This document shows positions 1 through 44,217 of a stretch of 44,217 nucleotides of DNA, one piece after another; position 1 is the stretch's first letter, and the number at the start of each line of letters is the position of its first letter. The stretch is from positions 1 through 44,217 of the forward strand of contig JAGHJP010000029.1 in NCBI GenBank assembly GCA_017886575.1. The letters run 5' to 3'. A program made the translations under genes and the position numbers. Source of the DNA: Clostridia bacterium. GTDB lineage: Bacteria > Bacillota > Clostridia > Christensenellales > Borkfalkiaceae. The notes under the pieces are model-generated. The model was not told the DNA's origin, made no database searches, and was given only the letters and a program-made list of their open reading frames with translations.

Positions 1-1
1 G

Positions 2-556
2 CTCCCCGGAATCCTCGCCTACTGCGAAAGAACGGGAGCGGCGGCAGTGCTCGCCACGACGGGATATTCTCCCGAAGATCTGCAAAAGATCGAAGAGGCA
101 AGCAAAAAGATCGCCGTGTTCAAGACGGCGAACTTTTCGGTGGGCGTCAACCTGCTCGTAAAATTGGTGCGCGAAGCCGCCGCCTTCCTGGGCGAGGGGT
201 TTGACGTGGAGATCGTGGAAAAACATCACCATTTCAAGACGGACGCCCCCTCGGGCACGGCGCTCATGCTGGCAGACAGCGTGAACGCGGCCTTCGGCGG
301 CAAAAAGGAATACCTCTATGGCCGCCGGGGCAACGTCGGCAGGCGGGGAAGCGAGATCGGCATCCACGCCGTGCGCGGCGGTACCATCGTGGGCGAACAC
401 GACGTCATTTTCTGCGGCGAGGACGAGGAGATCACCTTCTTCCACCGCGCGGCGAGCAAGCGGGTCTTTGCGGCGGGCGCCATCCGCGCCGCCAAATTCG
501 TCAAGGGCATGCCCGCAGGCAAGTACGACATGAAGGACGTTCTGAAAAAACTGTAA
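2..556 (+). CDS. dapB: 4-hydroxy-tetrahydrodipicolinate reductase, 5' end outside window
   Basis: DapB reduces 4-hydroxy-tetrahydrodipicolinate with NAD(P)H in the lysine/diaminopimelate pathway, which feeds peptidoglycan synthesis. The reading frame is open to the window edge, so the N-terminal Rossmann part is missing and only about 184 residues remain. Seen: the catalytic signature EKHHHFKTDAPSGTA (the paired histidines, the catalytic Lys and the DAPSGTA substrate loop), followed by GRRG and the C-terminal strand-rich part ending at TAA. Apart from the missing 5' end it looks normal. A strong terminator follows about 95 bp downstream, so dapB is the last gene of its operon. Confidence 0.95.
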   Translation, partial: LPGILAYCERTGAAAVLATTGYSPEDLQKIEEASKKIAVFKTANFSVGVNLLVKLVREAAAFLGEGFDVEIVEKHHHFKTDAPSGTALMLADSVNAAFGGKKEYLYGRRGNVGRRGSEIGIHAVRGGTIVGEHDVIFCGEDEEITFFHRAASKRVFAAGAIRAAKFVKGMPAGKYDMKDVLKKL

Positions 557-651
557 CTTTCCGCCGGAATGCGTTCCGCCGGGTATCCACATGCGGACTG
601 CCCCCGCGCTTCGTATACAGACGGCGGCAACGGCATACGACCTGCAAGGTG

Positions 652-693
652 AAGAGCGGCGCGCTTTTGAAAAAGCGCGCCGCTCTTATTTTT
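652..693 (+). terminator. Intrinsic terminator after dapB
   Basis: A near-perfect inverted repeat (AAGAGCGGCGCGCTTTT / AAAAGCGCGCCGCTCTT) with a tiny loop is followed by a T-rich stretch. It lies 95 bp after the dapB stop codon. Nothing else was recognised between dapB and this hairpin. Confidence 0.9.
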
Positions 694-712
694 CGCATTG
701 AACGAAAACAAA

Positions 713-747
713 GAACGCAAAAACGAGGGCACCCATGCCCGCGTTTT
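713..747. repeat. 35-bp hairpin repeat, left copy flanking the LRR gene
   Basis: This 35-bp segment matches 32 of 35 positions of the segment at 1840-1874, in direct orientation. It forms a hairpin (AAAACG, mismatch, GGGC / GCCC, mismatch, CGTTTT) with flanking T and A runs, so it can act as a terminator. dapB already has its own terminator upstream, so this copy has no obvious gene to terminate. Confidence 0.75.
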
Positions 748-806
748 TACCATTCTTCATACCTTTCCGAAAAGCAGAAAGAAGTTCGACACAAAATTTT
801 CGGGTG

Positions 807-835
807 TTGACAAAAACACCGCGGTGTGTTATACT
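807..835 (+). promoter_or_regulatory. Sigma-A promoter of the LRR gene, predicted leaderless
   Basis: TTGACA (807-812), a 17-bp spacer and TATACT (830-835). The -10 box ends exactly 6 nt before the ATG at 842, so the expected transcription start falls at or within a base or so of the start codon. Confidence 0.8.
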
Positions 836-841
836 GACCAT

Positions 842-1789
842 ATGAAAAAAATCAAGAAATACTGTGCCGTTTCCTATCGCCCCAACCGCGTCAACGTTTT
901 AAAAGATTTTCTGAATGATCTTCGGCCTTTCGATTTGGTCATACAATGTGTTAAAGTTGACGAAAAAACCGAAAACCAATTGCAAAACAATAAAGAATAT
1001 ATCAATTTTTCCGCGCTCAAAGAGCGGATGGAACGGCATCTCCCGCCGCCAAAACTCGTTCAGCTGTCAGGTTTCGATTCCGAACGGGAGATCGCCGAAT
1101 TGCTTGCCCCCGTGAAACCGGACCTCGAAGGGCTGACCCTGTTCAAATGCCCCGACCTTGCCGATTTGTCTTTTTTGGAAGACTTTCCGCGCCTGAAAAC
1201 ACTGCAGATGTATTGGAACAGAAAGGCAACGAAACTATTTAACGCCGCGCGCCTGCCCGCCCTGCAGAAACTTTACGTCACGGACTGCAATAAACTTACC
1301 GATTTTTCGGGCTTGCGGGGCAGCCGGCTCGCCTCCCTTACGCTGTACGGCTGCAACGGTCTGTCCTCCTTCACGCCCCGCCTGGACATCGGCGACCCCG
1401 ATTTTCTGGCGGACATGCCCGCATTGAAACACCTTACCCTCGACATCATGCGGACACAGACGAACGAAGTCTATCTGAAAACGTTTGCAAACTTAAAAAC
1501 GCTGGAAGTGCTGGAACTTCCGCGCAGTTTTTTCACGTTCGAGCAGTTCGCCTGGCTGTCCGCCCATCTGCCGAACGTAAAAGAATCCTTGGAAGCGTGT
1601 CCCCCCGCCGTAACGGCGACCACCCTCGCCATGAACAGCATAAGGGAAACATTTGCCGTCATCGGACGGCACAAACCGTGCGTCAAGGCGGAAAAAGCAA
1701 AAAAATATACCGCTGCCTATGACGCCCTGCGCGCGCAATTCAAAGACGCGGACGAACCGCCCGCAGTCGATTTCAAAATCACAATCTGA
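842..1789 (+). CDS. Leucine-rich-repeat protein
   Basis: A protein of about 315 residues with irregular leucine-rich repeats across its middle, for example LEGLTLFKCPDLADLSFLE, LKTLQMYW, LQKLYVTDCNKLTDFSGL and LASLTLYGCNGLSSF. No signal peptide, membrane segment or enzymatic domain is visible, so it is probably a cytoplasmic protein-binding protein of unknown role. The frame is open upstream to 698, but the ATG at 842 was chosen because a consensus promoter ends 6 nt before it and the upstream residues overlap the flanking repeat and promoter. No Shine-Dalgarno sequence precedes it. Codon use is more AT-rich than its neighbours, and it sits alone between two copies of a 35-bp repeat, which suggests acquisition as a cassette. 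Function is not known. Confidence 0.8.
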   Translation: MKKIKKYCAVSYRPNRVNVLKDFLNDLRPFDLVIQCVKVDEKTENQLQNNKEYINFSALKERMERHLPPPKLVQLSGFDSEREIAELLAPVKPDLEGLTLFKCPDLADLSFLEDFPRLKTLQMYWNRKATKLFNAARLPALQKLYVTDCNKLTDFSGLRGSRLASLTLYGCNGLSSFTPRLDIGDPDFLADMPALKHLTLDIMRTQTNEVYLKTFANLKTLEVLELPRSFFTFEQFAWLSAHLPNVKESLEACPPAVTATTLAMNSIRETFAVIGRHKPCVKAEKAKKYTAAYDALRAQFKDADEPPAVDFKITI

Positions 1790-1839
1790 AAACTTTGCAC
1801 TGTCCGGCTGCAACGGGCATCAGAAACTTTATACGAACC

Positions 1840-1874
1840 GAACGCAAAAACGCGGCTACCCATGCCCGCGTTTT
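1840..1874. terminator. 35-bp hairpin repeat, right copy; terminator between convergent genes
   Basis: AAAACGCGG / CCGCGTTTT forms a perfect 9-bp stem with T-rich flanks on both strands. It can stop transcription of the LRR gene (plus) and of the operon ending at 1905 (minus). It is the second copy of the repeat at 713-747. Confidence 0.8.
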
Positions 1875-1904
1875 ATACTGTTTTTCAAAATTCATTCTTT
1901 CCCG

Positions 1905-2393
1905 TCAGGAGAGATCTTCACAGACGTACAGCAAGAGGCCTGCGGGGAAATACGCCATGTACATCTCTTCGGTGTAATACCGAACCTTTCCGCCCGTCAT
2001 GTACGGTTTCTGCACGCAATGCCGCCACAGATATTCTTCCGCAAAATCGGGCGCACAGCCGTCGCCGCCCCGTTCCCATACGCACCGCAAAAGCGCGTTT
2101 TCCGTCTCTTCGTCCCGTCCCGCCGAAAAACCGCTTAAAAATTCCGCCGGTACGGCAGAAAAAGCAAAGACGTACTGCACCGTGCCGTCGCCGAGAAAGC
2201 CCTGATCGCTCGCATAAAAAATGAGTTCGCCCGCCGCGGGCACGGGCGACGAAAGGCGCCAGCGGTCGTTCAATATCCAAAGGGGATCGCTCCAATTTTT
2301 CAGCGTTACGCCGCAGGAAACAAGAAGTGCGAGCAAAAAGACAAGGACAATGCCGTAACAGGCAATGCGGCGCACTTTTTCAGATGTCTTCAT
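1905..2393 (-). CDS. Small membrane-anchored protein of unknown function
   Basis: A 162-residue protein with an N-terminal hydrophobic segment (about residues 13-28) ending in LLVSC, which could be a lipobox or just a membrane anchor. The remainder is predicted extracytoplasmic, aromatic-rich and without a recognised domain. It is the last gene of the minus-strand operon that starts near 4.8 kb, and its start overlaps the end of the XRE gene by 14 bp. A GGGGAG ribosome-binding site lies 7 nt before the ATG, inside the XRE coding sequence, so translation is probably coupled. It may be an accessory of the DUF2975/XRE pair. Confidence 0.7.
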   Translation of the reverse strand: MKTSEKVRRIACYGIVLVFLLALLVSCGVTLKNWSDPLWILNDRWRLSSPVPAAGELIFYASDQGFLGDGTVQYVFAFSAVPAEFLSGFSAGRDEETENALLRCVWERGGDGCAPDFAEEYLWRHCVQKPYMTGGKVRYYTEEMYMAYFPAGLLLYVCEDLS

Positions 2394-2616
2394 CCTCTTT
2401 CTCCCCGCCCGCCCGGTCGGGCAGGTATTCCAGAATGTCCCCCGGCTGGCAGGCGAGCACTTCGCAGAGCTTGTTCAAAGTGGCGAGACGGATGGCCTTG
2501 ACCTTGCCGTTTTTCAGGAGGGACACATTCGCCATGGTCAGCCCGACGCGGCGGGTCAGTTCGGTGACGCTCATTTTGCGCTTTGCCAGCATTACGTCCA
2601 CATTGATCACGATCAT
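2380..2616 (-). CDS. XRE-family helix-turn-helix regulator (YozG-like)
   Basis: A 78-residue DNA-binding protein made almost wholly of a Cro/C1-type helix-turn-helix (MLAKRKMSVTELTRRVGL, TMANVSLLKNGKVKAI, LNKLCEVLACQPGDILEY). The frame is open further upstream, but the ATG at 2616 was chosen because it overlaps the stop codon of the DUF2975 gene as ATGA and the mature domain begins there. Small XRE proteins of this type are typically paired with DUF2975 membrane proteins, as here. The DNA target and signal are unknown. Confidence 0.88.
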   Translation of the reverse strand: MIVINVDVMLAKRKMSVTELTRRVGLTMANVSLLKNGKVKAIRLATLNKLCEVLACQPGDILEYLPDRAGGEKEDEDI

Positions 2617-3128
2617 ATCGTTCCGTCGCTCTCCTCCTGTAATTTTGCCGCCTCGCCGAGGCACTTGGCAACGACGAAAAAGAGCAGGGCGACGGCTGCG
2701 CCGCAGAGGGTCAGGAAAATATACAGCCAGAACCAGCCGTTCAGCCCCATCCGCGCAAAGACGATGTTCCCGAACAGGAAGAAGATCAGATCGAAAAATA
2801 AAATGACCGCGCTCCGATGAAAGCACCGCACGCCCGCCGCGGAAAACAGCCTGCCCTCCCGCACCAGGTCGGACACCTTCCAGAGATACCCCGCAATGAC
2901 GAAGCAGGGCAGCGCCGCAAGGTAGAAAAAGACACATTCCGATGCGAACGCCGTCCAATACTCCCTGCCGCCCGTTTCCGCCAGCGCGGGCATGCCCGAG
3001 GATACGCCGTACGGAAACCAGAACACGCAGATCGCCGCCCCGCAGAGCGCGACGAGCACGACCGCCGCCTTCATCAGTCCGTGATAGCTCTTTGCGGGGC
3101 GTTCCGCCCCGTTATCAAAATTCTGCAT
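2613..3128 (-). CDS. DUF2975-type membrane protein
   Basis: A 171-residue integral membrane protein with about four hydrophobic segments (roughly residues 20-40, 63-83, 107-127 and 133-155). The motif LVREGRLFSAAGVRCFHRSA after the second segment is typical of DUF2975. It is translationally coupled (ATGA) to the XRE regulator downstream; such pairs are thought to be a membrane sensor with its regulator, though this is inferred from gene association. A GGGAGG site precedes the ATG. It lies 22 bp after the membrane-protein gene at 3151-4092. Confidence 0.82.
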   Translation of the reverse strand: MQNFDNGAERPAKSYHGLMKAAVVLVALCGAAICVFWFPYGVSSGMPALAETGGREYWTAFASECVFFYLAALPCFVIAGYLWKVSDLVREGRLFSAAGVRCFHRSAVILFFDLIFFLFGNIVFARMGLNGWFWLYIFLTLCGAAVALLFFVVAKCLGEAAKLQEESDGTI

Positions 3129-3150
3129 ACCATCCTCCCGTCTTTTTTTG

Positions 3151-4092
3151 TTACAGATCTTCCGTCAAACCGGTATTTACCAACGCATAGAAGCCGAAGA
3201 AACAACTTTCCCCCTCCGCCGCGTCCTCCCAAAGCGGGCCGCTTTCGATGCGCACGAACGGATCGAACGCGCGGAGTTGTTTGTCATAACCGTCCCACGC
3301 GTAGTCGGCATATTTCTTTTCCGCCGCCGTTTCCGCCGCCGTTTGCGCCGTGAACGGCCGCGCAGAGAGCACATTGACATAGCCGACCGCCCGTTCGAGC
3401 GCCGCCCCGTCAAGCGCTTTGTCCGCCTGCAGGGGAACGCTGCATTCCAAGGCGAAAGTCAGCCTGTGCCACCGCGCGTCATAGGAGAGGGAAAGGACGA
3501 TTTTTCCCGCTTCCTTCCCCGCGGCGCTCCCGTCATTTTCGCCGTTTTCGTTGTCCCCGCCGTCCGAGGGGGACAACGGCAAAATTTCCGCCCGCGCATC
3601 CCGCCCGAAAGAGAACGTTTCCGCGGCCCCGCCGTCCCCGTCGTAAAAGAAAACGGCGTCCCCGCTCTTTGCGGCAAGCGCGCAGACCGCTTCCCCGCCC
3701 CGTGCCGCGATCGTCGCCGCCCGCTCCGCGCTCACCCGCACATAGGGCGCGGCGGCATTGTAATAATATTCCGCGACCATCCCCGAAAGGGGCAGCAATA
3801 TCCAGGCGGCGAGCAGAAAGACGGTCGCCAGCGCCGAGAACAGGCGATGCCCCTCCCCGCGCACGGTGAGATAGATGCCCAGAAAGGCAAAAAACAGCAC
3901 GATGAGCGCCGCCATCATGAAGATGACGCCCATCGAAACGCCGCCCCAGGCGGCGGACGCCGAATCGTGCAGGGCGCAAAATTCCCGCACCGCCTCGACG
4001 CCGATCGCAAACAGAATGCCGCCGATGAAAAAATTGACGATCGAAATGATGACGTTGCCCGCGCCTTTCCGGGCTTTCCGTTCCATTTTCAT
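3151..4092 (-). CDS. Membrane protein of unknown function, paralogue of the next gene upstream
   Basis: A 313-residue protein with hydrophobic segments near residues 14-35, 48-75 and 85-105, then a large extracytoplasmic region. Its architecture resembles the product of 4153-4761: N-terminal membrane segments, then a short GDAVFFYD/DSVLFYV-like strand, then a SYD-containing strand. A clear linker rich in Asp, Gly, Asn and Glu lies around residues 178-195. Two ATGs (residues 1 and 3) are possible; GAGAGG spacing favours the second. It lies 22 bp upstream of the DUF2975 gene, in the same operon. No function is recognised. Confidence 0.75.
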   Translation of the reverse strand: MKMERKARKGAGNVIISIVNFFIGGILFAIGVEAVREFCALHDSASAAWGGVSMGVIFMMAALIVLFFAFLGIYLTVRGEGHRLFSALATVFLLAAWILLPLSGMVAEYYYNAAAPYVRVSAERAATIAARGGEAVCALAAKSGDAVFFYDGDGGAAETFSFGRDARAEILPLSPSDGGDNENGENDGSAAGKEAGKIVLSLSYDARWHRLTFALECSVPLQADKALDGAALERAVGYVNVLSARPFTAQTAAETAAEKKYADYAWDGYDKQLRAFDPFVRIESGPLWEDAAEGESCFFGFYALVNTGLTEDL

Positions 4093-4152
4093 GCACCTCT
4101 CAACCCTTTATTTTTTGTCCCTTCCTTTGTCTTCCGTTCCGTCCGCATCCGA

Positions 4153-4761
4153 TCACATATCCGTCCGCGCAAAGGTAAAGATCCGCAATTCTCTCCCTTC
4201 GCCCCCCGCCGCCGACGGCGCACAGACCGCCTCCGCCGTCAGTTTGAGCGTACTTTCGTCATAGGAAAAGATAATTTCCGCCGCAAACTCGCCGCTCGTC
4301 GCGGACGGTTCCGTTTGCTGCCCGAACACATAAAAGAGCACGGAATCGCCGCCGTCCGCCGTATGCCGCAGCGCGGCGCAATATTTGTCCGCCGGCACCT
4401 GCGCCTCTTCGGGCTGCAGACGGGTGTGCGCGGACGCCGATCGCAGAGCGGCCTCGCCCGCAACGGGCGCAAAGAGCAAAAATACCCACGCGAAGAGCAG
4501 AAAAAACGACGCGCCCCGCGCCGCCCTCTTCGGCAGCGTCCTCTCCCCCGCCGCCGCACCGAACCCGATGACGAGCGACGCGACGACGAAAAACCCCGCG
4601 ATAAAGAAGAGGATCGCTATGCTGCCGAGCCCCAGGCAAGAGCCGTCCAAACGGGGATACTCCGAAACATATATCCAGATCGCCCGTATGCTCAGTGCCA
4701 GCAGCGCTCCGCCGAACAAAAAATTCCACGCGGCCGCAAGCAACGCCCCTACGCCTTTCAT
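4153..4761 (-). CDS. Membrane protein of unknown function, first gene of the operon
   Basis: A 202-residue protein with about three or four hydrophobic segments (near 5-30, 43-68 and 80-103) and a C-terminal extracytoplasmic domain of about 90 residues. The DKYCAALRHTADGGDSVLFYV stretch resembles both the 3151-4092 product and the frameshifted gene at 7627-8443 (ENYCELLAGMPEDTVLKV), pointing to a small paralogous family. A GGAGGG site lies 6 nt before the ATG, and a consensus promoter is upstream at 4792-4820. No function is recognised. Confidence 0.75.
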   Translation of the reverse strand: MKGVGALLAAAWNFLFGGALLALSIRAIWIYVSEYPRLDGSCLGLGSIAILFFIAGFFVVASLVIGFGAAAGERTLPKRAARGASFFLLFAWVFLLFAPVAGEAALRSASAHTRLQPEEAQVPADKYCAALRHTADGGDSVLFYVFGQQTEPSATSGEFAAEIIFSYDESTLKLTAEAVCAPSAAGGEGRELRIFTFARTDM

Positions 4762-4791
4762 GGTCCGCCCTCCTCTTTCTCATTTGCCCCC

Positions 4792-4820
4792 ATTGTAGCA
4801 CATGAAAAACATATTGTCAA
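4792..4820 (-). promoter_or_regulatory. Sigma-A promoter of the membrane-protein/DUF2975/XRE operon
   Basis: On the minus strand: TTGACA (4820-4815), a 17-bp spacer and TACAAT (4797-4792). It lies 30 bp before the ATG at 4761 and probably drives the five genes down to 1905. Confidence 0.8.
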
Positions 4821-4857
4821 TAAAAATTTATTGTTTTACGATAAATTTTTTTGAAAA

Positions 4858-4887
4858 GAAAAAGCGGACATATCGTCCGTTTTTCCG
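4858..4887 (-). terminator. Terminator of the cupin gene
   Basis: On the minus strand, the hairpin CGGAC/GTCCG with A/T-rich outer pairs is followed by TTTTTCTTTT. It lies about 50 bp after the cupin stop codon and just before the promoter of the next operon. Confidence 0.6.
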
Positions 4888-4933
4888 TTCTGTTCCCGTT
4901 GTTCTTATGGATAAACGGCAAAAAACCGTGCGG

Positions 4934-5368
4934 TCATTCCCCGAGGGAACCATACTGCCCGTCGTCGACGGGTTCCAGCCACTCGTTTTTGGTCTCCTCG
5001 CCGGGAACTTCGACGGCGATGTGGGAGAACCAGCTGTCTTTCTTGGCGCCGTGCCAATGCTTGACACCCGCGGGAATGACGACCACGTCGCCGGGACGCA
5101 GGGAGCGCGCCTCTTTGCCCCACTCCTGGTACCAGCCGCTGCCCGCGACGCACAGCAAGATCTGCCCGCCGCCCTTTTTGGCATGGTGGACGTGCCAATT
5201 GTTGCGGCAGCCCGGCTCGAACGTGACGTTGGCGAAGAAAGGCACCCCTTCCGCCCCCGCGGTAAGCGGGTTCAGGTACGATTTGCCGATGAAATATTGC
5301 GCGAACGCCGTGTTTTCGCTGCCCAATCCGAATACGTTTGTCTTTTCAAAATCTTTGTAATCTGTCAT
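4934..5368 (-). CDS. Single-domain cupin protein
   Basis: A 144-residue cupin of the group annotated as cupin or carboxymuconolactone-decarboxylase-like. Cupin motif 1 is seen around residues 57-78 (NNWHVHHAKKGGGQILLCVAG, with metal-ligand His residues), and motif 2 around 92-107 (PGDVVVIPAGVKHWHG, including the last His ligand). It probably binds a divalent metal; the substrate is unknown. It is a single-gene unit with its own promoter (TTTACA-N17-TATAAT) and terminator, and a GGAGAG site before the ATG. Confidence 0.85.
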   Translation of the reverse strand: MTDYKDFEKTNVFGLGSENTAFAQYFIGKSYLNPLTAGAEGVPFFANVTFEPGCRNNWHVHHAKKGGGQILLCVAGSGWYQEWGKEARSLRPGDVVVIPAGVKHWHGAKKDSWFSHIAVEVPGEETKNEWLEPVDDGQYGSLGE

Positions 5369-5407
5369 TTTCTTGCTCTCCGATAAGGTTTTATTTTCAT
5401 TGCATTC

Positions 5408-5436
5408 ATTATAGCGCGCCCGCGCAAAAATGTAAA
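5408..5436 (-). promoter_or_regulatory. Sigma-A promoter of the cupin gene
   Basis: On the minus strand: TTTACA (5436-5431), a 17-bp spacer and TATAAT (5413-5408), 40 bp before the start codon. Confidence 0.7.
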
Positions 5437-5482
5437 ATAGTTATTTTTTATCGGAGACATGCCTTCGGGGCATGGAAAAAAG

Positions 5483-6121
5483 CTATTCGCCGAGGGGGAA
5501 CGGCTCGAACGCCTCGCCCGTCTTTTCGATCTTTACCCGCCCGTTGAGCGCATCCGTCAAAGCGCGGACAAAGGTTTCCCTTTCCGTCGCGGGCATCGAG
5601 AGGGTATAACGCACCTCGGCGGCATATTCGGCGTCCGCGACGGTCAGGCCGCGGGCGGCAAAAAAGCGGAGCGCCGCGTCCGCCTGCGGATAATCGACGG
5701 TAACGGCAAACTTTGCCGCGGACTGCCAGAGGCAGATCTCCGCCGCGTCCAACACCTCGGCGCACGACGAGGCATAGGCGCGCACCAGCCCGCCCGCGCC
5801 CAGTTTGACGCCGCCGAAATAGCGCGTGACGACGACCGCCGTTTCGTACAAGCCCTTGCTTTTGATGACTTCCAGAATGGGCATGCCCGCCGTGCCCTGC
5901 GGTTCGCCGTCGTCCGAAAATCGCTGCAACGCGCCCGTGCGGTCGGCAACGAAGGCGTAACAGTTGTGGGTCGCCGCGGGGTGCATGCCTGCGATCTCCG
6001 CGACAAACGCCTTTGCTTCCGCCTCGCCCGACACATGGGCGCAACAGGCGATGAAGCGGGATCTTTCAATGACTTTTTCCTGCGTCGCCCGCCCGCGCAC
6101 GCTGCGGATGATCTCGGGCAT
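5483..6121 (-). CDS. yigZ: YigZ/IMPACT-family protein
   Basis: A 212-residue member of the YigZ/IMPACT (UPF0029) family, which is linked to translation or ribosome-associated regulation but has no settled function in bacteria. Seen: the N-terminal signature KVIERSRFIACCAHV, then HNCYAFVADR, RFSDDGEPQGTAGMPIL and the conserved VVVTRYFGGVKLGAGGLVRAY (residues about 95-115), followed by a DUF1949-like C-terminal domain from about residue 140. It starts 4 bp after the tyrS stop codon, so it is co-transcribed with tyrS and would share its attenuation control. Confidence 0.92.
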   Translation of the reverse strand: MPEIIRSVRGRATQEKVIERSRFIACCAHVSGEAEAKAFVAEIAGMHPAATHNCYAFVADRTGALQRFSDDGEPQGTAGMPILEVIKSKGLYETAVVVTRYFGGVKLGAGGLVRAYASSCAEVLDAAEICLWQSAAKFAVTVDYPQADAALRFFAARGLTVADAEYAAEVRYTLSMPATERETFVRALTDALNGRVKIEKTGEAFEPFPLGE

Positions 6122-6125
6122 GGTA

Positions 6126-7322
6126 TTACCCTACGATGATCTTGACGTGTACTTTTTTGCCCTTGTGCAGCACAAATTCCTTGGCAGGGACAGGCATGGC
6201 AAGGTCGGTCACCTTGTCGTCGTTCACGGACACGCCGCCCTGCTCGATGAGCCGCCGCGCCTCCCCTTTGGACTTGCAGACCTTCGCCGCGACCATCGCG
6301 TCGATGACGGTCGCCGTGTCCGCGGGCACGTTCGCCGTGGGCATGCCCTCTTCGCTGCCGCCGAACGCCGCCTTCGCCTGGGACTCGGCTCTCTTCGCCG
6401 CCTCCTCGCCGTGCACCATCTTGGTCAGTTCGTAGGCAAGCACCTCCTTGGCGTGATTGATGCGCTCGTCCTTATGCGCGCAGAGCGCGGCAATCTCGTC
6501 CAAGGGCAGATAGGTCAAAAGTTGCAGGCACTTTTGCACGTCCTCGTCCGCCGTGTTCCGCCAATACTGGTAGAACTCGTAGGGCGAAGTCTTGTTTTCG
6601 TCCAGCCAGAGCGCCCCCTTTGCCGTCTTGCCCATCTTGCGCCCGTCGGACGTAGTGAGCAGGGTGAAAGTCATGGCATAGGCGGGCTTGCGCTCCTTGA
6701 TACGGATGAGGTTGGCGCCCGCGAGAATATTGCTCCACTGGTCGTCGCCGCCGAGTTCGAGCGAGCAGCCGTACTTGCGGTTGAGCACCAGGAAGTCATA
6801 CGCCTGCAGAAGCATGTAGTTGAATTCGAGGAAGGACAGCCCGCGCTCCAGCCGCGTTTCGAAACACTTGGCGCGGAGCATTTCGTTGACCGAGAAATGC
6901 GCGCCGATCTCGCGCAGGAAATCGATATAATTGAGGTCGAGGATCCAGTCGGCGTTGTCGACGATGATCGCGCCGTTCTCCCCTTCGAAACTGATGAATT
7001 TGCTCATCTGCTTTTTGAAACAGTCCACGTTGTGCTGCACGGTCTCGCGGGTCATCATGGAGCGCATGTCCGTCCTGCCCGAAGGGTCGCCGATCATGCC
7101 CGTGCCGCCGCCGACGAGAATGATGGGCTTGTGCCCCGCCTCCTGCATGTGGTGCATGGCGATGAGCTGCAAAAAGTGCCCGACGTGCAGGGAATCCGCC
7201 GTGGGATCGAACCCGATGTAGAAGGGCACGCTCTCCTTGCCGAGTTTTTCGTACAACTCCTCTTCGAATACCGTCTGTTTGATGAAGCCGCGCTCTCTGA
7301 GCGTATCCATTACGTTTTTCAT
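6126..7322 (-). CDS. tyrS: Tyrosyl-tRNA synthetase
   Basis: TyrRS charges tRNA-Tyr with tyrosine in the cytoplasm. It is a full-length class I synthetase of about 398 residues. Seen: HVGH (HIGH motif, near residue 47), [13 protein letters not shown], the tyrosine-pocket region [16 protein letters not shown], the KMSKS-loop equivalent GRKMGKT, and a C-terminal S4 RNA-binding domain ([14 protein letters not shown]). Two ATGs are close together; the one at 7322 was chosen because AAGGAG lies 7 nt upstream, whereas it abuts the ATG at 7328. Upstream are a Tyr-rich leader ORF and an intrinsic terminator; no T-box consensus was found. Operon with yigZ. Confidence 0.96.
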
Positions 7323-7355
7323 TGTCATTCTCCTTAAAACCGTTCGTTCGGTATC

Positions 7356-7384
7356 ATTTTATCATTTTCCGCCGCCGAAGGCAA
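7356..7384 (-). promoter_or_regulatory. Possible second, tyrS-proximal promoter
   Basis: On the minus strand: TTGCCT (7384-7379), a 17-bp spacer and TAAAAT (7361-7356), placed directly after the T-run of the attenuator terminator. It would give a short tyrS mRNA that bypasses attenuation. Moderate match only. Confidence 0.5.
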
Positions 7385-7385
7385 C

Positions 7386-7428
7386 AAAAAAAGGGACGCC
7401 CGCCGTCATAAATCACGCGCCGTCCCCT
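7386..7428 (-). terminator. Intrinsic terminator in the tyrS leader (attenuator)
   Basis: On the minus strand AGGGGACG (7428-7421) pairs with CGTCCCTT (7398-7391), followed by a run of seven T (7392-7386). It lies between the Tyr-rich leader ORF and tyrS. The loop is about 22 nt with an inner CGT/ACG pairing. An alternative pairing with the 3' part of the leader ORF is possible (GCGCC at 7482-7478 with GGCGC at 7421-7417; GCCTT at 7480-7476 with AAGGC at 7433-7429), which would block this hairpin. Confidence 0.75.
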
Positions 7429-7461
7429 GCCTTCCGTAAAAAAATTTACTCTCTACGTCCG

Positions 7462-7548
7462 TCATGCATGGAAAAAAGGCGCATTACATTTCCGATAGTA
7501 ATACGCATAGATCGCATACATTCCGTTTTGCCGCAAAAAATGTTTCAT
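7462..7548 (-). CDS. Tyrosine-rich leader peptide of tyrS (28 aa)
   Basis: A 28-codon ORF ending in TGA, 140 bp before tyrS and on the same strand. It contains five Tyr codons at positions 11, 14, 16, 17 and 18 (core MYAIYAYYYRK), a composition typical of amino-acid-specific attenuator leader peptides. The codons lie just upstream of the candidate antiterminator segment (7482-7470), so a ribosome stalled for lack of Tyr-tRNA would leave that segment free, while one reaching the stop codon would cover it. A consensus promoter ends 6 nt before the ATG, so the ORF is probably translated from a leaderless mRNA; only a weak AGGA is nearby. The peptide itself probably has no other function. Inferred from sequence alone. 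Confidence 0.75.
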   Translation of the reverse strand: MKHFLRQNGMYAIYAYYYRKCNAPFFHA

Positions 7549-7554
7549 GTTCCT

Positions 7555-7584
7555 ATCATAACATAACCGCGAAAGGATTGTCAA
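7555..7584 (-). promoter_or_regulatory. Promoter of the tyrS leader transcript, -35 inside an inverted repeat
   Basis: On the minus strand: TTGACA (7584-7579), an 18-bp spacer and TATGAT (7560-7555) with an extended TG. The -10 box ends 6 nt before the leader ATG. The -35 box lies in the loop of a perfect 10-bp inverted repeat, CCGCGAAAGG / CCTTTCGCGG (7567-7576 and 7587-7596), which could be an operator or a terminator for the upstream gene. Confidence 0.7.
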
Positions 7585-7626
7585 GCCCTTTCGCGGGATA
7601 ATTTTTTATTCATCTGCCGCCGTCCG

Positions 7627-8443
7627 TCATTCGCCGAGCAAAGGCAAAAACACCAACCCGTCCACCGCATAGTACATCGTCCTTTCGCTGAGCGCCCTGT
7701 CCGACTCGCATACGAGATAATCCGCATAGGGATATACGGTCAGGTTGAAAAAGCGGTCGCTGCCGTCGATCTCTATGCGGACGCCGCCCGCCGAGCGGTA
7801 ACCGCACGCTTCGGCGCCGCAATTTCCCAGCATGGACAGAAGCTCCTCTGCCGTCACCGGAAACGGTGACCTTCAACACCGTATCTTCGGGCATGCCTGC
7901 CAGCAATTCACAATAATTTTCGACGGAGGGCGTTTCCGCCTCGACGGTCTTTTGATGGGCTTCCAGCGCGGCTGCATACTTCATCGGCCCGTGCACGCCC
8001 GCCAGAACGGCCGCCCCCGCAAAGAGCACGACCGCCGCCAGCACCGCCGCACCGACGCCCTTCCTTGGCCGCACCGGCACCCCGCCGTGAGAGCAGACGC
8101 TCTCGGCAACGCAGCAGACGACGAGCGCGGCGAGAGCAATGCAGAAGAGGGGCGTCAGATCGCCGTAACAGAGCTGCGAACCGAGCGCCGCCAAGGCAAG
8201 AAAGACGATGCCGACCGCATATTTTGCGATCATGAAAGCGCGGGGCGACGCGGAGAAATATTGCAGCGCGGTCAGCCCGACAAACATCCCCGTGCAGATG
8301 AAACTTGAAATTTCCAAAAAGAGCGCCGCCATGCCGAAGAGGCTGTACAGATTATAGCGAAACACAAAGTGGATGCCGACGAGCAGCGCGACGAGCGCGG
8401 CGCTGCCGATAAAACCGACAGCCGTACCAATTTTCTGTTTCAT
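7627..8443 (-). pseudogene. Membrane protein of unknown function with a frameshift
   Basis: The N-terminal part (8443 to about 7865, roughly 190 residues) is a multi-pass membrane protein with about five or six hydrophobic segments. From about 7865 the original frame turns into an Arg-rich nonsense tail, while the next frame (7857-7627) gives a natural-looking 76 residues (from TAEELLSMLGNCGAEACGY to LVFLPLLGE). One extra G in TTTCCGGTGACGG would explain the shift; an intact protein would be about 270 residues. The start at 8443 has AGAGGAAAAGGAC upstream. The ENYCELLAGMPEDTVLKV region resembles the proteins at 4153-4761 and 3151-4092. It is either a recent mutation or a sequencing error. Confidence 0.65.
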
Positions 8444-8522
8444 GTCCTTTTCCTCTCTTTTTCCCTGTCGGGCGCGCCGAAGGCGGATTCCTTTTTCTCC
8501 CTCCGACGATATTCTCATTTAC

Positions 8523-8551
8523 AGTATAGCAGGAAAGGACGGTTTTGTCAA
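8523..8551 (-). promoter_or_regulatory. Sigma-A promoter of the frameshifted membrane-protein gene
   Basis: On the minus strand: TTGACA (8551-8546), a 17-bp spacer and TATACT (8528-8523). It leaves a 5' untranslated region of about 73 nt before the ATG at 8443. Confidence 0.75.
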
Positions 8552-8618
8552 CGGCCCGCTCCGTCCCGAAAAAGTGAAATTTTTTGCGCTTTCCGGGGCA
8601 AAGAGGCTTTTCCCTTTT

Positions 8619-8801
8619 TCAACGGTTGAATGCGGGGCGGCGCGGCTCCGCGTCCGCATGGCGCAGCCCCCTTCTCTCCCCCAACTCGGCGATCGTCTCG
8701 AGCGCGGTCTTGTTCCGTTGCAGTCTCTCCCGCAGCCGCCGCTCCTCCGCCGACAGCCGTTCGCCGCCGAATATCTGATAGTCGAAATAAAACCCTTTCA
8801 C
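8619..8801 (-). CDS. Small charged protein divergent from the WYL regulator
   Basis: A 60-residue ORF, rich in Arg and Glu with a helical stretch (SAEERRLRERLQRNKTALETIAEL). A GTG start at 8801 is preferred because AAGGAGG lies 9 nt upstream; an ATG at 8810 abuts that site. The strong ribosome-binding site and shared control region with the WYL gene argue that it is real. No family is recognised; it may be a target or partner of the regulator. Confidence 0.5.
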   Translation of the reverse strand: MKGFYFDYQIFGGERLSAEERRLRERLQRNKTALETIAELGERRGLRHADAEPRRPAFNR

Positions 8802-8863
8802 GGTTTTCATCCTCCTTATTTTTGCTTTTGCAAGAGTATTGACATTATTTTATGATATAATAC

Positions 8864-8892
8864 TTGACAAATATTGTCATATATATTAAAAT
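8864..8892 (+). promoter_or_regulatory. Promoter and operator-like repeat of the WYL regulator
   Basis: TTGACA (8864-8869), a 17-bp spacer and TAAAAT (8887-8892). A perfect inverted repeat TGACAA-N3-TTGTCA (8865-8879) overlaps the -35 box, a likely autoregulatory operator. A second TTGACA at 8839 and very AT-rich DNA lie just upstream, in the shared region with the divergent small gene. Confidence 0.65.
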
Positions 8893-8936
8893 TTTCCAAA
8901 AAACAAAAAAATTTTTCCGCGGAGGAGAAAAAGGGA

Positions 8937-9860
8937 ATGAAGTATCAGATCATCATGGACATGTTTTTCACGCTGCTTGCCCGCAAGCGGGTGAGCGCGG
9001 CCGAGCTGGCGGCGCGCTACGGCGTGTCCGTCCGCTCGATCTACCGCTATGTGGAAGAACTGACGGTGTCGGGCGTGCCCGTCGACATAGCGCACGGGCG
9101 GTACGGCGGCGTGTATATATCGGACGCCTACAAACTGCCCGTCAACTTCCTCAACAAAGCGGAATATCGCGCGACGCTGGACGCCATGCAGGCGATGCGC
9201 GGGCAGATCGAGGACGCCGCGCTCGATTCCGCCATTGAAAAAATTTCCAGCCAATACAAAAAAACGGACGCGGAACTGCCCGTGCGGGGGGATGTGATCG
9301 TCGACAGCAGCGCCTGGGGCGATTACCGCTTCCGCGATAAGATAGAATTGTTACAGCGGGCGGTACGGGAAAAGGAATGCCTGGAGATCGATTACGTCGC
9401 GCGCACGGGCGAAGAGACCCGCCGCACCGTCGAGCCGCACGTTCTCGTCTACAAACAGAACGTGTGGTACATCTATGCGTGGTGCCGCAAGCGCGCGGCG
9501 TTCCGCCTGTTCAAGGTCGGCAGGATCCGCATGGCGGTCCGCACGGGGCAGACGTTCGAAAAGCGGGACTTTTCGCCCGAGGACATTCCCCTGCGGTTCG
9601 ACCGCGAAGACGGGGAGCCCGTGGAAGTGGAGCTGGAGATCTCGCCCGCCGCCCTGCCCGACGTCGAAGAGTGGCTGGGCGTGGACTGCATCCGCCGCAC
9701 AAAGGACGGAAAACTTTCCGCCGTCGTCGCCCTGCCCGACGACGAGGGGCTTATCCGTAAACTTTTGGGCTTGGGCGCGGGGGTGCGGGTGCTTGCCCCC
9801 GAACGGGTGAAAGCCGCCGTGAAGGCCGCGGCGGAAAAAATGATCTCCCAGTACGGCTGA
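8937..9860 (+). CDS. WYL-domain transcriptional regulator (YafY type)
   Basis: A 307-residue regulator. An N-terminal HTH_11-type helix-turn-helix (residues about 8-45: KRVSAAELAARYGVSVRSIYRYVEEL) is followed by a WYL domain (about 135-215: IDYVARTGEETRRTVEPHVLVYK, VWYIYAWC, FRLFKVGRI) and a WCX-like C-terminal extension. WYL proteins sense nucleotide or small ligands and often control DNA-repair, metabolic or defence genes; the ligand here is unknown. The frame is open to 8874, but the ATG at 8937 was chosen because GGAGGAGAAAAAGGGA precedes it. It lies divergent from a small ORF. Confidence 0.9.
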   Translation: MKYQIIMDMFFTLLARKRVSAAELAARYGVSVRSIYRYVEELTVSGVPVDIAHGRYGGVYISDAYKLPVNFLNKAEYRATLDAMQAMRGQIEDAALDSAIEKISSQYKKTDAELPVRGDVIVDSSAWGDYRFRDKIELLQRAVREKECLEIDYVARTGEETRRTVEPHVLVYKQNVWYIYAWCRKRAAFRLFKVGRIRMAVRTGQTFEKRDFSPEDIPLRFDREDGEPVEVELEISPAALPDVEEWLGVDCIRRTKDGKLSAVVALPDDEGLIRKLLGLGAGVRVLAPERVKAAVKAAAEKMISQYG

Positions 9861-9968
9861 ACGCCCACGGGAGAAATTGAAAAAAATCATACTTTAATAC
9901 TTTGCGCCCGCTTTGCATACGATATAGATACGAGAATATCCGCCGCAGGGCGGAAGGAGGCGCGGCGC

Positions 9969-11003
9969 ATGAAAAAAATCGTATTCACGGGCGGCGGCAG
10001 CGCGGGGCATGTGATGCCTAACATCGCACTCATGGAGGAATTGCAGGACCGGTACGACCTATGCTACATCGGCTCGGACGGCGTGGAAAAGCGCATCGTC
10101 GCGCCCTTAAAGATCCCCTACGGACAGATCGCCTGTCCCAAATTCGTCCGCGGGTTCTCTCTGCGCAATTTTTCCATTCCCCTCGCCCTGCGGCGGGCGG
10201 TGAAAGAGGCGGAGGAAAAACTTGCCGCCATCCGACCCGATCTCGTCTTTTCCAAGGGCGGCTACGTCGCCCTGCCCGTGGTTTTTGCGGCAAAAAGGCT
10301 GAAAATACCCTGCCTCACGCACGAAAGCGACCTGACATTAGGGCTTGCCAACCGGCTGATGGCGGGGCGTTGCGCCTTTGTCCTCACGTCCTTCCCCGAA
10401 ACCGCCGAAAGCGTCATCAACGGGCGGTACACCGGATCGCCCCTCCGCCGTTCGGTTTTCGGCTCCGACGCGGGCATGGCAAGGGCAAAATACGGCTTTG
10501 CCTCGCGACACAAACCCGTTTTGCTCGTCCTCGGGGGCGGCTCGGGCAGCGCGGCGATCAATGCCGCCCTGCGCAAAGATTTGTTTTCCCTCTGCAAAAA
10601 GTACTACATTCTGCACCTCTGCGGCAGAGGAAACGCCGTGGAGAGCAACGCCGCGGGGTATATGCAGCGGGAGTTCGAGGAGGACATGGGTGCCGCCTAT
10701 GCCTGCGCCGACGCCGTCGTTGCACGCGCCGGCTCGAACACCGTGTTTGAAACGCTCGCCCTGAAAAAGCCCGCCCTGTTCATCCCCCTGCAAAACGCCC
10801 GCACCCGCGGCGACCAGGTGAAGAACGCCCGTTATTTTGAAGAACGGGGGATGTGTCGCGTGCTTCCGGAACGCAATCTCGACAATCTGGAGGCCGCCAT
10901 AGACGGCCTGATGCAGGATTCCGCCCTGCGCAAGAACCTGAAAAACTGCGACGTGGAGAGCGGCAACGAAAGGATCGTCGCCTGCATGGAAGAACTGCTG
11001 TGA
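9969..11003 (+). CDS. MurG-like glycosyltransferase outside the division cluster
   Basis: A 344-residue GT28-family protein like MurG, which adds GlcNAc to lipid I to make lipid II at the cytoplasmic membrane. Seen: the N-terminal glycine loop FTGGGSAGHVMPN, FSKGGYVALPVVFAAKRL, HESDLTLGLANR, then the UDP-binding domain with LVLGGGSGSAAIN and the donor-site region ARAGSNTVFETLALKKPALFIPL. The typical acceptor loop reads HESD rather than the HEQN usual in canonical MurG. It stands alone after a WYL regulator rather than in a mur/fts cluster, so it may be a second MurG or another UDP-sugar glycosyltransferase. AGGAGG lies before the ATG; a terminator follows at 11267. Confidence 0.85.
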   Translation: MKKIVFTGGGSAGHVMPNIALMEELQDRYDLCYIGSDGVEKRIVAPLKIPYGQIACPKFVRGFSLRNFSIPLALRRAVKEAEEKLAAIRPDLVFSKGGYVALPVVFAAKRLKIPCLTHESDLTLGLANRLMAGRCAFVLTSFPETAESVINGRYTGSPLRRSVFGSDAGMARAKYGFASRHKPVLLVLGGGSGSAAINAALRKDLFSLCKKYYILHLCGRGNAVESNAAGYMQREFEEDMGAAYACADAVVARAGSNTVFETLALKKPALFIPLQNARTRGDQVKNARYFEERGMCRVLPERNLDNLEAAIDGLMQDSALRKNLKNCDVESGNERIVACMEELL

Positions 11004-11242
11004 TCGCCGCCCCGCAAGGTGCGCCCGTGCATGTTTTGCGCGGGCGCGTTCTTACGGGCATGTCCCGCTCCTTTTTGTCGTCGTTTGCCGATATGCAGCC
11101 CCGCCGCGCTCTGTGCCCCCTGTACCTTCCGCGCCAAATTTTTCCGCCCGTGCCCCTTTATCAATTCGTCGCCTGCGCATGCGCGCATGCGCACACAGGA
11201 ACACATGCGCCGCCGTTCCCCCTTTCCCCTTCTGCGGCACCG

Positions 11243-11270
11243 CCCTCCCGCTTCCCGTTCCCCCGTCCCC
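11243..11270 (-). other. G-quadruplex-capable tract, next to alternating purine-pyrimidine DNA
   Basis: The 330-bp gap after murG holds no recognisable gene. Its minus strand carries five runs of three or more G separated by 1-4 nt (11243-11270), matching the usual G-quadruplex pattern. About 50 bp upstream is an alternating purine-pyrimidine stretch (GCGCATGCGCGCATGCGCAC near 11176-11195) that could adopt Z-DNA. No role is known. Confidence 0.5.
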
Positions 11271-11297
11271 GCCGGACACTTTCCGGCGGGGTTTTTT
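11267..11297 (+). terminator. Terminator before the GntR operon
   Basis: CCCCGCCGG / CCGGCGGGG stem with a 7-nt loop and six T. It ends the murG transcript or any RNA from the 11.0-11.27 kb gap. Confidence 0.9.
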
Positions 11298-11336
11298 CAT
11301 CCGAAAAAAATTTTTCGAGAAAATCGCGTAAAACTC

Positions 11337-11378
11337 TTGACAAATGCGTGCTTACTGTTTATACTGTATATAAACAGT
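11337..11378 (+). promoter_or_regulatory. Promoter with GntR (YtrA-type) operator
   Basis: TTGACA (11337-11342), a 17-bp spacer and TATACT (11360-11365). A perfect 10-bp inverted repeat ACTGTTTATA-N5-TATAAACAGT (11354-11378) covers the -10 box and start site, so binding would block RNA polymerase. It is the obvious site for the GntR protein encoded just downstream. Confidence 0.85.
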
Positions 11379-11393
11379 TGAGGAGGCGAGCGG

Positions 11394-11771
11394 ATGAACA
11401 TATTCATCGACAACCGCAGCGGCGCGCCGATATACGACCAGATATACACGCAGATCAAGGACCTGATCGTCGGCGGAAAACTTGCCGAGGGCGACGCGCT
11501 GCCGTCCATACGCAACCTTGCCAAGGACCTGCGCATCAGCGTGATCACGACCAAGCGGGCGTACGACGAGCTGGAAAGAGAAGGGTTCATCTTCACCGTC
11601 GCGGGGAAGGGTTGCTTCGTCGCACCGCAAAACGCCGAACTGCTGCGGGAAGAGAGCCTGAAACGGATCGAGGGGCACATGCGCGCGATCGCCAACGAGG
11701 CGGCGGCATGCGGCCTGTCGAAGGAAGAACTTGCCGACATGTACGCGCTCGTTGCCGAGGAAGGGCAATAA
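11394..11771 (+). CDS. GntR-family regulator, YtrA subfamily
   Basis: A 125-residue repressor. The N-terminal winged helix-turn-helix reads PIYDQIYTQIKDLIVGGKL, LPSIRNLAKDLRISVITTKRAYDELEREGF, then a short C-terminal helical tail (residues about 75-125) without a ligand domain, as in YtrA-type proteins. These usually repress an adjacent ABC-transporter operon, which is what follows. A perfect operator overlaps its own promoter, implying autoregulation. GGAGG precedes the ATG. The inducing signal is unknown; related systems respond to cell-wall-active compounds. Confidence 0.92.
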   Translation: MNIFIDNRSGAPIYDQIYTQIKDLIVGGKLAEGDALPSIRNLAKDLRISVITTKRAYDELEREGFIFTVAGKGCFVAPQNAELLREESLKRIEGHMRAIANEAAACGLSKEELADMYALVAEEGQ

Positions 11772-11813
11772 ATACGCCGCACGGGCGCAAAAAATTCCGA
11801 AGGGAGAACAGCA

Positions 11814-12704
11814 ATGAACGAAAATGCGATCGAAATTCACGATTTGACCAAGAAACGGGGCAAATTTTCCATACAAGACCTGTCGCTGACCCTGCCGAAG
11901 GGGTGCATCATGGGGCTCGTCGGCGAAAACGGCGCGGGCAAGACCACCCTCATCCGCCTGATTTTGGGCGCACTGCAAAAGGACGGCGGCAGCATCGCCG
12001 TGCTGGGCAGGGAGAGCGGCGGAAAGGACTTCCGCTCCGTCAAGGAGGACATCGGCGTGGTGCCCGACGAGATCGGCTTTCCCTATTCCATGAACGCGAA
12101 ACTCGTCGGCAGCGTCATGCGCCGCACCTACAAAAAATGGGACGAGGCGCTGTATGAAAAATATCTTGCCGACATGTCCCTGCCCGCTTCGCAGCCCTTC
12201 AAGGACTATTCGCGGGGCATGAAGATGAAACTCGGCATTGCCGTCGCCCTCTCCCATCGTCCGCAGCTGCTTATCCTCGACGAGGCGACCAACGGGCTGG
12301 ACCCCGTGGCGCGGGACGAGGCGGTGACCGCCTTCGGCGAGTTCACGCGGGACGAGGGACACGCCGTGCTCATCTCCTCGCACATCGTGGGCGACCTGGA
12401 AAAGATATGCGACTATATCGCCTTCCTGCACAAGGGGAAACTGCTGCTGTGCGAAGAGAAGGACGCCCTGCTGGAAAAATACGGCGTGCTGCGCTGCCCG
12501 AAAGAAAGCCTTGCCGGCCTGCCCGAGGGGGCGGTCGCGGGCAAACGGGAATCGCCCTACGGCGTGGAAGCGTTGGTGAGAAGAGACCTGTTGCCCGAGG
12601 GCATGCCCGTGAGCAACGTGTCGCTCGAAGAGTTGTTCGTCTTTATGGTGAAGGGAAACGGCGCGGCGGAAACCGCGTCTTTCGAGGAGGATTTTTTCGC
12701 ATGA
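11814..12704 (+). CDS. ABC transporter ATP-binding protein
   Basis: A 296-residue nucleotide-binding subunit. Walker A is GENGAGKTT (near residue 38), the signature is YSRGMKMKL (a variant of LSGGQ found in ABC-2-type exporters), and Walker B is LLILDEATNGLD, followed by the SSHI switch His. A C-terminal extension of about 70 residues follows the ATPase core, as in YtrB/BcrA-like exporters. It lies 42 bp after the GntR gene and overlaps the permease start (ATGA), so regulator, ATPase and permease form one operon. The substrate is unknown. Confidence 0.93.
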   Translation: MNENAIEIHDLTKKRGKFSIQDLSLTLPKGCIMGLVGENGAGKTTLIRLILGALQKDGGSIAVLGRESGGKDFRSVKEDIGVVPDEIGFPYSMNAKLVGSVMRRTYKKWDEALYEKYLADMSLPASQPFKDYSRGMKMKLGIAVALSHRPQLLILDEATNGLDPVARDEAVTAFGEFTRDEGHAVLISSHIVGDLEKICDYIAFLHKGKLLLCEEKDALLEKYGVLRCPKESLAGLPEGAVAGKRESPYGVEALVRRDLLPEGMPVSNVSLEELFVFMVKGNGAAETASFEEDFFA

Positions 12705-13336
12705 AAGGTTTACTGATCAAGGATCTCTATATGGCGTTCCGCCACTGCGGCGTGCTGCTCGTCATCGCGCTGGTGTTCATCGGCGTATCGATCGCGGACG
12801 CGGACAACGCGCTCTTTGCATTCTTCCCCGCCCTCTTTGCGGGCGTCGTCCCCCTGACCGTCATGAGTTGCGACGAGCAGTGCAAGTGGAACGAATACGC
12901 CGACGGGCTGCCCTATTCCCGCGCACAGATGGTTTCCGTCAAATACATTTTAGGATTGCTGTGCTTCGTCCCTCTCTGCATTCTGAGCGTGGCGGGATTT
13001 ATGCTGCGCGCGGCGGTCCTGCAGCAATCGGTCGAAGCCGCGCAATTGTGCGCCGACGCCGCCCTGCTGTTTGCCGTCAACCTCCTGTTCCCCGCCTGCA
13101 CGCTGCCCTTCTTCTTCCGCTTCGGCGCGAACAAGGGACGAATCGCCTATTATGCCGTCATCGGCGCATTTTTCGCCTTCGTCGCCGCCCTCGGCATTTC
13201 TTCGTTCGGCGCGCCCGCCGCGGAACCCATAGCGATTCCCGCCTATGCCGCCTACATTTTCCTTGGCTGCGCCGCGCTGCTCTTTGCCATCTCCTGGCTG
13301 TTGTCCGTTTGGTTTTACCGGAAAAGAGAGTTTTAA
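12701..13336 (+). CDS. ABC-2-type permease
   Basis: A 211-residue membrane protein with six hydrophobic segments (near residues 16-32, 38-53, 83-105, 118-140, 150-168 and 180-205). It opens with MKGLLIKDLYMAFR, common for ABC-2 permeases of this class. Its ATG overlaps the stop codon of the ATPase gene, so the two are translated together. The pair probably forms an exporter; the substrate cannot be told from sequence. Confidence 0.88.
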   Translation: MKGLLIKDLYMAFRHCGVLLVIALVFIGVSIADADNALFAFFPALFAGVVPLTVMSCDEQCKWNEYADGLPYSRAQMVSVKYILGLLCFVPLCILSVAGFMLRAAVLQQSVEAAQLCADAALLFAVNLLFPACTLPFFFRFGANKGRIAYYAVIGAFFAFVAALGISSFGAPAAEPIAIPAYAAYIFLGCAALLFAISWLLSVWFYRKREF

Positions 13337-13387
13337 TCCCTCCGGCAAACAGCGCCGCCTGCGTTTGCCGGAACTGCCTGCGGCACA

Positions 13388-13431
13388 AGAAAAGCCGCGC
13401 CCCGTTTTTGAAAACGGCGGCGCGGCTTTTG
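13388..13431 (+). terminator. Terminator of the GntR-ABC operon
   Basis: AAAAGCCGCGCC pairs with GGCGCGGCTTTT around an inner CCGTTTT/AAAACGG hairpin. It can stop transcription in both directions, also serving the DUF262 gene on the minus strand. Confidence 0.85.
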
Positions 13432-13500
13432 CTGTCATTCGCTTATTTCCATGCACCCATGCTCACAATTACATGTGTACATATAAAAAACTACCTCAAA

Positions 13501-15587
13501 TCAATCATCGTCATCTTCTTCGCTCGGTTCTTCAGCTACGATATTGACTTCAAAATCATCCTTGGAAAAACCATATTCCGAAAGCAAATTTTCAATAAAG
13601 CGCATACAGGACCAAGCAGACAAATTCGCTTCCAAAAAGACCCCTTCTTTTACCTTCCAAGGCCACCGCATGCCTTCGCCGTCAGTGTTGATATGTACAT
13701 GCTTTTTTTTGTGGTAAAGGAATATTTCTTCCCCGCAAGTTCTTCAAGTTTCCCGGGGCACTTCTTATCCAAAATTTTGATAACATCCAAAAGCATGAGT
13801 GCATATCTTTTTTGGCGATACGTTTCACCAAACAACTTGAAAGAAACTAATTTTTTGCCTGTTATATCATCGTAATCGTCAAGCGTAAGAGTTTCTACAT
13901 AATCAAATTCGATTGCGTCATCCTCAATTCGTTCAATCTTATATCTGCTTGTTATAATCCCTGCAAGCCTCCTGGCTCGGTTACGAATATCTTCAATTGT
14001 CCAACTTTCCTTGTCGAGAACATCGCTGTTTAATATGACTGCCTTGGAATTTTCACGGATAATTTCCCTCTTTTCTATAAAACTTTTGTTGGAAAGTTCG
14101 GGGTTATAACCGGTTACAGAAAGATTGCCGAGAGTATGCACATATTCCTCGTGTTCTTCCGGTTTTATATGACTCCAATCTGCACTTAAAGTTTGCGGCA
14201 TTATATGTTCTATCGTCAGATTTTCAGGCTGTAACACTTCTTTACCGTCACCATTTTCTATATCGAGAAGTAAGAAACGACACAGAACGTTATTGCCGTA
14301 GATCTTTGCCGTTTGCAATGCACGCGCAAATTCACTTTCCGAAGGTATTACGTCCTTGGAGGAAACAGTAAACAAAAATTTATTGAGTGTTTGATAATAT
14401 TTCTGCTTATTCGAAGTAACCTTAAAGATACGATTATACAAATATGTGAACAATCCTCGCAAAGTGTTGGAGGGAACGCCACAGACAAGTCTGCGAATCA
14501 GATATGCAAGGATAAGATTGAGCACCTTTTCCACAGTATGCTCATCAATTACGCCGTTGTTAAAATCATCGAATACATGCAGCAAGAACGGATAGCAGGT
14601 TGTCTGATTTAGTATGCGCAATTTTCGCAAGCACCGTCGAATCGGTTCGGAATATTTTGGACTTTCATAAACGAAAGCTCCGTAAATTCCTGCATAGTAA
14701 CGAAGTTCCTGCAAACTGCTCTCCTGCGAATAACCGCTATCCTTAAACAATTTGACAAAGCTGTTGTACAGTTGACGGCTTTTTACAGGCTTACTTGTCT
14801 TGTATATAATATATAATGTAAAAAAATCATCAAGATATGAAAGGTCCGTTTTCTTTTGCAAAGACTTTTCTATATGCAACCAATAGTTTTCATACAGCTC
14901 TTCCTGATTTTCGGCATTCATGAGCAGGAAGTTGCGTATCAGATCCGCATTTGTCAGTTCCAATCCGGTAGAATTGATACTTTCAAAAATGACTTGCGGG
15001 TCATCTTCACCTTTTGTGAGCACGATTTCCACTATTTCAAGTTTTGTAAGCGCATCTAAAATTCTCGAAGGGGCAATGCCTTTTTCTGCCCAACATTCAA
15101 ATCTTTCCTTGCATCTTAAATAATTACGGTAGATGTGCGTGTCCTCGTCCATTTCCTCTTCTTTCCCTTCTAAAAGAAGCAAAAATTGGGCGTTGTCAGA
15201 TTTTATGGGCTTTAGTTTTACCTTAAATTCCTCATCGCAATATTTGTTATGAAGATACTGCTCTTCTATTTCGTGGTAACATTCATCGCCTGCATTTTTA
15301 GCGACCACAGAGAGCGCCTTTAATATCAGCATGAGCGTCGTAAGACGCTGCTGACCATCTATAATTATATACTCCTGCAAAGAAAAACCGCCGTTTTTTG
15401 CCGCCATAAAAACAATTGTACCGAGAAAATGTTTTTCTCCGCTATCAATAATATCTTTTATATCATCCAATAAGCGGTCACAATTAGTCTCCGACCAATC
15501 GTAATTACGTTGGTATACGGGAATACGGAAAAGAACTTTGTTCGTACCGATAAAATCCCTCAACATCCAAAGTTTGTGCGCGTCCAT
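13501..15587 (-). pseudogene. GmrSD-like DUF262/DUF1524 protein, frameshifted near its C-terminus
   Basis: A DUF262 plus DUF1524 protein, the architecture of GmrSD type IV restriction and related anti-phage nucleases. Seen: IPVYQRNYDW and IDGQQRLTTLMLIL in the N-terminal DUF262 (ParB-like NTPase), and EHIMPQ with LGNLSVTGYNPELSNKSFIEKR in the C-terminal HNH-like DUF1524. The first frame stops at 13650 after a short odd tail, while the next frame continues as DGEGMRWPWKVKEGVFLEAN to a TGA at 13501, ending in an Asp/Glu-rich tail. An extra AC near 13690 would explain the break. Start 15587 was chosen for GAGGAG 7 nt upstream. It is clearly more AT-rich than its neighbours, suggesting horizontal transfer. 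The nuclease core is complete, so it could still work. Confidence 0.85.
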
Positions 15588-15674
15588 GCCCATTCTCCTC
15601 AAACACGTTTTTCTGCAAAAATGAAGATAGTAGAAATAAAAGAATTTTCTCTATAGCGATCTCTGCATATCCAC

Positions 15675-15703
15675 ATTATATCCTTTCGACGCGCAAAAGT
15701 CAA
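15675..15703 (-). promoter_or_regulatory. Sigma-A promoter of the DUF262 gene
   Basis: On the minus strand: TTGACT (15703-15698), a 17-bp spacer and TATAAT (15680-15675), about 88 bp before the start codon. The leader between them is AT-rich with no clear structure. Confidence 0.75.
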
Positions 15704-15778
15704 TGGGCGGCGCAAAGTTGTTTATCTGCTTTTATGCCGATATGCACGGGCATGCAGACGAAAGGCGGAGTGACTGGT

Positions 15779-16453
15779 TCAGTCCGCCTGTGCGGAGAGG
15801 ACGGAGCCGTCGCCGAAAATGTCCGTCTGCCAATAGACGTCCGGCACTTTGCCGACCAAAATGCTCTCGCAGAGGAGCACCTGCGTGACCGATTGCACGG
15901 AAGAGGTGCCCGAAGGCAGGATGATGGATATGTCCGCCGTAATGTCCAGATACACGGCGTGGCGGGTCTGATTGATACCCGCCTGGCGGAAATCGGAGGA
16001 AAAGCGGCAGGACACGGCGGCGACGGGAATGACGTCCAGATGGACGGAGGGGCCGAGACCCGCCCATGCCTCGATGCCGAAAAAGGCGCCGAGCGGAATG
16101 TCCACCCCCGCCCGGCTCTCCTCTTCCAATTTCTGTTGGGCGATTTGCGTCACCGTGCGGGCGATGCGGTTGATCTGCAGGGCGTTGGAAGTGATCGCCA
16201 CGATGTCGCCCGCGCCGTCCCGTTCGACGGCGATGAGATCGTCGTAAGCCGCGCCGTCCTCCGTGCTTTCGAGCACCGCTTCGTTGACGGCGGAAACGGT
16301 GTACGAGCGCATGGCGGCTTCGGCGGCGGCGGTGATGACGCCGTCGGCATTGCGCTGCAAAAAGATGAGCAGGAGCGCGAGGGCCACGCCCACGCAAACG
16401 GCGACCAGCCGGCGGACAATCCTTTTTTTCGAACGGTTGTAATCGTATTGCAT
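15779..16453 (-). CDS. yunB: Sporulation protein YunB
   Basis: A 224-residue membrane-anchored protein of the YunB sporulation family; in Bacillus subtilis yunB belongs to the mother-cell sigma-E regulon. Seen: a basic N-terminus (NRSKKRIVRR), one membrane segment (about residues 17-33), then the conserved extracytoplasmic part with GVDIPLGAFFG, LGPSVHLDVIPV, INQTRHAVYLDI and ADISIILP. The length is near normal. The upstream sequence carries a sigma-E-like promoter that ends about 6 nt before the ATG. It is the best indication in the window that the organism forms spores. Confidence 0.9.
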   Translation of the reverse strand: MQYDYNRSKKRIVRRLVAVCVGVALALLLIFLQRNADGVITAAAEAAMRSYTVSAVNEAVLESTEDGAAYDDLIAVERDGAGDIVAITSNALQINRIARTVTQIAQQKLEEESRAGVDIPLGAFFGIEAWAGLGPSVHLDVIPVAAVSCRFSSDFRQAGINQTRHAVYLDITADISIILPSGTSSVQSVTQVLLCESILVGKVPDVYWQTDIFGDGSVLSAQAD

Positions 16454-16458
16454 CTCTC

Positions 16459-16488
16459 ATATATATGAGCGCAAAAAGGGAAAAATGA
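16459..16488 (-). promoter_or_regulatory. Possible sigma-E promoter of yunB
   Basis: On the minus strand: TCATTTT (16488-16482), a 14-bp spacer and CATATATAT (16467-16459), close to the sigma-E consensus. Only a few nucleotides separate it from the ATG, again suggesting a leaderless or nearly leaderless message. Confidence 0.45.
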
Positions 16489-16561
16489 AGGAAAAAACTT
16501 GTCCCGCGTCTTTCCCGCTCAACGCGGGCATGTCCCTTTCCTTCCTTGCGGCATAAGTCAA

Positions 16562-17049
16562 AACCACCGGTGAACCGGTGGTTTGCACAGGCCCTAAAAG
16601 GGTTTAATGCCGGCGTACCCGTCAACGGGTATCGAAATTTGGCAACGCATCACGATTCTCCGGCAGCCGCTATGTCGCGGCTGTCTTTTTTGCCCCATGA
16701 ATTGTGCTATACTTAAATACGGTGGCACACCCACCAACATATGGATGTGATCCGGACATGCTCCGCTTCGATAATTTCCACTTTCTTCTCGTTGCAAAGT
16801 TTCCGTACGATCTCTCCTATATCTTTTTTCCGTTGTCCATATATTTCTTTTCTTCTGTATTTAGGCGCAAAGACTATATAATATTCACATCTGTATGTTG
16901 AATGTGCCGTAGCTTTATTTCATTCTTCATTTGATAAAAACCTCCTGTTGTTTTTAGTGATGCGGTCGCCAAACCTTACACTATTATAACATAGAGAGGT
17001 TTTTATTTACTGAAGTTTTTTTATCTCCCCCGGTAAAACTGGGGGAGAT
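16562..17049 (-). mobile_element. Decayed, internally deleted IS200/IS605-family element
   Basis: An element of about 490 bp with subterminal hairpins typical of the family: AACCACCGG/CCGGTGGTT at 16562-16583 at one end and ATCTCCCCC/GGGGGAGAT at 17023-17049 at the other. Between them is a broken tnpA. The sequence runs from the conserved TnpA region straight into the terminal hairpins, so the 3' half of tnpA is missing. It cannot transpose by itself, but its ends might still be mobilised by an intact relative. Confidence 0.8.
16594..16930 (-). pseudogene. tnpA: Truncated, frameshifted IS200-type transposase
   Basis: Remnant of a Y1 HUH transposase. It starts MKNEIKLRH at 16930 (AGGAGG upstream), then an extra CA shifts the frame to STYRCEYYIVFAPKYRRKEI and onward, and a missing G later restores a third frame reading ACPDHIHMLVGVPPYLSIAQFMG. 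The HIH of the HUH motif is present, but the catalytic Tyr region is deleted: after QFMG the sequence passes into the terminal hairpin region. Two frameshifts plus a deletion make it non-functional. Confidence 0.85.
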
Positions 17050-17184
17050 TCATGCTAAAGAGCCAATAAGTTCTGCGGCACCGGCGGACGGCAACGGGCG
17101 GAAAAATACGCAAAACTTTTCCCCCGTATAAGCAATCCATATACAAAAAAATGCCTGTTTTTACCCGATTTTTGCACAAAAAAC

Positions 17185-17214
17185 TTGACTTTTCGGGCTT
17201 TTTTTCGTTAAAAT
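17185..17214 (+). promoter_or_regulatory. Probable promoter of the DUF1538-PII operon
   Basis: TTGACT (17185-17190), an 18-bp spacer and TAAAAT (17209-17214), about 75 bp before the start codon. Moderate match. Confidence 0.55.
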
Positions 17215-17288
17215 ATAGTTATTAAAAATATTCGTTCACATTCGTTTGAAACAAAGAATTTGCCTTGCGGGAAGAGGAGGGATCGCCC

Positions 17289-18809
17289 GTGCTGAAAGTG
17301 CTGCTGACAAAATTAAAAGAATCTTTGACGTCCGTCCTGCCCGTGACGCTCATCGTCATCATTCTAAACTTCACGCCGCTCGTCGACCTGACCCTGACCG
17401 AAGTCGGCGCGTTCGCCGTGTGCTCGATTTTCCTGATCTTGGGCATCGCCCTCTTCAACCTGGGCGCCGACCTTGCCATGACACCCATGGGCGAACAGGC
17501 GGGCACGGGTCTGACCCGCTCTGGCAGCATGAAGCTGCTCCTCTCCGTCTGCTTTGCCATGGGCGTGCTGATCACGGTGGCAGAACCCGACCTGTCCGTG
17601 CTCGCCTCGCAGGTGGCGGGGTTCATCAACGGAACGGCGCTCATCGTCACGGTGGGCGTGGGCGTGGGCATCTTCCTCGTCCTCTCCATTCTGCGCATGG
17701 TGTTCAAGAAGAGCCTCTCCTCCCTCCTGATGTTCTTCTATATGTTTCTCTTCATGCTGGCGGCGCTGGCGGTCGTCGCCGATAAATCGGACTTCCTCGC
17801 CCTCGGCTTCGATTCGGGCGGCGTGACGACGGGCCCCATCACCGTGCCCTTCATCATGGCGCTCGGCGTGGGCGTGGCGGGCTCCCTGGGCGGCAAGGAC
17901 GCAAGCGAAAACAGTTTCGGACTGGTCGCCATGTGCTCCATCGGTCCCATCCTCGCGGTCATGATCCTCGGCCTTTGCTCCTCGGGAGAAATGAGCTATG
18001 AAGTGCCGGACTATTCCCTCACTTCCCTCTCCGAAGTGCCGCAGGCCATTCTGGACGTGATGGGAGAAGTCGGGCTTGCCCTCGGGCTGATCGTGCTCTT
18101 CTTCGCCGTCATTCAGATATTTATCCTCAAACTCCCCAAGCGGAAGATATTGCAGATCGCCGTGGGCATCGTGTATACCTTCGTGGGGCTGGTCGTCTTT
18201 CTGACCGCCGTATCCGTCGGGTTCATGCCCATCGGGTATAAAATGGGCGTGGAACTTGCCGAAAACCACCCCGCCCTGCTCATCGTGTTCGGCTTCATTC
18301 TCGGCTTCGTAGTCGTGCTGGCAGAGCCCGCTGTACACGTTCTGAACAAACAGGTCGAAACCATCACGGAAGGCACGGTCAGCCGCCGCTCCATGCTCCT
18401 CGCCCTCTCCATCGGCGTGGGCATCTCCATCGGTCTCTCCATGCTGCGCATCGTCTTTGACTTCAACATCCTCTACTATCTTGTGCCCGGTTACTTCCTT
18501 TCGCTGGGACTGTCCTTCTTCGTGCCGAAACTGTACACGGCGATCGCCTTCGACTCGGGCGGCGTGGCGAGCGGGCCTCTGACCTCCACCTTCATCCTGC
18601 CCTTTGCCATCGGCGCGTGCGTGACCATGCAGGGCGCAGAGAACGTGATGGCAGACGCCTTCGGCGTGGTGGCGATGGTCGCCATGACCCCGCTCATCAC
18701 CATTCAGCTCCTGGGCTTCCACTCCGTCGTGACCCGCCGCATGCGCGAGAAGATCGCCATGAAGCGCATCCTGAGCGCGGACGACGAGCAGATCATCAAC
18801 TTTATGTAA
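17289..18809 (+). CDS. DUF1538 integral membrane protein (putative transporter)
   Basis: A membrane protein of about 506 residues with some 12 or more hydrophobic segments. It is an internal duplication: GFDSGGVTTGPITVPFIMALGVGVA in the first half matches AFDSGGVASGPLTSTFILPFAIGAC in the second, and VAEPDLSVLASQV matches LAEPAVHVLNKQVE. The doubled FDSGG-GP motif is the DUF1538 hallmark and probably lines a substrate path. GTG at 17289 was chosen because GAGGAGG lies 8 nt upstream. Two PII-like genes follow within 11 bp, so transport is probably PII-controlled, as with AmtB-GlnK. The substrate is unknown. Confidence 0.87.
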   Translation: MLKVLLTKLKESLTSVLPVTLIVIILNFTPLVDLTLTEVGAFAVCSIFLILGIALFNLGADLAMTPMGEQAGTGLTRSGSMKLLLSVCFAMGVLITVAEPDLSVLASQVAGFINGTALIVTVGVGVGIFLVLSILRMVFKKSLSSLLMFFYMFLFMLAALAVVADKSDFLALGFDSGGVTTGPITVPFIMALGVGVAGSLGGKDASENSFGLVAMCSIGPILAVMILGLCSSGEMSYEVPDYSLTSLSEVPQAILDVMGEVGLALGLIVLFFAVIQIFILKLPKRKILQIAVGIVYTFVGLVVFLTAVSVGFMPIGYKMGVELAENHPALLIVFGFILGFVVVLAEPAVHVLNKQVETITEGTVSRRSMLLALSIGVGISIGLSMLRIVFDFNILYYLVPGYFLSLGLSFFVPKLYTAIAFDSGGVASGPLTSTFILPFAIGACVTMQGAENVMADAFGVVAMVAMTPLITIQLLGFHSVVTRRMREKIAMKRILSADDEQIINFM

Positions 18810-18819
18810 GGAGGGTACC

Positions 18820-19296
18820 ATGCCCGAAAAAGAGAATATCTCCACGCAAGAAAAACAGGAAAAACACATCCGCCGCATACCCATACGCGGCAGGCTCAAA
18901 CAGCGGCTGCAAAACCGAAAAGAGGACGCGCGGGCAAACCTCGCGCCGCGGAAACTGAAACTGCTGGTCACCATCGTCAACCGCAGGAAAGCCGAATTTT
19001 ACGCCGACCTTTTGCAATCTTTCGAGATCAATATGCAGCTTTTAATGCGGGGCGAAGGCACGGCGAACTCGGAAATGCGGCACCTTTTGGGGCTGGAAGA
19101 CAACGAAAAGGCGGTCATTTTCAGCCTGGTGCGCGCGGACAAAGCGGACGCCGCGCTGGAAACGCTGGAAGAGAAGTTCCGCACCGTCCGCGACGGCAAG
19201 GGCATTGCCTACACCGTGCCCCTGTCGAGCGTGGTGGGCGTGGCGATATACAGTTTTCTGAGCAACAACCGCATGGCGCGGGAGGAGAAGAAGTAA
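18820..19296 (+). CDS. PII-like signalling protein with basic N-terminal extension
   Basis: A 158-residue protein. Residues 1-44 are highly charged and probably disordered; from about 45 on it is a PII-type ferredoxin-like fold (LKLLVTIVNRRKAEFYADLLQSF, then RHLLGLEDNEKAVIFSLVRADKADAALETLEEKF and GKGIAYTVPLSSVVGVAIY). The last motif corresponds to the C-terminal strand seen also in the next gene. It starts 10 bp after the DUF1538 gene and ends 1 bp before the second PII-like gene. The nucleotide-binding T-loop of canonical GlnB is not obvious, so the ligand is uncertain. Confidence 0.75.
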   Translation: MPEKENISTQEKQEKHIRRIPIRGRLKQRLQNRKEDARANLAPRKLKLLVTIVNRRKAEFYADLLQSFEINMQLLMRGEGTANSEMRHLLGLEDNEKAVIFSLVRADKADAALETLEEKFRTVRDGKGIAYTVPLSSVVGVAIYSFLSNNRMAREEKK

Positions 19297-19297
19297 A

Positions 19298-19723
19298 ATG
19301 GAATTTGAGTATGAAATGATCTGCTGCATCGTGAACGCGGGATATTCCGAAACCGTGATGGACGCCGCCAGGGAATTCGGCGCGCGCGGCGGCACGGTAG
19401 TGCACGCCCGCGGCACCGCCAACCCCGAGGCGGAGACTTTTTTCCATATCACCGTCCAGCCCGAAAAGGAGATGGTGATGATCCTCGTGCCCGCCAAGCT
19501 GAAAGACGACATCCTGCACGCCCTCTACAAGGCGGTCGGGCTGAACACGCCGGGGCAGGGCATCGCCTTTTCGCTGCCCGTCGACCGGGCGGTCGGCCTT
19601 TCCGCGGCGGAAAAACAAGCGAAAAAACAGACGGCGGGCGGAGACGCCGCTGTCGAAGCCAAAGCGCAACCCGCCGCCGAAGAAACTGCGCACGCGGAGA
19701 GCAACGCGGCGGAGAAAGACTGA
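19298..19723 (+). CDS. PII-family protein with Ala-rich tail
   Basis: A 141-residue protein. Residues 1-95 form a PII-like domain (MICCIVNAGYSETVMDAAREFGARGGTVVHARGTA, then EKEMVMILVPAKLKDDILHALYKAVGL and GQGIAFSLPVDRAVGL); residues 100-141 are an Ala/Glu-rich, probably disordered tail. The GARGGTVVHARG segment is where the T-loop begins in PII proteins. With the gene before it, it likely gates the DUF1538 protein in response to a nucleotide or metabolite. Confidence 0.82.
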   Translation: MEFEYEMICCIVNAGYSETVMDAAREFGARGGTVVHARGTANPEAETFFHITVQPEKEMVMILVPAKLKDDILHALYKAVGLNTPGQGIAFSLPVDRAVGLSAAEKQAKKQTAGGDAAVEAKAQPAAEETAHAESNAAEKD

Positions 19724-19773
19724 CACCCTCTGCCTTTGCCCGTTTCCGCCGAAAAAAGATCAAAAACGACGCG

Positions 19774-19815
19774 AAAAACCGACCCCGCCGAAGCAGGGTC
19801 GGTTTTCACTTTTTT
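19774..19815. terminator. Bidirectional terminator
   Basis: AAAACCGACCC / GGGTCGGTTTT with a 10-nt loop and T-rich flank lies between the convergent PII-like gene and the lipoprotein gene ending at 19823. Confidence 0.85.
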
Positions 19816-19822
19816 CGCATCG

Positions 19823-21697
19823 TCAGCGAATATATTCCGTTATCGGTTCCGTATCCAACACCGCTTCCCACGAGACGGGGGCATATTCCGCCGCCTGCCA
19901 ACCGATTTGCTCGATCTCCAAATAAACGGATTCGACGGAAATTCCCCCCGTGGGAATGCCGAGATACAAACACAGGTGGTAGCCGAAAACGCCGATAAAG
20001 GGAAAACTGTCTATGATTTGCGCAAGGACGGCGGACCCGAGAACTCCCCTTACGTCCACCCACAAATCAAAGCGCTCTCCCCGCCATGTAAATTCCGCCG
20101 GGAAAAGCATGCCGGTAACACCGCCAGCACCGCTTACGGACATCACTCCCGTCCAAAGCACGTCATCGCCGTCCGACAAAGAAATCGTCATCTTGCCGTC
20201 TGCCAGGGAAATACCGACGCCGAGCGCCGCGCCGACGGGCGCCCCCGTTTCAAGCGTATGCCCGCTCAGTTCTATCTCCCCTTCATATACCCCGTCTTTC
20301 AGTTTTTCGCCTGCGCAGCAGCGATACCCCGCCAGATCGAACAGCGCGGGCGGTTCATAGAGGAAGTCCAGACGGTAAGACAAATTCAATACCGTCTCGG
20401 GCATATCGGACGCCTCTCTTGCGTCAAAATCAATGCAAAGATCGACCCCCGCCAATCTTTTTGCGGCATCGAAGCGGAAAACTAAAACGGCTTCCCTGCC
20501 GTATTTTTCCCAATACACGCTCAACCCTTCATAGAGGGACGCAAAGTTGGCTTCCAGACTGTCCCCCAAATCACCGCCCAGGTGCGGGAGCACGAAAGAT
20601 ACGGCTTTATAAGGCGTAACGGAATCTATCTGATCTCCGACGAATCCGATTTCATTTTCAAATTTGCCCGCGATCTCTTTCACGATTTCGGGAAGCCTTG
20701 CCAGGCAGGCGCGCAGATACCCCGCCCCCGACTGCGTTTTGCCGGGTGCGGGCAGGAGCGCGCCGAGATCCGCCGCTTCGATCGCGTCCGCGGAAACGTT
20801 GTACGCCCATGTCAGAAACGCCTTGACCGCGACGCGCAGAAAGACGTGCATATCCTCGGCGTCCGCATCGGCAAAGAGGCGGTTGCTCAATGCGATGACC
20901 TGCGGAAGTTCGGCAAAGTCCGCCCAGGACATGTCCGGATCTTCGTCCATCTCCCGCAGGAAGTCCTTGATCACGCCTTCGTATAACTCTTCCGCGCAGT
21001 CCCGCAGATTATAGGTGAGCGTATAGCCCCCGTCCGCCGCAGCCGCTTCGCCGTCGAAGAGCGCGAACATCTGCCCGAAAGCGTCCGCGATCACGCCGCA
21101 GGCGGCGAGAAAATCCTGCCGCGTTTCCCCCGCGAGCCGCTCGAACCGTCTCGTCGCGCTTTCCCGCCGGAACAGCACATCCTCTCCGTCCGCTATGTAT
21201 TCCTGCAACGCGGCAATGTTTTCCTGCATCAGATCCGTTTCGGCGGATCCCGTCTCCGTCAGTGTATAGACCTCGCCCAAGTCGCCGTCGTAAAAATCGA
21301 TGTCGCGGAAAAAAGCGGCGGAGGTATATGGCGGGCCGCCCCATTCCACGGCGTCCGATCCCGGTTCTCCGGTTCCCCTTCTTTCCGTCCGATAGAGATC
21401 CGCGCCGAAAACGCCGTCTTCGTCCCGCGCCGCCGTCGTTTCGGAATAGAATTCGGAATACTCCCGCGACTGCCCTCGCTTTTCGTGCCGCGTTCCCCGC
21501 AAGCCGTAAATTTCGTCCGATTCAAACGCCTGCAAGAGGGTCTCCTCCAATTCCTCCTCGGTCATCTCCGCCCCGCCCGACGGGGCGCCGCCCGAGGAAT
21601 TTTCCGCCGCCTGCGGCTGACAGGCGGACAGCACGAACGCCGCAAAGGCAAAGACGAGCGCCGCCAGGCATGCCGACAACTTTTTTCCGTTCTTCAT
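19823..21697 (-). CDS. Large lipoprotein of unknown function, paralogue of the gene at 21870-23726
   Basis: A 624-residue secreted lipoprotein: signal peptide residues 1-25 with lipobox LSAC at Cys26, followed by a Gly/Ser-rich linker. The mature part has no recognised domain. It aligns over most of its length with the neighbouring 619-residue lipoprotein, for example LTYNLRDCAEELYEG against LTYSLWDCADLFVEN and GAGYLRACLARLPEIVKEI against SAGGYLRSCVAAFPSIAEEI. Probably surface-exposed. Its promoter holds ten consecutive G between -35 and -10, so expression may be phase-variable. SD GGAAG lies before the ATG. Confidence 0.82.
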   Translation of the reverse strand: MKNGKKLSACLAALVFAFAAFVLSACQPQAAENSSGGAPSGGAEMTEEELEETLLQAFESDEIYGLRGTRHEKRGQSREYSEFYSETTAARDEDGVFGADLYRTERRGTGEPGSDAVEWGGPPYTSAAFFRDIDFYDGDLGEVYTLTETGSAETDLMQENIAALQEYIADGEDVLFRRESATRRFERLAGETRQDFLAACGVIADAFGQMFALFDGEAAAADGGYTLTYNLRDCAEELYEGVIKDFLREMDEDPDMSWADFAELPQVIALSNRLFADADAEDMHVFLRVAVKAFLTWAYNVSADAIEAADLGALLPAPGKTQSGAGYLRACLARLPEIVKEIAGKFENEIGFVGDQIDSVTPYKAVSFVLPHLGGDLGDSLEANFASLYEGLSVYWEKYGREAVLVFRFDAAKRLAGVDLCIDFDAREASDMPETVLNLSYRLDFLYEPPALFDLAGYRCCAGEKLKDGVYEGEIELSGHTLETGAPVGAALGVGISLADGKMTISLSDGDDVLWTGVMSVSGAGGVTGMLFPAEFTWRGERFDLWVDVRGVLGSAVLAQIIDSFPFIGVFGYHLCLYLGIPTGGISVESVYLEIEQIGWQAAEYAPVSWEAVLDTEPITEYIR

Positions 21698-21766
21698 CGT
21701 GACAAACTTCCTTTCCTTTATGTATTTTTACGGATACTTTTTATACAAAAAAGTATTTTCCATTTT

Positions 21767-21797
21767 ATTATACCCCCCCCCCGTAAATTTTTGTCAA
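21767..21797 (-). promoter_or_regulatory. Promoter with G10 tract in the spacer
   Basis: On the minus strand: TTGACA (21797-21792) and TATAAT (21772-21767), separated by 19 bp that end in ten consecutive G (21782-21773). Both hexamers are perfect, but the spacer is 2 bp longer than the optimum; loss of one to three G would restore 16-18 bp. Such tracts change length by slippage. Confidence 0.8.
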
Positions 21798-21821
21798 GCG
21801 TTTTCGGAGATATTCTTGAAG

Positions 21822-21854
21822 AAAAAAGGCTCCGGCACACCGGAGCCTTTTTTT
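21822..21854 (-). terminator. Terminator of the second lipoprotein gene
   Basis: GGCTCCGG-CACA-CCGGAGCC with A- and T-runs on either side. It ends transcription from the 23726-21870 gene and insulates the next promoter. Confidence 0.92.
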
Positions 21855-21869
21855 GACGCACATACGTTG

Positions 21870-23726
21870 TTATGCAATCACGTCGTATATGCTTTCCGAA
21901 TCAAAAGCCACTTGAACGGACGCAGGGTCATAATACACGCCGCCCGAAGATTCGATCTGTTCAAACGACAATGCAATGGAACGCATCCGCGCATCGCCGG
22001 AGGACGCTACCGCCAAAGCCGCGGAACAGCGCAGCGCAAAAACACTGCCCTGCCACTCGATCTCTGCCGATATTTCTCTCTGATCGAAAAGATCTGCGGC
22101 CGAAATCTCTTCCGTCCAAAGCACGGCGTCCCCGTCCGACAGGACGACCGTTGCCAGGCGGCCGTTGTTTTCCACGGATACCCGCGCGGAGAACGTCTCC
22201 GTGACGGACATCCCCTCCAAATCAGAGCCGTACAGCATGACTTCCTCTTCATATGTCTTATCGAGCACCCTTTCGCCGGCATAGTAGCGGTAACCCGTCA
22301 GGTCGAAAAGCGCGGGCGCCTCATAGCAGAAGTCCAGATGCCCGTCCAGAAGAAGGGTAAAGCCGACCTCTTCTTCGGTGCTCGCTTTTTCCGCCGAAAT
22401 GTATATATCCAGCCCCGTCAACGTCCTGTCTTCATTGAAAATGAGAACAAAATATTCATCGTTGCCGTACGATTCCCAATCGGACTTTTTGCCTTCATAC
22501 CATTCCGCGAACGCATCGCCCAGAGACTGCTCTTCGTCCGGCACGATCCCGAAAAGTCCGGAAAGGAAACCCTCCATCCACATGTGCGGCGTGAGCGAAT
22601 CGATATCCTGCGCCACGTCCTCGCTCATGTTCCCGAGCATGGTCACGATCTCCTCTGCGATCGAGGGGAACGCAGCGACACAACTGCGCAGATATCCGCC
22701 CGCCGACTGCCCGGACGGCGGCACGGGGAATGCCGCATCGAAATCGACTTTTGCGACCTCTTCGGCGGACACGCCCATGGACGTCATCATGAGTTCTTTG
22801 ACGGCGATACGCAAAAGCCCGTACATATCTTCCGCGCTATAGCCGGCAAACAGACGGTTGGTCAGCGCGATGATCTCGGTCAATTCCGAAAACTCCCCGC
22901 AGGTCATTGCAGGATCTTCATCGACCGCCTCCAGAACACCGGTCAATACGTTTTCCACAAAGAGATCGGCGCAATCCCAAAGCGAATACGTGAGCGTATA
23001 CCCCGTATCCGTCGCGTCGACTTCGCCGCCGAAATAGGCGGGCAGCTGTTCGACGGCGCCGAGGAACACGGCAAGCGCGTCCAGAAAATCCTGCCGCTCC
23101 TCACCGATCTGATCCGACGTGAAAGAGATATTTTCCAGCCAGTCGACGCTCGATCTGTCAGCCACGATGTCGGCTTTGTTCTCCGCGATATATTCGCGCA
23201 CGGCGCCGACCGTCTCCGGCGAAGGTTCTGTTTCCTCCAAATCGTACGGTTGTACGGTGTAACAATTATATCCGCCGCCGTAAAAATCGACGTCGCGTGC
23301 AAACCCGCCGTATTGCAGATAACTTACGGGACCATCTGCCGATTGCCGATGTTTGCTCACGGTATAGGCGTCCGCACCGAATACGCCGTCGTCGTTCCAC
23401 GCGGCGGTCGCCTCCATATAATTGAGATCCCGCTCGTCGGTCAGGCCGGAGGGGTCTATCGCCGTTCCCCCCTGATCCACGGTCAGCGTCGCCACGAGCC
23501 CGCGGACACCGTCCAGTTCGACGGCATCATAGAGGGATTGCCTGAGTTCCGCCTCGGTCTCCTCGGCGGGCGTATCGCCGCCCGGACCGCCGCCCGAGCT
23601 GCCGGAAACGCTCCCCGAACCGCTGCCCGGACCGCCGAGCACGAACTGACAGCCGGACAGCACGAACGCCGAAAGGATCAGCGCGACCGCTGCCAGACAA
23701 ACCAACAATTTTTTCCCATATTTCAT
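21870..23726 (-). CDS. Large lipoprotein of unknown function
   Basis: A 618-residue lipoprotein: signal peptide with lipobox LSGC at Cys26, a Gly/Ser-rich linker (GGPGSGSGSVSGSSGGGPGG), then a mature region similar throughout to the product of 19823-21697. No known domain was recognised. The ATG at 23726 was chosen over an upstream one because GGGAGG lies 8 nt before it and the signal peptide begins there. It has its own consensus promoter with a normal 17-bp spacer and no G tract, so the two copies are regulated differently. Confidence 0.82.
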   Translation of the reverse strand: MKYGKKLLVCLAAVALILSAFVLSGCQFVLGGPGSGSGSVSGSSGGGPGGDTPAEETEAELRQSLYDAVELDGVRGLVATLTVDQGGTAIDPSGLTDERDLNYMEATAAWNDDGVFGADAYTVSKHRQSADGPVSYLQYGGFARDVDFYGGGYNCYTVQPYDLEETEPSPETVGAVREYIAENKADIVADRSSVDWLENISFTSDQIGEERQDFLDALAVFLGAVEQLPAYFGGEVDATDTGYTLTYSLWDCADLFVENVLTGVLEAVDEDPAMTCGEFSELTEIIALTNRLFAGYSAEDMYGLLRIAVKELMMTSMGVSAEEVAKVDFDAAFPVPPSGQSAGGYLRSCVAAFPSIAEEIVTMLGNMSEDVAQDIDSLTPHMWMEGFLSGLFGIVPDEEQSLGDAFAEWYEGKKSDWESYGNDEYFVLIFNEDRTLTGLDIYISAEKASTEEEVGFTLLLDGHLDFCYEAPALFDLTGYRYYAGERVLDKTYEEEVMLYGSDLEGMSVTETFSARVSVENNGRLATVVLSDGDAVLWTEEISAADLFDQREISAEIEWQGSVFALRCSAALAVASSGDARMRSIALSFEQIESSGGVYYDPASVQVAFDSESIYDVIA

Positions 23727-23760
23727 GACGAAAACCTCCCGATCATGTATTTGTATGGAA

Positions 23761-23789
23761 ATTATAGCATATTTATGGTTTTTTGTCAA
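23761..23789 (-). promoter_or_regulatory. Sigma-A promoter of the second lipoprotein gene
   Basis: On the minus strand: TTGACA (23789-23784), a 17-bp spacer and TATAAT (23766-23761). Confidence 0.85.
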
Positions 23790-23829
23790 TAAACGTTCAA
23801 TAAATGAAAAAATTTTTCTCTATTTACTA

Positions 23830-23871
23830 TTTTAATAAAACGAACGACCGCCTGCGTACGAACGCAGGCGG
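23830..23871 (-). terminator. Terminator of the UDP-HexNAc pyrophosphorylase gene
   Basis: CCGCCTGCG / CGCAGGCGG with a 6-nt loop (23848-23871), followed on the minus strand by a T-rich stretch. It lies about 100 bp after the stop codon. A weaker hairpin GAACAT/ATGTTC is also present near 23923-23941. Confidence 0.7.
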
Positions 23872-23967
23872 CCGATGAAGCAAAGCGCCATATGACCGAA
23901 AGAGGGGCACCATGCCTGTAAAGAACATATTTTTCATGTTCCCTCCGCAAAGGAGAAAGCGTTTATT

Positions 23968-25194
23968 TTACAGTTCCACGCCGTTCTTTTCGAGCAGGGC
24001 GCGCGCCGTCTGGACGCTGTCCGTGCCCGTCGCGTTCTTGACGGGCGCGAACTCCTTTTCGCGCACGACTTCGAAGGGCAGACAGGTGTCCATCAGGCGG
24101 ACCATGTCCAGGATGAGCGTTTCGAACTTATAGGCGTTGGGCGCGGAAGGAACGACGATGTTCCCCGCTTCGTCCACGTACTGCACCTTCTTTTCGACGA
24201 CGTGCACGGGGATCTTGCTGCCGAGCACGGAGACAGCCTTTCTGACGTTGAAGAGATAATTCAAGATGACCCCGTAGAGATAGACGAGGTCCCCCTTTTC
24301 GTCCCGCAGGTTCGCCATCTCCTCGCTCATCTCGTAATATTCGATGATGTTGGGCTTACCGTCCTCCAGGCAGAGCACGCCCACGCGCTCCTGCGGGCCG
24401 CTCTTGCAGACGACCTTTGCGCCGCAGTTGCAGCCGCTCAAAATGGTCGCGCCGACGAACACGGGGTCGGCGATGCGCTGCAGGACGTTGTCCACGGCAT
24501 AGGCATTCAGCCATTCGATGCCGCGGCGGGAAACATCCTCCAGAAGCCCGCACTTGCGCATGGAGGAGAGCCAGCCGCCGTTGCCGTTGGGAGAGAGGGC
24601 GATCTTCCCCTTCTCCGCGAGCAGCGCCTTGCCCTTCCCGTCCACGGCGGGCGCCATCTCCTGCACGAAAAACCTGACATATTCGGCGGGATAGGAAAAA
24701 TAACCGTGCGCCTGCCAGAAAGCGACGGTCGCGTCGTGGTTGAGGTCGCTGGTCATAATGTAGAGAGGCACGTACGCGCCGCATTCCTCTACGACTTCCA
24801 ACAGGTTTTTCACCTGCTGTTCGAAGATGTACAGATGTTTCGTCACGCCGATGTCGAAGGCGCCCTTGGGCCCGTCGAACCCGAGGCGGGTGCCCTGCCC
24901 GCCGGCGAGGAGCACCGCGCCCACTTTGCCCGCGCGGATCGCCGCCTTGCCGGCGGCACGAAACTCTTCTTTCCGCATTTCGATGTCGGCGAGGCGCAGC
25001 CCCCCGATGGGCTCCGTCCTGCCCTTGCCGTCCAGCTTTTCGTGGTGAAAAAAGTTGTCGATGACCGAAAAATCGGTCCTGTCTATCTGCTGTAAGAGCG
25101 TTGCACGCTCCCCGTCCGTCAATTGATCGTAAAAGCGCAAGAGCTGCTCCTGCGAAACCGCTGCGAGCTTTTTTTGCGCGTCGGCATACGTCAT
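23968..25194 (-). CDS. Eukaryotic-type UDP-N-acetylhexosamine pyrophosphorylase
   Basis: A 408-residue nucleotidyltransferase of the UDPGP family, related to eukaryotic UAP1 rather than bacterial GlmU. It makes UDP-GlcNAc or UDP-GalNAc (possibly another UDP-sugar) from UTP and the sugar 1-phosphate. Seen: the signature LLAGGQGTRLGFDGPKGAFDI near residue 95, YIMTSDLNHD, the substrate-site region LSPNGNGGWLSS and NAYAVDNVLQRIADPVFVG, and PNAYKFETLILD. Start chosen for GAGGAG 7 nt upstream. It has its own promoter after the acpP terminator. Confidence 0.88.
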   Translation of the reverse strand: MTYADAQKKLAAVSQEQLLRFYDQLTDGERATLLQQIDRTDFSVIDNFFHHEKLDGKGRTEPIGGLRLADIEMRKEEFRAAGKAAIRAGKVGAVLLAGGQGTRLGFDGPKGAFDIGVTKHLYIFEQQVKNLLEVVEECGAYVPLYIMTSDLNHDATVAFWQAHGYFSYPAEYVRFFVQEMAPAVDGKGKALLAEKGKIALSPNGNGGWLSSMRKCGLLEDVSRRGIEWLNAYAVDNVLQRIADPVFVGATILSGCNCGAKVVCKSGPQERVGVLCLEDGKPNIIEYYEMSEEMANLRDEKGDLVYLYGVILNYLFNVRKAVSVLGSKIPVHVVEKKVQYVDEAGNIVVPSAPNAYKFETLILDMVRLMDTCLPFEVVREKEFAPVKNATGTDSVQTARALLEKNGVEL

Positions 25195-25265
25195 GCTTCT
25201 TCTCCTCGTCGGTCGTTCCGTCCCCGCGGAAAAAACTTTGCTTTCCCGCGGAACTTATGCTGTTC

Positions 25266-25294
25266 ATTATATCCCTTTTGCCCGCCGTTGTCAA
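25266..25294 (-). promoter_or_regulatory. Sigma-A promoter of the UDP-HexNAc pyrophosphorylase gene
   Basis: On the minus strand: TTGACA (25294-25289), a 17-bp spacer and TATAAT (25271-25266), directly after the acpP terminator. Confidence 0.85.
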
Positions 25295-25297
25295 GAG

Positions 25298-25341
25298 AAA
25301 AAAAGCGCGCCGCCGCGGCATTTTCTCCGCGGCGGCGCGCC
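25298..25341 (-). terminator. Terminator of acpP
   Basis: A 14-bp GC-rich stem (GCGCGCCGCCGCGG / CCGCGGCGGCGCGC), an 8-nt loop and seven T on the minus strand. Confidence 0.95.
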
Positions 25342-25356
25342 CTTCGTTGCTTTCCG

Positions 25357-25584
25357 TTATTTGGACAGTTTTTCCAGCTCGTCCACGACGTCCTGCACCG
25401 TCTTGATCCTGTCGAAGGACTCTTCGGGCAGCTTGACGCCGTATTCGTCCTCGAGGTTCATCAGCATTTCCACGACGTCGATGGAATCGGCGTGCAGGTC
25501 CTCGGTGATGTTGTCGGTGGGTTTGATGGAGTCGGCGGAGATGTTGAGCTGATCCGCCAGAAGCGCGCATACTTTTTCAAACAT
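25357..25584 (-). CDS. acpP: Acyl carrier protein
   Basis: A 75-residue acidic four-helix carrier protein that holds growing acyl chains on a phosphopantetheine arm during fatty acid synthesis. The attachment Ser is in LHADSIDVVEMLMNLEDEYGV; the usual DSL reads DSI here, a conservative change. Start at 25584 follows the family; GGGAG lies upstream at rather long spacing (about 12 nt). It is a single-gene unit with its own promoter and a strong terminator, away from the other fatty acid genes. Confidence 0.95.
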   Translation of the reverse strand: MFEKVCALLADQLNISADSIKPTDNITEDLHADSIDVVEMLMNLEDEYGVKLPEESFDRIKTVQDVVDELEKLSK

Positions 25585-25624
25585 AGAATTCAGGTTCTCC
25601 CTTTTGGTAGATTTCAATGATTTT

Positions 25625-25653
25625 ATTGTAATACTTTTGCCACCGGTTGTCAA
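25625..25653 (-). promoter_or_regulatory. Sigma-A promoter of acpP
   Basis: On the minus strand: TTGACA (25653-25648), a 17-bp spacer and TACAAT (25630-25625). Confidence 0.8.
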
Positions 25654-25669
25654 CGGAATTGCGGGGCTT

Positions 25670-26338
25670 TTATTTCCTTTTGAGCGAAAGCAGGGCGTCT
25701 TTTTCCCCTTTCGTCAGGCGGAAACTCTCCCGCGCCTTCTGTATCGCCTTGTTGTGCGTGCGCTTGTCCAGGCGGTTTTCCCGTAAGAAGGCGACGCCCC
25801 GGTCATAAAACTTTACCAGCACCTCGGCAAGCAGCCACGCCGCGCCCATGTGCGTGTAATAGGGCGCCGTGTCGCTTTCCTGCAGGCCGCCGAAGATCAG
25901 CGGCAGATACTTCTCCTCCATGTAAAAGGAGAGCAGCGTGACGAGGGCAAACCTTTGGGAGAATTCGCCGCCCGCGAGATATTTTTTTATGTACGGGACA
26001 AATTCCTCCCTGTGCTTTGCGATGCAAGCCGGTTTGAACGTGTCGCAGAGCGCCCAGTTTTCGATGGCGTTCACGCATTCGTCCAGACAGGGCAGCAACG
26101 CCTCGAAGGGCAGCAGCGCGGCGGCGTTCAGTTTGAGGAAAGCCACCTCGTAATATTCGTCGGGGAAGGTGAGGAACTCCCGCCATGCCGCGCGGTATTT
26201 TTTGACGAGGCGGCGCAGGACAGGCGTCCGCACGCCGACGATCTTCTGTGCGCGGGGATTGACGATCTTTTCCTGAAATTCGGCGAATTTTTCGTCGCGC
26301 AGGGCGTACAGTTCACGAATGAGAGCCGAATATTCCAT
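25670..26338 (-). CDS. AlkD-like DNA alkylation repair protein
   Basis: A 222-residue all-helical HEAT-repeat protein of the DNA alkylation repair (AlkC/AlkD) family, which removes alkylated bases from DNA. Seen: the N-terminal family segment VNPRAQKIVGVRTPVLRRLVKKY, AIENWALCDTF (the family's conserved WxxCD region) and YYTHMGAAWLLAEVLVKF, ending in a basic tail. ATG at 26338 was chosen for GGAAGGAGG 6 nt upstream. It overlaps the end of the deoxyinosine glycosylase gene by 26 bp, so two base-excision enzymes are co-expressed. Confidence 0.9.
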   Translation of the reverse strand: MEYSALIRELYALRDEKFAEFQEKIVNPRAQKIVGVRTPVLRRLVKKYRAAWREFLTFPDEYYEVAFLKLNAAALLPFEALLPCLDECVNAIENWALCDTFKPACIAKHREEFVPYIKKYLAGGEFSQRFALVTLLSFYMEEKYLPLIFGGLQESDTAPYYTHMGAAWLLAEVLVKFYDRGVAFLRENRLDKRTHNKAIQKARESFRLTKGEKDALLSLKRK

Positions 26339-26822
26339 CGAGCGCCTCCTTCCAGATCTCATAGCGGTAGCGGGGATTGGCGGGCGAAGTGGAGGGCATC
26401 AGAAAATAGGGCACGCCGCAATCCTTATATCCCTCCTCGAACACCGAAAACGCACGCCTGCCGTTGAGCAGGATGCGTTCGATCTTCGCATGCTCCAATA
26501 CCTCTTCGATCCGCGCGGGGACGTAATTGACGATGCTCTCGTCCTTTGACCCCGCAACGTCGCAGGACATCACCGCGTCCCAGAGCGCCACGCCCCGTTC
26601 CAGGACAAACGCCCTCTTTTCCTCGGTCGTCGCAGGCATGGGTGCATGGAAATAGTCGCTCAGCATTTTCCAGAAACGGTTCTGCGGGTTGCCGTAATAG
26701 AAGGAAACGCGGCGGCTTTGCACGGAGGGAAAACTGCCGAGGATGAGCACGCGGCTGTGTTCGTCGAACACGGGCGGAAAGCCTTCGGCGTGCGTATAGC
26801 CGCCCGTCTTGACCGCGGGCAT
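26313..26822 (-). CDS. DNA-deoxyinosine glycosylase (uracil-DNA glycosylase superfamily)
   Basis: A 169-residue glycosylase of the hypoxanthine/uracil superfamily that excises deaminated bases. Seen: motif 1 region RVLILGSFPSVQS, YYGNPQNRFWKML and the C-terminal motif LMPSTSPANPRYR. It begins 1 bp after the M16 peptidase stop codon (TGACATG) without a clear ribosome-binding site, so it is likely translated by coupling. It overlaps the AlkD-like gene downstream. Confidence 0.88.
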   Translation of the reverse strand: MPAVKTGGYTHAEGFPPVFDEHSRVLILGSFPSVQSRRVSFYYGNPQNRFWKMLSDYFHAPMPATTEEKRAFVLERGVALWDAVMSCDVAGSKDESIVNYVPARIEEVLEHAKIERILLNGRRAFSVFEEGYKDCGVPYFLMPSTSPANPRYRYEIWKEALDGIFGSHS

Positions 26823-26823
26823 G

Positions 26824-28062
26824 TCAGAGCGGGAGCGGGGCGTTCACGTCCCCCACCACGGCGACGCCCCGCTTTTCGGCGCCGAAGGTATCTTCGAGCG
26901 CCTGCATGACGTCGTCGAGGGTGACGGCGTCGTAACGCGCCTGCTGCGCCTCGAAACTGTCCACGCGACCGTCATGCAACAGGTTCCTGCCGTACCAGAG
27001 CATCTGCGAAGAGGTGCTCTCCTGCGAGAAGATGCCGCTCGCGCGGAGCTGTTCGCGGGCGCGGGAGAACTCCGCCTGCGTTATCCCCTCCCGCAGCGCC
27101 CGTCCGATGACTTCGCCGATGGCGTCGTATGCCTTTTGCGTATTCTTGGGATTGACGCCCGCGTAGACGGTGAAGTGGCCGCATTCGCGGTAGAACGAAC
27201 CGTAGGAGTAGACCGAATAGGCGAGCCCGAGTTTTTCGCGCACCTCCTGAAAGAGGCGGGAACTCATGCCGCTGCCGAGCAGGGTGTTCAAGATCTGCGC
27301 CGCCTCGACGCGCTTGTCCGTGCGGCAGATGCCGGGATAGGCGACGGCGAGGTGCACCTGTTCGATCTTCTTGTTCTTGAACAGAGTACGGCGCAGGGAG
27401 AGGACGGACTTGTCCCGGCGGCGGAACTTGCCCCCCTCCATGCCGCCGAAATATTGTTCGGTCAGCTCCTTCGCCTTGTCGAAGGTGATGTCGCCCGCGA
27501 AACTGACGACGATGTTTTCGGGGCGGTAGAGCTGGGATTTATATTCGTCCACGGCGGCCTTGGTGAACCCGCGCACGTTTGCGGCGGGACCCAGAATATT
27601 CCGCCCGTATCCCTCTTCTCCGTACATGGCGTGCGCCAGAATATCCAGACAAAGATCCTCGGGCGTGTCCTCGTTCATGGCGATCTCCTCGCAGATGACC
27701 TCCTTTTCGCGCACCGCCTCTTCCTCGGGGAAGATAGAATGCAAAAAGAGGTCGGAGAGCAGCCCGAACGCCTCTTCGGCGTGGGAGGCGGTGGCTTTGG
27801 AATAATAACAGGTCATGTCCTTGCCCGTGAAGGCGTTGACCTGCGCGCCGATGTTGTCGAAGGCGTCCGAAATTTCCCGCGCGTTGCGCGTTTCGGTGCC
27901 CTTGAACTGCATATGTTCGATGTAGTGGGAAATGCCGTCCTCCCGCGCCGTTTCGTAGGCGGCGCCCGCGCCGACCAGAATGCCCATGGAGACGGACAGC
28001 AGCCCGTCCATGCGGCGCACGATCAGCCGGAGCCCGTTTTTGAATGTGTGATGTCTGACCAT
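26824..28062 (-). CDS. M16-family zinc metallopeptidase
   Basis: A 412-residue processing-peptidase-like protein (YmxG/MPP-beta type). The inverted zinc motif HYIEH (HxxEH) lies near residue 46, and the distal ligand Glu is in EKEVICEEIAMNEDTPED, so the catalytic site is complete. Other family landmarks are AQVNAFTGKDMTCYY, LGSGMSSRLFQEVREKLGLAYSVYS and the C-terminal half-domain. A GGAGG site lies 16 nt before the ATG, which is long; an in-frame ATT 9 nt further upstream would fit better but would be unusual. Middle gene of an operon. Confidence 0.9.
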   Translation of the reverse strand: MVRHHTFKNGLRLIVRRMDGLLSVSMGILVGAGAAYETAREDGISHYIEHMQFKGTETRNAREISDAFDNIGAQVNAFTGKDMTCYYSKATASHAEEAFGLLSDLFLHSIFPEEEAVREKEVICEEIAMNEDTPEDLCLDILAHAMYGEEGYGRNILGPAANVRGFTKAAVDEYKSQLYRPENIVVSFAGDITFDKAKELTEQYFGGMEGGKFRRRDKSVLSLRRTLFKNKKIEQVHLAVAYPGICRTDKRVEAAQILNTLLGSGMSSRLFQEVREKLGLAYSVYSYGSFYRECGHFTVYAGVNPKNTQKAYDAIGEVIGRALREGITQAEFSRAREQLRASGIFSQESTSSQMLWYGRNLLHDGRVDSFEAQQARYDAVTLDDVMQALEDTFGAEKRGVAVVGDVNAPLPL

Positions 28063-28075
28063 AAGCGAAATGTGA

Positions 28076-28801
28076 TTATCCTCCGTATGTAAGGTTTTCC
28101 GTCACCGTGACGGCGCGGAAACCGTTCTCCCGATAGTATTGCAAAATACGCGGCAATGCCTGCACCGTTGCGGGCATGGGGTGCATGAGTATAAATTCTC
28201 CGCCGCTCACCCCGTCCGTGGCGCGCTCGTAACAGAGATCCGCGTCCTTATCCCGCCAGTCGACCGTGTCCTTGCTCCACAGAATGAGTTTCATGCCGAG
28301 GTCGCCGCAGACCTGCACGGTCGTTTGGTCGTACGCGCCCGAGGGCGGGGCGAAGAGCCCGACTTCGACGCCCGCCGCGAGGAGCAGGAAACGGCGGGAA
28401 AGGTTGATCTCCTCCGCCGTCTCTTCGTAGGAGAGCGTCGTGCAGTCCTTGTGAAAATAGCCGTGGCTGCCGATCTCGTGCCCGCGGGAGACGATCTCCT
28501 TCACGCAGTCCGCGTTGTCGTCCGCCCACGCGCCGCCGATGAAGAAGGTGGCTTTCCCGCCGTATTCGTCCAGAACGTCCAGCATGGAATACACCTCTTC
28601 CGTGCCCCAATAGACGTTGACGAGGAGAGAAACGCAGTCGCTGTCCTCCGCGCCGCGGCGGTACACCCCGTCCCCCGCGCTCGTCGCCACGGACACGGGA
28701 TAGAGACAGACCACGCCGATGAAGAGCGCGACCGCGAAGAGCGCAAGGTTGGAGCCGATGAAAAACTTTCTTCTTTCCGATTTTTTCTTGCTTTCCGACA
28801 A
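28076..28801 (-). CDS. NodB-fold polysaccharide deacetylase-like protein
   Basis: A 241-residue membrane-anchored CE4-fold protein: basic N-terminus, membrane segment about residues 18-37, then the NodB domain outside the cell (ATFFIGG, GHEIGSHGYFHKD with the metal-binding His pair, FAPPSGAYD, LILWSKDTVDW and the C-terminal ILMHPM). The usual first motif TFDDG is replaced by LLVNVYWGTE, so the general-base and one metal Asp are missing and activity is doubtful. Such PdaB-like proteins occur in spore formers. A TTG start at 28801 is assumed. It heads an operon with the M16, glycosylase and AlkD-like genes. Confidence 0.82.
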   Translation of the reverse strand: MSESKKKSERRKFFIGSNLALFAVALFIGVVCLYPVSVATSAGDGVYRRGAEDSDCVSLLVNVYWGTEEVYSMLDVLDEYGGKATFFIGGAWADDNADCVKEIVSRGHEIGSHGYFHKDCTTLSYEETAEEINLSRRFLLLAAGVEVGLFAPPSGAYDQTTVQVCGDLGMKLILWSKDTVDWRDKDADLCYERATDGVSGGEFILMHPMPATVQALPRILQYYRENGFRAVTVTENLTYGG

Positions 28802-28822
28802 TGTCAGTTTACCCCAAAAACA

Positions 28823-28843
28823 GAATACATATTATTTGTATTC
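28823..28843. promoter_or_regulatory. Inverted repeat upstream of the deacetylase-like gene
   Basis: A perfect 7-bp inverted repeat GAATACA-N7-TGTATTC, 22 bp before the start codon, looks like an operator. A separate palindrome GGGCAAGTTTGCCC lies close by, between it and the mutS2 stop codon. Confidence 0.5.
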
Positions 28844-28913
28844 GCCCGCAGGGGCAAACTTGCCCGAAAAATTTTGCCTTTTTATGTTTTTATGCGGCGC
28901 CCGCGCAGACCGC

Positions 28914-31316
28914 TCATTTCAGGCGGACGACGGTCACGCCGCCCTCCCCCTCGCCGTAGGCGCCCGAGCGGAAACCTTCCACCCCCCTGTGGGTGCGCAG
29001 ATATTCCTGAATGCCCTTTTTGAGCCGGCCCATGCCAAAGCCGTGAATGATCTTCACTTCCTCGATGCCCGCCACGGCGGCAGCGTCCAGGAAGGGGTCT
29101 ATCTCGGCGATCGCCTCGGCGACCGTCATGCCGATGACGTTGATCTCGCGGCGGGGGGAAAGGTTGGACTGCAGGTTTTTGACCACGCGCACCTCCCCCT
29201 TCCCGGCGGGCGGCGGACTTTTTTTGCCGCCTTTGCCGTTTTTCCCGCTCGCGGCTGCGGGCGCGGGGCGCATAAGGTCGGAAAATTTCACCCTTAAACG
29301 GATGCCGTTGACTTCCGCCTCCGCCTCCTTTTTTTCCGGACGCACCGAACGCACCGTTCCCTCCGCCCCCATGGCGGAGACGTACACCCTGTCCCCCTCC
29401 TTCGGCGGGGCGTTCAACGGCACATACTGCGGGCGGACGGGCTCTGCCTCGCCGCTCTCGAACGCCTTGTCCGCCAGGCGGTTTTTCAGCGTCCGGGCAC
29501 GGATGAGGTCGCCCTCGGAGATCTCTTCCTTCTCGAATATCTTCTCGATCTCGGAGAGGAGTTCCTCCGCCTCGGCGGTGCGTTCGTTGACGATGCGGCG
29601 GGCTTCCATGCGGGCTTTCGCCGAAAAGTTCTCCTTCTCCTTGCGCAGTTTTTCGCGCTCGGCGTCCAGAGAAGCGACCTTTTCCTGCCACTCCCGTCGG
29701 ACGGCCGCCGCCTCGGCGCGCTCCTTCTCGGCGGCAAGGCGGCTGTCCTCGGCGCGGCGGAGAATGTTCTCGAAGGAGCGCGCCCCTTCGGACAGGTTCT
29801 TCATCGCCGCCTGCAATATCTCCTCGTCCAAACCTAAGCGGCGGGAGATGAGCAGGGCGTTACTCGAACCGGGCATGCCGATCTTGATGTGATAGAGGGG
29901 CTGCAGGGTCTGCGCGTCGAACTCCATGGAGGCGTTTTCGATGCCCTTGACGGCGTAGGCGTACTCTTTCAGCCCCGTATAGTGGGTGGTGATGATGCCC
30001 TTGCAGCCCTTTTTGAGGAGATACTCCGTGACGGCGCGGGCGAGCGCCTGCCCCTCTTCGGGGTCGGTGCCCCCGCCCAACTCGTCGATGAGCACCAGGC
30101 TGTTTGCCGCGGCGTTTTTCGTGATCTCGATGATGTTTTTGATGTGCGAAGAGAAGGTGGAGAGGCTCTCCTCGATGCTCTGCGCGTCGCCGACGTCGCA
30201 GAACACCGAATCGAACACGGCGACTTCCGTCCCCTCGGCGGCGGGCAGGAACAGCCCGCAGGCCGCCATCAGGCAAAACCGCCCCGTCATTTTTAAGGTG
30301 ACCGTCTTGCCGCCCGTATTGGGCCCGCTGATGAGGAGAAAATCGTACTCCTCCCCCAGGGAAAGGGAGACGGGGATGACCGTTTTGGGATCGATGAGTG
30401 GGTGACGCCCCTTGACGATGCGCACCGCGCCCCTGCCGTTGACGGCGGGACGGACGGATTTGGTCTTGTACCCGTATTCGGCGCGGGCGAAGAAACCGTC
30501 CAGTTCCGAAAGGACATCTATGTCCGCGCGCAGGGCAGCCGCCATGCCGCCGACGCGGCGGGAGAGTTCGGAGAGGATACGCTCGACCTCTTCCTTCTCG
30601 TCGATCATGAGCGAACGCAGTTCGTTGTTCATTTCGAGCACCGCCTCGGGCTCGATGAACACCGTCGCGCCCGATTGGGACTTGTCGTGCACGAAGCCCT
30701 TCACGCTCCGCTTGTACTCCGTGCGCACGGGCAAAACGTACCTGTCCCCGCGCATGGTGACGATGTTTTCCTGCAGATATTTTGCCGTATCTCCCGTCAG
30801 ATATTCGTTGAGCCGCGCGCGGATGCGTTCGTTCAGCAGTTTGATCTCCTGCCGCAGGGAATAGAGTTTGGAACTTGCCGTGTCGGCGACCTGCGTGTCG
30901 CTCAGTATGGCACTGCCGATGTCCTCTTCCAGGCGGCGGTCAAAGGCGAGCCGCGCGATCAGCCTTGCAACGTGCGGCACGGGAAAACCGAGCGCGGCGG
31001 CGGGGAATTTTTCCGCCAGCCGCGCCGAACGCAGCAGAGCGGCGATTCCCAATAGCTCGCCGCAGGAGAGCGCGGAACCCTTTGCCGCGCGGCCGATCTC
31101 GTCCTCTGACGGCGGGAAATATTCCACTTTGCCCGTTCCGTAGCGGTGGAGCAGGACAGAGCACTCTTCGGTGGTCGCCAGAAGGTCTTTGACCTCTTCG
31201 ACGGCGCGCGACGGCTCCAGGGCAAGCAGGCTTGCCTTGGTATTGTCCAGCACGGCGCACTCGGCGCACAGCGCGAGGATCTTATTCAGTTCCAGTCTGT
31301 TTTCCGCTTGATTCAT
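28914..31316 (-). CDS. mutS2: MutS2 family protein
   Basis: An 800-residue MutS2 protein, which in Bacillota acts on branched DNA and on collided ribosomes. Seen: the MutS core, Walker A SGPNTGGKTVTLK near residue 335, Walker B LVLIDELGGGTDPEEGQALARA, a long coiled-coil segment about 510-620, and a C-terminal Smr domain (about 725-800) with IIHGFGMGRLKKGIQEYL. The Smr motif LDLRG reads INVIG, losing the Asp and Arg, and HGxGxG is HGFGMG, so nuclease activity may be absent. No ribosome-binding site is visible before the ATG. Confidence 0.93.
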   Translation of the reverse strand: MNQAENRLELNKILALCAECAVLDNTKASLLALEPSRAVEEVKDLLATTEECSVLLHRYGTGKVEYFPPSEDEIGRAAKGSALSCGELLGIAALLRSARLAEKFPAAALGFPVPHVARLIARLAFDRRLEEDIGSAILSDTQVADTASSKLYSLRQEIKLLNERIRARLNEYLTGDTAKYLQENIVTMRGDRYVLPVRTEYKRSVKGFVHDKSQSGATVFIEPEAVLEMNNELRSLMIDEKEEVERILSELSRRVGGMAAALRADIDVLSELDGFFARAEYGYKTKSVRPAVNGRGAVRIVKGRHPLIDPKTVIPVSLSLGEEYDFLLISGPNTGGKTVTLKMTGRFCLMAACGLFLPAAEGTEVAVFDSVFCDVGDAQSIEESLSTFSSHIKNIIEITKNAAANSLVLIDELGGGTDPEEGQALARAVTEYLLKKGCKGIITTHYTGLKEYAYAVKGIENASMEFDAQTLQPLYHIKIGMPGSSNALLISRRLGLDEEILQAAMKNLSEGARSFENILRRAEDSRLAAEKERAEAAAVRREWQEKVASLDAEREKLRKEKENFSAKARMEARRIVNERTAEAEELLSEIEKIFEKEEISEGDLIRARTLKNRLADKAFESGEAEPVRPQYVPLNAPPKEGDRVYVSAMGAEGTVRSVRPEKKEAEAEVNGIRLRVKFSDLMRPAPAAASGKNGKGGKKSPPPAGKGEVRVVKNLQSNLSPRREINVIGMTVAEAIAEIDPFLDAAAVAGIEEVKIIHGFGMGRLKKGIQEYLRTHRGVEGFRSGAYGEGEGGVTVVRLK

Positions 31317-31356
31317 AAACCGATTTTTATATCTTGAAAATTTTTTCGGACTTTAC

Positions 31357-31731
31357 AAGCAAGGCTTCGCCTTGCGCAACCGAGGTTTCCAAAGGAGCGT
31401 GGCTCCTTTGGCAGGGTCAAGGGCGGCGCCCCTTGATGATCGGACGCTGCAAGCAAGGCTTTGCCTTGCGTTTATATATCGCCCCTGGGGCGATATGCGC
31501 GGAGCGGTGCTCCGCTTTGTGAAAGCCCTTCTTTCGCAAAGGGCTTCGCCCTCTGCACTCCTACCAAAGGGATATTGTCCCTTTGGAATCCCACGTTATC
31601 GCCCCTTCGGGCGACGGGCGCGGAGCGATGCTCCGCTTTATAAAGGCCCTTCTTTCGCAAAGGGCTTCGCCCTCCACCCGTTCAAAGGACACCGTCCCTT
31701 GAAAATCCCATGTTATTGCCCTTCGGGCGTT
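31357..31731. repeat. Array of short hairpins with two ~120-bp tandem units
   Basis: About 375 bp without a gene holds at least ten small inverted repeats in a row, such as GCAAGGC-TTC-GCCTTGC, CCAAAGGAGC-GTG-GCTCCTTTGG, ATATCGCCCC-T-GGGGCGATAT and GCGGAGC-GGT-GCTCCGC. Two units starting at 31498 and 31619 are near-identical over the first 60 bp and similar throughout, 121 bp apart. The array abuts the U32 gene: that gene's stop codon is at its edge. It probably also acts as transcription terminator. Confidence 0.85.
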
Positions 31732-33934
31732 ACAGCACGCTTTCGCGGCTATGACCGGCTGTGGAAAGGGGCAATATTTTTTTCAGTTTTTCGCGGTCGG
31801 CATAATTTTCGGCTACCCCTTTCGCCGCGGGCATGGGCAGCGCGGAAAGATCGATGAGCACGTTTGCGAAGTCCTGCGGAGCGCAGAGAGGCGCACAGTT
31901 ATAGAGCTCGAACCGGCAACCGCCCGCCGCCAGATACCGCCGCACGGGAAACTTACGCCCCGCCTCGTCGGTCAATGTGTAAAATTTGCGCCGTTCGCAC
32001 GAGGAACATTTTTTGCCGAAGGGGCAATAGAGCAGGTCCATGACCTTGATGTCCCCCGCGGAGAGCACAAAGGCGTTTTCTCCTGCGAGCGGCTTTTGCT
32101 CGGCAAAATTCAGTTCTTTGGACAGGGCGTAATACCCGCCGCACGCCGCGACGGCGGCGACGGCGCAGGCGTTGGTGAGGTTGCAGCCCGTGCCCGCAAA
32201 GAGTTTTTTGCCCCATTTTTCCGCGCACAGGACGCCGTAGGTTCCCTCGGCGTATACGCCGTCGAACGAACCTATATTCTCTTTGACAATCTTCAATTCT
32301 CCGTCGCTCATAAAGGCGGGCAGGTACAAAAACCGCTCCCCCGCGCCGCAGGCAAACTGATAGGCGTCGCAGTCCTCATAATTTTCGGGTTTGAAAATAT
32401 ATATATCCGCCTGTATCCCCGTGAAGTCCGTGCCAATGACCGCAAGTTTTTTGGGCTTTTCCTTGGGCATGGGTGCGGGAAACGGGAAAGAAGCGGGCGT
32501 ATATTCGTACCTTGTGTTCCTGTTCTTTGTCCGCTCTTTCCACACCGCGGCGAAAAAGTCGCGGCGGAAGGCGTTCAGAAGCGACTTGGGCGCAAAGCAC
32601 GGCCCCTGCAGGGAAACTTGCACGCGCACGTCGAAGGGCATGCCGTCCGTCTTTTCGAAAGAGTCTTTCAGTTCCGCCGCCGTCAGCGGGCTGTTTTTAG
32701 CAGGCTGCAATAAAAACTCCGAACGGCGTTCCACGCCCCCGCCGCGCGCCGCGAGGGGCGCGTTTGCCGCCGCCATCACTTCCACGTCCAGCGGGTATCG
32801 CCTGTGCACGGACAGAAGGCGCGCGCCGAGGGCGGTGTCCGTGGTGAGGAACACGCCGTCGCCGCCGCGCAGCCGCGCGCGCGAAGCGAGGAAAAATCCC
32901 CGCTTGTCCGACGAGAGAAAGGTACCCCCGCCGACCTCTTTCCCCTGCCGCAAAATCTTGAACCCGTCCCCCTTGGCGGGGCGGAAGGCGCTTTCGACGT
33001 AATATTTACCGTTTACGACTTTCAAAACGCCGACCTTTTCGCCGATGTGCCCCTGCACCAGCGGGGACAGGAGCCGCTTGTCCTGCCCGAAGGCGAGCCC
33101 TTTTGTGTAGTTGCCGCGGTTGTAGGTGCGTTTCAGGTCGGAAAGTTCCCGCTCGGCGTTCCCGCCCGCGAATATTTTACGGCAATACCGCACCGCCGCC
33201 GCGACGTATTCGGGGCGGCGCATGCGCCCCTCGATCTTGAAGGAATACACGCCCGCCGCCGCGAGGTCCTTGGCCCTTTCCCCCACCGACAGGTCGGAGA
33301 GGGAGAGCGCATAGGAAAATTCCCCGCCCGCCGCGTCGTCGTAAAAATATTTTTTGCGGCAGGGCTGTTTGCAGCGGCCGCGGTTGCCCGAATTGCCGCC
33401 CGCGAACGAGGAGAGATAGCACTGCCCCGAAAGGCAGGTGCACAGCGCGCCCTGCACGAACACCTCCGTTTCGATGACGGCGGAAACGGCTTTTATCTCT
33501 TGAAGCGACGCTTCGCGGGCAAGCACGACGCGGGAAAAGCCGCATTGCTTTGCCAGGAGCGCGCCCGGGACGTTGTTCGCCCCCGCCTGCGTGGAGAGGT
33601 GCAGCACGATGCCGGGATAGCGTTCGTGGATGTACTTGCCCAAAAATATATCCTGCAATAAAATTGCGTCCGCGCCCGCGTTATGCACCGCGACGAGAGA
33701 AGAGAGAAATTCTTCCAACTCCCCGTCCTTGACGAGGGTGTTCATGGCGACGTACACCTTCACCCCGAAGAGATGGGCGTAAGAGACGACCTCTTCCAGC
33801 GCGGTCAGGTCGAAGTTTTCCGCCCCCGCCCGCGCCGAAAAGGCGGCGTAGCCCAAATATATGGCGTCCGCGCCGGCGTCGACGGCGGCAAGGGCGCACT
33901 CTCTGTTCCCCGCAGGGGCCAAGATCTCGTACAT
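31730..33934 (-). CDS. Peptidase U32 family protein (RlhA-like)
   Basis: A 734-residue protein of the U32 family, whose characterised members hydroxylate tRNA or 23S rRNA (TrhP, RlhA) rather than degrade protein. Seen: the opening MYEILAPAGNRECALAAVDAGADAIYLG, the conserved Cys cluster FVQGALCTCLSGQCYL / GNRGRCKQPCR (residues about 160-195), the YSFKIEGRMRRPEYVAAAV motif, and a C-terminal part with another Cys cluster (CPFGKKCSSC). A sigma-A promoter ends 6 nt before the ATG and no ribosome-binding site is seen, predicting a leaderless mRNA. The last codons run into the hairpin array. Confidence 0.9.
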   Translation of the reverse strand: MYEILAPAGNRECALAAVDAGADAIYLGYAAFSARAGAENFDLTALEEVVSYAHLFGVKVYVAMNTLVKDGELEEFLSSLVAVHNAGADAILLQDIFLGKYIHERYPGIVLHLSTQAGANNVPGALLAKQCGFSRVVLAREASLQEIKAVSAVIETEVFVQGALCTCLSGQCYLSSFAGGNSGNRGRCKQPCRKKYFYDDAAGGEFSYALSLSDLSVGERAKDLAAAGVYSFKIEGRMRRPEYVAAAVRYCRKIFAGGNAERELSDLKRTYNRGNYTKGLAFGQDKRLLSPLVQGHIGEKVGVLKVVNGKYYVESAFRPAKGDGFKILRQGKEVGGGTFLSSDKRGFFLASRARLRGGDGVFLTTDTALGARLLSVHRRYPLDVEVMAAANAPLAARGGGVERRSEFLLQPAKNSPLTAAELKDSFEKTDGMPFDVRVQVSLQGPCFAPKSLLNAFRRDFFAAVWKERTKNRNTRYEYTPASFPFPAPMPKEKPKKLAVIGTDFTGIQADIYIFKPENYEDCDAYQFACGAGERFLYLPAFMSDGELKIVKENIGSFDGVYAEGTYGVLCAEKWGKKLFAGTGCNLTNACAVAAVAACGGYYALSKELNFAEQKPLAGENAFVLSAGDIKVMDLLYCPFGKKCSSCERRKFYTLTDEAGRKFPVRRYLAAGGCRFELYNCAPLCAPQDFANVLIDLSALPMPAAKGVAENYADREKLKKILPLSTAGHSRESVL

Positions 33935-33940
33935 ACGCTT

Positions 33941-33969
33941 ATTCTATCATGTTTCAACGGCTTTGGCAA
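33941..33969 (-). promoter_or_regulatory. Sigma-A promoter of the U32 gene, predicted leaderless
   Basis: On the minus strand: TTGCCA (33969-33964), a 17-bp spacer and TAGAAT (33946-33941), then 6 nt and the ATG at 33934. Confidence 0.7.
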
Positions 33970-34001
33970 GAAGAAACGGGAAAGCTCGCCCCGGTTTTTC
34001 C

Positions 34002-34814
34002 CTATGCGAGCACGAATTTTTCGAGATAGTCGCCCACGGCGTCCTCGTCGCACGTCTTATCGTACACTTCGTCGGCGACGGCCTTCAAAGACGGATCGGC
34101 GTTCGCCACGGCGACCCCGTGCCCCGCCGCCGCCAGCAGGGGGGCGTCGTTCTGGTTGTCCCCGAAGGCGAGCAAGTCGCCCTTCTGCACGCCGTAATGA
34201 CCGCACAGGTATTCCGCCGCCGCGCCCTTGGTGTCCTGCACCGCCGTCACCTCGACGAGCGTGGAGGCGCTGCAACTGACGTAGAACTCCCCTTCGCCCA
34301 ATTTTTCGCGGAGAGCGTCGCGCACGGCGAGGCGCTCCTCCCTCTCCACCATGGCGAGCAGTTTGAAAAACTTGTTTTCCGATCTCTCGATGTGCTCGTA
34401 CACGTCGGGCACGCGCACAGAACGGATGGCGCAGACTTCCTCGTAGAGGCGCAGGGCATCGTCCTCGTAATTGACGAAACAGTCGTCCCTGTCGTAGGCG
34501 TGAATGCGCAGACCCATGCCCTGCATGACGGCGCATATGCGCAATGCCTGTTCCTTGGTGAACCCGCTCTCGTGCAGGATCTTTCCGCTCTGAATGTCGC
34601 CCGCGACGGAGCCCTGGTAGGCGACATACAGCCCCTCCAGCCCGCAGCGCAAAAGCACGGGACGGATGGACGAGGGCATTCTGCCCGTGCAGATGACGAA
34701 CTTCCCGCCGCGGCGGACGTATTCCTTGACCGCGCACAGCGTCTTTTCGCCCACGGTGTTGTCGCGGCGGCGGAAAGTGCCGTCGTAGTCGGATATGATC
34801 AGTTTGTACTTCAT
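34002..34814 (-). CDS. Cof-type HAD hydrolase
   Basis: A 270-residue HAD-superfamily phosphatase of subclass IIB (Cof). Seen: motif I SDYDGTF with the nucleophile Asp near residue 9, motif II CTGRM, a cap domain (about 85-190), the motif III Lys region and motif IV FGDNQNDAPLLAAAGHGVAVANA. The substrate of such enzymes is usually a sugar phosphate, pyridoxal phosphate or flavin phosphate and cannot be told here. GAGGAG lies 8 nt before the ATG. It is 18 bp after uvrC, so the two are co-transcribed. Confidence 0.92.
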   Translation of the reverse strand: MKYKLIISDYDGTFRRRDNTVGEKTLCAVKEYVRRGGKFVICTGRMPSSIRPVLLRCGLEGLYVAYQGSVAGDIQSGKILHESGFTKEQALRICAVMQGMGLRIHAYDRDDCFVNYEDDALRLYEEVCAIRSVRVPDVYEHIERSENKFFKLLAMVEREERLAVRDALREKLGEGEFYVSCSASTLVEVTAVQDTKGAAAEYLCGHYGVQKGDLLAFGDNQNDAPLLAAAGHGVAVANADPSLKAVADEVYDKTCDEDAVGDYLEKFVLA

Positions 34815-34832
34815 CTGTATTTCTCCTCGGTG

Positions 34833-36647
34833 TCAACCCCGTAAATTTTCGTCGAAATATTTGCGGATGCGCCCCGCCAGTTCCCCGCCGATGCCCTCGG
34901 TCTCGGCAAGCTCCTTTACGTCCGCCGACAGAATTTTATCGAGCGTGGAAAACTTTGCCATGAGCGCCTGCTGTTTTTTAGGCCCCACGCCCTCGATCTC
35001 GCGCAGGACGGAGGCGAGGTTGCGCTTGGAGTGCAGGTTGCGGAAATAACCGATGGCGAAGCGGTGCGCTTCGTCGCGCAGGCGCTGCAGCATTTTGAGC
35101 GCATAGTCGCGGTGGGAAATTTTCACGCTATCGGGCGAGGAGAGGGTGAACACCTCTTCCTCCCGCTTGGCGAGCGAAATGAGGTCGATGTCCTTTACGC
35201 CCAGTTCCTCGAATATCCCCCGCACGGCGGAGAGCTGCCCCTTGCCGCCGTCGATGACGATGAGGTCGGGCTTGGGAAATTTTTCCTCTTCGTCCGTGCC
35301 CAGCTTGGAGAGCCGCCGCAAGAGCGTTTCGCGCAGGGAGGCGAAATCGTCCGCCCCCTCGACGGTGCGGATGCGGAAACGGCGGTAACTCATTCTGTCC
35401 GCCTCGCCGTCGATGAACACGACCATGGACGCCACCTTGTCCACGCCCGAGATGTTGGAGATGTCATAACACTCCATGCGGCGGGGATAGCGGGAAAGCC
35501 CCAGAAGGGATTGCAGCCGTTCGCAGGCGCGCTTGGTCATGTCGTCCTTGTGCCTGATCTTTTCGATGTTCTTGGCGAGGTATTCCTCGGCGTTCTTCCC
35601 CGCCATTTTCAGAAGTTCCCTCTTCGCGCCGAAGCGGGGGAGGACGATCTCCACCTTCTTGCCCGCACGCTCGGAAAAATACCCTTCCAGAAGTTCCTTT
35701 TCGCAGTAGTCCTCGGTGATGATCTCCTCGGGGATCTCGTGTCGGGAGTAATATTGGACGAGAAAGGCGGTGAGGGCGTCCTTGCCTTCGAGCGAGGCGT
35801 CCTCCAGCGCAAAGTTCGTGCCCCCCTGCATCATGCCCTTGCGGGTGATGAGCACGCTGACGGCGGCATACAGCCCGTCGCTGCGGAAGGAAACCACGTC
35901 GGCGTTGATGCAGCGGTTGATGGCGGTGACGCGCTTTAACTTCAAGCGGGAGAGCATGCCCAGCTTTTCCTTGTAGGACATGGCGATCTCGAACTCCTCT
36001 CTTTCGGCGAAGAGGAGCATCTTTTCGCGCAGGAGCGCCTCGGCTTCCTCGTAGTCCCCGTCCAGGAACCGCAGGGCTTTTTTGACCTGTTCGGCGTATT
36101 CTTCCTCGGAACAAAGCCCCGCGCAGGGCGCGCCGCAACGGTGCAGGTGGTATTCGAGGCAGGGGCGCTTGGGCTTTTCGCCGACGGACACCTGACAGGT
36201 GCGCACGTTGTAGACCATGGACACGATCTCGATGATGTCCTTGCAGCGCACGCCCGCCATGAAGGGACCGAAGTATTTGCCGTCCTTGCCGATGCGGCGG
36301 GTGATCGAGATATGCGGGAACGCCTCCCGCGTGTGGACTTTGACGTAGGGATAGGTCTTGTCGTCCTTCAGAAGAATGTTGTACTTCGGTTTATGCTTTT
36401 TGATGAGCGTGTTTTCGAGGGAAAGCGCGTCCGACTCGCTGGCGCAGACGATATAGTTGAAGTCGGCGATGTTCGCGACCATGGCGGCGACCTTTTCGGG
36501 CTTTTCGTCGTTGTGGAAGTACTGCCGCACGCGGTTTTTGAGCACGCGCGCCTTGCCGACGTAGATGACGGCGCCGTCCTTGTCCAGCATGATGTATACG
36601 CCCGGGGAATCGGGCAGAAGTTTGAGTTTTTCCTGCAATGCGCTCAT
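34833..36647 (-). CDS. uvrC: Excinuclease ABC subunit C
   Basis: UvrC makes the two incisions of nucleotide excision repair after UvrAB finds damage. The product has 604 residues, normal for the family. Seen: the GIY-YIG domain at the N-terminus (GVYIMLDKDGAVIYVGKAR), the UVR region around 195-235, the RNase H-like domain with YDISNISGVDKVASMVVF and VIDGGKGQL, and C-terminal helix-hairpin-helix motifs (IEGVGPKKQQALMAKF, TEGIGGELAGRIRKYF). The Cys cluster CLEYHLHRCGAPC...C is present. The start at 36647 matches the family, and a promoter ends 6 nt before it with no ribosome-binding site. Confidence 0.96.
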   Translation of the reverse strand: MSALQEKLKLLPDSPGVYIMLDKDGAVIYVGKARVLKNRVRQYFHNDEKPEKVAAMVANIADFNYIVCASESDALSLENTLIKKHKPKYNILLKDDKTYPYVKVHTREAFPHISITRRIGKDGKYFGPFMAGVRCKDIIEIVSMVYNVRTCQVSVGEKPKRPCLEYHLHRCGAPCAGLCSEEEYAEQVKKALRFLDGDYEEAEALLREKMLLFAEREEFEIAMSYKEKLGMLSRLKLKRVTAINRCINADVVSFRSDGLYAAVSVLITRKGMMQGGTNFALEDASLEGKDALTAFLVQYYSRHEIPEEIITEDYCEKELLEGYFSERAGKKVEIVLPRFGAKRELLKMAGKNAEEYLAKNIEKIRHKDDMTKRACERLQSLLGLSRYPRRMECYDISNISGVDKVASMVVFIDGEADRMSYRRFRIRTVEGADDFASLRETLLRRLSKLGTDEEEKFPKPDLIVIDGGKGQLSAVRGIFEELGVKDIDLISLAKREEEVFTLSSPDSVKISHRDYALKMLQRLRDEAHRFAIGYFRNLHSKRNLASVLREIEGVGPKKQQALMAKFSTLDKILSADVKELAETEGIGGELAGRIRKYFDENLRG

Positions 36648-36653
36648 GTGCCT

Positions 36654-36682
36654 ATTATACAACTTCCCGCCCCGTTTGGCAA
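36654..36682 (-). promoter_or_regulatory. Sigma-A promoter of uvrC, predicted leaderless
   Basis: On the minus strand: TTGCCA (36682-36677), a 17-bp spacer and a perfect TATAAT (36659-36654), then 6 nt (AGGCAC) and the ATG. Confidence 0.8.
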
Positions 36683-36706
36683 GAGAAAAGAAGCGGGGTT
36701 TTTCCC

Positions 36707-37051
36707 TCAATATCCCAAAAATTCCACGCCCTTCAGGAGCACGTCGTTGACGGTGTCGTTGACCAGGCTGTAAAAGATGATCTTTCCCTGCCGCCTGGAC
36801 TGCACGATGCCAATGTTCCGCAGAAAGCGGAGTTGGTGGGACACCGTGGTCTGGTTGAGGGAGAGGATGCCCGCAAGATCGGTCACGCACATTTCGGAGA
36901 TGGCGAGCGCCGATAGCATCCGCACCCGGGTGGGGTCGGCAAAAATGGAAAAAAAGCACACGAGGCCGTCGAGGATCTCCCCGTCGGGAACGTAATCCTC
37001 CACCAGGCCCTGCGTGCGCTTGTCGAGCAACAGCATTTCTTTTCCCTGCAT
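36707..37051 (-). CDS. ArsR-family regulator
   Basis: A 114-residue winged-helix repressor of the ArsR/SmtB family. The core is FADPTRVRMLSALAISEMCVTDLAGIL, then the recognition helix LNQTTVSHQLRFLRNIGIVQSRRQGKIIFYSLVN. The ArsR ELCVCDL metal motif is reduced to EMCVTDL with one Cys, so arsenic sensing of that type is doubtful; metal sensing at another site is possible. It lies downstream of copA on the same strand, with its own inverted-repeat operator and AAGGAGG 9 nt before the ATG. Confidence 0.9.
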   Translation of the reverse strand: MQGKEMLLLDKRTQGLVEDYVPDGEILDGLVCFFSIFADPTRVRMLSALAISEMCVTDLAGILSLNQTTVSHQLRFLRNIGIVQSRRQGKIIFYSLVNDTVNDVLLKGVEFLGY

Positions 37052-37119
37052 ATCTCTTTACCTCCTTACAGGCGGGCATGCCGGCGGGGAAAAGGAGCTT
37101 CCCCGCCGCCGTCCGTATG

Positions 37120-37141
37120 CTTGTATGGTAACATATACAAG
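37120..37141. promoter_or_regulatory. Inverted-repeat operator of the ArsR-family gene
   Basis: CTTGTAT-N8-ATACAAG, a 22-bp inverted repeat in the copA-arsR gap, about 70 bp before the start codon. It is the likely self-binding site of the regulator. No convincing -35/-10 pair was assigned. Confidence 0.6.
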
Positions 37142-37180
37142 TGAAAGTATTTTTTATTTTTTTGTATTTTCCCGTCTTTT

Positions 37181-39622
37181 TCAGTCGATTTTCGTGACGG
37201 TGTAGCCCGCGTCGGCGACGGCGGCGGCGAGGGCGTTCACGTCCGTCCCCGGCTGCATTTCGACGACGGCGGTCTTCTTTTTCAGGCTGACCTCCGCCTT
37301 CTCGACCCCTTCGACGCCCTCGAGCGCCTTGGTGACGTGCATCACGCAGTGCTCGCACATCATGCCGTCCACATGCAAAGTCTTTTTCACGGCCGTATCC
37401 TCCTTTTTATCATTGTTTTCGGTCTCTGTATTTCCGGCGCCCGCCGCGTGTTTCTTCCCCTTACGGAAGAAGGTGATGCGCAGGGCATTGCCCACCACGA
37501 AGAGGGAGCTCAGGCTCATGCAGGCAGCCGCGATCATGGGGTTGAGGGAGAAGCCCGCCCAGGCGAACGCACCCGCCGCCACGGGAATGGCGATGCAGTT
37601 GTAGAAGAACGCCCAGAACAGGTTTTCCTTGATGGTGCGCACCGCCTTGCGGCTGAGAGCGAACATGTCGTCGAGCGCGGAGAGATCGCCCGCGGCGAGA
37701 ACGACGTCCGCGCTGTCGATGGCGACGTCCGTGCCCGTGCCGACGGCGATGCCCACGTCCGCCCCTTTCAGCGCGGGGGAATCGTTGATGCCGTCCCCCA
37801 CCATGGCGACCGTGCCGCCCATCTGCCGCGCCTTTTCAACGTAGGAGAGTTTATCCTCGGGCAGCACCTCGGCATAGTACTCCGCGATGCCCGCCTTTTC
37901 GGCGACGGCGCGCGCGACGTATTCGTTGTCGCCCGTGAGCATGGCGACCCTGATACCCCGTTTTTTCAGGCATGTCACCGCCGAAACGCTGCTTTCTTTC
38001 AGAATGTCCGCCACGGCGAACAGGGCGATGAGGCGATCTTCTTCGGCAAAATAAATGACCGTTTTGCCCTCTTTCAGGAACTTTTCGCCCCGCTCCAGCC
38101 CCTTGACGCCCGCGAGAAGTTTGGCGTTGCCGATGCGGTATTTTTTGCCTTCGCACACGGCGGCGGCGCCCTGCCCCATGACGTAGCGGTAGTTATCCAC
38201 TTTGCAGTCCGCCCCGCAAAATTCGCGCACGCACGTTGCCAGCGGGTGATTGGAAAGACTTTCGATCCCCCCTGCAATGCGGCGCACCTTTTCCTCGTCG
38301 CCGAGGCACACGAAGTCGGTCACGCGCGGCTTGCCCTCGGTGAGCGTCGCCGTCTTGTCGAGGAGCACGCAGTTGATCTCCTGCGCCTTCTGCAACGCCT
38401 CGGCATCCTTGTAGAGGATACCCATGCCCGCGCCGCGGCCCGTTGCCGCCATGACGGCGACGGGGGTCGCCAGCCCGAGGGAGCAGGGGCAGGAGATGAC
38501 GAGGACGGACACGGCGTAGTTCATGGCTTCGCCGATGTTGCGGCTGACCGCCAGCCAGATGAGAAAGGTGATGAGCGCGATGCAGACGACGGCGGGAACG
38601 AAGATGCCCGCCACCTGATCGGCGACCTTCTGCAGCGGCGCCTTGCTCGCGCCAGCGTCCCGCACCATTTTGATGATGCGGGAGAGCGTGGTGTTTTCGC
38701 CCACTTCCGACGCGCGCACCTGCACCGCGCCGCTTTTGACGATATTCGCCGAAGTCACCTTGTCGCCCGGCTGCACTTCGACGGGCAGGCTTTCGCCCGT
38801 GACCGCCGATTTATCCACGAAGGCGTGACCGCCGACCACTTCGCCGTCCACGGGGATATAGTCCCCCTGCCTTGCGAGCACCACGTCGCCCGCTTCCAGC
38901 TCGGAAACGGGCACCACGCTCTGCGTGCCGTCCGCTGCCACGAGGGTCGCCGACGAGGGCGCGAGGCGGATGAGTTTTTCGATCTCGCTGCCCGTGCGCC
39001 GCTTGGAGAGCGCTTCCAGCCACTTGCCCAGCGTGACGAGGGTCAATATCATGCCCGCCGACTCGAAATAGAGCATGGGGTGCTCTTCTGCGGGCGCAAC
39101 GAACCAGAGGACGACGAGCACCGCGCTGTAAACGTAGGACACCGCCGAGCCGAGGCTGACCAGCGTATCCATGTTGGGCACGCGCTTGACGAGCGCGCGC
39201 GTTCCCACCGTGAAGAAGCGGAAGTTGACGGCGACGATCGCCGTAGCAAGCACCCACTGCACGACGGCGCTCACGGCAAAACCGGGCTGCGGCAGACCGG
39301 CCATGTGCCCCATGGAAAAGTACATGAGCGCGACCAGGACGACCGTCGACACGATAAAGCGCACCAACAGCGCTTTGTCCTCCCGCTTTGTCGCCTTGGC
39401 GGGCGCGGCGCCCTCGTCGTAGATGCCGTAGCCGAGCGAACGGACGGCGGAAAATATCTCCTTCTTGCCGACGGTATTTTCGTCGTACTCGATCTGCATG
39501 CTCTCCCCCATCAGGGAGACGCTGACGGACGCAACGCCCGGCATTCTTTTGAGGGTGTGCTCTATGCCGCTCGCGCACGCCGCGCAGGTCATGCCGCTGA
39601 CGGCAAATTTCTGATTTTTCAT
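37181..39622 (-). CDS. copA: Copper-exporting P-type ATPase with N- and C-terminal metal-binding domains
   Basis: An 813-residue P1B-1-type ATPase that exports Cu(I) across the membrane. Domains in order: N-terminal HMA domain (MTCAACASG), membrane segments, the actuator (TGES region), the transport site SCPCSLG, the phosphorylation loop, the TGDN and VGDGINDSPAL hinge motifs, and a C-terminal HMA domain (GMMCEHCVMHV) after a linker, like a fused CopZ chaperone. The phosphorylation motif reads DKTATLT instead of the nearly invariant DKTGTLT. Operon with csoR; GGGAGG precedes the ATG. Confidence 0.95.
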   Translation of the reverse strand: MKNQKFAVSGMTCAACASGIEHTLKRMPGVASVSVSLMGESMQIEYDENTVGKKEIFSAVRSLGYGIYDEGAAPAKATKREDKALLVRFIVSTVVLVALMYFSMGHMAGLPQPGFAVSAVVQWVLATAIVAVNFRFFTVGTRALVKRVPNMDTLVSLGSAVSYVYSAVLVVLWFVAPAEEHPMLYFESAGMILTLVTLGKWLEALSKRRTGSEIEKLIRLAPSSATLVAADGTQSVVPVSELEAGDVVLARQGDYIPVDGEVVGGHAFVDKSAVTGESLPVEVQPGDKVTSANIVKSGAVQVRASEVGENTTLSRIIKMVRDAGASKAPLQKVADQVAGIFVPAVVCIALITFLIWLAVSRNIGEAMNYAVSVLVISCPCSLGLATPVAVMAATGRGAGMGILYKDAEALQKAQEINCVLLDKTATLTEGKPRVTDFVCLGDEEKVRRIAGGIESLSNHPLATCVREFCGADCKVDNYRYVMGQGAAAVCEGKKYRIGNAKLLAGVKGLERGEKFLKEGKTVIYFAEEDRLIALFAVADILKESSVSAVTCLKKRGIRVAMLTGDNEYVARAVAEKAGIAEYYAEVLPEDKLSYVEKARQMGGTVAMVGDGINDSPALKGADVGIAVGTGTDVAIDSADVVLAAGDLSALDDMFALSRKAVRTIKENLFWAFFYNCIAIPVAAGAFAWAGFSLNPMIAAACMSLSSLFVVGNALRITFFRKGKKHAAGAGNTETENNDKKEDTAVKKTLHVDGMMCEHCVMHVTKALEGVEGVEKAEVSLKKKTAVVEMQPGTDVNALAAAVADAGYTVTKID

Positions 39623-39698
39623 AGACTGTCCTCCCGCCGCCGCAAAACGGGCGGCATTCCGCGGCAGAGAGACCCTTTCCCTCTCCCGCGGTCATCCA

Positions 39699-40019
39699 TT
39701 ACTGAAACCGGCGGAACAGATCGACGATCTCGTCCACGACCGCCGTATTGCCGTTTTGTATCTCTTCGACCATACAGGTATGGATATGCGTGTCCAGTAT
39801 GACGTTGGCAAGGCTCTTGATCGCCTTGTCGATCGCCGAGAGCTGGATGAGGATATCGTCGCAATAGCGATCCTCGTCCACCATTTTGCCGATGCCCGTC
39901 ATTTGCCCGACGATGCGGTTGATGCGGTTGGAAAGCATCTTCTTTTCTTCCGCGCTCCGCGCCTGCTTCTTGAAACGGCACCCGCCTTCCGCCATGTTCT
40001 CTCTTTCGTCTTTTTCCAT
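39699..40019 (-). CDS. csoR: Copper-sensing repressor CsoR
   Basis: A 106-residue all-helical DUF156 repressor that releases DNA when it binds Cu(I). The ligand set Cys-His-Cys is seen in RYCDDILIQ and THIHTCM, and the N-terminal helix KKMLSNRINRIVGQMTGI is typical. It sits 76 bp upstream of copA on the same strand, and operator-like repeats lie in its promoter, so it represses itself and copA. AAAGGAG is 7 nt before the ATG. Confidence 0.95.
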   Translation of the reverse strand: MEKDERENMAEGGCRFKKQARSAEEKKMLSNRINRIVGQMTGIGKMVDEDRYCDDILIQLSAIDKAIKSLANVILDTHIHTCMVEEIQNGNTAVVDEIVDLFRRFQ

Positions 40020-40038
40020 TGTTTAACTCCTTTTGTTT

Positions 40039-40093
40039 ATACCTTGCTGGGGTATTTTTTGATTATTATATACCCCCGCGGCGTTTCTGTCAA
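40039..40093 (-). promoter_or_regulatory. csoR-copA promoter with CsoR-type operator
   Basis: On the minus strand: TTGACA (40093-40088), a 17-bp spacer and TATAAT (40070-40065). An inverted repeat ATACC-N7-GGTAT (40039-40055) just downstream and a GGGGGTAT segment overlapping the spacer and -10 resemble CsoR operators. Confidence 0.75.
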
Positions 40094-40132
40094 GCGTTTG
40101 AAAGGGATATTTTCGGAATTTTTACGACGATA

Positions 40133-40161
40133 TTGACAAGCGGGCATGCGCATGATAGAAT
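40133..40161 (+). promoter_or_regulatory. Sigma-A promoter of the 40.2-kb membrane gene, predicted leaderless
   Basis: TTGACA (40133-40138), a 17-bp spacer and TAGAAT with an extended TG (40156-40161), then 6 nt and the ATG at 40168. Confidence 0.8.
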
Positions 40162-40167
40162 GATGAT

Positions 40168-40665
40168 ATGGATATTTTGTTAACGTGTGTCTGTTATTCG
40201 TTGCTTATCGGATGCCTTGCATACATCTTGCTGATCGAAAGAGGCAAGAGCGTCAGGAAAAAGAACATAGTAGCAGAGGTGCATTATGGATTTTGGACCG
40301 CGCTTGTCAGCTGGACCATCGGCTTTGCTTTCATAACGCTATTCACCTGCGGGTACTACATACGGTTTTTTTCGGATGCGTTCGACCTTTTGCATTATTT
40401 TATTACCATAACGGTCTTTTTGCCGCTGTTTGCGATCGCTTATTATCTGGAAAGGTGGAGAATAACGATCGACGGCGAAAACGTGATCAAATATGGCTTG
40501 TTTCTGAAAAAAACATTCCATATAAGCGACTTAATTGAGGTCAAACAGACATGGTTCGGGTATAAATTTTATCTGAAAAACAAGAAGGCTTTTGGCGTTG
40601 ACGCGCGCTATCATGATTTTTCCCGATCATCCATAAACGATCTGAAAGAGAAAGTACGCCGTTAA
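40168..40665 (+). CDS. Small membrane protein with a PH-like C-terminal part
   Basis: A 165-residue protein: three hydrophobic segments (about residues 3-22, 43-65 and 75-93), then a strand-rich C-terminal part (WRITIDGENVIKYGLFLKKTFHISDLIEVKQTW) that resembles bacterial PH/DUF6560-like domains. It is more AT-rich than its neighbours. It has no ribosome-binding site and a consensus promoter ends 6 nt before the ATG. A terminator follows. Function unknown. Confidence 0.75.
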   Translation: MDILLTCVCYSLLIGCLAYILLIERGKSVRKKNIVAEVHYGFWTALVSWTIGFAFITLFTCGYYIRFFSDAFDLLHYFITITVFLPLFAIAYYLERWRITIDGENVIKYGLFLKKTFHISDLIEVKQTWFGYKFYLKNKKAFGVDARYHDFSRSSINDLKEKVRR

Positions 40666-40723
40666 ACTTGCGATTGATTGTAAACGGAACTTTCTTCATA
40701 ATGCTAATGACGGAACACAAACG

Positions 40724-40763
40724 AAAAGGAGGGAAAAACCTGCAAACAGGTCCCTCCTTTTTT
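40724..40763. terminator. Terminator between convergent genes
   Basis: AAAAGGAGGGA / TCCCTCCTTTT with an inner CCTG/CAGG pairing and six T. It ends the 40168-40665 gene and can also serve the convergent gene ending at 40845. Confidence 0.85.
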
Positions 40764-40844
40764 GTTTGCCGCCGTCCCGCTCCGCCGCTGTCGGTTTGTT
40801 TCGCCGGAAAAGTCCCCCCTACGCGCTGGGCGTCATGGCATGCG

Positions 40845-41309
40845 TCACTCCCCGCCCCCGTAAGCGCGGTTGCGCAGCCAAGTCGCGATACAAAAGATGA
40901 CCTCGGCAAGCCCGATGACGACATACAGCGCGATGCCCGCGACGATAAAATAAGAGCGGACGGTGACATCGGGAAACTCGCTGCCGAAAAAGACGTTGTT
41001 ACCGTCGGCAAAAATTTCCACGGCGAGCGCGAAGAGCGTTTTGAAGACCGTAAAGAGAAAAATAAGAAAGCAACGAAAGCCGCCGACCGTTCGCCCGGGA
41101 TGCCAAAAGGCCGCCTGAACGCCCGTCGCCGCCGCCCAGATGAGAAAGCAGAGCAAGGCGATGGACGTGGGCGACCGCATGACGATCGCCACCGCCGCCG
41201 CGGTGACGAGGAGCAGAGCGTACAAGACGGCGAGCGTCCGCTTCTGCCACTTTGCCGTTTTGGAGAAAAAACGCCTTTCGCCGCCGTTTACATAAAAATT
41301 TTTTTGCAT
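40845..41309 (-). CDS. Membrane protein of unknown function
   Basis: A 154-residue protein with four hydrophobic segments (near residues 25-42, 48-66, 80-100 and 118-140). No family recognised. GGGAGG lies 7 nt before the ATG. The upstream gap carries three 11-bp-spaced direct repeats, so the gene may be controlled by an OmpR/PhoB-type response regulator. Confidence 0.72.
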   Translation of the reverse strand: MQKNFYVNGGERRFFSKTAKWQKRTLAVLYALLLVTAAAVAIVMRSPTSIALLCFLIWAAATGVQAAFWHPGRTVGGFRCFLIFLFTVFKTLFALAVEIFADGNNVFFGSEFPDVTVRSYFIVAGIALYVVIGLAEVIFCIATWLRNRAYGGGE

Positions 41310-41359
41310 AGGAACGCCTCCCTTTCCCTTCCATTATACCACGTCCCCATGCAAAATTG

Positions 41360-41399
41360 TCTTACGCGAATCTTACATGAATCTTACATTTTTGTAAGA
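41360..41399. promoter_or_regulatory. Three TCTTAC repeats at 11-bp period (response-regulator-type box)
   Basis: TCTTAC occurs at 41360, 41371 and 41382, exactly one helical turn apart, followed by the inverse GTAAGA at 41394-41399. Such 11-bp-phased direct repeats are bound by OmpR/PhoB-family response regulators. The rest of the gap up to 41616 is AT-rich and holds a 13-bp direct repeat AAAGCAATATATT (41426 and 41563) but no credible gene. Confidence 0.55.
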
Positions 41400-41616
41400 T
41401 TTCCGTCAAATCACAGAAAAACAGAAAAGCAATATATTGCCGTGCATATGTATATTGTTGCATATTTATTGAAAAAGGGCAAATATTTCCCCTCGCTTGT
41501 GGCAAAACGCATCTGTCTAAGCCCCGCACAGCGAAAAAATGCTCCGTGAGCGCAATCGACGGAAAGCAATATATTTCGTATGCGGCGGCTCGCACTGCGA
41601 CGAAAAGGAGGACACG

Positions 41617-41648
41617 AAAAAAAGACAGAACGCGCATGCGCTCTGCCT
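41617..41648 (-). terminator. Terminator of the DUF177-rpmF operon
   Basis: On the minus strand GGCAGAGCGC-ATGC-GCGTTCTGTC is followed by seven T, about 30 bp after the rpmF stop codon. Confidence 0.88.
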
Positions 41649-41678
41649 TACGACCGTTTTTCAAATTTCGTCGGTTTT

Positions 41679-41870
41679 TCAGGCTTTCTTTTTTTCGTCG
41701 TGGCTGACGACCTCTTTGCCGTCATAGTAGCCGCAGTTGGCGCACACGGCGTGCGCGACTTTCAGCTCGTGGCAATGCGGGCACTCCACCAGCGTGGGAG
41801 CCTTCGCCTTGAAGTTGGCAAATCTGGTATTGGTCCTCTGTTTGGATTGTTTTGTCTTGGGAACTGCCAT
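41679..41870 (-). CDS. rpmF: 50S ribosomal protein L32
   Basis: A 63-residue ribosomal protein. The N-terminus MAVPKTKQSKQRTNTRFAN is typical, and the zinc ribbon CPHC...CANC is complete, so this is the zinc-binding form. GAGGTG lies before the ATG. It follows the DUF177 gene by 40 bp, the usual bacterial order. Confidence 0.96.
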   Translation of the reverse strand: MAVPKTKQSKQRTNTRFANFKAKAPTLVECPHCHELKVAHAVCANCGYYDGKEVVSHDEKKKA

Positions 41871-41910
41871 TTTCTATACACCTCTTCTCTTTGAAATAAA
41901 TTTCCGCGTC

Positions 41911-42336
41911 TTATTCCGCTTTTCCGTCCTCGCCGCCGTATGCTATCCCTTCGCAGTTTTCTTTGCAGAGAAGGACATGCGGCATGCCGAGCAGTACGGC
42001 GTCCTTTACGCTTTGCCCGAGATCGACGGTATCACGCTCGTAGGAATATTCTTCCTCTTCGGGTTCTCCCCGGACAAAGACGGGATCCCATTCGGCTTCC
42101 AGCCATTGCTCCGCCGGTTGCAGGCAGCGGGAACAAGCGCCGCGCAAAAGAAAGCGCACTTTGCCCCTGACTTCGAGCGTATCGTCCTCGTACAGGCGGT
42201 AAACGCCGTTCGCCTCTATTCCCGACGCCATCTGTGCGAGGGGAACGGTGACGAGACCGTTGTCGGGCGGGAGCGTGAAATGCAACTCGCCCTCATATCT
42301 GTGCTCTGCGTTGAGCTTCCGAATGTCGATCACCAT
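41911..42336 (-). CDS. DUF177 (YceD-like) protein
   Basis: A 141-residue YceD-family protein, conserved next to rpmF and linked to 23S rRNA accumulation in other organisms. The Cys motif GACSRCLQP lies near residue 65, and a second Cys pair LCKENCEG near 123 gives a likely metal site. A consensus promoter lies 14 bp before the ATG and no ribosome-binding site is visible, so the 5' untranslated region is only about 7 nt. Confidence 0.9.
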   Translation of the reverse strand: MVIDIRKLNAEHRYEGELHFTLPPDNGLVTVPLAQMASGIEANGVYRLYEDDTLEVRGKVRFLLRGACSRCLQPAEQWLEAEWDPVFVRGEPEEEEYSYERDTVDLGQSVKDAVLLGMPHVLLCKENCEGIAYGGEDGKAE

Positions 42337-42350
42337 AAACTATCGGCGAT

Positions 42351-42379
42351 ATTATAATATATCTTGCGCACCTTGTCAA
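42351..42379 (-). promoter_or_regulatory. Sigma-A promoter of DUF177-rpmF
   Basis: On the minus strand: TTGACA (42379-42374), a 17-bp spacer and TATAAT (42356-42351). Confidence 0.85.
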
Positions 42380-42438
42380 CTCATTTTGCCGCGGTGCGCC
42401 GATTTTTTCCCTTTTTTACCCGCAAACGGAAGCCGATA

Positions 42439-42472
42439 CGCCCCGCCGCGCCCGAAAAAGCGCGGCGGGGCG
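42439..42472 (-). terminator. GC-rich hairpin after ackA
   Basis: CGCCCCGCCGCGC / GCGCGGCGGGGCG, an almost perfect 13-bp stem 16 bp after the ackA stop codon. On the minus strand it lacks a T-run, so it is either a weak terminator or an mRNA 3'-end stabiliser. Confidence 0.6.
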
Positions 42473-42487
42473 CCGAAAACTCCCTTT

Positions 42488-43690
42488 TTACTTGACGAGC
42501 GCCAGCGTTTCGCGCGCGATGACCAACTCTTCGTTGGTCGGGATGACCAGCACCTTCACCTTGGAAGCGGGCGCGGAGATCTCGCGGACCGAACCGTCGT
42601 TTTTGCCCTCGTTCTTCTCTTTATCGAGCTGCACGCCCAAAAATTCCAGCCCTTCGCAGACGCCCGCGCGGACGACGGAAGTATTTTCACCCACGCCCGC
42701 GGTGAACACGATGCAGTCCACGCCGCCCATTGCCGCCGCATAGGCGCCGACGAACTTCTTGCACTGGTATTCGAACATGTCGAGCGCCAGCCTGCAGCGC
42801 TCGTTGCCCTCCTTCGCGCCCGCGGTCAGATCTCTGAAATCGCTGGAAACGCCCGAGATACCCGCCACGCCGCACTTTTTGTTGAGATAGGTGATGACTT
42901 CGGCATGGCTCATGCCCTTCTTGCGCGCCAGAAATTCGACGGCGGAAGGATCAACGTCGCCCGAACGGGTGCCCATCAGGACGCCCGCGAGCGGGGTGAA
43001 ACCCATGGAAGTGTCCACGCACTTGCCGCCCTTGACCGCCGAGATGGAGGAACCGTTGCCGAGGTGGCAGGTGACCACCTTGAAATTTTCGTCCCCCTCC
43101 CTGCCGCAGTACTTCGCCGCTTCCTGCGAAACGAATTTATGCGACGTGCCGTGCGCGCCGTACCTTCTGACCCCGTACGCCTTGTAATCGTCGTAGGCGA
43201 TGCCGTAGAGGTACGCCTTGGGCGGCATGGTCTGGTGGAAGGAAGTGTCGAACACGAGCACCATGGGGGTATGCGGCATGACCTGCATACAGGCGCGCAG
43301 CCCCGTCGCCGCGGCGGGATTGTGCAGGGGGGCAAGCTCGAACGTCTTTTCTTCCAGCACTTTCAGCACTTCGTCGTCGACGAGCACGGAATGCTTGAAA
43401 TACTCCCCGCTGGCGACGACGCGGTGCCCGACGGCGGAGATCTCGTCCATGTGCGCGATGACGCCGATCTCGCCGTCCTGCAGGGCGTGCAGAACGAGTT
43501 CGATAGCGACCTTATGGTCGGGAATGTCCTGCTCGTAAACCTTTTCCTTGCCGTTGCCCTTTGCCTTCAGGAGCGAGCCCTGTATGCCGATGCGCTCGCA
43601 GCCGCCCTTGGCGACCACCGCCTCGGTATCCATGTCGATGAGCTGATACTTCAAAGAAGAACTTCCCGCATTTACAACCAAAATTTTCAT
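42488..43690 (-). CDS. ackA: Acetate kinase
   Basis: A 400-residue kinase that converts acetyl phosphate and ADP to acetate and ATP, the ATP-yielding last step of acetate fermentation. Seen: MKILVVNAGSSSLKYQLID, FDTSFHQTMP, RYGAHGTSHKFV, CHLGNGSSISAV (ATP site), FTAGVGENTSVVR and the C-terminal IPTNEELVIARET. Length is normal. GGGGAG lies before the ATG. It is 33 bp after pta on the same strand, forming the classic pta-ackA operon. Confidence 0.97.
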   Translation of the reverse strand: MKILVVNAGSSSLKYQLIDMDTEAVVAKGGCERIGIQGSLLKAKGNGKEKVYEQDIPDHKVAIELVLHALQDGEIGVIAHMDEISAVGHRVVASGEYFKHSVLVDDEVLKVLEEKTFELAPLHNPAAATGLRACMQVMPHTPMVLVFDTSFHQTMPPKAYLYGIAYDDYKAYGVRRYGAHGTSHKFVSQEAAKYCGREGDENFKVVTCHLGNGSSISAVKGGKCVDTSMGFTPLAGVLMGTRSGDVDPSAVEFLARKKGMSHAEVITYLNKKCGVAGISGVSSDFRDLTAGAKEGNERCRLALDMFEYQCKKFVGAYAAAMGGVDCIVFTAGVGENTSVVRAGVCEGLEFLGVQLDKEKNEGKNDGSVREISAPASKVKVLVIPTNEELVIARETLALVK

Positions 43691-43723
43691 TTTGCGTTTC
43701 TCCCCTTTCGGATGATTTTCCTC

Positions 43724-44217
43724 TTATTTCGCCTGCAGGGCGGTGATCGCCACCGTTGCCACGATGTCCTCGGTGCAGCAGCCGCGCGACAGGTCGTTGA
43801 GCGGCTTGGCAAAGCCCTGGCAGATGGGACCGAACGCCATGAACCCGCCGAGGCGCTCGGCGATCTTATAGCCGATGTTGCCCGCGTTGATGTCGGGGAA
43901 GATAAAGACGTTGGCGTGGCCCGCGACCGAAGAGCCGGGCGCCTTGACCGCGGCGACCTTGGGCACGATGGCGGCGTCGAACTGCAGTTCGCCGTCGGCT
44001 TTCAGCCCCGGTTCGCGCTCTTTGACGATCGTCACTGCCTGCTGCATCTTGGTGACGGTATCCTGATATTTCTTATCGTTGCCGCTGCCGTGCGACGAGA
44101 AGGAGAGCATGGCGACGGCGGGGTCGAGTTCGGCGATCTCCCGCGCGGTCTCCGCCGAGGACATGGCGATCTCGGCGATCTCCTCCGCCGTGGGACAGAT
44201 GTTCAGGGCACAGTCAC
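43724..44217 (-). CDS. pta: Phosphate acetyltransferase, 5' part outside window
   Basis: Pta turns acetyl-CoA and phosphate into acetyl phosphate. About 164 C-terminal residues are seen; the reading frame is open to the window edge. Recognisable motifs are MLSFSSHGSG, the GELQFDAAIVP region, ANVFIFPDINAGNIGYKIAERLGG and the C-terminal GPICQGFAKPLNDLSRGC, all typical of the PTA_PTB family. Together with ackA it indicates acetate production from acetyl-CoA. Confidence 0.96.
   Translation of the reverse strand, partial: DCALNICPTAEEIAEIAMSSAETAREIAELDPAVAMLSFSSHGSGNDKKYQDTVTKMQQAVTIVKEREPGLKADGELQFDAAIVPKVAAVKAPGSSVAGHANVFIFPDINAGNIGYKIAERLGGFMAFGPICQGFAKPLNDLSRGCCTEDIVATVAITALQAK

Follow-up and report, generated by a model that had tools for sequence, protein, structure and literature searches.

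The tyrS-yigZ operon of this Clostridia genome is very probably controlled by a Tyr-specific, ribosome-mediated transcription attenuator predicted to sense Tyr-tRNA(Tyr). The region upstream of tyrS carries the anatomical elements of leader-peptide attenuation: clustered Tyr codons in a short open reading frame (ORF), a terminator before tyrS, and an alternative antiterminator. An earlier note on this DNA had proposed ribosome-mediated attenuation, and the anatomy, the conservation of the Tyr codons, the two-state folds, and the lack of a T-box all support that reading. Three points go beyond that note: a probable leaderless start, T-box exchange within the family, and further Tyr leaders at other aromatic genes. 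The elements lie on the reverse strand of the window, the whole 44,217-nucleotide stretch analysed, and are listed below in the direction of transcription.

7555-7584, minus strand: promoter P1, TTGACA (7584-7579), an 18-nt spacer, and TATGAT (7560-7555), with a TG before the -10 box (11/12 consensus).
7462-7548, minus strand: leader peptide ORF MKHFLRQNGMYAIYAYYYRKCNAPFFHA, 28 codons followed by a stop, identified by its reading frame and conserved Tyr codons.
7495-7518, minus strand: Tyr codons 11 (7518-7516), 14 (7509-7507), and 16-18 (7503-7495), the proposed stall site, from sequence and conservation.
7469-7482, minus strand: GCGCCTTTTTTCCA, the predicted antiterminator 5' strand, which lies after the Tyr codons and before the leader stop, from duplexfold.
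7416-7427, minus strand: segment GGGGACGGCGCG, forming the terminator 5' arm and the start of its loop and also the predicted antiterminator 3' strand, from folds and duplexes.
7386-7427, minus strand: intrinsic terminator, stem GGGGACG...CGTCCCT at 7427-7392 (dG -16.7) and seven T at 7392-7386, from sequence and folding.
7356-7384, minus strand: possible second promoter P2 (TTGCCT-17-TAAAAT, 9/12 consensus), after the terminator.
6126-7322, minus strand: tyrS, tyrosine--tRNA ligase (TIGR00234, E=1.6e-127).
5483-6121, minus strand: yigZ, an IMPACT family gene (TIGR00257, E=2.2e-50).

The two TIGRFAM matches and the sequence itself bear out the earlier description of a 28-codon ORF with five Tyr codons, three of them consecutive, a terminator hairpin with seven T between this ORF and the next gene (7427-7386), and tyrS followed by yigZ downstream. 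yigZ begins a few bases past the tyrS stop and is likely co-transcribed with it. The tyrS start is probably at 7322 and not at the ORF opening at 7328; tyrS of relatives begins MKNVMDTLR or MANVMDTLR. In seven genomes that lack the leader (L007, L011, L015, L023, L024, L028, and L029), a small, related-looking gene of ~60-75 codons lies directly before tyrS.

In the proposed mechanism, transcription would start from P1, at the leader ATG or within ~3 nt of it, and ribosomes would load on this leaderless end. When the supply of Tyr-tRNA(Tyr) is sufficient, the ribosome would reach the leader stop and cover 7482-7469, upon which the terminator (7427-7386) would form and transcription would end. 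With charged tRNA(Tyr) scarce, the ribosome would stall at codons 14-18 and leave the pre-stop segment free; 7482-7469 would then pair with the terminator 5' arm at 7427-7416, and polymerase would read into tyrS. Four of these steps we infer: that the ORF is translated, that initiation is leaderless, that ribosomes stall, and that the system responds to tyrosine.

We gathered the tyrS upstream regions of relatives from whole genomes and genome contigs and recovered the same anatomy, a Tyr-rich leader and a terminator directly before tyrS, as 23 distinct leaders from as many genomes in at least six genera, a recurrence that chance falls far short of explaining. Examples of the short Tyr-rich ORFs at the equivalent site in several genera, each closed by a stop codon, are MRHFLSENGRYNIYAYAYCGGAFVCRA, MKNISVTLAYVYYFYYRG, MDHALFLAIYGAYYRIR, and MKNYFAYVTTAYYAAYYSCDDTLLRRAKAK. 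A scan of 301 family genomes that was blind to tyrS, combining a promoter with TAY-GCN-TAY-NNN-TAY (YAYxY), matched 24 genomes versus one control match; 16 of the 24 matches are immediately upstream of tyrS, and among the others several precede other aromatic genes. Of 50 regions sampled upstream of tyrS in the family, 11 contain the leader; a strict terminator scan is positive in ten of these, and the eleventh has a terminator with a weaker T run. Over the 50 genomes, the two features are associated (Fisher p 3e-4). In the relatives, the terminator thus accompanies the ORF and its Tyr codons (11/11 leaders), as the earlier reading had predicted. Even single genera carry the leader unevenly, and it is absent from a congener of the window's genome (G002). 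Two further genomes (L015 and L024) have a similar hairpin between promoter and tyrS, with weakened T runs and no leader ORF; these hairpins are likely decayed attenuators.

The leader ATG lies 6 nt after the P1 -10 box in the window, and the P1 transcription start is expected at or within 3 nt of this ATG. Across all 23 tyrS leaders, the distance from the end of the -10 box to the ATG is 6 nt (11 leaders), 7 nt (two), or 9 nt (ten). With the usual spacing of bacterial promoters, such distances leave only 0-3 untranslated nt at the 5' end, too few for a Shine-Dalgarno (SD) site. The leader peptide is therefore probably translated from a leaderless mRNA, a reading based on the near-consensus -10 box found 6-9 nt before the ATG in 23/23 leaders. 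Alternatively, the attenuator could be real but its leader read from a longer mRNA that has an ordinary ribosome binding site, for example one made by readthrough from the upstream gene. An AGGA just before the leader ATG in the window would fit such a transcript, which we consider unlikely, though not negligibly so: the AGGA is too near the ATG and is not conserved (e.g., ATCATAAACATATG in L002), and the invariant placement of the -10 box also speaks against it, as do other long ORFs at a similar distance from -10 boxes in the window's genome (G000). In that genome, long ORFs open 5-10 nt past consensus promoters at 28 places (e.g., L162, L165, L178, L182, L185, and L186), and those at leaderless distance from TTGACA/TANNNT include, by reading, hisZ-like and ThiF-like genes. 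The raw excess of ATG over its anagram control GAT at this distance is modest (28 versus 17), which is why leaderless initiation of the tyrS leader is something we infer and do not assert.

The ORF spacing in G000 also suggests that leaderless mRNAs are common in the window's organism. Separately, an inverted repeat, CCGCGAAAGG...CCTTTCGCGG, spans the P1 -35 box at 7567-7596 and is possibly the terminator of the upstream gene. We rejected it as an operator, as L002 lacks it and L003 retains only part of it.

Among the 374 ATG ORFs of 15-45 residues in the window, only the leader ORF, together with its internal ATG, holds at least four Tyr within eight residues. A gap-free alignment of 14 leaders has Tyr at codons 11, 14, 16, and 18 throughout, and Tyr makes up 19% of leader codons when the 23 leaders are pooled. 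Within the alignment, TAT and TAC replace each other (TAT/TAC 7/7 at codon 14, 4/10 at codon 16, and 9/5 at codon 18), and pairwise differences at codon positions 1, 2, and 3 number 418, 359, and 668, the third varying most. Fixed Tyr residues, TAT/TAC exchange, and the third-position excess form the pattern expected if the Tyr content of the peptide, and not the DNA, is under selection; the alignment of relatives that the earlier note had suggested thus finds the Tyr codons kept and varying synonymously. Codon 1 is an ATG at a fixed distance from the -10 box in all leaders and is the preferred start; a start at the internal ATG (codon 10) was rejected, as other leaders have Arg, Ile, Leu, or Tyr there. 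Another Tyr-rich ORF in the window's genome (L174, MYYYAYYAPF...) was rejected as a second leader, as it lies, by reading, before rpoB and lacks the leader anatomy.

A real leader might sense general ribosome slowing or an antibiotic, in the manner of ermC or hflX, and not tyrosine, since any stall within codons 11-18 could be served by the same leader, terminator, and alternative pairing. This is very unlikely, because Tyr is fixed at four positions while neighbouring residues vary, the gene downstream encodes the Tyr synthetase, and other Tyr leaders precede aroF and tyrA.

The folding models yield the two alternative states that such an attenuator needs. The earlier note had proposed a pairing between the pre-stop segment and the terminator base, and the best duplex reproduces it as 7482-7469 with 7427-7416, at -15.4 kcal/mol, a strength that taken alone has p 0.17. 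With the stalled state defined by a ribosome modelled on the last Tyr codon of the cluster, the window fold reaches -23.9 versus a shuffle mean of -15.7 (p 0.017), and the window leader RNA is more stable than its shuffles (z -3.2). A ribosome modelled at the stop covers 70% of the antiterminator partner bases in the window.

The same two states are predicted across the relatives, where a terminator is present in 23/23 leaders (dG -9.7 to -24.4). In the stalled-state model, all 23 leaders form pairs between upstream leader RNA and the terminator 5' arm, mostly via the stop-codon region; when the ribosome is placed at the stop instead, the terminator forms in full or almost in full. Folding with and without a stalled ribosome, a check that the earlier note had proposed, thus agrees with its model. 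Single-leader structure tests are weak, many giving p 0.05-0.5, and the values that follow, combined over leaders, ignore relatedness. Stalled-state folds are more stable than dinucleotide shuffles of the upstream segment (Fisher p 1e-7), and duplexes of the stop region with the arm are stronger than shuffled ones (Fisher p 2e-5). Pairs with the terminator arm number 9.5 versus 7.2 in shuffles (p 0.014), and duplexes with the cognate arm are stronger than those with arms from other genera (p 0.001). Coverage of the partner bases by a ribosome at the stop fails in five of the 23 leaders, being 0% in g1_G001, g11_G045, g9_G012, and CALVLV and 12% in g3_G191. RNAalifold on the alignment of one genus (g3) recovered the terminator and not the antiterminator, and the antiterminator was assessed through shuffles and duplex energies in its place.

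The hairpin could also simply end the upstream gene's transcript or a short stable leader RNA, with tyrS expressed mainly from P2 and the ORF incidental. A P2-like site, TTGCNN-17-TANAAT, occurs in the window and three other leaders (two g1 and two g7 genomes, 4/23), where it would suit that arrangement. We find it hard to credit, since a comparable P2 is missing in 19/23 leaders, a strong promoter stands between the upstream gene and the hairpin, and the ORF and its Tyr codons are conserved along with the hairpin. Under the preferred attenuator reading, P2 may supply attenuator-independent basal tyrS expression in the window, bypassing the attenuator.

Synthetase genes of Firmicutes are textbook T-box targets, and tyrS T-boxes are usual there. 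In the window leader, no Rfam family reaches its gathering score, the phe, his, trp, leu, and thr leaders included. As the earlier note had held from the letters, a T-box is lacking: the covariance model RF00230 gives no match even at E<=10 in 7300-7700, and the same model finds seven T-boxes in the window's genome. A T-box too degenerate or divergent for Rfam to recognise, or a riboswitch of another kind that binds a tRNA or a ligand and escapes Rfam, is barely conceivable despite the prevalence of tyrS T-boxes in Firmicutes and their presence in genus g8, given the empty search, the lack of a UGGN-type sequence before the terminator, and the ~120 nt expected from transcription start to terminator, 87 nt of which are ORF.

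Both sensors occur within the family. In genus g8, a T-box lies directly before tyrS (L060 and L051), with UAC at the specifier position as read from the alignment. Of the seven T-boxes in the window's genome, four have downstream genes that were read: leuA, a trpX-type ABC transporter, ilvB, and a trpB-like gene. On this sequence evidence, namely the g8 tyrS T-box and the T-boxes on leuA, ilvB, and other amino-acid genes of the window's genome, the RNA sensor is exchanged gene by gene within the family. The g8 T-box class (RF00230, UAC specifier) would share with the tyrS leader its gene, its signal (uncharged tRNA-Tyr), and transcription antitermination; it differs in binding tRNA directly, without a translated ORF, and is absent at the window's tyrS.

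A close likeness is to the pheST leader (pheM), which also combines a short ORF of cognate codons, a choice between antiterminator and terminator, and a synthetase gene downstream. Other leader-peptide attenuators of synthetase genes precede trpS and leuS in Streptomyces (PMC1262725) and cysS in Rhodobacterales (uORFC-8-2; PMC8632094). The tyrS leader differs from all of these in its Tyr specificity, its phylum, the lack of sequence relation (no Rfam match), and its probably leaderless start. Within Firmicutes, His leader peptides precede hisS*/hisZ in bacilli (PMC2965389) and his operons in the B. cereus group, Peptostreptococcaceae, and Erysipelotrichales (PMC9413887). They likewise represent classical leader-peptide attenuation replacing T-boxes for a given gene; they concern His and not Tyr, and are not known to involve leaderless starts or a Tyr set. 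The earlier note regarded a Tyr leader peptide controlling tyrS as undescribed, and this part stands, as we found none described in the open-access literature; its novelty is narrowed by the his/hisS attenuators already known from Firmicutes. An attenuator whose leader peptide is made with no ribosome binding site is that of C. glutamicum ilvBNC (Morbach 2000, as cited in PMC4046766), which, according to that citation, responds to branched-chain amino acids in an actinobacterium.

Other aromatic genes of the relatives carry similar leaders. Tyr/Phe-rich leaders (MNEFYAYFYFAYYFVDHI, MKNVRSNSYAYFYFKGFYESPFCGMRG, and others) with terminators precede DAHP synthase (aroF) in g2 (L208 and L209) and in another family of the order (L218-L223), and in g6 such a leader lies nearly 400 nt before DAHP synthase (L212). 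A Tyr leader, MLNNQKFFYYAYFYFKPY, with a terminator precedes prephenate dehydrogenase (tyrA) in g8 (L192), and another, MFYFYTAYAYYYFTTI, with a terminator precedes a sodium:solute symporter in g6 (L211), which may be an aromatic amino-acid transporter. Within the family, the non-tyrS aromatic leaders have an SD-like site, and the tyrS leaders have none. Aromatic leaders before DAHP synthase are known as uORFC-13-1 in Acholeplasma (PMC8632094) and as a Phe-Tyr-Phe leader in Corynebacterium glutamicum (PMC4046766); they resemble the aroF leaders described here and differ from the tyrS leader in their Phe or Phe/Tyr specificity and in not preceding tyrS. Further Tyr-pattern matches in the order (L213-L217 and L224-L229) were rejected as mostly ordinary gene starts with TATGCGTAT-like strings. 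His leaders sought with the same pattern in 121 family genomes gave seven matches versus two in the control, and the matched sequences were unconvincing.

We lean towards a tyrosine regulon under leader-peptide attenuation (tyrS, aroF, tyrA, and the symporter) in this order of uncultured gut Clostridia, with a leaderless tyrS branch that would replace the Tyr T-boxes some members still use for tyrS. Within one family, one synthetase gene has a T-box, a presumably translated Tyr leader peptide, or neither, and the same cell keeps T-boxes elsewhere, making the exchange of RNA sensors testable through close relatives. A leaderless leader peptide would raise the question of how SD-less initiation is coordinated with polymerase to let the leading ribosome decide between terminator and antiterminator. 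If the tyrosine regulon reading is true, these genomes would provide a natural series for a single gene, whose sensor was swapped while the gene and its signal stayed constant.
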